Shown here one piece after another: positions 1-33,711 of a stretch of DNA of 33,711 nt. Under the pieces are notes generated by a model. It worked only from the letters and a program-made list of their open reading frames with translations, had not been told where the DNA came from and ran no database searches. Origin of the DNA: a virus. The stretch covers positions 1 through 33,711 of the IMG/VR virus record IMGVR_UViG_3300026521_000361. One strand, written 5' to 3'. A program made the position numbers and the translations under genes. Numbering within the stretch: the stretch's first letter is position 1; every line of letters starts with the position of its first letter.

Positions 1-36
1 GGTAACACACACATATTTCTACAAAGGAGGTGCATT

Positions 37-111
37 ATGGAACACGTAATAGGCTACACACTAATAGCGTTTATCTACATAATCCTTGCATACATTGAGT
101 ATGCACACTAG
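37..111 (+). CDS. 24-residue hydrophobic membrane peptide
   Basis: The frame encodes MEHVIGYTLIAFIYIILAYI plus EYAH and a stop, so almost the whole peptide is one transmembrane helix. A very strong Shine-Dalgarno (AAAGGAGG, 23-30) lies 6 bases before the ATG, the best in the first kilobase. Function is unknown. Its size, hydrophobicity and position next to a structured non-coding region resemble type I toxins, and bases 137-142 (CACCTC) can pair with the SD (GAGGTG, 27-32). It could equally be a small subunit or accessory peptide of a gene to the left of the window. The neighbouring left context is missing, so the operon cannot be judged. Confidence 0.5.
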   Translation: MEHVIGYTLIAFIYIILAYIEYAH

Positions 112-373
112 CTAACTTATGAGAGTAAGAGCCTACCACCTCTTGCTCTCTACTACTATCAACTATGCTTCATTCATCCATAACCTCGCTTGATAGGTTA
201 GTGGGTATCTACTTTAACAAGTGCCAATCCTGCGTGGCACATCTATAAGTCAATTCCTAAAAGCTTTGCTTGAAACAATTATCATCAAGCCTCAATATCT
301 ATGCGTATTGCTATCGCCTTCACTTTTAGGAACTCAAAACAAAGTTAAGCTAAAAAGCTGTTTTTTTGTTTTG
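112..373 (+). ncRNA. Inverted-repeat-rich intergenic region, possible structured RNA
   Basis: No credible gene is seen in 112-512, but four strong inverted repeats lie in the first 260 bases. They are 121-131/140-150 (11 bp with one G-U), 221-226/235-240 (perfect, loop 8), 254-263/323-332 (perfect 10 bp) and 335-343/365-373 (perfect 9 bp, with nested AGCT/AGCT and a T-rich right arm). Inside the 254-332 stem are two more hairpins, 268-273/285-290 and 293-297/306-310, giving a three-way-junction shape. The last hairpin could serve as a terminator. Strand is assumed. The region may be a small RNA, the structured 3' UTR of the 24-residue peptide, or part of a recombination site. Confidence 0.35.
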
Positions 374-384
374 TTGATACAATG

Positions 385-399
385 TTACCGATATGGAAA
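385..399. promoter_or_regulatory. Repressor operator, left pair, distal site
   Basis: TTACC-GATAT-GGAAA matches the TTACC-N5-GGTAA palindrome of the repressor/Cro intergenic region with one arm mismatch. Its centre (392) is 34 bp from the next operator centre (426), the same spacing as between two operators in the control region. Confidence 0.6.
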
Positions 400-418
400 T
401 AAAAGTAAGCTTAATTTG

Positions 419-433
419 TTACCTAAATGGTAA
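419..433. promoter_or_regulatory. Repressor operator, left pair, proximal site
   Basis: TTACC-TAAAT-GGTAA has perfect arms. Bases 419-435 are an exact inverted copy of 3034-3050 in the repressor control region. The site ends 7 bp before a TATAAT box (441-446), so bound repressor should block that promoter. Confidence 0.75.
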
Positions 434-440
434 TTTATGA

Positions 441-446
441 TATAAT
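441..446 (+). promoter_or_regulatory. -10 box of the lipoprotein gene promoter
   Basis: TATAAT lies 66 bp before the chosen ATG at 513 and directly after an operator. The TTGTTA at 416-421 is a poor -35 with 19-bp spacing, but Campylobacterota promoters usually lack a conserved -35. A second TATAAT at 489-494 would start transcription almost at the ribosome site, so it is less likely. Confidence 0.55.
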
Positions 447-512
447 TCTTTTTGTAATTAACGAAATATGTATTATTGTGAGTTTAGGTATAATTATGAA
501 AAAAGGATTTTT

Positions 513-935
513 ATGAAAGTTTTATTAGTGTTATTTGTTTTGTATAGTAGTTTGCTATCATGTGATTTAAAGAGAGGATATACAGGGTACTGGTCTATGA
601 GTTGGGAAAAGGGCACAGGAGATGTTAAGATGTATATAACATTAAGAGAAAAAGATGGTGGAAATATTATTTATTCAGCAGTCTTCTTAGAAAATCGTGA
701 TGTTAAAATTGAAAAGAATGGAGATAGAATTACATTATATTTTGGAAAATCAATTTTCGGATATGATAGGGAGAATAATAAGCCAATTTATTATGATGTA
801 GTTTTCAATGGCACTGTTAGTGATGATTGTAACAAGATAGACTTAAAAGCTGATCTTGGCGATGGTAAAAGTATTAATATGTGGTTTGACTACAATGAAA
901 CATATCAATCATTGACAACTTGGAAGTATAGATAA
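513..935 (+). CDS. Small phage lipoprotein, repressor-regulated
   Basis: The start at 513 is preferred over an in-frame ATG at 468. It gives a lipoprotein signal peptide (MKVLLVLFVLYSSLLSC, lipidated Cys17) and has AAAAGGA just upstream, whereas the longer form buries the signal. The mature part, about 124 residues, looks all-beta, with alternating polar and aromatic residues and no recognisable catalytic motif. Asp18 follows the lipidated Cys; in enterobacteria Asp at +2 retains lipoproteins in the inner membrane, but this rule may not hold here. Two repressor operators and a TATAAT box precede the gene. Phage lipoproteins of this size often act in surface change or superinfection exclusion, but no specific function is recognised. 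The stop lies 7 bp from the end of the converging toxin gene. Confidence 0.75.
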   Translation: MKVLLVLFVLYSSLLSCDLKRGYTGYWSMSWEKGTGDVKMYITLREKDGGNIIYSAVFLENRDVKIEKNGDRITLYFGKSIFGYDRENNKPIYYDVVFNGTVSDDCNKIDLKADLGDGKSINMWFDYNETYQSLTTWKYR

Positions 936-942
936 TTTTAAG

Positions 943-1299
943 TTAATTGCTCAATAATTCTAAATCATCACAACCGACAAAAAGTGACTTACAGTTTCTT
1001 TTGTCTTTTATAATTCTCTCATACTCTCTATGTTTTCCTATCCAGGAGGCTATGTATATAGTCTCATCTTCACACTCTTTTACACTTATGAGTATTCTTA
1101 CTTGTGTTTGTGGAAGTACTGTGATAGATATGATAGTGTATGCTTTTTTACAGGATATTTTATGTGGTCTTATATCTTTATTTTTTGGATCTTCTTTGAA
1201 AATATCTATTGTTTTTTGATATTGCTCAAGAGTGATAAGCTTTTTAGCTACTAGCCTATCACGCTTCTTGAAGAAGTTTGGAGTCGCTTTTACTATCAA
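943..1299 (-). CDS. RelE/ParE-superfamily toxin
   Basis: This 118-residue protein has the RelE/YafQ layout: an N-terminal helical hairpin (residues 5-40), then beta strands, with a C-terminal IASWIGKHREYERI segment (83-96) matching the family's 'iG.H.eYdr' ending. Such toxins are usually ribosome-dependent mRNA endonucleases. Basic residues near 44-52 (RPHKISCKK) are plausible RNA contacts, but catalytic residues cannot be assigned safely. The gene overlaps the end of the upstream putative antitoxin by 41 bp, which implies translational coupling. It is slightly longer than typical RelE (about 95 residues), with a C-terminal extension containing two Cys. Confidence 0.75.
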   Translation of the reverse strand: MIVKATPNFFKKRDRLVAKKLITLEQYQKTIDIFKEDPKNKDIRPHKISCKKAYTIISITVLPQTQVRILISVKECEDETIYIASWIGKHREYERIIKDKRNCKSLFVGCDDLELLSN

Positions 1300-1732
1300 G
1301 GTAAGCCTGTGCAGTTTTTTGTGATATGCTAAATTCTATGTTTACTAATGTAGAGTATAGCTCCTCATAGGCATCTAGCAGTGTTGTTTTAAATATGTTA
1401 TCTATAGATTTAATATCTACAGTATCTATAATATTTTCTACTTCATCTTTGAGTTGAGACACTTCATCATCAACAACATTTAAAAGTTCTAAATCTTCAT
1501 CAATATTGTGTATCTCATAAAGTTCTATAAAGTCTCTTATAGTTTGAGCCTTTGCATTTGCTTCATGTGCTGATGCTGTTAATTGCATTACTGTATTTTG
1601 AAGATTTTTTATCTTTTTTTTGAGTAGATAATCTTCTTTATACGATGCAATAGTATCAATAACGCTATTTAAAGCTGTTTCAATATCGAAAGTAGGAAAT
1701 ATCTGTTGTTGGTTTAAATGTAGTGCATTCAT
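1259..1732 (-). CDS. Putative antitoxin, coiled-coil rich
   Basis: The protein has 157 residues and is predicted almost wholly alpha-helical. The region from about 37 to 120 is rich in heptad-like Leu/Ile/Val spacing and acidic residues. No RHH, HTH, AbrB or Phd DNA-binding fold is evident, and it is longer than common antitoxins (60-100 residues). Its role is inferred from position: it lies upstream of, and overlaps, the RelE-like gene. AAGGAG stands before the ATG, with a TACAAT-like box further up on the minus strand. It could be a two-part protein with a C-terminal toxin-binding segment (about 125-157). It could also be unrelated to toxin control. Confidence 0.5.
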   Translation of the reverse strand: MNALHLNQQQIFPTFDIETALNSVIDTIASYKEDYLLKKKIKNLQNTVMQLTASAHEANAKAQTIRDFIELYEIHNIDEDLELLNVVDDEVSQLKDEVENIIDTVDIKSIDNIFKTTLLDAYEELYSTLVNIEFSISQKTAQAYLDSKSDSKLLQEA

Positions 1733-1774
1733 CCAATATCTCCTTTTTCTTTTTGTAATTGTAGCATAAGTGTA

Positions 1775-2368
1775 TTAATGTTTAGTATTTATACCTTGTT
1801 GCTTCAACATATCATTAAGATTTTCAGTAAAATTGATTATTTTTGCATTTTTTAGAATTTGTTTAGGAAGCATAAATGTACCATTAGCACACTTTATCAT
1901 CACCTTATCTTTTGTATGTCTAAATTTTGTTATTTTTGTAACATTATAAAGATGTAAGTCATCTACAATAATTTGAGGTGAATTTTTATTTCCTTTAGAA
2001 AAGTCTGTCTTTTCAAAAGTATTTATTTCATTATCATCATTTGTATATGACTGACGTGAAATTTCTTCATTATTATAATGTCTTTTATTTTTGTTATTTC
2101 TTATGCAATTTTGGTACTCAATCTCTGCATTTCTTTTATCTACTTGATACTGCAGAAAATTATCAATTTCTGTTGTATTTTCTTGTCCTTTTTTTAGATA
2201 TGATTTTCTTTTATTGCATTTATTATTTTGTATATAATTATTGTCAAATTTAATATTTTGTTTTATTTCATCAATATCGTCTATCATATTTCTAAATTGA
2301 CCATACTCATTTGCATCCATAGCAAATACTGTAGTAAATATTAGTATAAAAAATGAAATTTTTATCAT
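1775..2368 (-). CDS. Secreted protein with an ejection-protein-like motif
   Basis: The N-terminus is a Sec signal peptide (MIKISFFILIFTTVFA, cleavage about residue 16), so the mature 180 residues should be periplasmic. The middle is Asn/Lys-rich and probably helical or disordered; the C-terminal third (about 130-185) looks like a small alpha/beta domain with KCANGTFMLP. Residues 61-81 (GQENTTEIDNFLQYQVDKRN plus A) align without gaps to residues 79-99 of the phage protein at 24270-25097, with 14 of 21 identical. The gene starts 12 bp after the repressor gene, with its SD (AAAGGA) overlapping the repressor end, so it is probably made in lysogens. Function is not established; blocking of phage DNA entry is the leading hypothesis. 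Confidence 0.6.
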   Translation of the reverse strand: MIKISFFILIFTTVFAMDANEYGQFRNMIDDIDEIKQNIKFDNNYIQNNKCNKRKSYLKKGQENTTEIDNFLQYQVDKRNAEIEYQNCIRNNKNKRHYNNEEISRQSYTNDDNEINTFEKTDFSKGNKNSPQIIVDDLHLYNVTKITKFRHTKDKVMIKCANGTFMLPKQILKNAKIINFTENLNDMLKQQGINTKH

Positions 2369-2380
2369 TGTAAAATCCTT

Positions 2381-2959
2381 TTATAAATCCGAAATTATCT
2401 TAATGGCTTTAGCACATCTAAGCTCATCTTCCTTAACCATTATAGGCGTAAATCCGTCAGTATTTAGAGGGTATAGTGTTACTATTCCATCTTTTAGCAT
2501 AAACTTTTTAAGTCCGCTATCTCCATCATTTGTAGTGTAGTGTACTATGTTTCCATTTTCACATGGAGCATCTTTATCACACATCACAATATCCCCATGA
2601 GCAATGCGTGGAAGCATACTATCACCCTCAGCAGTAACAGCATAGACACCATCACGAGCAAATTTATCAGGTACAGGTATATACTCAATAATATCATCGT
2701 ATGACTGGCTAGGAACTCCACATGATGCAATTCCTATAAGAGGTATTTGTTTAACTTTTATTGTATCAATATCATGTAGATAGTCAGTTGATACATTAAA
2801 AAATTCAGCAATTTTAGGTATTAATGATGTAGGTATTTCTCTTTTGCCTTTTGCATATCTATTTACATTAGTAGGAGTTTCATTTAAAAACTCAGCCAAT
2901 CTTCTTTGACCACCTCTGCCATAGTCTTCTAATAATTTATTTAATTTTTGATACAGCAC
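2381..2959 (-). CDS. CI/LexA-type repressor, HTH plus S24 autopeptidase
   Basis: This 192-residue protein has an N-terminal XRE-type helix-turn-helix (about 3-62, RRLAEFLNETPTNVNRYAKG) and a C-terminal LexA/UmuD-type S24 domain (about 72-192). The expected self-cleavage site is Cys80-Gly81. The nucleophile is Ser114 in EGDSMLPRI, and the general base is Lys151 (or 152) in SGLKKFML. All elements look intact, so RecA/SOS-dependent inactivation and prophage induction are expected. The start is GTG with AGGGAG upstream. Three operators lie just upstream, one overlapping its own TAAAAT -10 (2984-2989, minus strand), which suggests autoregulation. Confidence 0.93.
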   Translation of the reverse strand: MLYQKLNKLLEDYGRGGQRRLAEFLNETPTNVNRYAKGKREIPTSLIPKIAEFFNVSTDYLHDIDTIKVKQIPLIGIASCGVPSQSYDDIIEYIPVPDKFARDGVYAVTAEGDSMLPRIAHGDIVMCDKDAPCENGNIVHYTTNDGDSGLKKFMLKDGIVTLYPLNTDGFTPIMVKEDELRCAKAIKIISDL

Positions 2960-2983
2960 AATATCTCCCTTATGTAATGAAAT

Positions 2984-3053
2984 ATTTTACCATATAGGAA
3001 ATATCCATTATGGTAACAATTTAAGCTTTTGTTAATTACCATTTAGGTAATAT
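2984..3053. promoter_or_regulatory. Divergent repressor/Cro control region with three operators
   Basis: Three copies of a 15-bp palindrome are visible. They are TTACC-ATATA-GGAAA (2987-3001), TATCC-ATTAT-GGTAA (3002-3016) and TTACC-ATTTA-GGTAA (3036-3050), with centres 15 and 34 bp apart. The first overlaps a minus-strand TAAAAT (2984-2989) facing the repressor gene. The third overlaps a plus-strand TAATAT (3048-3053) facing the Cro-like gene. The layout matches a lambdoid switch with three sites and two opposed promoters. Confidence 0.8.
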
Positions 3054-3059
3054 TTCTTT

Positions 3060-3302
3060 ATGAAAATAATTGATATTGAAAAAAAGACAAACTATTCATC
3101 TGCAAATATTATTAGATGGCTTAATAAGTCAAGACCTATTAAACTTGAAACAGCTAGGGATATTTCAAAAAAAATGAAAGTTCCTATAACAATCTTTGAA
3201 GATGCAAATGTTCAAATCAAATATCTTGGTAAATCTTACCTACAAGAAAATAATACTAAATCAAAAAAAAGTGAACAAGTGATGAAAGGTGCGAAGCAAT
3301 GA
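3060..3302 (+). CDS. Cro-like HTH regulator, probably leaderless
   Basis: The 80-residue protein has an XRE/Cro helix-turn-helix in its first 50 residues (YSSANIIRWLNKSRPIKLET) and a short basic tail (KSKKSEQ). It is transcribed divergently from the repressor and is the first early gene, the position of Cro, so it probably competes for the same operators. No Shine-Dalgarno is seen before the ATG. The TAATAT box at 3048-3053 predicts a transcript start at about 3060, the A of the ATG, so a leaderless mRNA is likely. The stop overlaps the next gene's start (ATGA). Confidence 0.75.
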   Translation: MKIIDIEKKTNYSSANIIRWLNKSRPIKLETARDISKKMKVPITIFEDANVQIKYLGKSYLQENNTKSKKSEQVMKGAKQ

Positions 3303-3544
3303 GAACAGGTGTGCTATTTGGAGAGAATGAAGAGAGTGATGAAGATAAGAAGTTAAATCGCATTACTACAAGTTTTGATGATGAGACTTTTAGGTTTATC
3401 GACGAGATAGCAAAATCAAAAGGTTACTCTCACAGCAAAGTAGTAAATATTCTTTGTAAGTCTGTTTTTAGAGATGTGAAGGATCAAGCAACTTTAATTG
3501 TTGAAAATCCTATTGCTGTAGCGTTTGATTTAGTAACGAAGTAG
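3299..3544 (+). CDS. Ribbon-helix-helix DNA-binding protein
   Basis: This 81-residue protein contains a ribbon-helix-helix core at about residues 20-60: a strand NRITTSFDD, helix ETFRFIDEIAKSKG and helix SHSKVVNILCKSVF. Proteins of this fold bind DNA as dimers and act as phage early regulators (Arc/Mnt-like) or antitoxins. It overlaps the Cro-like gene by 4 bp, so the two are translationally coupled and probably both belong to the genetic switch. No toxin partner follows; the next 263 bp are non-coding. Confidence 0.65.
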   Translation: MRTGVLFGENEESDEDKKLNRITTSFDDETFRFIDEIAKSKGYSHSKVVNILCKSVFRDVKDQATLIVENPIAVAFDLVTK

Positions 3545-3807
3545 CTTTGTAGAGTGTCTTTTGAGGCACTTTATCAAGGTTATTGATGCCCTTGCAACTG
3601 GCAGGCTGCAAGAGCGATGAAATCAGTAATCTGAAATCAATACAAAAGAAGTCAATTACACGAGGCAAAAGACAACAAAAAATTATATCGTTTTTTGCCT
3701 TAGTGTTTCAACTAAACTAATTTCAAAAAGGGTAAGCGGTGTTTATGTGGTGTTAGACCGCTTAACCTTACTCTTTTTGAAGTTGCTAACACCAAAAGGC
3801 AATAAAA
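3545..3807 (+). ncRNA. Structured early leader with possible pseudoknot
   Basis: The gap holds no credible gene but has several inverted repeats. They are 3553-3558/3565-3570 (one G-U), 3591-3596/3607-3612, 3663-3670/3693-3700 (AGGCAAAA/TTTTGCCT) and a large hairpin, 3722-3730/3773-3781 enclosing 3733-3740/3757-3764 (TAAGCGGT/ACCGCTTA). The loop of the large hairpin contains GGTGTTAG (3749-3756), which can pair with CTAACACC (3786-3793), immediately before the AAAAGG ribosome site of the next gene. An H-type pseudoknot that gates translation, or an antitermination element between immediate-early and replication genes, would fit. Neither is proven. Confidence 0.45.
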
Positions 3808-4035
3808 ATGAGAAAGCACGCAAAAGCGATCCTCAAAAAACTATACGAAACAAAATCAAAACTTACGGCTACAGATTTTAACTACATATCAAATCCTAAT
3901 CAATACTTTTGTGAACTAGAAAATGCAGGACTTATAACAAGTGAATGGGCTAAAAGAGGTGATGCCAAAGTAAAGCTTAGATACATAGCAAACAATCAGC
4001 TAAAGAAAGCTAAGCAAGTTCTAGGTGCTGCATAA
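3808..4035 (+). CDS. Small winged-helix-like early protein
   Basis: This 75-residue basic protein reads like a winged helix-turn-helix. It has a helix (AKAILKKLYETKSKLTATDF), a second helix around NPNQYFCELENAGLI, and a strand-turn-strand wing (TSEWAKRGDAKVKLRYI). This layout is common in small phage DNA-binding proteins that discriminate DNA ends or regulate early genes. The specific family was not recognised. It sits behind the structured leader, and its stop overlaps the ATG of the replication initiator-like gene by one base, so the two are in one operon. Confidence 0.55.
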   Translation: MRKHAKAILKKLYETKSKLTATDFNYISNPNQYFCELENAGLITSEWAKRGDAKVKLRYIANNQLKKAKQVLGAA

Positions 4036-4817
4036 TGAAAAATATACTACAGGCACTTAATGAAAGACCTATTGCATACTATCCTGCATACAGAAAGATA
4101 ACAGGATCAACAACAGCAGCTATCTATTTGTCTCAGGTTATGTACTGGTTTAGTAAAAAAGACAAATTTTTCAAGACAGATGCAGAGATAATGGAAGAAA
4201 CTCTACTTACTAGAAAAGAGATTGAGAATGCAAAAAAACTTATAAAAAAGCTTGATTTTATAACAATAACAAGAGAGGGTATTCCTGCAAAAACATACTA
4301 TGAAATTGACTGGAATAAATTTGCAGAATGTTTAAATAATCTTGAAAAAGAGTGTGAAAATGATGGTGAAACAAGTAACCACGAAAAGTGTAGCACTGTT
4401 TCCCCAAAAGGTGGAAACTGTACTCCCCAAAAAGACGAAACTATTATAGTAAAATCTTTGACTAAGACTACAACAGAGATTACAACTGAGACTTCTATAA
4501 AAAATACACAAAAAGGCTACGAAGACTTCATCAAGCTTTTAAAATCTCAAGCTCCTATCAAATCAAAAGTTACAAAGACTAGAGACGGATATAACTTCTT
4601 CAAGCAAATAGCAGACAAAGAAAAACTGCTGCATGACTACATAGCACATCAGCACGATAAAAAAGAGTTTGCTAAACGCATTACTCCGTTTATGGAAGAT
4701 TACAACACTATGCCAACTCAAACAAGCACTACAAGTGGAACAATGCAGGCAGCAGGGCAGTGGGCTATGAATAAACTCAATGGTCCACATACTCAACAAG
4801 GAGGTGCAATATGCTAA
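4035..4817 (+). CDS. Replication initiator-like HTH protein
   Basis: The first 95 residues match a family of phage/plasmid replication proteins. The matching pattern is 'IAYYPAYRKITGSTTAAIYL' then a 'QVMYWF' helix, EIMEETLLTRKEIENAKKLI as recognition helix, and a wing ending in YYEIDW. Residues 115-160 are a low-complexity Thr/Glu/Lys linker, and the C-terminal 100 residues are helical. Such proteins are placed like lambda O: they bind the origin and recruit a helicase loader. The next gene is loader-like and overlaps by 7 bp, which supports this. The origin may be inside or near this gene, but no convincing iterons are seen. Confidence 0.65.
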   Translation: MKNILQALNERPIAYYPAYRKITGSTTAAIYLSQVMYWFSKKDKFFKTDAEIMEETLLTRKEIENAKKLIKKLDFITITREGIPAKTYYEIDWNKFAECLNNLEKECENDGETSNHEKCSTVSPKGGNCTPQKDETIIVKSLTKTTTEITTETSIKNTQKGYEDFIKLLKSQAPIKSKVTKTRDGYNFFKQIADKEKLLHDYIAHQHDKKEFAKRITPFMEDYNTMPTQTSTTSGTMQAAGQWAMNKLNGPHTQQGGAIC

Positions 4818-5398
4818 GTGAGATTGTATTTGCAAAAGGAATGACTTTTTTAAGCATAGCACTAGGAGAAAAAGATCTTAACGATGCAAAGCTAGATGTT
4901 TACTATGCGGTGCTTAAAGAGATGAGTGATGAGAGTTTTGAGAAAAGCATAGAGAGAGTTGCAAAGACTAGAAAGTTTAAAGGGCTACCTACTCCTGCTG
5001 AGATACTTGAGCATGATACGACTAGAGATGTACTCTTTGCAGATGTTGATAAAGAAGCCAAAGCGATGTATGACAAGTTCTATGCAGAGTGTGGCGCAAT
5101 GCTTGAGTTTTGTACTGCAAACAGAGACACAATACCAAGCGACAGAGAGTTTTTTAGAAACTGCAACTATGCAGAGCTAAAGACAAAGCATGGAGATAAA
5201 GCATACACGAAAAAAGAGCTTTATGTACTCAATGCACTAGGCGGTGGCGATTGGCTCATTGACATAAAAAACTATGAAAACAGTGCCGTAGTTGTTGCAA
5301 AGATCGCAGCAGAGATACAAAGAGCAATAGAGATTAAATACTTAGCTACGAACTCGATAGAGAGTAAGAGAGTTAAGAAAATGATAGGAGCTGCGTGA
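4811..5398 (+). CDS. Helicase-loader-like replication protein
   Basis: This is a 195-residue, largely helical protein. The stretch around residues 22-68, with YYAVLKEMSDESFEKSIERV and then TRKFKGLPTPAEILE, resembles the helical domain of G39P/lambda P-type helicase loaders and related phage replication proteins. The role inferred is delivery of host DnaB to the origin marked by the upstream initiator. The start has an excellent SD (AAGGAGGTG), very like that of the 24-residue peptide gene at 37. It overlaps both neighbours. Family membership rests on pattern and gene order, not on a catalytic motif. Confidence 0.55.
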   Translation: MLSEIVFAKGMTFLSIALGEKDLNDAKLDVYYAVLKEMSDESFEKSIERVAKTRKFKGLPTPAEILEHDTTRDVLFADVDKEAKAMYDKFYAECGAMLEFCTANRDTIPSDREFFRNCNYAELKTKHGDKAYTKKELYVLNALGGGDWLIDIKNYENSAVVVAKIAAEIQRAIEIKYLATNSIESKRVKKMIGAA

Positions 5399-5589
5399 TG
5401 TATAAATTCGTAGAGTATTCAAACAGACAAGATAAACCATTTATGATCGTTGGCATTGTAACTGAGCAAGAGATAACAGTAGGTTTTACAGTTGCAGACA
5501 AAAATATGCAGCGTGCTACAGATAAGAACTTCAAAACAGCAGAGAGAGCTATGAAGTGGGCTGATGAGAACTATAAGGCTTTAGTGTGA
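5398..5589 (+). CDS. Small unknown early protein
   Basis: The product is 63 residues if the ATG at 5398 is used; a GTG one codon earlier is also possible. It looks like a small beta-alpha fold with strands MIVGIVTEQEITVGFTVA and a helix TAERAMKWADENYKALV. No family was recognised. It overlaps the preceding stop and the following RusA start, so it is in the replication/recombination operon and is probably an accessory of replication or nucleotide handling. Nothing in it shows a specific role. Confidence 0.55.
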   Translation: MYKFVEYSNRQDKPFMIVGIVTEQEITVGFTVADKNMQRATDKNFKTAERAMKWADENYKALV

Positions 5590-6008
5590 GCATAAGCATA
5601 ATAAACGATATTGATGCAGTCGTAGTTGATTTAGAACCTATGGCAGCATCACGACCAAGATTTAGCAAATATGGAACTTATAACAATTCTAAATACACGA
5701 ACTACAAGAGTGCTTTTTTACTCAAAGCAAAGCAACAAAACAAGAAGTTTCTAACAGGAGCTTTGAGATTAGATGTTTTGTTTGTGATGCCTATTCCAAA
5801 GAGTTGGAGTAAAAAGAAGAGATTAGCAAGTGTAGGGCAGCCACATATTTGTAAGCCAGATGCAGATAACTTAGTAAAGGCTATGCTTGATGCTTTAGAG
5901 GGAACTATCTACAAGAACGATAGCCAAGTGTATAGCATTAATGCAAAAAAAATTTATGGTAACAATCCTAGAACTATTTATATTTTAGAGGAGATTAAAA
6001 ATGACTAA
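5586..6008 (+). CDS. rusA: RusA-family Holliday junction resolvase
   Basis: This 140-residue protein carries the RusA signature KPDADNLVKAMLDAL (90-104) followed by NDSQV (111-115). The conserved acidic residues D92, D94, D102 and D112 include those that bind metal in this family. The N-terminal MAASRPRFSK and the PIPKSWSKKKR segment also match. RusA homodimers cut four-way DNA junctions, and in phages they resolve recombination or branched concatemers before packaging. The start codon is GTG, overlapping the previous TGA. Length is close to the usual 120-140 residues. Confidence 0.92.
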   Translation: MSISIINDIDAVVVDLEPMAASRPRFSKYGTYNNSKYTNYKSAFLLKAKQQNKKFLTGALRLDVLFVMPIPKSWSKKKRLASVGQPHICKPDADNLVKAMLDALEGTIYKNDSQVYSINAKKIYGNNPRTIYILEEIKND

Positions 6009-6213
6009 AGAGATGTTAAGAGAGAAGATAGAAGAGATTAAAGACATGGGAAAAGAGGAGCTTGAGGATTTTTCAAAAGTAGTTTCTCTAAGTAGCGTTG
6101 CAGGAAGAGCGAGAGAATACCTTATGAGAGCTATTGATATAAGACGAGATGAGCTTAGCAGTAGAGATAGTGCAGTAGTTGTTGATGGTGATCTTGATGA
6201 TACAGATTATTAG
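6001..6213 (+). CDS. Small acidic helical protein of unknown function
   Basis: The 70-residue protein is strongly charged, with two helices (residues 2-30 and 33-55) and a C-terminal tail rich in Asp (VVVDGDLDDTDY). It overlaps the end of rusA by 8 bp, with GGAG in the upstream coding sequence as ribosome site. No family recognised. The acidic tail could bind a basic partner or mimic DNA, but this is speculation. It is the last gene before the packaging genes. Confidence 0.55.
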   Translation: MTKEMLREKIEEIKDMGKEELEDFSKVVSLSSVAGRAREYLMRAIDIRRDELSSRDSAVVVDGDLDDTDY

Positions 6214-6284
6214 AGCAAAGATAGAGAGTGTTTTGCACTCCATATTTGATAGAAATACGACACAGTATAAAAAGAGGTTTTGTG

Positions 6285-6788
6285 ATGAGTAAAAAGCTAA
6301 CAGTAAAGCAAGAGAAGTTCGTACTTAAATATTTTGAGTGTGGTAATGCTAGTGAAGCTTATCGTTATGCTTATAGTGCATCCAAGATGAAAGATAGCAC
6401 AGTATGGGAAAAGTCCTCTTTGATGTTAAAAAACGACAAGGTAAGGGCAAGGCTGCAAGAGTTAAGAACTAAAGCAGAAGAAGAAAGCAAGTGGAGTGTA
6501 GAGAAGATAATCAAAGCTCATACTCGAATATTTGAGATAGGCATCGGTGATGTAGCAAGTAGCCATATTGTTTCAGAGGGTGCAGGAGATGGAATTACAA
6601 ACACTATTGAAGTTGAGATGAGAGATACAAATCTAGCAAGTGCAAAAGGTGCATTAGTTGAGATAGGAAAGATACTAGGCTACTACGAGAAAGATAACAA
6701 GCAAAAAAGTGGCGACATATCACTCGAAGAGTTTGCAGAGTATTTCTACAACAAAAATAAGCAAAAGAGCAATGCTGATGAAAACTAA
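6285..6788 (+). CDS. terS: Terminase small subunit
   Basis: The protein begins MSKKLTVKQEKFVLKYFECG, followed by NASEAYRYAYSASKM and WEKSSLMLKNDKVRARLQEL. This is the Terminase_2 pattern, with an N-terminal HTH that recognises the packaging site. The ATG at 6285 is chosen because it has AGAGG upstream and the family start; an extension back to 6228 would add 19 unlike residues. The middle and C-terminal regions are helical and should form the ring-assembling oligomer and the contact with the large subunit. The gene overlaps the large subunit gene by about 11 bp. Confidence 0.9.
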   Translation: MSKKLTVKQEKFVLKYFECGNASEAYRYAYSASKMKDSTVWEKSSLMLKNDKVRARLQELRTKAEEESKWSVEKIIKAHTRIFEIGIGDVASSHIVSEGAGDGITNTIEVEMRDTNLASAKGALVEIGKILGYYEKDNKQKSGDISLEEFAEYFYNKNKQKSNADEN

Positions 6789-8196
6789 AGAGCTGCTAGA
6801 GAGATGGGCTTCAAGCATAGAGCTATTTGTAGATGAGTGTTTGTTTGCAAAGAGCGATAAAAGTCCTTCACATCAACAAAGAGCAGTGCTGCAAGACATA
6901 GATGCAGGATACAAGGATATTAGCATATCATCAGGACACGGTACAGGTAAATCTACTCTTTTATCATGGGTTATTTTATGGGTAGGCTTGTTCAAATATG
7001 ATGCAAAGATACCTGCAACAGCACCGACAGCACCGCAGCTTGTAAGATTGTTATTACCAGAGGTTAGAAAATGGCGTGAGAAGCTACCAAGAGAACTTAA
7101 AGAGTGTGTAGTGGTAAAAAACGACAGTGTAGCTTTTTGTAATAACAATCAATGCGTAGCAAGAACAGCAAGAAAAGAAGCACCAGAGGGATTGCAAGGG
7201 TTTCATGCTACTTATTTGTGTTGGATAATAGACGAAGCGAGTGGAGTTCCTAATACGATATTTGAAGTTATCGAGGGAAGTTTAACAGGAGAAGAACATT
7301 TACGGCTACTTACTGCTAACCCTACAAGGACCGATGGATATTTCTATGACTCACATCATAAGAACAGAGAGCTATGGAAAATTCATGTATTTAATGCAGA
7401 AGAGAGTGAGAATGTTACAAAGGAGAGTATAGAGCGTAAGAAAAAAGAGTACGGAGTTGATAGCGATGCTTACAGAGTAAGGGTACAAGGTCGTTTCCCT
7501 AGAACATCAAGTGATGCAGTTATCCCTATGTATATCATTGAAGATGCTTTGAATATTGGAGATGATTATAACGACTATGGTGCTGAAGTTTGGGGATTGG
7601 ACTATGCAGACAGTGGAGATGATAGAACTATACTTGTTAAGAGAGTAGGGCATTACTTTTATGAGAAAAAAGAGTGTCCTATTACAGGGAAGCACAGGCA
7701 GGTTAATACTGCTAGATGGTTGGCAGAAGAGTATTTGAGTGCAAAGGCAAAAGGAAAAGATCCTAAAGCTATTTTTATAGACAGTATTGGAGAGGGAAGC
7801 GGACTTATGAGCGTACTCAATGAACCTCAATATGCAAACATACCTGCAATAGGTTGTAAAGTAAGCGAGAAGCCATCACGACCAGACATCTATCTCAATC
7901 TTAGAGCAGAACTTTATTACAAGCTCAAAAAGATCCTTGAAGAAGAGGGGAAAATGTTTGATGATGATAGTGCAATAGGTGAGCTATCTGCGCAGAGATT
8001 TAAAATCACAGAAAAAGGAGTAATTCAAATCATATCTAAAAAGGAGATAAAAGAGGCACTAGGAAGAAGTCCAGATATTAGTGATGCTATGGCGTTGGCA
8101 AGTAACACAGTAATAGCAACAGCAGAAGAAGTTGAAGAGTATCACGAGAGAGATATTTATGCAGATGAAATAGATGAGGAGTTTGCATCATGGTAG
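6778..8196 (+). CDS. terL: Terminase large subunit
   Basis: This is the packaging motor. With the start at 6778 (472 residues; ATG 6772 is an alternative), the Walker A is SGHGTGKST (about 52-60) and the Walker B is LCWIIDEAS (about D152/E153). They form the ATPase that drives DNA into the procapsid. The C-terminal RNase H-like nuclease shows its acidic residues in VWGLDYADSGDDRT, AIFIDSIGEGSG and SPDISDAMALA. Length is normal for the family. The start region overlaps terS and the end overlaps the next gene by 7 bp, so the packaging genes are tightly coupled. Confidence 0.95.
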   Translation: MKTKELLERWASSIELFVDECLFAKSDKSPSHQQRAVLQDIDAGYKDISISSGHGTGKSTLLSWVILWVGLFKYDAKIPATAPTAPQLVRLLLPEVRKWREKLPRELKECVVVKNDSVAFCNNNQCVARTARKEAPEGLQGFHATYLCWIIDEASGVPNTIFEVIEGSLTGEEHLRLLTANPTRTDGYFYDSHHKNRELWKIHVFNAEESENVTKESIERKKKEYGVDSDAYRVRVQGRFPRTSSDAVIPMYIIEDALNIGDDYNDYGAEVWGLDYADSGDDRTILVKRVGHYFYEKKECPITGKHRQVNTARWLAEEYLSAKAKGKDPKAIFIDSIGEGSGLMSVLNEPQYANIPAIGCKVSEKPSRPDIYLNLRAELYYKLKKILEEEGKMFDDDSAIGELSAQRFKITEKGVIQIISKKEIKEALGRSPDISDAMALASNTVIATAEEVEEYHERDIYADEIDEEFASW

Positions 8197-8483
8197 AAGA
8201 TAAAAAACCAAGTACGAATGAGATTAATACATATTTTCTCATCAATGAGTTATTCGGAGGCGATGGAGCAAAGGCACTTAGTGTTGCAAGACGATACCCA
8301 AGTGCAAAGTTTACGCTAACGCCAAAGAGCATAGAGAGATACATGATACTTGAGTGTATCGTAGATAAGGGTATGCCTGACGAGGACATACTCAAGCATT
8401 TTGAAGATATTGGTTTTGATGTAAATATCTACAGAATAAAAAGATTACGAAAGGAGATAGAAGATGGCAAAAGAGAATTTTAG
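8190..8483 (+). CDS. Small protein between terminase and portal
   Basis: The product has 97 residues and is helical and basic. Motifs are LINELFGGDGAKALSVARRY, a TLTPKSIERYMILECIV helix, then DEDILKHFEDIGFDVNIYRI with RIKRLRKEI. The second half could be a helix-turn-helix; the GG-then-helices layout faintly recalls Mor/C-type transcription activators, but no family is firmly recognised. It overlaps terL by 7 bp and the portal gene by 20 bp, an unusual position for a regulator. A packaging accessory is an alternative. Confidence 0.5.
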   Translation: MVEDKKPSTNEINTYFLINELFGGDGAKALSVARRYPSAKFTLTPKSIERYMILECIVDKGMPDEDILKHFEDIGFDVNIYRIKRLRKEIEDGKREF

Positions 8484-10068
8484 TGATGCACTTGTAGCAG
8501 AACTTGTTGCACTCAGAGATGATGCCATTAATGGGTATGAGCAGCACAAGAGCGACTTTATAGCACTAGAGAGTGCCTATGTTAATGTTTTGTCTCACAA
8601 GCAGCGTAAGAGTCTTCTTGCAAGGCGAAAAAGTGCATTGACTCCAAACCTTATCAAGCCAAAGGTAGATAAGATTGTTAGAGACTTAATGAAATCATTT
8701 TTTGGAAATGATGAGCTTGCAATCATTCAGCCAGAAGATAAAGAGATAGAGGAAGATGAAAAGGTATCAAATGCTTTAAAGAAAGAGCTTAAAGAGTATG
8801 GAAGAGACAAAAATCTCTACACAAATCTGCGTCCTGTAGCGAGAGAGAGCCTTATCTATGGTACGGCAGTTATAAAAGTGTATTGGAGTGTTAAAGAGAA
8901 TAATATCAAGATGGAGAGATGCCGACTTGATGATGTTTACCTTGATCCTTATGCTCCTGCAACAGCAGATATAAACTATCTAGTTCATAGAGTAAACAGT
9001 ATGACTATTGCAGATTTAGAGAAGCAGTATGCAAAAGCAGATGTTGATTGGACCAAGTATGTAAACTCTTCACTTTATGCAGACAGAGTAGAGCGCACAA
9101 CGAGTGCAGACATAGGAAAGTATCAGCGTGTAGAGTTTCACGAAGTTTACCGAAAGAAAAATGGCAAGTGGTATGTAAGTACTATTTTAAATGATGATAC
9201 AGTGCTTAGAGCAGATAAGCTGCTTAAAGACGGACTGCCTTTTATTGTTGGTACTCTTGATCCTCAGTTTGTTATGATAAATGAGCCTATCAATCCGGTG
9301 CGTGCTTATGGTGATGCTTTTATAGCTCCTCTTATATCTTTGCAGAATGAAAATACAATCAAGCGTAATCAACAGATAGATGCTACAGATATACAGCTAA
9401 ATCAGCGTTTTATAACTACAAAAGAGAGCGGAGTGCGTGAAGACGACCTTATATCTAATCGTAAAAAGATTGTAGTTGATAACATAAACAACATACGAGA
9501 GTTGCCTATACCAAGACTCAATGATAGCATTTTTGATGTGAGTCAATTATCAAGAGAGGCAGAAGAGATAAGCGGTATATCTAAGCTTAGTGAGGGAATT
9601 GCAAGCGGAAGAGGCAAGACAGCAACAGAGGTAGAAGCGTTACAGATGCAGGGAAGCAATGTTATTGATGATATTTCAAGAGCATTCAACGAAAACTTCT
9701 TTAGACCGCTTATACAAAGAATAGTGCTGCTAATTTACAAATACAAAGTAAGCAGTAACTTCATGGGTATTGATAGAAAAAGAGCATTGAGACAGAAGAT
9801 TATCATCAATGTTGGAATTGGCTCAATTAACAAGATGATGCAGATAGACAGCATTGATAAATCTACAGCTACAGTACTACAGAGTTTGCAGCTTTATATG
9901 CAGCTACAAGATACTACAAGAGTGCAAAAGTATATGCAGATGCTAGACGACCTAAATATGGAGAAGTTGAAGCTTTTAGGGCAAGATAGCATTATAGAGC
10001 GCGCAGAAGAGAAAGAGGAAGAGGCTATGCAGCAAGAGCAACCACAACAACAGGAGGTAATGCAATGA
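8464..10068 (+). CDS. Portal protein
   Basis: The 534-residue protein follows the terminase and has P22/podovirus-type portal features. These are an N-terminal helical region (VARESLIYGTAVIKVYW ending at 141), the DDVYLDPYA segment, a beta-rich wing, a long helical stem (GISKLSEGIASGRGKTATEV), and a C-terminal helical barrel ending in a Glu/Gln-rich tail. Twelve copies form the ring through which DNA is packed and ejected. Length is below P22 gp1 (725) because the C-terminal barrel is short. The neighbours (terminase before, scaffold and capsid after) confirm the call. Confidence 0.88.
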   Translation: MAKENFSDALVAELVALRDDAINGYEQHKSDFIALESAYVNVLSHKQRKSLLARRKSALTPNLIKPKVDKIVRDLMKSFFGNDELAIIQPEDKEIEEDEKVSNALKKELKEYGRDKNLYTNLRPVARESLIYGTAVIKVYWSVKENNIKMERCRLDDVYLDPYAPATADINYLVHRVNSMTIADLEKQYAKADVDWTKYVNSSLYADRVERTTSADIGKYQRVEFHEVYRKKNGKWYVSTILNDDTVLRADKLLKDGLPFIVGTLDPQFVMINEPINPVRAYGDAFIAPLISLQNENTIKRNQQIDATDIQLNQRFITTKESGVREDDLISNRKKIVVDNINNIRELPIPRLNDSIFDVSQLSREAEEISGISKLSEGIASGRGKTATEVEALQMQGSNVIDDISRAFNENFFRPLIQRIVLLIYKYKVSSNFMGIDRKRALRQKIIINVGIGSINKMMQIDSIDKSTATVLQSLQLYMQLQDTTRVQKYMQMLDDLNMEKLKLLGQDSIIERAEEKEEEAMQQEQPQQQEVMQ

Positions 10069-10421
10069 TAGGTAATGAACAAACAAAAAAAGAAGAAATC
10101 ACACCAGAGGAGGTAATGGATAATGAAGATAGCAGCATAGCGGACCTAAAGAGGAATTTAGGCGAGACAGTACGCATACTTGAAGAAGCAAAGCAGGTTA
10201 GAGCAAGTGATGTTTATTTGCTTATTGAGGATGATTTAAACTCTTTGTATCAGAGTGCTTTTACAGAAGCATATACATCAGATGATGCACATAAGGCAAA
10301 GTTTGCATTAGAGAGAATGAAAGGCGTTGGTTTGGCTATGAAGGTTTTGGATAACTTGATAATCAAGCTTGAAGATGATGCTAATAACATCGGTAATGAA
10401 ATATCAGAGATGGAGAAGTAA
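10065..10421 (+). CDS. Small helical head-region protein
   Basis: A 118-residue acidic, helical protein that overlaps the portal gene (ATGA). It has long helices at SIADLKRNLGETVRILEEAK and HKAKFALERMKGVGLAMKVL. No family recognised. Its place between portal and scaffold suggests an assembly factor or minor head component. Coiled-coil propensity could let it bind the portal or scaffold. Nothing points to an enzyme. Confidence 0.55.
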   Translation: MIGNEQTKKEEITPEEVMDNEDSSIADLKRNLGETVRILEEAKQVRASDVYLLIEDDLNSLYQSAFTEAYTSDDAHKAKFALERMKGVGLAMKVLDNLIIKLEDDANNIGNEISEMEK

Positions 10422-10422
10422 G

Positions 10423-10692
10423 ATGGCAACAGAAATAGTAGGTAAAAAGTTTGTAAAGACTACAGCAGTAGAGGTAATTGATGCAAGTGGTAATCAAGTA
10501 TTATTGCAAGATGTAAACAAGACACACAAGCAGTATTCAGTGCCTAAAGATGAGTTTGAAGAAGATTATACTTTGGGTGAAGTTGTACTTAATGAGTACG
10601 CAGTACCTATGAAAACAGCAGATGATGGTATGGCAGTACCTAACGATGAAAACGATACAAAAGAAGTTAAAAAAACTGAGGAGACAAAATAA
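10423..10692 (+). CDS. Small beta-rich head-region protein
   Basis: The start at 10423 is chosen because GGAGAAG lies just upstream and it follows the previous stop by one base; a longer in-frame start at 10369 would overlap by 53 bp. The 89-residue product has a compact beta domain (residues 3-55, FVKTTAVEVIDASGNQVLLQ) and a charged disordered tail (ENDTKEVKKTEETK). Function unknown; a small decoration or assembly protein is possible. The stop overlaps the scaffold gene start by one base. Confidence 0.55.
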   Translation: MATEIVGKKFVKTTAVEVIDASGNQVLLQDVNKTHKQYSVPKDEFEEDYTLGEVVLNEYAVPMKTADDGMAVPNDENDTKEVKKTEETK

Positions 10693-11204
10693 TGGAAGCA
10701 CCTATGATTACACCGGAACAACAAGAGATGATGATGCAGCAGCAACAAGAGCAGCAAGTACAACAGCAAATGCAAGCACCGGCACAACAGCAGCAGCCTG
10801 TAGATGAAGTTCAGATGGCAAAAGAGGCTTTAGGTCTTGATGCATATGAGCAAGAATTACAAGCAATGAAAGCACAGTTGCAGGAGAGTAAAGAGAAAGC
10901 AGTGTTTGAAGAGGTAAGTAAGAAGTATGATGATATTGATCCTACTTTAGTACAAAAAGAGCTAGAGAAGCTTTCAGAGACAAAGCCACAAATCGCAGAG
11001 GCACTTAAAGCCGACCCTGATGGACTTGATATGCTATTTGCAAAGGTAAAGAGTTCTATGCAGCCAGAAGAGAAGCCAGATGAGATTACAGACAGCGGAA
11101 GCAGTGGCGGAAATGAAAGCAGCGACTTTAACAAAAAAGTTGAAAAAGGTACGGCATCTGAGATTGACTTAGGTGATTTTATCTTAGGCGCATCAAAAGA
11201 GTAA
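10692..11204 (+). CDS. Capsid scaffolding protein (putative)
   Basis: This 170-residue protein stands directly before the major capsid gene and has scaffold character. It has a Gln-rich N-terminus (residues 8-37, almost entirely Q, M, E and A), a long helix (MAKEALGLDAYEQELQAMKA onward to about 70), a helical middle, and a Gly/Ser and acidic C-terminus ending DLGDFILGASKE. Scaffolds are helical, low-complexity and variable, so the call rests on location and composition. GAGGAG serves as SD. An intrinsic terminator follows. Confidence 0.65.
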   Translation: MEAPMITPEQQEMMMQQQQEQQVQQQMQAPAQQQQPVDEVQMAKEALGLDAYEQELQAMKAQLQESKEKAVFEEVSKKYDDIDPTLVQKELEKLSETKPQIAEALKADPDGLDMLFAKVKSSMQPEEKPDEITDSGSSGGNESSDFNKKVEKGTASEIDLGDFILGASKE

Positions 11205-11209
11205 CGCTC

Positions 11210-11279
11210 TTTTTACACATCTCACATAGCCAACTCACAAGGCTTGTGAGATTTTTTATATTTTTTTACACATCTCACA
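11210..11279. repeat. 17-bp direct repeats flanking a terminator
   Basis: TTTTTACACATCTCACA occurs exactly at 11210-11226 and again at 11263-11279, 53 bp apart, with the terminator between. The second copy overlaps the terminator T-tract. Confidence 0.85.
11234..11267 (+). terminator. Intrinsic terminator between scaffold and capsid genes
   Basis: CTCACAA-GGC-TTGTGAG forms a perfect 7-bp hairpin (11234-11250) followed by ATTTTTTATATTTTTTT. It is the clearest Rho-independent terminator in the window. It implies that the capsid gene has its own promoter or that the stop is partial, tuning scaffold against capsid. Confidence 0.88.
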
Positions 11280-11284
11280 AAACC

Positions 11285-11312
11285 CTCTTATTTTGAAAAT
11301 CTATTTTTGTAA
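11285..11312 (+). promoter_or_regulatory. Late-promoter-like element before capsid gene
   Basis: CTCTTATTTTGAAAAT followed by CTATTTTTGTAAC resembles two elements at 24206-24245 and 25094-25133, which precede the ejection genes. It lies after a strong terminator and 40 bp before the capsid ATG, where a promoter is needed. The sigma factor or activator is unknown. Confidence 0.45.
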
Positions 11313-11351
11313 CAATACTCGCATCACAAAAACAAGAGAGAGGAAAATACA

Positions 11352-12290
11352 ATGCTAACAACATTAAACACAGCATTAACGCAGAAGCCGTCGATAGTCG
11401 ATGCGATTATCAAACAGGGTGTAGCAACTGCACCTATTATCCAAATGATTGGAACAGGTAGCATCTCAGCACCGCAGCACAGTTGGATCAACGATAGATA
11501 TGCAGATGCAAAAGACAATGCAAATCTTGAACTATCAGACCTTGATGAAAACACAGTACCGACAAAAACAAAAAATACAAATGTCGCACAAATCATTAAA
11601 AATGAGGTTGGTGTAACTAAGCGTCAAATGGAGATGAGCCAGTACGGTGGTAAAGAGTGGGCGTACCAAGTAGGTAAAAAAGGTAAAGAGCATCTTAAAG
11701 ATATTGAGTTTGCACTTTTAGGTTTAGGTAACACAAGCATTGAAGCTGCACCGGTTGTTGCAACTGCAACAAAAGCACCAAGAATGGCAGGACTGTTCTA
11801 CTTTGTACCTGATGAGCAAAAATATACAGTTGATGGTTATAATCCATCAGATGATGCAAGTTTTGTTGATTTTTCACTTGATGAGCTGCACAAGTTCTTA
11901 GAACCTCTTTGGAAGCGTGGAGCTATGGAAGATGATACTTTTAAAATCCTTTTAGGCTCAAAACTAAAACAAAAAGTAAATCAAGCGTGTAAAGATTACA
12001 TTGTTAAGTACAATCAGCCAACTAATGGGAAGATTGATCCTACAGTTACACGCATCGTTACAGACTTTGGTGAAGTTGAGTTCCAACTACACAGACACTT
12101 TGCAGGAGATAAGCTCAAAGATAAGATGCTTGCAGGTAAATTCAAAGAGGCAAGAGCTATGTATGTATCTCAAACAAGTTTCTCAGAAGTACCAACATCT
12201 AAAACTGCAAAATATGGTCGTTACTATTCTGACCTTACTTTAGAGGTTAAAAACGGGGATATGTTCGCATCTGCAAAAGGGTGGAAATAG
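11352..12290 (+). CDS. Major capsid protein, SU10/DUF5309-like
   Basis: The protein has 312 residues. The segment APIIQMIGTGSISAPQHSWI and the late TRIVTDFGEVEFQLHRHF fit the SU10-type (DUF5309) capsid family of HK97 fold. The rest has the expected mix of N-arm, long helix (KDIEFALLGLGNT) and beta strands. No N-terminal prohead protease delta domain is evident and no protease gene is near, in line with a separate scaffold. It has its own spaced SD (GAGAGAGG) and lies behind a terminator plus a promoter-like element, as expected for the most abundant virion protein. Confidence 0.82.
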   Translation: MLTTLNTALTQKPSIVDAIIKQGVATAPIIQMIGTGSISAPQHSWINDRYADAKDNANLELSDLDENTVPTKTKNTNVAQIIKNEVGVTKRQMEMSQYGGKEWAYQVGKKGKEHLKDIEFALLGLGNTSIEAAPVVATATKAPRMAGLFYFVPDEQKYTVDGYNPSDDASFVDFSLDELHKFLEPLWKRGAMEDDTFKILLGSKLKQKVNQACKDYIVKYNQPTNGKIDPTVTRIVTDFGEVEFQLHRHFAGDKLKDKMLAGKFKEARAMYVSQTSFSEVPTSKTAKYGRYYSDLTLEVKNGDMFASAKGWK

Positions 12291-12293
12291 TCC

Positions 12294-12719
12294 ATGACTT
12301 ACGGAGAGGTAAAGAAATCAGTTACAGGACTGCTAAGGGGGGATAACTCCAAAGCAGAAGAGTTCTTAACAGCTGATGATACTTATCTCAAAATGGCACT
12401 TAGAGATGTAATGCTTAGATGTATTCCATCTCACTTAGTGTCTTCTTATGATGATACAAAAACCGATGTGTTTCGTAGGATATACAGCACTTACAATGAG
12501 ATTGATGAAGTCTATAATCATTGGTATATAAGAGAGCCTATTGTAAGCATTGATGATAATGCGAAGATAGACATTGATGAAGAGCTTACTCAAGCAGTAA
12601 TCTATTATATGTGTAGTTATTTAACGAATAAAAAGAATGTTGATTATGCAAAGCAGGCACAATCAATAGTTAGCATCTACCAAAGCAACAGTGTAGATTT
12701 TTCACAGTATGAAGTTTGA
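12294..12719 (+). CDS. Head-tail adaptor-like protein (putative)
   Basis: The protein has 141 residues and is helical. It starts MTYGEVKKSVTGLLRGDNSK and has further helices (DTYLKMALRDVMLRCI, ELTQAVIYYMCSYLTNKKNV). Its size, helix content and location straight after the capsid gene suit a connector/adaptor that docks on the portal ring, as gp4-type proteins do in short-tailed phages. No sequence signature makes this certain. It is 3 bp from the capsid stop. Confidence 0.45.
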   Translation: MTYGEVKKSVTGLLRGDNSKAEEFLTADDTYLKMALRDVMLRCIPSHLVSSYDDTKTDVFRRIYSTYNEIDEVYNHWYIREPIVSIDDNAKIDIDEELTQAVIYYMCSYLTNKKNVDYAKQAQSIVSIYQSNSVDFSQYEV

Positions 12720-12736
12720 TTTAACAAGGGTTTAGC

Positions 12737-12916
12737 GTGACTGAAAAAGAAGTTGAAAAACTTGTTGAGAAAATGGGTGAAGATATTGAAGAAAAAATAT
12801 CAGTAGAGATCAAAAAAAACAATAGAAAAATAGCAGAAAGAATATTCCTATCTGTTCAGATTACTATACTTTTTCTTGTTTTATTTACTGAGTTTAAAAG
12901 ACTTTTTAATGTCTAA
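12737..12916 (+). CDS. Small coiled-coil/transmembrane protein
   Basis: A GTG start with AAGGG upstream opens a 59-residue frame that reads VTEKEVEKLVEKMGEDIEEK, then a basic stretch, then IFLSVQITILFLVLF as a membrane helix and a short basic end (FKRLF). The N-terminal 25 residues are an acidic amphipathic helix. It resembles small holin-like or XhlA-like proteins in layout but lies far from the lysis genes, among head-tail genes. The end overlaps the next gene's ATG by 8 bp, supporting that it is translated. Function unknown. Confidence 0.6.
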   Translation: MTEKEVEKLVEKMGEDIEEKISVEIKKNNRKIAERIFLSVQITILFLVLFTEFKRLFNV

Positions 12917-13076
12917 GACAATAACAACAAAAGAGCTTGAAAATGCACTTGAAAAACTTGCTATTGAAATGGGTATATCTATAAAAGAGTATCTTGATAC
13001 TACGAAGCCTGTTAATGTAAAACCTGCTAAAGATACGCTTAGAAAACATTTAGGCTTGCATCCAAGAGATAGCTGA
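12909..13076 (+). CDS. 55-residue miniature of the next coiled-coil protein
   Basis: The ATG at 12909 (not an upstream TTG-type start at 12876) gives 55 residues. The N-terminal TTKELENALEKLAIEMGISI and KEYL match TTDELEQALQDLASEMGLSV and KEYV of the 325-residue protein at 13150. The C-terminal TLRKHLGLHPRD matches that protein's KFRASLGLAARD. The roughly 250-residue middle of the larger protein is missing, so this looks like a duplicated and internally deleted copy. It keeps an open frame and both conserved ends. A capping or assembly-competing role is possible. Confidence 0.6.
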   Translation: MSKTITTKELENALEKLAIEMGISIKEYLDTTKPVNVKPAKDTLRKHLGLHPRDS

Positions 13077-13125
13077 TTATAGTGTTACAAGTAGCATTAT
13101 CGTGAGCCACGCTCAAACAAAATAA

Positions 13126-13145
13126 AATCAATACAAAAGGAGTTA
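13126..13145 (+). repeat. Conserved translation leader, copy 1
   Basis: AATCAATACAAAAGGAGTTA here is identical to 19840-19859 and similar to 3635-3654. It contains the ribosome site AAGGAG. A small hairpin (13103-13107/13111-13115, TGAGC/GCTCA) precedes it by 10 bases. Confidence 0.7.
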
Positions 13146-13149
13146 TATT

Positions 13150-14127
13150 ATGGCAGATAATGTAACAACAGACGAACTAGAACAGGCGTTGCAAGACTTA
13201 GCCTCAGAGATGGGTTTATCCGTTAAGGAGTATGTAGAGTCATTGGGCTATGCAACAGTTGCAGAACTTCAAGCAGCGGAAGCAAACTTACAAGCACAAA
13301 TCACGGCTATTACAGAGCTTGATGCAGACAATGGTGCTGAGTCGTTAGCTGAGAAAATTGCAGCGATCAATGCAGTTATTTCAGATGAAAATGGTGCAAT
13401 CCAAAATATTCTCGGAAAAATTCTTGAGAACAAGCAGGCTATCTTAGATGAAGTCACTCGTGCTACAGCAGCAGAAGCAGCACTACAGTCACAAATCACT
13501 GCAAATGCAAACAAAACTGCATCAAATGAAGCTGCGATCACAAGCATTGTATCAAAAGCAAATGAGCTAAAAGAAGCTCAAGATGCCGTTAATGCAGATG
13601 TTGAAAATCGTTTATCTGGTGTTGAGGGTACACTTGAGACACTTACTAGTGATGAGACTGTAGATGGATCTATTGCTAAATCTATTGCAGATGAAGCAGC
13701 TCGAACAAATGTGGCAATTTCTACTGCTAAAACAGAAGCTATCGACACTGCAAAAGCTTACACAGATGAAAAAATCGAAGCTATCACTGGTGATACTGCT
13801 ACAACAGTAGCCGGTCTTGATGAGCGTGTAACCGGTGTTGAAAAAACACTAAATGATACAACTGATGAAGATGGAAACCTTGTTAAAGGTGTAGTTACTC
13901 GCTTATCTGATGTTGAAGCAAAAGTCGATGCAAATGAAGTAAAGCGTGTTCAAGAGTTAGAGCAAGCAGTAGAAGAGCTTAAAGCATACTCAGATGCAAG
14001 AGATTTAAAAGCATCTTCTATGGATATTTGCGGCATTGGCAACAAATTCCGTGCATCTTTAGGGCTTGCAGCAAGAGACTGTTCAGGTGGAACATCTGGC
14101 GGTGACGGAGATGGTGCAGTAATCTAA
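13150..14127 (+). CDS. Coiled-coil virion/tail protein
   Basis: The 325-residue protein has an N-terminal module (residues 5-31), then a long stretch (about 40-285) rich in Ala, Glu, Asp and Thr with heptad patterns such as TAAEAALQSQITANANKTAS and KTEAIDTAKAYTDEKIEAIT. This is typical of trimeric coiled coils in phage fibres. The C-terminal segment (289-325) carries MDICGIGNKFRASLGLAARD and a Gly/Asp-rich end. The leader AATCAATACAAAAGGAGTTA gives a strong SD. It is probably a structural fibre or tail component. The paired 55-residue gene upstream shares both ends. Confidence 0.65.
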   Translation: MADNVTTDELEQALQDLASEMGLSVKEYVESLGYATVAELQAAEANLQAQITAITELDADNGAESLAEKIAAINAVISDENGAIQNILGKILENKQAILDEVTRATAAEAALQSQITANANKTASNEAAITSIVSKANELKEAQDAVNADVENRLSGVEGTLETLTSDETVDGSIAKSIADEAARTNVAISTAKTEAIDTAKAYTDEKIEAITGDTATTVAGLDERVTGVEKTLNDTTDEDGNLVKGVVTRLSDVEAKVDANEVKRVQELEQAVEELKAYSDARDLKASSMDICGIGNKFRASLGLAARDCSGGTSGGDGDGAVI

Positions 14128-14186
14128 CTGCAACACTATTAGCAGAGAGGTTTTTACCTCCTGCATCTATTTAAAAAGGGTTATAA

Positions 14187-14564
14187 ATGGCAGGTTTATA
14201 TAAAAAAGAAGTCGTTATCAGACCTACTTCAACTATTACAGTTCAGGGTGCTAAAGATTGGACGAAGAACTGGTTAAACAATACTTTTCAAGAAGAAGAC
14301 AGCAACAAAAATTCAGATGGAACTTACAAAGACTACTTTTTCGGTGACATCTTTGATAGTCGTACCGGTAACATTTATCGTGTATTTTCTGATGCGTGTG
14401 CTGATAAGTATGATCTTACGACATTAGAGTTTGAAATACTCGATACAAGTAAGTTTGCAAAAGAAGAAGAGTTGAATGTGGTAGAAGAAACTTTAGTTGA
14501 GCATACAGATAGAATTGTAGCTTTAGAACAACAAGACGCTGAGACTACAGCGGTAGTAATTTAA
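14187..14564 (+). CDS. Small putative virion protein
   Basis: This 125-residue protein has a beta-rich first two thirds (YKKEVVIRPTSTITVQGAKD, YFFGDIFDSRTGNIYRVFSD) and a C-terminal coiled-coil helix (AKEEELNVVEETLVEHTDRI) ending TTAVVI. That ending resembles the GAVI terminus of the preceding protein. The coiled-coil end suggests oligomerisation or docking to a fibre. A hairpin (14142-14164, GAGGT/ACCTC core) lies between the two genes. No family recognised. Confidence 0.55.
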   Translation: MAGLYKKEVVIRPTSTITVQGAKDWTKNWLNNTFQEEDSNKNSDGTYKDYFFGDIFDSRTGNIYRVFSDACADKYDLTTLEFEILDTSKFAKEEELNVVEETLVEHTDRIVALEQQDAETTAVVI

Positions 14565-14582
14565 CAAAATAAAGGAAAAATT

Positions 14583-15122
14583 ATGGCAGAACTTATGGAA
14601 GATGAGATTATTTTTGGATCAAAATTAACTCTAAGAGAAGACAAAGGAAAAGAGCTGACTCACGATGAGCTTGATGGTAATTTTAAAATTTTAGATGCAA
14701 AGATTGGAAAAACTGTATCAGTTAGTGGTGGATCAGCATATGACATTGATTTACTTTATATCAGTGACGATGATTGTATTGCTATTGTTGAAAATCCTGC
14801 TTATAACAAATTTCAGCCTATAGGTTTTTATGAAATTGAAATCACTGAATTTGGTGGAGAAGCTGGACAAACTGTGAGAAAAGATGCAGGTACTGTTAAT
14901 TTAAAAGTTTATCAAGGTGAGGGTGGAGAATATAATTGCTCAATTTACTTATCTTCAAACAATGAAGAAAATATCGTATTTTCTAGCACAAATAGTGCAT
15001 ACACAAGTATTAGAGACGGCATTGTTAAGTTTAAGGTTGAGTTTGTTGATTTTGTAACAAAACAAGGTATATACCCGTATGTGTCAATGAATGCAACAAA
15101 GCAGGAATTTAAAGAAGCATAA
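14583..15122 (+). CDS. Putative tail/fibre protein with T-x-D-E-x-D-x-N-F motif
   Basis: In this 179-residue protein, residues 14-38 contain KLTLREDKGKELTHDELDGN followed by FKILD. This matches a motif often seen at the N-terminus of phage tail-fibre proteins ('pLThaElDaNF..L'), thought to help attach or trimerise. The rest (about 45-179) is beta-rich (EIEITEFGGEAGQTVRKDAG) and could be a knob-like domain. The gene starts with AAGGAAAAATT before the ATG, the same short leader as the next gene. Confidence 0.55.
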   Translation: MAELMEDEIIFGSKLTLREDKGKELTHDELDGNFKILDAKIGKTVSVSGGSAYDIDLLYISDDDCIAIVENPAYNKFQPIGFYEIEITEFGGEAGQTVRKDAGTVNLKVYQGEGGEYNCSIYLSSNNEENIVFSSTNSAYTSIRDGIVKFKVEFVDFVTKQGIYPYVSMNATKQEFKEA

Positions 15123-15151
15123 GAACTGCTTTACTAAAACAAGGAAAAATT

Positions 15152-15727
15152 ATGGCAGAAGAGTATGTTGAAGCAGGCTATGTTGAAAGTGGATATGTAG
15201 AGGGTGATATTAATTTATCATCCGCTGCAAAAAAGAAAATAAACTTTGTAGTAGATAATAAAAACTTAGGTGAAAGTGATTTAAAAAATCTTTTATCATC
15301 TAGCTTTGGTGAAGAGTATGAAAACGATGTAAATGTAGTTTTTGGAAGCTCTTTGGTTGTTGTAGAGAAGCAAAATGGTGTTACTGTTATGAAAGAAGTA
15401 GCAGGACAGATGAAGCAGGAGGATATTGATGCTATTGATGAGAAGATAAACTTAATAGATAAGAAGCTATCATCAAGTATTAACAGCTTATCTGAGTCTA
15501 TCCCAAGTGAAACTGATATTAAGTCTAGCCTTTTATCGGATGCTGACTTTATCACTTCAATTACTTCAAAAGTACTTCAAAAGATAAAAGTAAGCATTAT
15601 TGCCTTAAATGGTGATGAGATTGTAACAAATCTTACTTACAATGCAAACAAAAACGCTTATGTTCTTGATTATGATACTTCTTTACTTGATGGTACAGAT
15701 TACACAATCGAACTTAAAATTACATAG
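15152..15727 (+). CDS. Putative virion protein with GYV repeats
   Basis: The 191-residue protein opens with a short tandem repeat, EYVEAGYVESGYVEGD (residues 4-19), a motif found near the ends of phage structural proteins. Residues 25-75 look alpha/beta. The region 88-130 is helical and coiled-coil-like (DIDAIDEKINLIDKKLSSSI), and the C-terminus is a small beta domain (KVSIIALNGDEIVTNLTYNA). A trimeric stalk with a terminal beta module would fit. No family recognised. Confidence 0.5.
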   Translation: MAEEYVEAGYVESGYVEGDINLSSAAKKKINFVVDNKNLGESDLKNLLSSSFGEEYENDVNVVFGSSLVVVEKQNGVTVMKEVAGQMKQEDIDAIDEKINLIDKKLSSSINSLSESIPSETDIKSSLLSDADFITSITSKVLQKIKVSIIALNGDEIVTNLTYNANKNAYVLDYDTSLLDGTDYTIELKIT

Positions 15728-15736
15728 GTTGAAGTA

Positions 15737-18274
15737 ATGAGAAAAATCACATTATTCAAAAATGGTGAAACTATTGTACTCACACAAAGCGGTGAGTACA
15801 TTGTAGGTGGTAAAAAGTATCATGTTGATATTGATTTTGATAGCGGAAAAGTTGAGCTATCTTATATCTGCGATACAGAAAACATTGATGCAAAGGTAAA
15901 AACGAACAAGCTTAAACTATACGATAATACAGATCATTTAGATAGTGAAAGCAACTCAAAATATCCTGTATCTGTTTACTCTAGTAGTGTTTATTTAACA
16001 AATGAAGATGAGTGTTATTTGTGTCTCAATGAGGATGATAAAGATAAGCTTATTGTTGTAAAGGACAATTCATTTAATGATAAGTTTGCTGCATATAAGA
16101 AGTTTGTAAATCTTGTTGATATGCACCTAATAGCAAGAGTATTGGATGCAAAAAAAGCTGAGCTATCTTTATCAAGACAGATCAATATAAATCTTGATGA
16201 AAATGGAAATAGCAATATAAGTTTTTACGATGCAGAAAATGATGTATCAAATGCTTTTATCGAAAAGCTTGGAAAAGTAGATAAAGTTGTAAATGCTAAA
16301 AAGGATCTTGGATTTTATTACAACTCAGAAGACTCTGAAAACTTTGGTAAAAATATCTCCGATCTTGGGTTTATCGACACATCGCACTCAAGTGTTTCAA
16401 CTTATGAAAACATGATGAAGTCAATCATATTGGCTAAGTTTTATGAGTTTGATAACTTGTCATCTGTAGATACTTCAAAATATTCTTTTTTTGATAAAGA
16501 TAATGCTTTTGAGTTTAAAATCTCTAAATACATTGAAAATGGAGTTGAAAAAAGAAAGCTCGAGGCTACAAACAGTAGATATTCGTATGAACAGATAAAA
16601 GAGGTGCTTATCGCTATAAACTCTATTTATGTAGATGATTTTAAAGAGTTCTCTTTTTCTGATGAAGATGGAAACGTACTTGAGAAGTACTACGCAATAG
16701 ATACTGAGTACACACAATCAAATGTTAATTATTACTTCTTTGCGTCTAAAAATATCAAAAGAAGTTTATCTACGATTGCTTTTGATGAAGTAGTTTTTAA
16801 CTTTGAAATTTGTGATGATCTTCTGAGTCTTGAAATTTTTGATAACCCGAATTTATCAATCAGTCATAATAAGTGTGCTGCATCAAGCGACTTGCAACAA
16901 GATAGACTAAGCAAAGGACTCGATCCTGAAACAGGAGAGTTTCATTTTACTATTCATCCTGAACATATTATAGACTATCCTGATACACAGATTTTCTATG
17001 ATGGTGAAGCAGTGTATGAGCGTGGTGTGTATGTAAAATGTACTTATGCTCAATATGCAAAAGTTAAACCTTATGTTAATGCTCCAAAGGTAATAATCAG
17101 TGATGCTGTAACTTTACCTGACAAACTATTTTCAGATATTGAAGAGCTTGAAGTTCCTAGTTTTGGTGTGCATTTGTACGGAACAGGTGTTGAGAGTCCT
17201 AAGCTAATAAATGGAGATACAAGAAGCTGTTATGAGCTTGTTGAAAAAAGCAATACTTTTATTGAAACAATGATTTTTAATCTTAATGATGGAGCAGATG
17301 ATTACTACTCAGATGATTACTACAAGCTTAACTATGATGGATTTATTGGAAAAGATAGAGATGCGGTTGTTAAAATATTTGGTGCAGCAGAAGCTATTGT
17401 AAATAATGGATATCACAAGACACTTAAAGATTTTATGCAGATTGAGTTCTATGATAAGCTTAGAGATGTTCTTCATGGAGCTATGCAGTCTCCTAATATT
17501 AGTGCTACTATTGATGCGCAAACTACAAGTATATTTAACTGTGTAAATACTGGTGATACTATGGTTTCATCTTCATCAACAGCATCAACAGATAGATGTC
17601 CTGATGAAGCTGATATGTATACACTGAATCATTATGAGACTAAGGCAATTTGGTATATTTTTGACAATGGAGATGGTTTCAAAAGTGTTAATGGAACAAA
17701 TAAAACATCATTAGTTATTGAAAAAAATATAAACTGGGGTGAGAATGATGTAAATTACAGCACAACAAATGATAATGCACAACAGCAGTCAGATGATGCG
17801 TTGCGTTCAGCACTAATTTATACAACATATCTAAATGATCCAGCTGATTTTGATAAGTATAAATATATAAAATATTCTATTTCTGCACAATATTCAAACG
17901 ATACAAAATCTTATGATGTTTTGTTGAAGAGTCGTGATGTGATTTTTAAACGAGTTACTAATCATTACTTAGAGTATTACGAGAGTAAGTACACAAAAAC
18001 ATATAAAGATGATAATGGTGTTTGTCATTATGATGTAGAAACAACTGAGACAAAGCCGGCATTTCAAGAGTGTATTATAGAAGATGTTAACATCGAAGAT
18101 TTACTTGTAAAAGATGTATCAAAAAAACCTATTGTTGAAAAAGACAAGGTTATATACAACTTTAAAACGAATGAAGATGGAAGCATCGAAATAACATGGA
18201 CTAATGGCGGAATTGATGCTAAATTTTTCACCATTGGTGATAAAAAAGTATTAATACCAACGGGAGGTAATTAG
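15737..18274 (+). CDS. Large beta-rich virion protein, 845 residues
   Basis: The protein is not recognised. It opens with a beta hairpin-rich domain (LFKNGETIVLTQSGEYIVGG), continues with mixed alpha/beta segments, and has a helical stretch near 210-235. A further beta domain carries GEFHFTIHPEHIIDYPDTQI (about 400-425). It is rich in Asp, Tyr and Asn, like receptor-binding or tail-tube proteins of marine phages. Twelve or so Cys are scattered. It is the largest gene of the unassigned tail block and starts 9 bp after the previous stop. A tailspike or tail-tube-associated role is possible but unproved. Confidence 0.5.
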   Translation: MRKITLFKNGETIVLTQSGEYIVGGKKYHVDIDFDSGKVELSYICDTENIDAKVKTNKLKLYDNTDHLDSESNSKYPVSVYSSSVYLTNEDECYLCLNEDDKDKLIVVKDNSFNDKFAAYKKFVNLVDMHLIARVLDAKKAELSLSRQININLDENGNSNISFYDAENDVSNAFIEKLGKVDKVVNAKKDLGFYYNSEDSENFGKNISDLGFIDTSHSSVSTYENMMKSIILAKFYEFDNLSSVDTSKYSFFDKDNAFEFKISKYIENGVEKRKLEATNSRYSYEQIKEVLIAINSIYVDDFKEFSFSDEDGNVLEKYYAIDTEYTQSNVNYYFFASKNIKRSLSTIAFDEVVFNFEICDDLLSLEIFDNPNLSISHNKCAASSDLQQDRLSKGLDPETGEFHFTIHPEHIIDYPDTQIFYDGEAVYERGVYVKCTYAQYAKVKPYVNAPKVIISDAVTLPDKLFSDIEELEVPSFGVHLYGTGVESPKLINGDTRSCYELVEKSNTFIETMIFNLNDGADDYYSDDYYKLNYDGFIGKDRDAVVKIFGAAEAIVNNGYHKTLKDFMQIEFYDKLRDVLHGAMQSPNISATIDAQTTSIFNCVNTGDTMVSSSSTASTDRCPDEADMYTLNHYETKAIWYIFDNGDGFKSVNGTNKTSLVIEKNINWGENDVNYSTTNDNAQQQSDDALRSALIYTTYLNDPADFDKYKYIKYSISAQYSNDTKSYDVLLKSRDVIFKRVTNHYLEYYESKYTKTYKDDNGVCHYDVETTETKPAFQECIIEDVNIEDLLVKDVSKKPIVEKDKVIYNFKTNEDGSIEITWTNGGIDAKFFTIGDKKVLIPTGGN

Positions 18275-18276
18275 CA

Positions 18277-19809
18277 ATGAGCAGAGCAAGTAGAGAAGAT
18301 CCAAGTGTAGATGCAGGATGTGGGTATAAGGCAAATGTTAGCGATGGGAAGGTTACTATCTATCCTACACTAAACTATTCATCAAAATGCTCTATTACTT
18401 TAGGTCTTGGAAATGCAACTTTTACCTTTGATCCTAAAAATCCGCCAGATACTATCAAGCGTGTTATATCTGCTGATAGCAGTGGTGCATATACTCCGCA
18501 AATAACTCCAACGCTAACAAGAAGCATAAAAAACTTCTCAAGCGTTGAAGATATTGATGAGAGTTTTACAGATGCAGATGGAAATGTAACAAATGTTTCT
18601 CTCAAAAAGCTTAATGGCTTTGGAATAAGAGGATATACAACAGGCATATATAAAGCACATGGAGTTGAGAACAAGAGTGTTGCAGGCGGTAGAGTATCAG
18701 GAATGAATGGCGGAACAGTGTTTAGCGGTGCAGTTCCATACAACATAGAGATAACTGCTATTCAACTTGTTTCAATACGAAATGGTTACGCATACCTAGA
18801 TGCTGATGGATATGTAAATGTTGTTCGTGGTGAAGCTAGACAGCGTTTCAACATGGGTGATGCCGTTGCACATCCTTTTGTATCTGAGTTTACTGTTATG
18901 AGAGACAATAGTACTTTTATATGTAGAAATGTTGATGATAAGGCAGTTTTTGTTTATGCTCCTTTTTCTTATGGTGACTATCATAAATACGGAAATCGTT
19001 ATGAAAAAATCATAAGAGTCGCTGGCGGTAAAATGCTGCAACAGGCAAAAGTAGGTGTAATTGACAAGTCAATACTTACTGATGCGGGTGATGCAGTTGC
19101 TATTGGTGATTATGTTTACGATGGTGATCGCGTAGTAGCTCATGGTGAAGACATAGTGGATCTTGCACTTGATGGAAATGGAAGAACAAGAGAAGTAAAA
19201 CTCAGCGATGGAAGCAATAATATCGTAAAGTCAGCAGGCGGGTATCACTTAACTATTGATAACAAGCTCTTAAAAGATGGGAAAATAATTGCATCAAATA
19301 TCTTTGGTTTAGGTATTGCATCAAGAAGTTCCATTGACGGACTTATGCTCGGCAAAGAAGGTGTTGCAAGCGATATTGTAAAGCGTTCTGCTGAAAATGT
19401 TTTTGCTCAAAGCAAAGTAAAAGTAGCATGGATTGATGCTTATAGAGCATGGTATGAAAGACAAACATTGCCTACTTGTGGATGGGCAGGTGTAGCTGAA
19501 ACATCATCACATACTATTAGCACAAGTTTATGCTTTAAACAATCTGCATCAAAAACAGCTACATCGGTAGCAAGAGCAGTAATCGCAGTTGATGTTGATG
19601 GAAACATTTACAAGTTAGATGGAGAAACGCTAATACAGCAGCATAAGATTGTTGCAGATGGAAGTGGTTTTACACAGGTTTACGAAAAAGACAACGGAAC
19701 AAACTTAATAGTATTTGAAAGAGATACAGATAACAGTGGTTTTGTTGATTTTAGATTGCCTGATGTAGAAGTTTATGACGGTACAAACAATTTTATTTTT
19801 ATGTACTAA
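18277..19809 (+). CDS. Beta-rich virion protein, possible beta-propeller
   Basis: This 510-residue protein has recurring strand-turn units around residues 165-320, for example NGYAYLDADGYVNVVRGEAR, DDKAVFVYAPFSYGDYHKYG and GDAVAIGDYVYDGDRVVAHG. The spacing suggests propeller-like or WD/PQQ-like blades. The C-terminal part contains VAVDVDGNIYKLDGETL-like blade text. No enzyme motif is seen. It lies 2 bp after the 845-residue gene, and the two are probably partners in the tail. A hairpin (19816-19830, GCCCT/AGGGC) follows the stop. Confidence 0.5.
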   Translation: MSRASREDPSVDAGCGYKANVSDGKVTIYPTLNYSSKCSITLGLGNATFTFDPKNPPDTIKRVISADSSGAYTPQITPTLTRSIKNFSSVEDIDESFTDADGNVTNVSLKKLNGFGIRGYTTGIYKAHGVENKSVAGGRVSGMNGGTVFSGAVPYNIEITAIQLVSIRNGYAYLDADGYVNVVRGEARQRFNMGDAVAHPFVSEFTVMRDNSTFICRNVDDKAVFVYAPFSYGDYHKYGNRYEKIIRVAGGKMLQQAKVGVIDKSILTDAGDAVAIGDYVYDGDRVVAHGEDIVDLALDGNGRTREVKLSDGSNNIVKSAGGYHLTIDNKLLKDGKIIASNIFGLGIASRSSIDGLMLGKEGVASDIVKRSAENVFAQSKVKVAWIDAYRAWYERQTLPTCGWAGVAETSSHTISTSLCFKQSASKTATSVARAVIAVDVDGNIYKLDGETLIQQHKIVADGSGFTQVYEKDNGTNLIVFERDTDNSGFVDFRLPDVEVYDGTNNFIFMY

Positions 19810-19839
19810 TATGCTGCCCTCAGATAGGGCGGTAGAAAT

Positions 19840-19859
19840 AATCAATACAAAAGGAGTTA
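19840..19859 (+). repeat. Conserved translation leader, copy 2
   Basis: AATCAATACAAAAGGAGTTA is identical to 13126-13145. It provides the SD for the gene at 19864. The hairpin 19816-19830 ends 9 bases upstream, the same layout as copy 1. Confidence 0.7.
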
Positions 19860-19863
19860 AGTT

Positions 19864-20424
19864 ATGAAGACTTACGAAATAGGACAGAATTTTGATGTAG
19901 TTGTTTCAACAAAAGCAACACTTTTAGGTGCAGCATCGGATGAGTTTAGTGTAGTGTATGCACCAACAAATAACCTTACAGATACAACATCAGTTGCAGG
20001 TGGTATGAGTGAGGCAGTTGAGAGTATTGCAACGGCTCATACTGCTACAGTAAACGGGTATGCTCCGTATGGCGCAACTTATATTACTGTAGATAGCGGA
20101 CATGATGTTGTAAGTGGTGATGTTATTGAATATGCTACAGGAAAGTATGTGTATGTTACAAAGGCAACAGCAACAAAGCTTTATCTTAGAACAAAACTAA
20201 GAGCATCAGTGGCAGATGGTGCAACGCTTACACAGGTTGGAAATACAGGTGTTTATGTAACGCCAGAGTTTGCAATTCAAACAGAAGGTGAGTTCCTTGT
20301 TACTATTGAGAGTCCTGAGCATGGAATTATTGTTGAAGAGAGAATACGCACAGTTGATAGTACAGTTGAGCAGGTTATAGATCCTGATGCACCTGTTTAT
20401 AGTGATGTAGCAGTAGCGTACTAG
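19864..20424 (+). CDS. Small beta-sandwich-like virion protein
   Basis: This 186-residue protein starts MKTYEIGQNFDVVVSTKATL and has many short beta strands (ATYITVDSGHDVVSGDVIEY, VYVTKATATKLYLRTKLRAS). It ends with an Ig-like hairpin (GEFLVTIESPEHGIIVEERI). Ala, Thr, Val and Gly are abundant and Cys is absent, as in exposed virion proteins. The N-terminal 'G.(N/D)F..(V/I)V' pattern recurs in the next gene (RGLDFSIIVQ), so the two may share an anchoring domain. No specific family recognised. Confidence 0.5.
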   Translation: MKTYEIGQNFDVVVSTKATLLGAASDEFSVVYAPTNNLTDTTSVAGGMSEAVESIATAHTATVNGYAPYGATYITVDSGHDVVSGDVIEYATGKYVYVTKATATKLYLRTKLRASVADGATLTQVGNTGVYVTPEFAIQTEGEFLVTIESPEHGIIVEERIRTVDSTVEQVIDPDAPVYSDVAVAY

Positions 20425-20432
20425 GATACTTT

Positions 20433-21041
20433 ATGGTAGTTAGAGTAGATACAACAAATATCACACGAGGTCTTGATTTTAGCATTATTGTTCAATCAAG
20501 CAGTGAGCCGGTTGTATCTCTCTATGCCTTTAATTCTGCGTCACATGAGATAGAGCCACTTGAATATACAATGCAGCAAAGCGGTATATTTTTCAAGGCT
20601 TTATCAAAAGCACCTTATTTTGACGGCTATTTATTGGCTAAGATAAACTCAAAATTTAGAATTGTTAAAAAGATAGGACACCCTACACCTCACTTTGTTA
20701 TAGGGTATAAGCCAAACTATACAGTTCCATACGAGCTTTTTAATGAGAATGGCGTTATTTTAAACAGTGGAAATCTTACAGGCATTATAGATGGTTTTTA
20801 TTATTGTGAAATTCCTACGGAAATCACAGTAATGCAAACACTAAAAAAGAGGTTTATTTTAAAAGACAACATGACTAAACTTAACTACGATGTCAATATC
20901 GGAAATACTACACTTGAAGATGTATCTTTGCCTGACTACAGCATAAATAGTGAGCTTGGAAATGTAGTCCTTAGTAGTGTTGTTCTTGAGGATGTTACAG
21001 TTAATGCAGAGTTAGCAGATGTTGAGATAAAGGAGTATTAG
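20433..21041 (+). CDS. Beta-rich virion protein, possible paralogue of previous
   Basis: The protein has 202 residues. The N-terminal ITRGLDFSIIVQSSSEPVVS echoes the start of the previous protein, suggesting a common attachment domain. The middle is beta-rich (FVIGYKPNYTVPYELFNENG). The C-terminal 45 residues contain a threefold repeat, NTTLEDVSLPDYSINSELGN, VVLSSVVLEDVTVNAELADV and VEIKEY, which may form a small beta-helix or prism as in fibre tips. The stop precedes the next ATG by one base. Confidence 0.5.
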   Translation: MVVRVDTTNITRGLDFSIIVQSSSEPVVSLYAFNSASHEIEPLEYTMQQSGIFFKALSKAPYFDGYLLAKINSKFRIVKKIGHPTPHFVIGYKPNYTVPYELFNENGVILNSGNLTGIIDGFYYCEIPTEITVMQTLKKRFILKDNMTKLNYDVNIGNTTLEDVSLPDYSINSELGNVVLSSVVLEDVTVNAELADVEIKEY

Positions 21042-21042
21042 G

Positions 21043-21801
21043 ATGGGATTACAAAGTACACTTACTGAGATACTTGATACAGTTGCATTTATTAAAGATG
21101 CTGATGGAAATGATATCTCTATTCTTGGTAAGGCAAAACAAGATTTAGATAATTTTTTAACGGACCATACATCAATCAGTGATGATGAGAAAGCAAAACG
21201 CATCTATGACTTCTTTACAAATACAATAACGAATGTAACAGTGCAGGCAATAGCAGTAGCCGGTCAAACACCGCTGCAAGATGCTCAAATTCAGACTATG
21301 AAAGATGAAACAGCTCAGAAGATAGCATCAATGCAGATAGATGATACAAACAGAACAAATGAAAGTGTTCAAAAAATAGAGTCAATGAAAAATGATGATA
21401 AGGCAAAGCTAAACAACTCAGCAGTAAATGTAGCAAAAGCAAAAGCAGAGATTGAGACACTTATGCCTGTTCAAATTCAAGAGATAACAAAAAACATAGA
21501 GCTTAAAACAAAAGAGATTGAAGCAGAAGATAAAAAGCTTGATATTATGGATAAAGATATTTTAATAAAGCAGGCTCAAGTTGGTTTAGAAGAGGCAAAA
21601 ATACCGCTCTATCAAGCACAAGCGGATAATGAGCGTGCAAAAGTAGGTCTTACAGCGCAACAAGTAAGAGTTTCAGCTACAGAGGTACAGTACAAGCTTG
21701 CACAGCTCAAGGCAATTCAAAAAGCAGGTGAGCTTAACAAAGAAATTGAAGACAATAAAAATCTTACTCAGATAAAAATTGCAAAAATTTACAAAGCGTA
21801 A
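21043..21801 (+). CDS. Helical, coiled-coil virion protein
   Basis: This 252-residue protein is almost entirely alpha-helical from residue 55 on. It has long charged amphipathic stretches such as TKNIELKTKEIEAEDKKLDI and QADNERAKVGLTAQQVRVSA. Gln, Lys and Glu are abundant. Proteins of this composition in podoviruses include internal or ejection proteins and collar components; in siphoviruses they resemble short tape measures, but 252 residues is far too short for a tail. No family recognised. Confidence 0.5.
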   Translation: MGLQSTLTEILDTVAFIKDADGNDISILGKAKQDLDNFLTDHTSISDDEKAKRIYDFFTNTITNVTVQAIAVAGQTPLQDAQIQTMKDETAQKIASMQIDDTNRTNESVQKIESMKNDDKAKLNNSAVNVAKAKAEIETLMPVQIQEITKNIELKTKEIEAEDKKLDIMDKDILIKQAQVGLEEAKIPLYQAQADNERAKVGLTAQQVRVSATEVQYKLAQLKAIQKAGELNKEIEDNKNLTQIKIAKIYKA

Positions 21802-21811
21802 GGGATAGAAT

Positions 21812-22861
21812 ATGTTGGTATCAAAAGCACTCAACTATATAAACACGATTATTACAGACACAGTAGAGTCATACAAGCTTAGTGAAGACAGTAAAGATGA
21901 TAGTGGAAACTATATAGTTCATCCGCTAGAGAGCAAAGACGATACTAATAAGTTAGAGGCTTTATACTTTGGGTTGAGAGATGCAGCACTCAATACAACG
22001 CCATTAACTCTTTTAGAGAGTAATGATAGCACTGCAACAGAGTTTAAAAAAATATCATCTACTGAGTTTATAAGAGTTCCAACAGAGCCAACTATAGATG
22101 GAGTACTAGATACTGATGAAGGTTTAGCATTTGCAGTTATATATAAAGCACTCTCTTTTTTATGGGTAGGGTACAATGGGTATGCAAGTGATGCAGATGC
22201 TATTTATGCTAGCTATAATGATGCTATGCGTGACTACTTTATGCATAGAGATAGCGATACTGTTTATACAGAAACTATCTTTTTTAGATATTCAAATGAT
22301 GGATCATCATGGCATGATAATTATGTAGATGGAGACATATACATATCATTCAAACAGGGTGATGGAGTATGGAGCAGTGCTATTCGTTTTGTTGGAAAAG
22401 ATGGAGACAGCGGAACTGGAAGCGGAGCTACAACATTTTTAGAGCTTACAGATACGCCAGATACATATACAGCAGGTAAATTTCTTGCAGTAAATGCAGC
22501 AGGTGATGCAATCGAAGAAGTTGATGCACCGGCAGGAGGTGCAGAGCCACAGCCTTTTGATGGAATGAATGGACCAAGTGGAAACATAGCAAAAAACTTT
22601 AAAGAGATCGTGGGTAATTATTATTATGTTGATGTCGGTGGAGATTTAAGCTTTGATATAACAAAAGATGCAGATGGTAATTATGAGATAGATTTAGGTA
22701 AATTATACACTATTGAGTTTATACCAAACGGGCATAATGTAACTTTGGCTTTTGATGCAATGGGTGATAAAACAATAGACAGTACACAAAGTATTGTAAT
22801 GGTAGATATTTTGTTTGATAGCATTGATATTTATATTATGACTATAAGGAATTTTGCATAA
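21812..22861 (+). CDS. Putative tail fibre protein
   Basis: In this 349-residue protein, residues 208-228 hold LELTDTPDTYTAGKFLAVN, a repeat unit common in phage tail fibres and collagen-like phage proteins. Before it is SNDGSSWHDNYVDGDIYISF and a Gly-rich GKDGDSGTGSGATTF, a typical fibre linker. The C-terminal 90 residues are a beta-rich domain (SFDITKDADGNYEIDLGKLY) that could be the tip. The N-terminal 120 residues are helical and probably anchor it. This is the best-supported fibre in the window. Confidence 0.65.
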   Translation: MLVSKALNYINTIITDTVESYKLSEDSKDDSGNYIVHPLESKDDTNKLEALYFGLRDAALNTTPLTLLESNDSTATEFKKISSTEFIRVPTEPTIDGVLDTDEGLAFAVIYKALSFLWVGYNGYASDADAIYASYNDAMRDYFMHRDSDTVYTETIFFRYSNDGSSWHDNYVDGDIYISFKQGDGVWSSAIRFVGKDGDSGTGSGATTFLELTDTPDTYTAGKFLAVNAAGDAIEEVDAPAGGAEPQPFDGMNGPSGNIAKNFKEIVGNYYYVDVGGDLSFDITKDADGNYEIDLGKLYTIEFIPNGHNVTLAFDAMGDKTIDSTQSIVMVDILFDSIDIYIMTIRNFA

Positions 22862-22889
22862 AAACAGATTTTAATATTAGGTCTTAGTA

Positions 22890-24209
22890 ATGGCAGAAGA
22901 AAAAAGTGTACCTTACCCTCACCCAACATACGATGATAATCTGTTAGCAAAAGAGATTATAAATGGTACTTACATGGCATCAATTAGTATGATGATACGA
23001 AATTCTCAAACAGGAGAAGAGAGGTATGTAAATGTACCTGATATGCCAGATATTATAAAAGATATGGAAAGAGGAAAAGAGACTAATGCAGCTGATGTAA
23101 ACAGCGTATCTGATGATACTATTGTATATGATAGAAATAAAATGCTTGAAGATGCTGTATTGCCTGTAAAAGTTGAACTTGGAAGGGAAAAGCCTAAGAT
23201 TGTATCTACAGCAATGTGTCCTCAATCAATAGAGTTTATAGGAACAGTTGATGTTAGCATTGAAATATCAACATACATAAAAAATGTTTCAAGATATGAT
23301 GATGGAATAAATAAGTTTTTAGTATTGTTTGAGAATACAGATGATGGAAGTAGCTCCGAAAATACTAGCGGTGATATTTATACTTTTTACAAATATTTAG
23401 GAGTTGGAAGAGTAAAACTTTTTGATGTTAGTGTTGATGATTTTGGAACTCCATTATTTGTATATTCAATAAATAAAAGAAACTTCTTTTATGCAGGAAA
23501 TAAAATCTATGAATATAATGAAGATGGATTTACAAATATTCTATCAGTAGGAATATACGAAGTTTTACCATTTATGATAAGTGATGGTGAGAGTGTTTTT
23601 ATAGTAGGTATGCATGGAACAATAAGCCTGCAAAATGTTGATAATGGAAATATAATAAACAGTGATTTTAGCGCATCAAGATCATCTTTAGGCAATAAAA
23701 AGTCAGCTTATAATGATGCATATTTTATGACTAATAGTAATACATATTATGTTGATAGAGGAGAAATAAAAGAGATACAAGGATTAGATTATTTTGCATC
23801 AGATGCTAAAATTCGTTTTGATTACATTGGAGATGGGAAAATCTTACATTTCAATGAGAAACACAATATACATGACTATCCAAAATCAAACACTCCTGCA
23901 TCTAAAATTTGTTATCTTGGAGATACAAAAGAGGCATATTTCTCAATAGGTACAGATAATAAAATATACTATACAAAAGATTACATAAACTACAAATATA
24001 CAAATGTTGCTCAAGAAGGAACACAATTATTATATAACTATTTATATACAATAGCGAATTTTTCAGATTATGTATATACCATGAGTAAAACAAAGATGAA
24101 TGTTTTTAAAGTTGATAAATGGGGGTATGTTATACCAAGAAGTGATTTAGGTGAGCATTTTGCAAAATACAATATGATAGACAGGGGTTATCCTATAATT
24201 GGTGATTAA
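22890..24209 (+). CDS. Virion protein with propeller-like repeats
   Basis: This 439-residue protein has an N-terminal Pro-rich and helical region (1-75). It is followed by repeating blocks of about 40-45 residues with strand-turn-strand text, such as FVYSINKRNFFYAGNKIYEY, ISDGESVFIVGMHGTISLQN, MTNSNTYYVDRGEIKEIQG and FSIGTDNKIYYTKDYINYKY. The pattern suits a beta-propeller or exo-sialidase-like fold used for glycan binding. No catalytic Asp box is clear. It is the last gene before the ejection module, where a receptor-binding protein would be plausible. Confidence 0.5.
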   Translation: MAEEKSVPYPHPTYDDNLLAKEIINGTYMASISMMIRNSQTGEERYVNVPDMPDIIKDMERGKETNAADVNSVSDDTIVYDRNKMLEDAVLPVKVELGREKPKIVSTAMCPQSIEFIGTVDVSIEISTYIKNVSRYDDGINKFLVLFENTDDGSSSENTSGDIYTFYKYLGVGRVKLFDVSVDDFGTPLFVYSINKRNFFYAGNKIYEYNEDGFTNILSVGIYEVLPFMISDGESVFIVGMHGTISLQNVDNGNIINSDFSASRSSLGNKKSAYNDAYFMTNSNTYYVDRGEIKEIQGLDYFASDAKIRFDYIGDGKILHFNEKHNIHDYPKSNTPASKICYLGDTKEAYFSIGTDNKIYYTKDYINYKYTNVAQEGTQLLYNYLYTIANFSDYVYTMSKTKMNVFKVDKWGYVIPRSDLGEHFAKYNMIDRGYPIIGD

Positions 24210-24245
24210 AATGCTCTTATTTTAAAAGATGCATTTTGGTAGTCT
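24206..24245 (+). repeat. Late-promoter-like repeat before ejection gene 1
   Basis: This 40-bp element runs from TTAAAATGCTCTTATTTT to ATTTTGGTAGTCT. It is nearly identical to 25094-25133, and its CTCTTATTTT core begins exactly 56 bp before the ATG in both cases. A related copy is at 11285. The AAAATGC/GCATTTT arms here can form a hairpin that the second copy does not conserve, so a DNA-level signal such as a promoter is favoured over an RNA structure. Confidence 0.6.
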
Positions 24246-24269
24246 TATGAAAAAAATAGGACAACTATT

Positions 24270-25097
24270 ATGCAAATGAAAAGAGATGATGGTACTGTGA
24301 TAGGTACTGAAAGTATTGATTACGGAGCAGGGTTACAGCGACCTGATGGAAGTTATGGAAACAAGGTTACAATGAGTTTTGATCCGCCAAAGCCAAAGAA
24401 AAATAATTTAATTAGTTCACTTGCACAATCACAGCAGCAGTCCTCATATTTTCCTAATAATTTTCCAAATGGCATGAAAGCTCCACAAGTACACTTGCAA
24501 ACCGGAGAGGAGAATACTGCAAAAATAGGAAACTTTTTAAAGTACCTAACAGATAAGCGAAATGCAGGTATGCAGCAACAGTATGATGCAATGAACTTAA
24601 AAAATAGACAGTTTTCACAAAGACTTCAAAATGATAAGTATCAATCGCAGCAAAACAGACTAGAAAAAAAGTATTTGCAAAATCAGAGACTATCTCAACA
24701 AAGGTCACAGTTTGATAAGTCTTTTGACTTTAATGTGCAGAAGTTTGATAGAACACATGACCTTGATATGCAGAAGTTTCAATCATCTTTAGGTGCAAAA
24801 AACAATGGTGAAAAGTATAAACTAGAACGCACTAAAATATTCACTAAAAACCCTGCTGCTCTTGTTCCTGAGTGGGATGATTTAGATGAGGGAATAAAAA
24901 GACAAGTATCTCAATATTATATCAATACAGGAACTATTCCAAACATAAAAAAAGAAGATGGATGGTTTAGTGATACTTACTCCATTGATACGCAAAATAA
25001 AAATACTAATAGAAATAAAACAAATGTATCTCAAAAAACTACTGATGATGAAAAGAAACAGTTTTTAGAATGGAAAAAGCTACAAGGTAATAGTTAA
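24270..25097 (+). CDS. Gln-rich internal/ejection protein (putative)
   Basis: The protein has 275 residues. Residues 79-99 are GEENTAKIGNFLKYLTDKRN plus A, the motif shared with the secreted lysogeny protein at 1775-2368. Residues 100-175 form a Gln/Lys-rich helical segment (QRLQNDKYQSQQNRLEKKYL) typical of podovirus ejection proteins that leave the capsid with the DNA. The N-terminus is flexible and Gly/Pro-rich. It directly precedes the giant polyvalent protein and shares its upstream promoter-like element, so the two are probably co-regulated and packaged together. Confidence 0.6.
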   Translation: MQMKRDDGTVIGTESIDYGAGLQRPDGSYGNKVTMSFDPPKPKKNNLISSLAQSQQQSSYFPNNFPNGMKAPQVHLQTGEENTAKIGNFLKYLTDKRNAGMQQQYDAMNLKNRQFSQRLQNDKYQSQQNRLEKKYLQNQRLSQQRSQFDKSFDFNVQKFDRTHDLDMQKFQSSLGAKNNGEKYKLERTKIFTKNPAALVPEWDDLDEGIKRQVSQYYINTGTIPNIKKEDGWFSDTYSIDTQNKNTNRNKTNVSQKTTDDEKKQFLEWKKLQGNS

Positions 25098-25133
25098 AAT
25101 ACTCTTATTTTGAAAAATACATTTTGGTAGTCT
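25094..25133 (+). repeat. Late-promoter-like repeat before giant ejection gene
   Basis: TTAAAATACTCTTATTTT to ATTTTGGTAGTCT is a second copy of 24206-24245, with the same 56-bp distance from CTCTTATTTT to the ATG. A further AAAAAATAGG is shared downstream in both copies. Confidence 0.6.
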
Positions 25134-25157
25134 ATCAATAAAAAATAGGCTATTGAA

Positions 25158-28100
25158 ATGGACTACAGACAAGATCCTCTTTATAAAAAATTCAAGCAAG
25201 AACAATCACAAAATAATCAGCAACAAAATTCATCATACAAACAAGATCCACTTTATGCAAAATTCAAACAAGAGAAGCAGCGTTCACAAAAGCGATTAGA
25301 GACTTTAAATGAGTATATTCCTGATTTTGCAGAAGATTTTATTTATGGATCAGCAAAGAACATAGCAGACTACACAGCATCTGCTGCAAAAATGTTCGGA
25401 AACAATGACTTACAAAGAAGAGCAAGAGTTGCAAGTGAAACATTAGATAACAATGTAGGAAATGAATGGGCTAGGCTTGCAGGTGAAATAATAGGTGATC
25501 CACTTAACCTTACTCCTGCCGGTATTGTATCAAAAGGCTCAAAAGTTGGAAAAATTGGAAAAGTTCTTACAAAAACAAAGCCAAGAGCAGTAGCAACAAG
25601 TATGGGATTGGGCGCGGGTATAGGTGCAGGAACTATGGCTGCAAAAGATTACGGAAATGATGCAATGAGTACAACAGAGAAGGTACATGATGCAGAGCTT
25701 GGTGCAGGAATAGTTGCAGGTCTCAATGGTTTAATATCCGCATTTACAAAAGGAAGAGTAAATAATGTAATTAAGCCTGAAATGGTGCAAGGTGCAAAAA
25801 GTGATGAGGATATTGCAAATGCTATACTTAAAAACTCAGATGCTTTTGGGCTTACATCAGATGAAGCGAGTGCCGTTCATTCAGAAGTTTTAAAAGGAAA
25901 ATATCCAAAAGTACCAGATGCATACAAAGTAGAGCAGGCAGGTTTTGTGAAGAAAAGTCAGCCTAATTTCCAAATGCGTCCAAACAATCCACCTGCAACA
26001 ATGGATATAAATACAGCTTTGGCAGTTCTTGCGAGAGAAGCAGATAAAAAGAGGGTAGCACAAGGTTTAGAGCCTATCTATCAACATAAATACCAAGTAC
26101 AGTCACAGTACAGAAAAGAGAGTATTTATCCGCAGCAACAAGAACAGCCATACACTCCAAACTTTGTAAGTGGAGATTTTAACAACAATATACCAGTACC
26201 ATACAATGCAGATGCAGAACTAATGCAAAGATACCATGCAATAGCATCACACCCACGACTACAAGAGCTTTTAAGTATGAGAGAGGGAGTAAGTGCAAAA
26301 GATGCACAAAGTCCTCAGAGAGTAGTTAGTAAAGGCGGATATAGAGAACTTGATGGATATGGCGGAGAGAATAAGCACGCTTACGATAGAGCAGTTTATG
26401 AGAAAAACTATGCACATGATTTCCATCTCACAAAGCAGGACATAGGAAAGCTATACAGAGGACAGTATGATGATAATCTACTCTCAAAGCTTGAAACAGA
26501 TTTAGATACGCTTGATAATCACCCAGACTATGCAGAGCCTATGAGTTCAATAAATGATATTGACTATAAAGAAGAACTTGCAAAGCTTGATGATACAGAT
26601 GTAAGTCTTACGCCTAACGAATGGGAAGAAGCAAATACAGTTTTTGCAAAAGGTTTAGACAATGTAGCAGCAGGAACTTATGCAGGAATAGGGCAGGATG
26701 AAAACGGAAATATAACTTTTGATCCTGAGAAGTTTATCTTAGGTTTAGGCGGATATACAGCAGTAAAAGCAGCACTTAAAAATGGAACTATAAGAGGGAA
26801 GTTAAAAGATATTGCAGTAGATGCACTTGATAGAGTAAACTTTAATCCAGAGGTGCAGAAGCAGGGCAATAGTTTTAACTCAATGAGTCCAGTTAAAATG
26901 GGAGATAACTCATTATCAACTATAGATGATGTAAAAGAAACTTTATCTAAACATAGAGGACAATATACAAACATAGAGTACACAAAAGATAATTGGAATA
27001 AATTATTTCCAAATAATACGGTTGAAACACCATTAGGAAAAGTAAAACTTGGAGAAAATCAATTTGAAAAGCTTGACCCTACAATACCAGACCCTAAAGA
27101 TATTACAAGAGTTAAACAAGACAGAAGACATCATTTATCTTATATTGAACAAACATTAAAAGAACCAGCATTTGCAATAAAAAAAGATGATGGAAGTAAA
27201 TTGTTATATTTTAAAGAAATTGAAAATGGAAACAAAGTTAAACAGTATTCATCAATAATGATAGATAAAGATGGTATGCACATAAGTATATCAAGCCATC
27301 CAATGAACTATAAGCAAATAAAAAAAGAGATAAATAAAAATGATGTAGTGTATATCGCCAAAGAGGTTACAACGAATGGGGCGACAAAATCCCACCCTAC
27401 CTCTAAGATTGTCGAAGACAAAGAGAAGAAAGGGTATGAAATTTCCCTTATTACTGATAACTCCTCTTCAAACAGTAAAATTATACCACAAAAAGAAGAA
27501 AAAAATCTAATAGCCCAACACAACCTAACTGAGGATAATGTAAAGTTTGCCGATAAGCATGGAGGTTTAGCAGTACCAAGTATCGCAATTACTAAAAAAG
27601 ATACTCCGCTTGATGGTTTTGGAGATATTACACTTTTAGGTGATAAAGAGATGATAACACCAAAAAGAGATACTAAAACTTATGGTGCAGATATTTACAG
27701 TCCACGATACCCGCAAGTAAAAAAACAATTATCGCATAAAGCAATTAGAAACATTGAAGATGATTTAAACAAGTATCATAAATTAGTAGGAAATAGTAGC
27801 TATGTAGATCCTGAAAATTTAGCAGATGATTTAGGCTTAAAAATGAAATTCCTTGAAAGCAAAGGTTATTCAAAAGATAAAGTATTGAAATATGATACTC
27901 CTAAAAAAGAAAATATAGAAATTGCAAAAACATTTAAGTCTTTTTATGATGATGGAAAATTAAATAGAGATTATGTGAACGATGATAAATTTATCTTAAA
28001 AGTTAAAGAGTTTTTGAGAAATAAAATAGGTGATGATATAAACGATTGGAGCGAAACACAAATACAAAGAGTTGCAAAAAATTATGCTCAAATAATGAAA

Positions 28101-31100
28101 GATACAATAAGAAAAATGAAAAAAGGTAAATCAGCAGATTTTTATGAAACACGATCAAATGTATCTAATATCATAAACAAGAAACATAGCAAAGAGTTTA
28201 AAGATTATGTAAATAGCTACTATAAGCAACACGGAGCAGAAGAAAAGATTTATGATGGTACAGATAGAAATGGCAGACAAAAATGGATAGACCACACTAT
28301 CGACAATGTAGTTAAGAAACTCAAAAAAAATCTAAGAGGTGGAGAAGGGTTTAACTATGGAACAGGAAGCATACGAGCCTTGCATACTCCACAATTTAAA
28401 ACACTTGCACAAATCCAAAAAGCAAAAGACAAACTTGTTTCTAAAGATGAATTTGAAGCGATAAAGAAAGAGATCGAAGATGAGTATTTTAGAGTAGCAG
28501 ATGAGTTTGATAATCATATAGGAAATAGCAGCTTTGGTAGTGATGAATTTAATGGTGTTCTCTCAGAAATAGCAGATAAACCACTTGATAAGGTTTTACA
28601 TGAATATGGAATTGAAGATCTACCTAAATCAATAAAAGATGATATTGAAAATCTAAAGATAGCTTTGAAAGAGATGCCTACAGAATATTTTGAAACAAAA
28701 ATACTTAGAAAGGTTGATTTAGGAGAGTTCAAAGTAGCTTTAGTTCCAAATGGTACTAGCAAAGAAACTATAGAATTACTAAAGAAAAAGGGCTTAAAAG
28801 TATCAAAATATAATCCTAAAATAGATGGTGCAAGGGCTGAAAAGATAGCAAAAGTTGCAGAAAAAGAGGGTATTTTATTTGTAAATCCTACGCACACAAT
28901 GGCAGGTTCTTTTGCAGGTGGAAGTGATACTGCCATAAATCAAAGAGATTATAATGGAGATGGTAAAACAGACATTATAGATATTTTAATAGGTGCAGGA
29001 ATAGGAGCAGCAGGAATAAACGCACTAAAAAAAGCAGCACCTAAACTCTTTGAAGACGAAGCAGGAAAAGATGGTTTTAAAGCAGGTCTATTTGCAGGCA
29101 GCAAGGCTAAAGGTTTTGATGCAGCAAAAAGAGCCGGTAAAACATTTGACGGGAAATATGATACTTTAGAGCGTTTTGAGATTGATGATAGTAAAGCTAA
29201 GTTAAAAAATTTAGCTAGATATGTAAATACTAAAGATGGAACAAAGCTTGAAAATATACTAGACCATAAAGAGCTGTTTGATAATTACCCAGAGTTGAAA
29301 GATATAAGTGTTAAGTTTCATAATGGTAGTGGATCAAGTTTTTCACGAGATGGCATAGAGATAGGCATTAAAGACTTTAAAACAAAAGACGACTTTAAAT
29401 CTACTCTACTGCATGAGCTTCAACACTCTATTCAAAAAGAGGAAGGTTTTGCGCGTGGAGGATCAGCACAAGAGTTTTATAATGACTTCAAGAAAAAGAT
29501 AAATCTTTTAAAATATGAGTTAGAGTTTGAGCCAGATGATTTCATAAGAGATAAAAAGCTAAAGCAGCTTAGTGAGCTTGAAAGCAAATATAAAGATGGC
29601 GGCAAAGAGGAAGCTTTTAAGATGTATCAAAACCTTGCAGGAGAGATAGAAGCAAGAGATATTCAAGCAAGGGCAGACTATACACCAGAGCAAAGAGAGA
29701 AGATAGCACCATACAGCAGTGAAGATATTGCACAGGAAGATGCAGTAATGCGATTTAATAATGCAAATGAAGATCTTTTTAAAAATATGAGTGAAAATAA
29801 AAAAGAATTTGAAAGTAAGATACAAGAAGCAAAGAAAAAAGGATATGCTCATTTATCTAAAATAGTAAGCAAAGAGGCTCAAAAAGAGTGGGGTGATGCT
29901 GCGAGTACATTAAAAAGATGGTTTACAGATACACTTGGTGCAAAGTACCATGATATAAGAGAGAGTGCAACTGCTTCAACAAATGGTATGAGTGTTAAGC
30001 TTGAGAGGCTACATAGAGCATTGAAAGAGCTAAATGAAGCTGATAGAGTTTCTTTACATGACTACATAGCCGGAGAGACAAATGATATAAATCCAACTTT
30101 AAAACCACTTGCGGACAAGCTTAAACAAGATATTGATAATTTAAGTAAGGATTTAGTTTCAAAGGGTGTATTAACACAGGAACAATATGATGAGTGGGCA
30201 GGGTACTACATACATAGAAATTATGAGCAACACTTTTTTAAAGATGTAAAAAATCTTATGAAAAGAGGTTTTAAAATTGATGATATACATAAACGAGGTA
30301 ATATACAAGAAATAAGTGAAAAAGAAGCTAAAAAGTTGCTTGTTGATCCTAAGTTCATAGCAAGTACACAAAAGCCTCTTAGAGATGGTGGGCAGAGATT
30401 AACAAAACTTGCAAACGGAAAGTATGAGTTAAGAAGAGACTGGACCAGAGCAGAGCGTGATGCTATGAATGAGATAAGAGATGGTGCAATTACAATTCCT
30501 GAGACTCTTATGAGGCTAAAAAGAATGGCAGATAATGCAAAGTTTTTAGAAGATGTATCGAAGATTGATGAAGTGATACTCAAAGATGCTGAGAAGTTTA
30601 GTGATGATGAGATAAGCGCAGCAGGTTTTGTAAAAGCTCCTAACAGCCCTAAATATGGAGTGCTAGCAGGAAAACATATACGAAAAGATGTGTTTGATGA
30701 TATAAGTGCTAGAAATGATGAGATATTTAATACTTTTTATGGTAGCGATGGAGCTATTGCTCGAATATGGAAAAACTATTTATCTCTTTGGAAAAAGTCA
30801 AAAACTGTTTGGAATGTTCCATCACATCTTAATAACTTTATGAGTAATCAATTTTTAATGCACTTAGCAGGTATGAGGGCTGATGAAATTGTTACATCAA
30901 TAGGTCGTGCAGGAAAAATGATGTATGAAGGAAACAGACTTGAAAAACTGATGCAGAAAAAGATGCTAGGACAGGCAACAAAAGCAGAGTTAAAAGAGCT
31001 TGAAGATATGGGAGAAGATTTAAAGTACTTCTTAGAGGCTAAAGATGGTGGGCTACTTGGAAGAAGTCAGTTAAACGACATACTTGCAGGACAGCAAAAG

Positions 31101-31958
31101 ATTGATAAAAAGGGTGTACTTGGAAAGATAGACAAGTTTAGTGAGGATATGTATCATGGAGAAGATGCTATAAATAAAATTGCAATGTATGCTCATTTAA
31201 GAGAAAAAGTAGGAATGAGTGCAGATGAAGCAAGAAAAGCAGTTTTAACAATAATGCCGGACTATTCTAAGCCGATGCCCATGGGGTACAGGGTATTAAG
31301 AGATACTGGAATAAGCCCTTTTATCTCTTGGAGTTATTACACTATGCCTGCTATTTGGAAACTTCTTAAAACAAGTCAAGGAGCGAAAAAAGCATCTTTA
31401 GCGATGGGAACACTAGCAGGACTTGAATATGTACTTACCGGTGGAGCAGTTACACCGCTTGATAATATTCCTTTCTATGGCGGAAACAAGCCAGAAGACT
31501 TCAAAGGGCGTAGGTTTGGAATAGGAAGAAGTGGAGACACTATACATACTTTAAAGACTGATAGATGGATACCATACATTGAGCTAACTGATCCTATAAA
31601 CTTTTTTGTATCTAATATAAGTGGACCATCAACAAATGCAGTAGTAAATACACTAACTTCACTAAGCAAAGCAGGAATGATTAACCCATATTATGGGCGA
31701 CCTGTTACATATAAAAACAAAGGTGCAGGGCAAAAAGCATATGACTATGCGAAGTACCTAACACAAAGCTATGTGCCGCTACCTGCTCAAGCTTATAGTG
31801 GTTGGAACTTAATAGAGAGTTTAGCAAGAAGTAAGAAAAATAGAAGAAGAAATAAAGTTATAGAGCCTAGAACACCAACACAAGAGATATTGAAAAATAT
31901 CGGTCTTAACTCATTAAGCTACTCAAGAAGTCAAGCACGCAAAGAGAACAATGATTAA
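25158..31958 (+). CDS. Giant polyvalent ejection protein, 2266 residues
   Basis: Long podovirus proteins of this kind enter the cell with the DNA. Visible parts, by approximate residue: 3-15 and 27-39, tandem repeats YRQDPLYKKFKQE and YKQDPLYAKFKQE; 144-166, a Gly/Ala hydrophobic segment; 590-750, a barnase/EndoU/ColicinE5-RelE-like nuclease domain of the polyvalent type (TPLGKVKLGENQFEKL, RRHHLSYIEQTLKEPAFAI); 790-834, the polyvalent block KHGGLAVPSIAI and DGFGDITLLGDKEMI. Then 1264-1275, an EF-hand-like loop DYNGDGKTDIID before a hydrophobic Gly/Ala helix; 1419-1423, HELQH in STLLHELQHSIQKEEGFARG, a zincin-type metallopeptidase, with AGEIEARDIQAR further on; 1870-2100, a C-terminal helical domain (WNVPSHLNNFMSNQ, MPDYSKPMPMGYRVL) like large-polyvalent-protein-associated domain 38. 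Activities are inferred from motifs. Confidence 0.8.
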   Translation: MDYRQDPLYKKFKQEQSQNNQQQNSSYKQDPLYAKFKQEKQRSQKRLETLNEYIPDFAEDFIYGSAKNIADYTASAAKMFGNNDLQRRARVASETLDNNVGNEWARLAGEIIGDPLNLTPAGIVSKGSKVGKIGKVLTKTKPRAVATSMGLGAGIGAGTMAAKDYGNDAMSTTEKVHDAELGAGIVAGLNGLISAFTKGRVNNVIKPEMVQGAKSDEDIANAILKNSDAFGLTSDEASAVHSEVLKGKYPKVPDAYKVEQAGFVKKSQPNFQMRPNNPPATMDINTALAVLAREADKKRVAQGLEPIYQHKYQVQSQYRKESIYPQQQEQPYTPNFVSGDFNNNIPVPYNADAELMQRYHAIASHPRLQELLSMREGVSAKDAQSPQRVVSKGGYRELDGYGGENKHAYDRAVYEKNYAHDFHLTKQDIGKLYRGQYDDNLLSKLETDLDTLDNHPDYAEPMSSINDIDYKEELAKLDDTDVSLTPNEWEEANTVFAKGLDNVAAGTYAGIGQDENGNITFDPEKFILGLGGYTAVKAALKNGTIRGKLKDIAVDALDRVNFNPEVQKQGNSFNSMSPVKMGDNSLSTIDDVKETLSKHRGQYTNIEYTKDNWNKLFPNNTVETPLGKVKLGENQFEKLDPTIPDPKDITRVKQDRRHHLSYIEQTLKEPAFAIKKDDGSKLLYFKEIENGNKVKQYSSIMIDKDGMHISISSHPMNYKQIKKEINKNDVVYIAKEVTTNGATKSHPTSKIVEDKEKKGYEISLITDNSSSNSKIIPQKEEKNLIAQHNLTEDNVKFADKHGGLAVPSIAITKKDTPLDGFGDITLLGDKEMITPKRDTKTYGADIYSPRYPQVKKQLSHKAIRNIEDDLNKYHKLVGNSSYVDPENLADDLGLKMKFLESKGYSKDKVLKYDTPKKENIEIAKTFKSFYDDGKLNRDYVNDDKFILKVKEFLRNKIGDDINDWSETQIQRVAKNYAQIMKDTIRKMKKGKSADFYETRSNVSNIINKKHSKEFKDYVNSYYKQHGAEEKIYDGTDRNGRQKWIDHTIDNVVKKLKKNLRGGEGFNYGTGSIRALHTPQFKTLAQIQKAKDKLVSKDEFEAIKKEIEDEYFRVADEFDNHIGNSSFGSDEFNGVLSEIADKPLDKVLHEYGIEDLPKSIKDDIENLKIALKEMPTEYFETKILRKVDLGEFKVALVPNGTSKETIELLKKKGLKVSKYNPKIDGARAEKIAKVAEKEGILFVNPTHTMAGSFAGGSDTAINQRDYNGDGKTDIIDILIGAGIGAAGINALKKAAPKLFEDEAGKDGFKAGLFAGSKAKGFDAAKRAGKTFDGKYDTLERFEIDDSKAKLKNLARYVNTKDGTKLENILDHKELFDNYPELKDISVKFHNGSGSSFSRDGIEIGIKDFKTKDDFKSTLLHELQHSIQKEEGFARGGSAQEFYNDFKKKINLLKYELEFEPDDFIRDKKLKQLSELESKYKDGGKEEAFKMYQNLAGEIEARDIQARADYTPEQREKIAPYSSEDIAQEDAVMRFNNANEDLFKNMSENKKEFESKIQEAKKKGYAHLSKIVSKEAQKEWGDAASTLKRWFTDTLGAKYHDIRESATASTNGMSVKLERLHRALKELNEADRVSLHDYIAGETNDINPTLKPLADKLKQDIDNLSKDLVSKGVLTQEQYDEWAGYYIHRNYEQHFFKDVKNLMKRGFKIDDIHKRGNIQEISEKEAKKLLVDPKFIASTQKPLRDGGQRLTKLANGKYELRRDWTRAERDAMNEIRDGAITIPETLMRLKRMADNAKFLEDVSKIDEVILKDAEKFSDDEISAAGFVKAPNSPKYGVLAGKHIRKDVFDDISARNDEIFNTFYGSDGAIARIWKNYLSLWKKSKTVWNVPSHLNNFMSNQFLMHLAGMRADEIVTSIGRAGKMMYEGNRLEKLMQKKMLGQATKAELKELEDMGEDLKYFLEAKDGGLLGRSQLNDILAGQQKIDKKGVLGKIDKFSEDMYHGEDAINKIAMYAHLREKVGMSADEARKAVLTIMPDYSKPMPMGYRVLRDTGISPFISWSYYTMPAIWKLLKTSQGAKKASLAMGTLAGLEYVLTGGAVTPLDNIPFYGGNKPEDFKGRRFGIGRSGDTIHTLKTDRWIPYIELTDPINFFVSNISGPSTNAVVNTLTSLSKAGMINPYYGRPVTYKNKGAGQKAYDYAKYLTQSYVPLPAQAYSGWNLIESLARSKKNRRRNKVIEPRTPTQEILKNIGLNSLSYSRSQARKENND

Positions 31959-31965
31959 AATAGTA

Positions 31966-31995
31966 TTGCTTTGATTGAGTGTCGTTAAATACAAT
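31966..31995 (+). promoter_or_regulatory. Candidate promoter of the lysis cassette
   Basis: TTGCTT (31966-31971) and TACAAT (31990-31995) are 18 bp apart, just after the giant gene ends. The predicted start near 32002 leaves a short leader to the ATG at 32021. Read-through from upstream is also possible. Confidence 0.4.
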
Positions 31996-32020
31996 AGTGA
32001 AAAATATTATTGGATTGTAT

Positions 32021-32338
32021 ATGGAAGACAGAATTGTGGTTATCGAGGCAAAAATAGCAAGCCTTGAAAAGGTAAAAGATGAGTTTTATGAGATGAAAAA
32101 CTCTATTGTTAGAATGGAAATGGTAGATAACAATATTTACGACAAGCTTGCGCAGATTGATGAGACTATGAAGATGCACAAAGATAATTTTATACTCCAT
32201 GATAAAAATGAGATGGAGAAATACGGATCTATTGATGCAAGACTTAAAAAGATTGAGCGAGTTATCTATATGGCAATAGGTGCAGCACTTGTGATTGAGT
32301 TTTTATCTAAGCTGCATCTACTTAGTTTTGGAGGGTAA
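32021..32338 (+). CDS. Coiled-coil/TM lysis-region protein, XhlA-like
   Basis: The start at 32021 is preferred to a GTG at 31979, which has no ribosome site and adds 14 unlike residues. The 105-residue protein is a long heptad helix (MEDRIVVIEAKIASLEKVKD to about residue 78) followed by one membrane span (VIYMAIGAALVIEFLSKLHL) and a short tail. This is the layout of XhlA-type haemolysin-associated proteins that assist holins. It precedes the holin by 2 bp, which supports a lysis role, possibly as an antiholin or a spanin-like linker. Confidence 0.6.
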   Translation: MEDRIVVIEAKIASLEKVKDEFYEMKNSIVRMEMVDNNIYDKLAQIDETMKMHKDNFILHDKNEMEKYGSIDARLKKIERVIYMAIGAALVIEFLSKLHLLSFGG

Positions 32339-32340
32339 CT

Positions 32341-32805
32341 ATGGGTATCATTGATTTTAGCTTGTCTGATATTGGAAATATTTTAACAAGAGCAAGAGAA
32401 GCAATTACAGGTGAGAAAATAAAAGACCCTACAGAACTTGCAAAACTTGATTTACAGCTAGAGCAGCTGCACTCTAAATTGATGCAAGGGCAGATGAAAA
32501 TCAACGAAGAAGAAGCAAAGCATCCAAGTTTGTTTGTAGCAGGGTGGAGACCTGCTGTAGGATGGGTAGGAGTTATTACTTTGTTTTTTATGTATGTTCC
32601 AAAGGCAATAGTTATGACTTTAGTATGGTGCTATACAGTTTACTTGACTTATCACCCTGAGATTATTGCAACTGTTCCTGAAATTCCAAAGTTTCCAGAC
32701 ATGGGTAGCGGAGATATCTTAGGGCTGCTTTTATCTATTTTGGGTGTAGGAGCTATGAGAAGTTTTGATAAAAAGAATAAAGTAGATACAAAGGTAGTGG
32801 CGTGA
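32341..32805 (+). CDS. Holin, 3TM superfamily
   Basis: In this 154-residue protein, residues 60-76 are KHPSLFVAGWRPAVGWV, the signature 'GWRP..GW' of the 3TM holin family. Membrane spans are predicted at about 72-86, 88-104 and 124-138. The N-terminal 60 residues are helical and polar. Holins time lysis by opening the inner membrane so that the lysozyme can reach the wall. The stop overlaps the lysozyme start, and the upstream protein is a likely partner. Confidence 0.85.
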   Translation: MGIIDFSLSDIGNILTRAREAITGEKIKDPTELAKLDLQLEQLHSKLMQGQMKINEEEAKHPSLFVAGWRPAVGWVGVITLFFMYVPKAIVMTLVWCYTVYLTYHPEIIATVPEIPKFPDMGSGDILGLLLSILGVGAMRSFDKKNKVDTKVVA

Positions 32806-33209
32806 TGTATAACAATGTACTCAATGAGCTTAAAGAAGATGAGGGTTTTGTAGCACATCCATATAATGATAGTCTTGGTATTCCTACTATTGGTTATGGA
32901 ACAAAGCTACCGCTTGATAAAATTGAAGCTGAGTTGCTGCTAGAAAAAAGATTTAATGATACACTTATGGAAGTTAAAAAGAATATTTATTTTTTTGAAG
33001 ATTTATCGGAGTGTGCAAAAGAAGTAATACTAAATATGGCATATAATTTAGGAGTTCCACGACTATTAAAGTTTAAAAGAATGTTGAAAGCTTTGGAGGT
33101 TAAAGATTACAGAACTGCTGCAAAAGAGATGGTAGATAGTCTATGGTATAGACAAGTAGGAAGTAGGGCAACAAGGCTTGTTGTGAAGATGAGTAAATGC
33201 AATAACTAA
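32805..33209 (+). CDS. Endolysin, T4-type lysozyme (GH24)
   Basis: This 134-residue protein (ATG 32805; a GTG one codon earlier is possible) hydrolyses the MurNAc-GlcNAc bond of peptidoglycan. The catalytic triad of T4 lysozyme is conserved as E13 (KEDEG), D22 (PYND) and T28 (IPTIGYGT). The rest matches the GH24 fold, ending LWYRQVGSRATRLVVKM. It is shorter than T4 lysozyme (164) but not broken. No signal peptide is seen, so export depends on the holin. It is the last phage gene before attR. Confidence 0.93.
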   Translation: MYNNVLNELKEDEGFVAHPYNDSLGIPTIGYGTKLPLDKIEAELLLEKRFNDTLMEVKKNIYFFEDLSECAKEVILNMAYNLGVPRLLKFKRMLKALEVKDYRTAAKEMVDSLWYRQVGSRATRLVVKMSKCNN

Positions 33210-33390
33210 TATAAAATATGGTTACTTAAAGGATATTTAGCAATAATTATACACATCTATGAAATATGAGTGTAATAATATTATGTTATTTTTAGAAGGA
33301 ATTTTTTAAGTAAAACAATGTCCAAACTATGACCATGATAGTTGTCACTTGCGGTCATAAATTTATTCAAAACTCCTATTGTTGGGGTAT
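33210..33390. other. Phage-side attachment region, no gene
   Basis: No gene is seen between the lysozyme stop and the tRNA fragment. Two inverted repeats are present. An imperfect one at about 33247-33281 (ATTATACAC with GTGTAATAAT) could end the late transcript. A perfect one, TATGACC/GGTCATA (33328-33334/33353-33359, loop 18), is placed like an arm-type integrase or excisionase site about 35 bp from the crossover. Both roles are inference. Confidence 0.4.
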
Positions 33391-33443
33391 AATCTCGGCT
33401 CATAACCGAGCGGTCCCGTGTTCGAGTCACGGAGGACCCACCA
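33391..33443 (+). pseudogene. 3' half of tRNA-Met(CAT), attR remnant
   Basis: The anticodon arm CTCGG-CTCATAA-CCGAG (33394-33410), the T arm CCGTG-TTCGAGT-CACGG (to 33432), the 3' acceptor strand AGGACCC, the discriminator A and CCA (33441-33443) are all intact. The matching 5' acceptor strand would be GGGTCCT, but the bases at that position (33367-33373, TCAAAAC) do not pair, and no D arm is present. The gene is therefore only its 3' part, the displaced remnant expected at attR when a phage integrates into a tRNA gene and restores it at attL. Confidence 0.85.
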
Positions 33444-33524
33444 CTTAATAAATTTCCCCTTCAAAATATACTATAATATACTCCACAAATTAACTCATTG
33501 ATAGGCAAAAAGCAAAGGCTCCCT

Positions 33525-33711
33525 ATGAGAAATATCTACTTAATCATTGCAAAACAGATTGTCGAAGAGGCTGGAAAGATCATTAAAGAGGCGCGTGAGA
33601 CAAATACCTTCTCGTATGAGTTTAAAGATGATGAGACACCAATAAGTAACATTGACCAGCAGGTCCAAGACTATATGGCAAAGCGTCTTCGAGACAGTTT
33701 TGACATTCAGG
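33525..33711 (+). CDS. Host CysQ/inositol-monophosphatase-like protein, partial
   Basis: The gene runs off the window end. The visible 62 residues (MRNIYLIIAKQIVEEAGKII and KDDETPISNIDQQVQDYMAK) match the start of the inositol monophosphatase/3'(2'),5'-bisphosphate nucleotidase superfamily. Its 'K.D.(S/T)P(V/I)(T/S).(A/I)D' motif places the first metal-site helix. AAAGG lies just before the ATG. The location beyond the tRNA fragment makes it host chromosomal. The exact substrate cannot be told from the N-terminus. Confidence 0.6.
   Translation, partial: MRNIYLIIAKQIVEEAGKIIKEARETNTFSYEFKDDETPISNIDQQVQDYMAKRLRDSFDIQ

Follow-up and report, generated by a model that had tools for sequence, protein, structure and literature searches.

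In a viral stretch of 33,711 nucleotides (IMG/VR record IMGVR_UViG_3300026521_000361, positions 1 to 33,711; hereafter the window), two palindromic sites precede the gene of a small predicted lipoprotein close to the left end, and the question arises why apparent operators of the phage repressor should be found in front of such a gene. The original prediction was that the repressor's regulon extends to the lipoprotein promoter. Its reading of the letters is borne out, in that two TTACC-N5-GGTAA sites are present (419-433 perfect, 385-399 with one mismatch), bases 419-435 are an exact inverted copy of 3034-3050 (reverse complement identical at 17 of 17 positions), and the left pair is spaced 34 bp centre to centre, which is the distance from 3009 to 3043 in the control region.

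From our point of view, a wider role is probable, namely that 385-433 (Table 1) represents the left operator region (OL) of a lambda-like two-region lysogeny switch, by which a leftward early promoter pL and the lipoprotein gene are repressed and also released jointly. What we observe is where the sites lie and how they are spaced, that they co-vary with the repressor, and that the cargo beside them differs between relatives; binding as well as direction and timing of regulation are predicted from these. The repressor would bind the three sites of the right operator (OR, 2987-3050) and the two OL sites, the latter flanking the -35 position of pL, one centred at about -17 and the other at about -51, an arrangement that two of the OR sites repeat at pR. 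In the lysogen, repressor on OL would block both pL and the lipoprotein promoter, and repressor self-cleavage after DNA damage, or infection, would turn on pL, pR and the lipoprotein gene together.

Table 1. Proposed control elements and associated genes of the two operator regions, in window coordinates.
Feature	Position	Strand	Remarks
Proposed -10 of pL (TAACAT)	382-387	-	Position relative to operator as at the pR -10; conserved across relatives
OL, pL-proximal site	385-399 (centre 392)	.	TTACCGATATGGAAA; 1 mismatch to TTACC-N5-GGTAA
OL, lipoprotein-proximal site	419-433 (centre 426)	.	TTACCTAAATGGTAA; perfect TTACC-N5-GGTAA palindrome
Extended -10 of lipoprotein promoter	438-446 (hexamer 441-446)	+	TGATATAAT; retained in Sulfurimonas relatives
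Cargo gene, small predicted lipoprotein	513-935	+	ORF; 140 aa, LLSC lipobox
Repressor	2381-2959	-	HTH + S24 peptidase domain (PF00717 1.3e-19, PF01381 4.4e-07)
Proposed -10 of repressor promoter (TAAAAT)	2984-2989	-	Overlaps operator 2987-3001; phase as at pR and pL
Right operator site	2987-3001 (centre 2994)	.	1 mismatch
Right operator site	3002-3016 (centre 3009)	.	2 mismatches; position conserved among relatives
Right operator site	3036-3050 (centre 3043)	.	Perfect
Proposed -10 of pR (TAATAT)	3048-3053	+	6 nt ahead of cro ATG; from alignment over relatives
cro-like gene	3060-3302	+	Weak PHROG transcriptional-regulator match (6e-4); swapped with repressor HTH in L006

Repressor, cro and the two proposed operator regions

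From left to right, the window holds the left operators, the lipoprotein gene, a leftward block headed by the repressor gene, then cro and the replication, terminase, head, tail and lysis genes. The repressor, whose close relatives are found in Sulfurimonas MAG contigs, matches LexA and UmuD' in alignment and is probably LexA-like and self-cleaving. Its gene is divergent from cro, a call that is weak by profile, and the three sites between the two genes are spaced 15 bp (2994 to 3009) and 34 bp (3009 to 3043). The second operator region of the same specificity, 385-433, lies beyond the repressor gene, on the side away from cro, an arrangement that recurs in 19 of the 20 related records compared below. 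Two further matches with one mismatch were rejected as operators, namely 1290-1304, which is coding sequence and is also kept in the related record L006 despite its different repressor, and 11663-11677, which lies inside the major head protein gene.

Some features of this region deserve mention in their own right. The cro gene lacks a Shine-Dalgarno sequence (3048-3062), and since its ATG also follows the proposed pR -10 by only 6 nt, the cro mRNA probably has no leader; most relatives show this spacing as well, including those with the other repressor class. Downstream of the repressor, two overlapping genes (943-1299 and 1259-1732, minus strand) resemble a toxin-antitoxin pair by size and order and are conserved in L005 and L006, and searches gave no family match for them. 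Among the proteins scanned, which are part of those of the window, no integrase was found.

Operators and repressors in related phages

Between heteroimmune lambdoid phages, a change of repressor goes along with a change of operators, and the same is seen here. In the left flank (about 1-375) and in the replication protein, the record L006 matches the window at 99.6%, yet its repressor has a different N-terminal HTH and its cro differs as well. Its OR consists of GTAAG-N5-CTTAC sites at 3873, 3907 and 3931, and its left pair, at 6296 and 6330, is of the same GTAAG-N5-CTTAC class and again 34 bp apart. L008 likewise combines near-identical flanking DNA with the other repressor HTH and cro and with GTAAG-N5-CTTAC sites at OR and in the left region (34 bp), whereas L005, with an HTH of the window type, has operators of the window class at both regions. 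From the comparison of L006 and L008 with L005 it thus appears that the class of the left sites goes with the repressor HTH while the flanks stay unchanged, and the counterparts of 385-399 switch class along with the repressor.

This relationship holds more widely. In 19 of 20 records, among which some were selected by their 34-bp spacing, the left pair belongs to the class of the pair beside the repressor and is spaced 34-35 bp, with six operator classes represented; contig 3300026521_000198 (L015 and L022) agrees. Scans of viral contigs for 34-bp pairs gave further phages, which are likewise selected by spacing, and TTACC pairs in contigs where no related repressor was detected (such as L027-L031, L034-L036, L040, L042 and L045-L047) were excluded from the counts. 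As a less biased set, genome loci were picked by repressor similarity alone, with up to 19 kb around each; the operator was defined upstream of the repressor, and all pairs of 20-50 bp spacing were scored in the 9 kb beyond it. An OR pair could be defined in 8 of these 17 loci, the other nine having no recognisable one, and in seven of the eight (L067, L070, L071, L073, L074, L077 and L094) the top-scoring left pair was of the OR class and spaced 34 or 35 bp. The eighth, L095, has no convincing left pair in the 9 kb scanned, and L069 shows the same arrangement, though below the thresholds of the locus scan.

The lone exception among the 20 records, L003 (contig 3300026382_000086, 1-6096), combines a repressor and OR of the window type with a left pair of the GTAAG class. 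From its left end to just beyond the left operators it shares 98.3% identity with L017, and in the immunity genes 96.6% with L005; the junction lies just right of OL, near 3721, and L003 is therefore best explained as a recombinant or a chimeric assembly. If it is truly recombinant, its own repressor could not read its OL.

Taken with the sites themselves, the comparison makes it very likely that 385-433 is an operator region of the repressor. That the sites are targets of the phage's own repressor, as originally predicted, is thus strongly supported by co-variation with its DNA-binding domain, but the pair does not appear to be a mere extension of the regulon to the lipoprotein promoter, being rather the OL of a bipartite OL/OR switch with the geometry of a pL.

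Two proposed promoters at the left operators

The -10 of the lipoprotein promoter is extended and shows at most one change among the Sulfurimonas relatives while the adjoining operator switches class. The lipoprotein-proximal site had been placed between the -10 and -35 regions of this promoter; the -10 is indeed good, but no -35 hexamer is recognisable, and the site ends 7 bp upstream of the -10. From the centre of the perfect operator to the start of the hexamer is 15 bp, and that centre falls at about -27, a position shared to within 1 bp by L003, L005, L006, L008, L017, L041 and L074. A consensus promoter scan of the window was uninformative (26 found, 23.4 in shuffles). RNA polymerase should be blocked by an operator at -27, and the repressor resembles LexA and UmuD; from this promoter geometry and kind of repressor we think it likely that the lipoprotein gene stays off during lysogeny and is switched on by induction or upon infection.

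It could alternatively be imagined that the role of the operators is confined to pL and DNA looping, and that the lipoprotein is expressed constitutively or in the lysogen, possibly with the repressor as activator. Prophage cargo genes are frequently expressed in lysogens, and lambda repressor activates from a position near -39, which is about where the operator lies relative to the proposed cargo start in L019 and L021. In the window and the seven relatives named above, however, the operator centre at about -27 falls within the RNA polymerase footprint, a typical position for repression, and we consider exclusive service to pL and looping unlikely.

Joint control of pL and the gene to the right of OL is our preferred reading, and that gene varies from phage to phage at this one site (window, L005, L006, L008, L014, L019, L032 and L041). 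The slot holds exported or lipoproteins with a shared start in the window, L003, L006 and L008, a small zinc-finger-like protein in L005 and L003, a HIRAN protein in L014, a zinc-ribbon membrane protein with a staphylococcal-nuclease homologue in L032 and L069, a C5 DNA methylase in L041, and in L019 (8045-9892) and L021 (3197-5038) a protein of 613-615 aa with a GHKL ATPase domain, which had no PADLOC match. In L019 and L021 the cargo -10 also lies farther from the operator than in the window, and cargo control may differ there. The lipoprotein of the window has no match in Pfam, PHROGs, NCBIfam or PADLOC, and its single-sequence structure model (pLDDT 52) was too poor for a structure search. 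Since relatives with a different repressor have changed these sites too, the lipoprotein gene would be linked to the lysogeny switch as one among several interchangeable cargo genes.

The spacing of 34 bp, by contrast, would belong to pL and not to the lipoprotein promoter. In an alignment over the relatives, pR (from the middle to the cro-proximal operator) and the left region read leftward follow one common design, consisting of an operator, an AT-rich spacer of 19 or 20 bp, usually with a central TTTAA or TTAAG core, and a second operator that overlaps or abuts the -10 (TAATAT, TAACAT or TACAAT); transcription would start about 17 bp away from the near operator's centre. As the layout of the left pair equals that of pR when read leftward, the pair appears to be built around a leftward promoter, back to back with that of the lipoprotein gene, which uses the same operators from the other strand. 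The relatives whose sequence is complete to the left carry exonuclease and RecT-like genes leftward of pL. The left edge of the window is 384 bp from the operator pair and thus comes before any such genes; the phage's own pL operon would lie beyond base 1, as the leftward early genes of the relatives do. OL and OR are 2.6 kb apart in the window and 1.1-5.9 kb across the records, distances that are compatible with looping. Overall, we regard it as likely that the left region is an OL with a pL.

The simpler notion that the pair governs the lipoprotein promoter only, as a regulon extended to a cargo gene and with no pL at all, draws on the good extended -10 so close to the perfect operator and on the 384 bp to the left, which hold no leftward gene and a single small ORF (37-111, plus strand). 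Against it stands that the left pair takes on the pR geometry only when read leftward, that leftward early genes follow in L003, L005, L008, L014, L017, L022 and L067, and that L018 retains the pair although no cargo gene comes after it; we therefore hold it to be quite improbable.

Several side observations may be added. A hairpin at the start of the proposed pL leader (335-373, minus strand) beats shuffles when folded alone (z -2.7); its support in an alignment is weak, and it was set aside. A nut-like antitermination element, considered for the shared motif ATCAATACAAAAGARGT, was dropped because this motif recurs upstream of late genes within a ribosome-binding leader. The motif AATCAATACAAAAGGAGT recurs at 3636-3652, 13127-13143 and 19841-19857; left-arm leaders of L003, L005 and L017 contain it too, and the copies at 13127-13143 and 19841-19857, just before the ATGs of the genes at 13150 and 19864, resemble a shared ribosome-binding leader. 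Base 1 of the window coincides with the end of the L006 contig, and when contigs extending beyond the left end were sought, only this one came up, ending at the same base; the shared end may be a physical terminus of the genome or a break in the assembly. In L018, the leftward operon contains ParB- and ParA-like genes (2405-5255), and the same phage contig carries a tyrosine-recombinase-like gene at 1-1131.

Two further explanations of the left sites are weaker. They could be mainly Cro sites, as the exchange that separates the window from L006 involved cro along with the repressor HTH, and for this reason co-variation cannot split the shares of repressor and Cro, so that the sites could serve Cro too; but Cro of phiKO2 binds one OR site and no OL site (PMC4997575), and a main role for Cro seems very unlikely to us. 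That the pair consists of chance palindromes in AT-rich DNA, where loose matches with up to two mismatches are common (16 in the window, 11 expected), can practically be dismissed, as a pair of one perfect site and one with at most one mismatch at 34 bp, or at any spacing of 16-60 bp, occurred in none of 1000 dinucleotide shuffles of the window (mean of 0.008 perfect sites per shuffle), and as the sites co-vary with the repressor across the relatives.

Relation to known switches and meaning for Campylobacterota phages

A switch of this kind is already known from several phages. The operator sites of 933W are split three plus two. Its OL and OR together comprise five 15-bp operators bound by a lambdoid repressor (PMC3317979). 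The window likewise has five 15-bp sites but differs in host group, sequences and spacing, and in that a cargo promoter at OL faces the repressor gene. In the immB region of N15 and phiKO2, the repressor binds three OR sites, located between its gene and cro, and two OL sites across the repressor gene (PMC4997575), a layout that the window shares, with binding predicted; there, however, repA of a plasmid prophage is under OL control, the sites measure 16 bp and the repressor lacks self-cleavage residues, whereas here OL faces a recombination-gene operon in the relatives and the repressor has an S24 domain. Lambda, unlike the window, has three sites per region, and its rex cargo is expressed with the repressor, while here the cargo would be transcribed from OL toward the repressor operon. 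The OL and OR of lambda are about 2.3 kb apart (PMC5880393), similar to the 2.6 kb found here. What sets the present system apart would thus be the fixed 34/35-bp geometry, the sequence classes, the host group and this orientation of the cargo. In the open-licence papers covered, we found no description of such operators in phages of Campylobacterota, which is weak evidence of absence.

One could speculate, though this is doubtful at present, that temperate phages of Campylobacterota share a fixed 34/35-bp two-operator unit at pL and pR whatever the operator sequence, that OL is the switch of an exchangeable cargo slot in which the distance of the cargo -10 sets silencing or activation in the lysogen, and that OL cassettes recombine independently of the repressor, as in L003.

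For phages of Sulfurimonas and other Campylobacterota, the locus suggests a lysogeny switch that is defined by sequence and comes in six apparent operator classes, so that their immunity groups could become readable from sequence. It further offers a docking place for cargo (lipoproteins, nuclease, methylase and ATPase) adjoining the repressor sites, and the functions of such cargo would hence be worth seeking not in the lysogen alone but also during early lytic growth.

What the first reader, a model, noticed from the sequence alone, without database searches (positions are those of the whole stretch)
1775..2368. Periplasmic lysogeny protein shares a 21-residue motif with the phage's own ejection protein
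Residues 61-81 of the secreted protein and 79-99 of the Gln-rich protein at 24270 align without gaps with 14/21 identities (pattern G-x-ENT-xx-I-x-NFL-x-Y-xx-DKRNA). The secreted protein lies 12 bp downstream of the repressor and has a signal peptide, so it should be in the periplasm of lysogens, where incoming ejection proteins assemble. A decoy that mimics or binds the ejection apparatus would be a new mode of superinfection exclusion.
Basis: partly seen in the sequence, partly recalled or inferred. Interest (0 to 1): 0.85.

Follow-up and report, generated by a model that had tools for sequence, protein, structure and literature searches.

The report
Exported chimera carrying ejection-protein segment
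A temperate phage of Sulfurimonas-type bacteria carries, right behind its repressor gene, an exported protein that looks like a piece of the phage's own DNA-ejection protein joined to a module from host secreted proteins, which may let a lysogen jam the entry machinery of related phages, but no function has been tested.

Summary
Secreted-protein residues 61-81 and Q-rich-protein residues 79-99 share 14/21 positions. The similarity is longer than reported (27-81 versus 46-99 by profile alignment) and is neither chance nor a common helix: score 97 versus a maximum of 58 in 2000 shuffles, and no credible second occurrence in 399 genomes of the host order.

The secreted protein is a chimera. It has a signal peptide, an ejection-protein-like helical segment, and a C-terminal module homologous to exported chromosomal proteins of Sulfurimonas. 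Both modules are under purifying selection (dN/dS 0.17 and 0.13); the linker is not (1.1).

The gene sits in a swap slot directly behind the CI repressor. A phage 99.2% identical elsewhere has a 134-aa membrane protein there, and a third relative a 65-aa membrane protein. A second, more divergent phage keeps both the chimera (81%) and the motif-bearing Q-rich protein (62%).

Best explanation: an envelope-located superinfection-exclusion factor that presents a copy of the ejection protein's helix start and poisons conduit assembly; analogous to P22 SieA and T4 Spackle, but by mimicry. The sequence anatomy is shown; lysogen expression, location, binding and exclusion are inferred. One relative has the motif in its Q-rich protein but no chimera, so the pair is not obligatory.

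The parts
1775..2368 (-). Exported chimeric protein, 197 aa (signal peptide 1-16/17, ejection-protein-like helical segment 27-81, linker ~97-128, host-type C-terminal module ~129-190)
   Evidence: ORF; motif and homology; host module; 81% relative in G002
2126..2188 (-). The 21-residue motif (residues 61-81), start of a predicted helix
   Evidence: dN/dS 0.09 between window and G002; helix 68-95 in a low-confidence model
1799..1984 (-). C-terminal module (residues ~129-190) shared with exported chromosomal proteins of Sulfurimonadaceae
   Evidence: 11 of 228 genomes of the family, best E 1e-30 with the module profile; reciprocal BLASTP 44% over 57 aa, E 2e-11
2376..2380 (-). AAGGA ribosome-binding site in the 12-bp gap behind the repressor gene
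   Evidence: sequence; no terminator-like site found in 200-3400
2381..2959 (-). CI-type repressor (HTH + S24 peptidase), upstream neighbour in the same transcription direction
   Evidence: Pfam Peptidase_S24 1.3e-19, HTH_3 4.4e-7; PHROG 4 transcriptional repressor
1791..2357 (.). Slot: stretch absent from the near-identical phage G003 (L105), which carries a different gene here
   Evidence: window 938-1790 and 2358-2752 align to L105 945-1797 and 2167-2558 at 98.6% and 95.7%; the L105 slot gene is a 134-aa polytopic membrane protein
24270..25097 (+). Gln-rich protein, 275 aa, putative ejection (internal virion) protein; long helix 80-170 predicted
   Evidence: position directly upstream of the giant protein here and in relatives; model with pLDDT 62
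24504..24566 (+). Motif copy in the Gln-rich protein (residues 79-99), start of the predicted long helix
   Evidence: conserved in G001, G006, G008; replaced in G005 and G012
25158..31958 (+). Giant protein, 2266 aa, with PBECR5 and (below cut-off) PBECR2 nuclease-like domains; putative co-ejected partner
   Evidence: Pfam PBECR5 2.5e-20

Best explanation
The gene makes an exported, envelope-located superinfection-exclusion factor, expressed from the prophage together with the repressor. Its helical half is a copy of the start of the long helix of the phage's Q-rich ejection protein, carried on a C-terminal module borrowed from host exported proteins. When a related phage injects its ejection proteins, the decoy joins or caps the assembling conduit, or occupies the partner that the ejection protein's N-terminal segment needs, so that DNA does not cross the periplasm. 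Shown by sequence: the shared segment, the chimeric architecture, selection on both modules, the exchangeable slot behind the repressor, and other slot alleles that are membrane proteins. Inferred: expression in lysogens, periplasmic location, a Cys51-Cys88 disulfide bracketing the motif, that the Q-rich protein is ejected, and that the contact blocks entry.
For: (1) Motif and longer homology far beyond chance. (2) sec 27-81 matches the Q-rich family (probability 94%), sec 74-184 matches a host exported family (97%), and the host family does not match the Q-rich family (0.07%). (3) dN/dS 0.17 (Q-like segment), 0.09 (motif) and 0.13 (C-module) against 1.1 for the linker. (4) The gene is swapped almost exactly at its ends in G003, 99.2% identical over 14.9 kb, for a polytopic membrane protein; G047 has a 65-aa membrane protein in the slot; all three alleles are envelope-type by hydropathy. 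(5) A second phage keeps both parts: G002 and G006 overlap at 99.3% over 10 kb and together hold the chimera (81%) and the motif-bearing Q-rich protein (62%). (6) 12-bp gap to the repressor, ribosome-binding site, no terminator-like site. (7) Precedent: P22 SieA, a prophage-expressed inner-membrane protein, blocks injection, and escape mutations lie in ejection proteins gp16 and gp20 (PMC10883804); T4 Spackle is a disulfide-bonded periplasmic protein that binds an incoming virion protein (PMC7677548).
Against: No function, expression or binding was tested. G047/G001 has the motif in its Q-rich protein but no chimera. The chimera's motif is not tuned to its own phage's copy. The Q-rich protein's ejection role rests on position. 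The structure models are poor (pLDDT 40 and 62). Only two chimera sequences are known. Some other exported phage-borne genes are lysogenic-conversion factors with no role in exclusion.
Confidence: 0.45

Rival explanations
1. Lysogenic-conversion factor: a host-type exported protein captured by the phage and useful to the lysogen (envelope or surface function). The ejection-protein-like segment is used to bind a shared envelope partner and has no role in exclusion.
For: The C-terminal module belongs to chromosomal exported proteins with diverse N-terminal parts. A second exported gene nearby (468-935) also varies between relatives. G047 does without the chimera.
Against: Does not explain why the segment matches the phage's own virion protein so closely and is under strong constraint, nor why the slot's other alleles are membrane proteins of the kind seen for exclusion genes.
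Confidence: 0.28
2. The segment came the other way or has a shared helper role: the Q-rich protein and the exported protein both carry a docking element for one envelope or phage partner, and the exported protein assists DNA entry or conduit anchoring.
For: The N-terminal half of the Q-rich protein is itself exchangeable (type I in window, G001, G006, G008; another type in G005), together with the adjoining tail genes, as expected for a segment touching something variable such as the host envelope. The direction of transfer cannot be fixed from six sequences.
Against: A helper would be needed in naive cells before infection, whereas this gene sits with the repressor; it is missing from G047, which has the same Q-rich type.
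Confidence: 0.15
3. Convergence or a generic coiled-coil-like helix without common origin.
For: Both segments are predicted helical and rich in Asn, Lys and Gln.
Against: Score 97 against a shuffle maximum of 58; no credible match elsewhere in 399 genomes; the match includes the ENT-x(2)-I-x-NFL-x-Y pattern and extends beyond the helix start.
Confidence: 0.04

Closest known systems
P22 SieA superinfection exclusion (PMC10883804)
   Same: Prophage-expressed envelope protein of a short-tailed phage; target is the ejection-protein conduit; several unrelated sequence types exist among related phages
   Different: [quoted passage not shown] the protein here is predicted to be exported and carries a segment homologous to an ejection protein
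T4 Spackle (PMC7677548)
   Same: Small exported helical protein with a cysteine pair, acting in the periplasm against an incoming virion protein
   Different: Made in lytic infection; inhibits gp5 lysozyme by binding and is not a copy of it; no sequence match of the chimera to any solved chain
Ltp of Streptococcus phage TP-J34 (PMC3952083)
   Same: Prophage-expressed exported protein that targets the DNA-delivery protein (tape measure)
   Different: Gram-positive lipoprotein; works through repeat domains with negative charges, not through a copy of the target; the chimera has no lipobox by inspection
Unnamed exported proteins of Sulfurimonadaceae with the same C-terminal module (L146-L148, L150, L162, L164, L173)
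   Same: Most have an N-terminal signal-like stretch, a variable middle and the ~60-aa C-terminal module
   Different: None carries the ejection-protein segment; function unknown; the module has no credible PDB match, and the members scanned have no significant Pfam match

Membership tests
Superinfection-exclusion protein (functional class) | Blocks DNA entry of superinfecting phage when expressed alone | not testable with these tools
Superinfection-exclusion protein (functional class) | Encoded for expression in the prophage state | tested here: inconclusive
   Same strand, 12 bp behind the CI gene, ribosome-binding site, no terminator-like site; no expression data
Superinfection-exclusion protein (functional class) | Located in the cell envelope | tested here: inconclusive
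   Hydrophobic N-terminus with signal-peptide character; homologous host proteins also carry such N-termini; no dedicated predictor
P22 SieA family | Multi-pass inner-membrane protein with sequence similarity to SieA | tested here: not met
   Only an N-terminal hydrophobic stretch; no significant PADLOC, PHROG, Pfam or NCBIfam match; no direct comparison with SieA was made
T4 Spackle family | Sequence or structural match to Spackle | tested here: not met
   phmmer against all PDB chains: no match up to E 10; fold not reliably modelled
Ltp-type lipoproteins | Lipobox cysteine and repeat domains | tested here: not met
   No cysteine near the cleavage site; cysteines only at 51, 88 and 160
SU10-like ejection proteins | Q-rich protein present in virions and released at ejection | not testable with these tools
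   Position only: directly upstream of a giant protein in window, G001, G006, G012, G017, G018, G020, G023 and two prophages; SU10-type portal and capsid in the window
Exported Sulfurimonadaceae family with this C-terminal module | Homologous ~60-aa C-terminal module behind a signal-like N-terminus | tested here: met

The most novel reading that the evidence does not exclude
A temperate phage defends its lysogen with an exported molecular mimic: a piece of its own ejection protein grafted onto a host secreted-protein module, which co-assembles with and poisons the DNA-delivery conduit of incoming relatives. That would be exclusion by decoy or dominant-negative virion fragment.
Probability: 0.33. 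Interest if true: 0.85.

Novelty: new variant of a known kind. Interest (0 to 1): 0.62.

Why it matters
The exclusion proteins known to me that act on DNA delivery bind their target without resembling it. A prophage protein built partly from the virion's own ejection protein would show that phages can turn a copy of a delivery component into a blocker, and would give a direct handle on how ejection proteins assemble in the periplasm. It also suggests a simple search rule: look next to repressors for exported proteins that share segments with the same phage's internal virion proteins.

Tried and rejected
Chance or common helix: rejected. Recent gene conversion between the two genes: rejected, because 8 of 14 shared residues use different codons and the two chimeras are closer to each other than to either Q-rich copy. 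Known families: nothing significant in Pfam, PHROGs, PADLOC, NCBIfam or PDB for the chimera and nothing in INPHARED phages for either protein. Family-wide origin of the motif in distant ejection proteins: they have a conserved element at the same place (SLLTxEGFNxALxxVxxRNNAKL), but profile alignment did not join it to the motif, so direction of transfer stays open. Other slot alleles as further mimics: no match to any virion protein fetched. Other phages with the host C-module: none found beyond G002. Papers on a decoy or dominant-negative virion protein in exclusion: none found with the terms tried. Structure models of both proteins were too weak for fold searches; the multimer test was not available.

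Full report
What was claimed and what is there. ORF 1775-2368 (-) encodes 197 aa and starts 12 bp behind the CI-type repressor gene 2381-2959. ORF 24270-25097 (+) encodes a 275-aa Gln-rich protein directly upstream of a 2266-aa giant protein. Their residues 61-81 and 79-99 share 14 of 21 positions without gaps. BLASTP of the pair gives E 8e-9, and the best ungapped score of 97 compares with a maximum of 58 in 2000 shuffles of both proteins. Profile alignment lengthens the match to sec 27-81 against Q 46-99, 42% identity, probability 94%. Among 41 window proteins it is one of three strong within-genome similarities.

Not a common helix. A profile of the segment was run over 399 genomes of the host order. 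Apart from the phage itself, only four marginal matches came up; the two best fall in an MgtE-like transporter and an autotransporter-like protein. In viral contigs the segment was found only in this phage group. At DNA level 44 of 63 bases agree and 8 of 14 shared residues use different codons, so the similarity is old and kept by selection.

Phage and host. Portal and capsid are SU10-like. A near relative (97% terminase) lies on a 37,949-base contig of a Sulfurimonas MAG, G047, and is 100% identical to viral contig G001 over the stretches compared. The window lacks the integrase region that G047 has, so it is probably a slightly incomplete genome.

The exported protein is a chimera. Searching 135 genomes of the host genus with the two chimera sequences brought up chromosomal proteins of about 165 aa with a signal-like N-terminus. 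Profile alignment joins them to chimera residues 74-184 (probability 97%), while the same host family does not align to the Q-rich family (0.07%). The core of this second match is the C-terminal module, residues ~129-184; the part 74-128 is weak on its own. With a profile of the module, 11 of 228 genomes of the host family have a hit, typically at the C-terminus of otherwise different exported proteins. No Pfam or NCBIfam family matches the chimera, and no PDB chain credibly matches the module.

Selection. Between the window and the G002 copy (81% identity) dN/dS is 0.17 for the Q-like segment, 0.09 for the motif, 0.13 for the C-module and 1.1 for the linker at 97-128. These rest on few substitutions, but the pattern is that of two constrained modules on a free linker. 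Cysteines 51, 88 and 160 are conserved; 51 and 88 bracket the motif, and the Q-rich protein has none. A disulfide between them is inference.

A swap slot. Phage G003 (L105) is 99.2% identical to the window over 14.9 kb. Its match to the window breaks at window 1790 and resumes at 2358, that is, at the ends of the chimera gene; in its place is a 134-aa polytopic membrane protein. G047 has a 65-aa membrane protein directly behind its repressor. In G025 (L037) the gene behind the repressor resembles, by inspection, the one that lies beyond the chimera here. So the chimera is one of at least three alleles of an envelope-protein slot behind CI.

Do the two partners travel together? Contigs G002 and G006 overlap at 99.3% over 10,052 bp and so represent one phage type; together they carry the chimera (81%) and a motif-bearing Q-rich protein (62%). 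G047 has the motif-bearing Q-rich protein without a chimera. The chimera's motif scores 14/21 to its own phage's Q-rich copy and 15/21 to that of G006. This fits a factor aimed at a group of related phages rather than at self.

The Q-rich protein. In distant relatives a gene at the same place, next to a giant protein, encodes similar proteins. The first half of the Q-rich protein is exchangeable: in G005 only residues from about 119 on match, and its first half resembles the distant family. The motif lies at the start of a predicted long helix (moderate confidence). That it is an ejection protein is inferred from position and composition.

Mechanism. The best-supported reading is an envelope-located exclusion factor acting on the ejection conduit. 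P22 SieA shows that prophage envelope proteins do target ejection proteins (PMC10883804), and T4 Spackle that a small disulfide-bonded periplasmic protein can bind an incoming virion protein (PMC7677548). What would be new is doing so with a copy of the target. [quoted passage not shown] None of the functional steps has been tested here.

Limits. Only two chimera sequences exist in the collections searched; the structure models are poor; signal peptide and membrane segments rest on hydropathy; direction of transfer of the segment is open.

Noticed in passing
window 468-935 (+), L105 467-964, L102 1644-2096, L156 16154-16558: A second exported gene near the slot: the first ~16 residues (MKVLLVLFVLYSSL) are nearly constant between relatives while the mature part is exchanged; in the window and G047 copies the stretch ends in a lipobox-like SC, in G002 and G003 not.
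   Followed up: partly
window 2752-3230 versus L105 2558-3020: The DNA-binding half of the repressor and the neighbouring operator/Cro-like region are swapped between phages that are otherwise 99% identical, i.e. probably different immunity types.
   Followed up: partly
L095 11878-14304, L096 488-2869, L017 30-2222: The terminase large subunit of G001/G047, G005 and one more contig has an extra ~310 residues inserted at residue 77, next to the Walker A motif; looks like an intein, absent in the window.
   Followed up: no
window 24270-25097 versus L097 8248-9123: The Q-rich protein is mosaic: its first ~118 residues exist in at least two types without detectable similarity that change together with the adjoining tail genes.
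   Followed up: partly
L146-L148, L150, L151, L153, L162, L164, L173: Unnamed ~60-aa C-terminal module on diverse exported chromosomal proteins of Sulfurimonadaceae, patchy (11 of 228 genomes), one copy beside transposase genes; no known family found.
   Followed up: partly
window 943-1299 and 1259-1732 (-): Overlapping gene pair beyond the slot that looks like a toxin-antitoxin module (RelE-like by eye; no family match above cut-off), present in G003 at 98.6% and absent from G047 and G002 at this place.
   Followed up: no
window 12294-12719 and 21812-22861; 12876-13076 and 13150-14127: Two other within-genome similarities (E 1e-7 and 2e-8): a short gene matching part of a tail-fibre-like gene, and a short ORF repeating the start of its downstream neighbour.
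   Followed up: no
window 25158-31958: The giant protein carries PBECR5 and weak PBECR2 nuclease-like domains, and its middle is shuffled between relatives while the ends are better kept.
   Followed up: no
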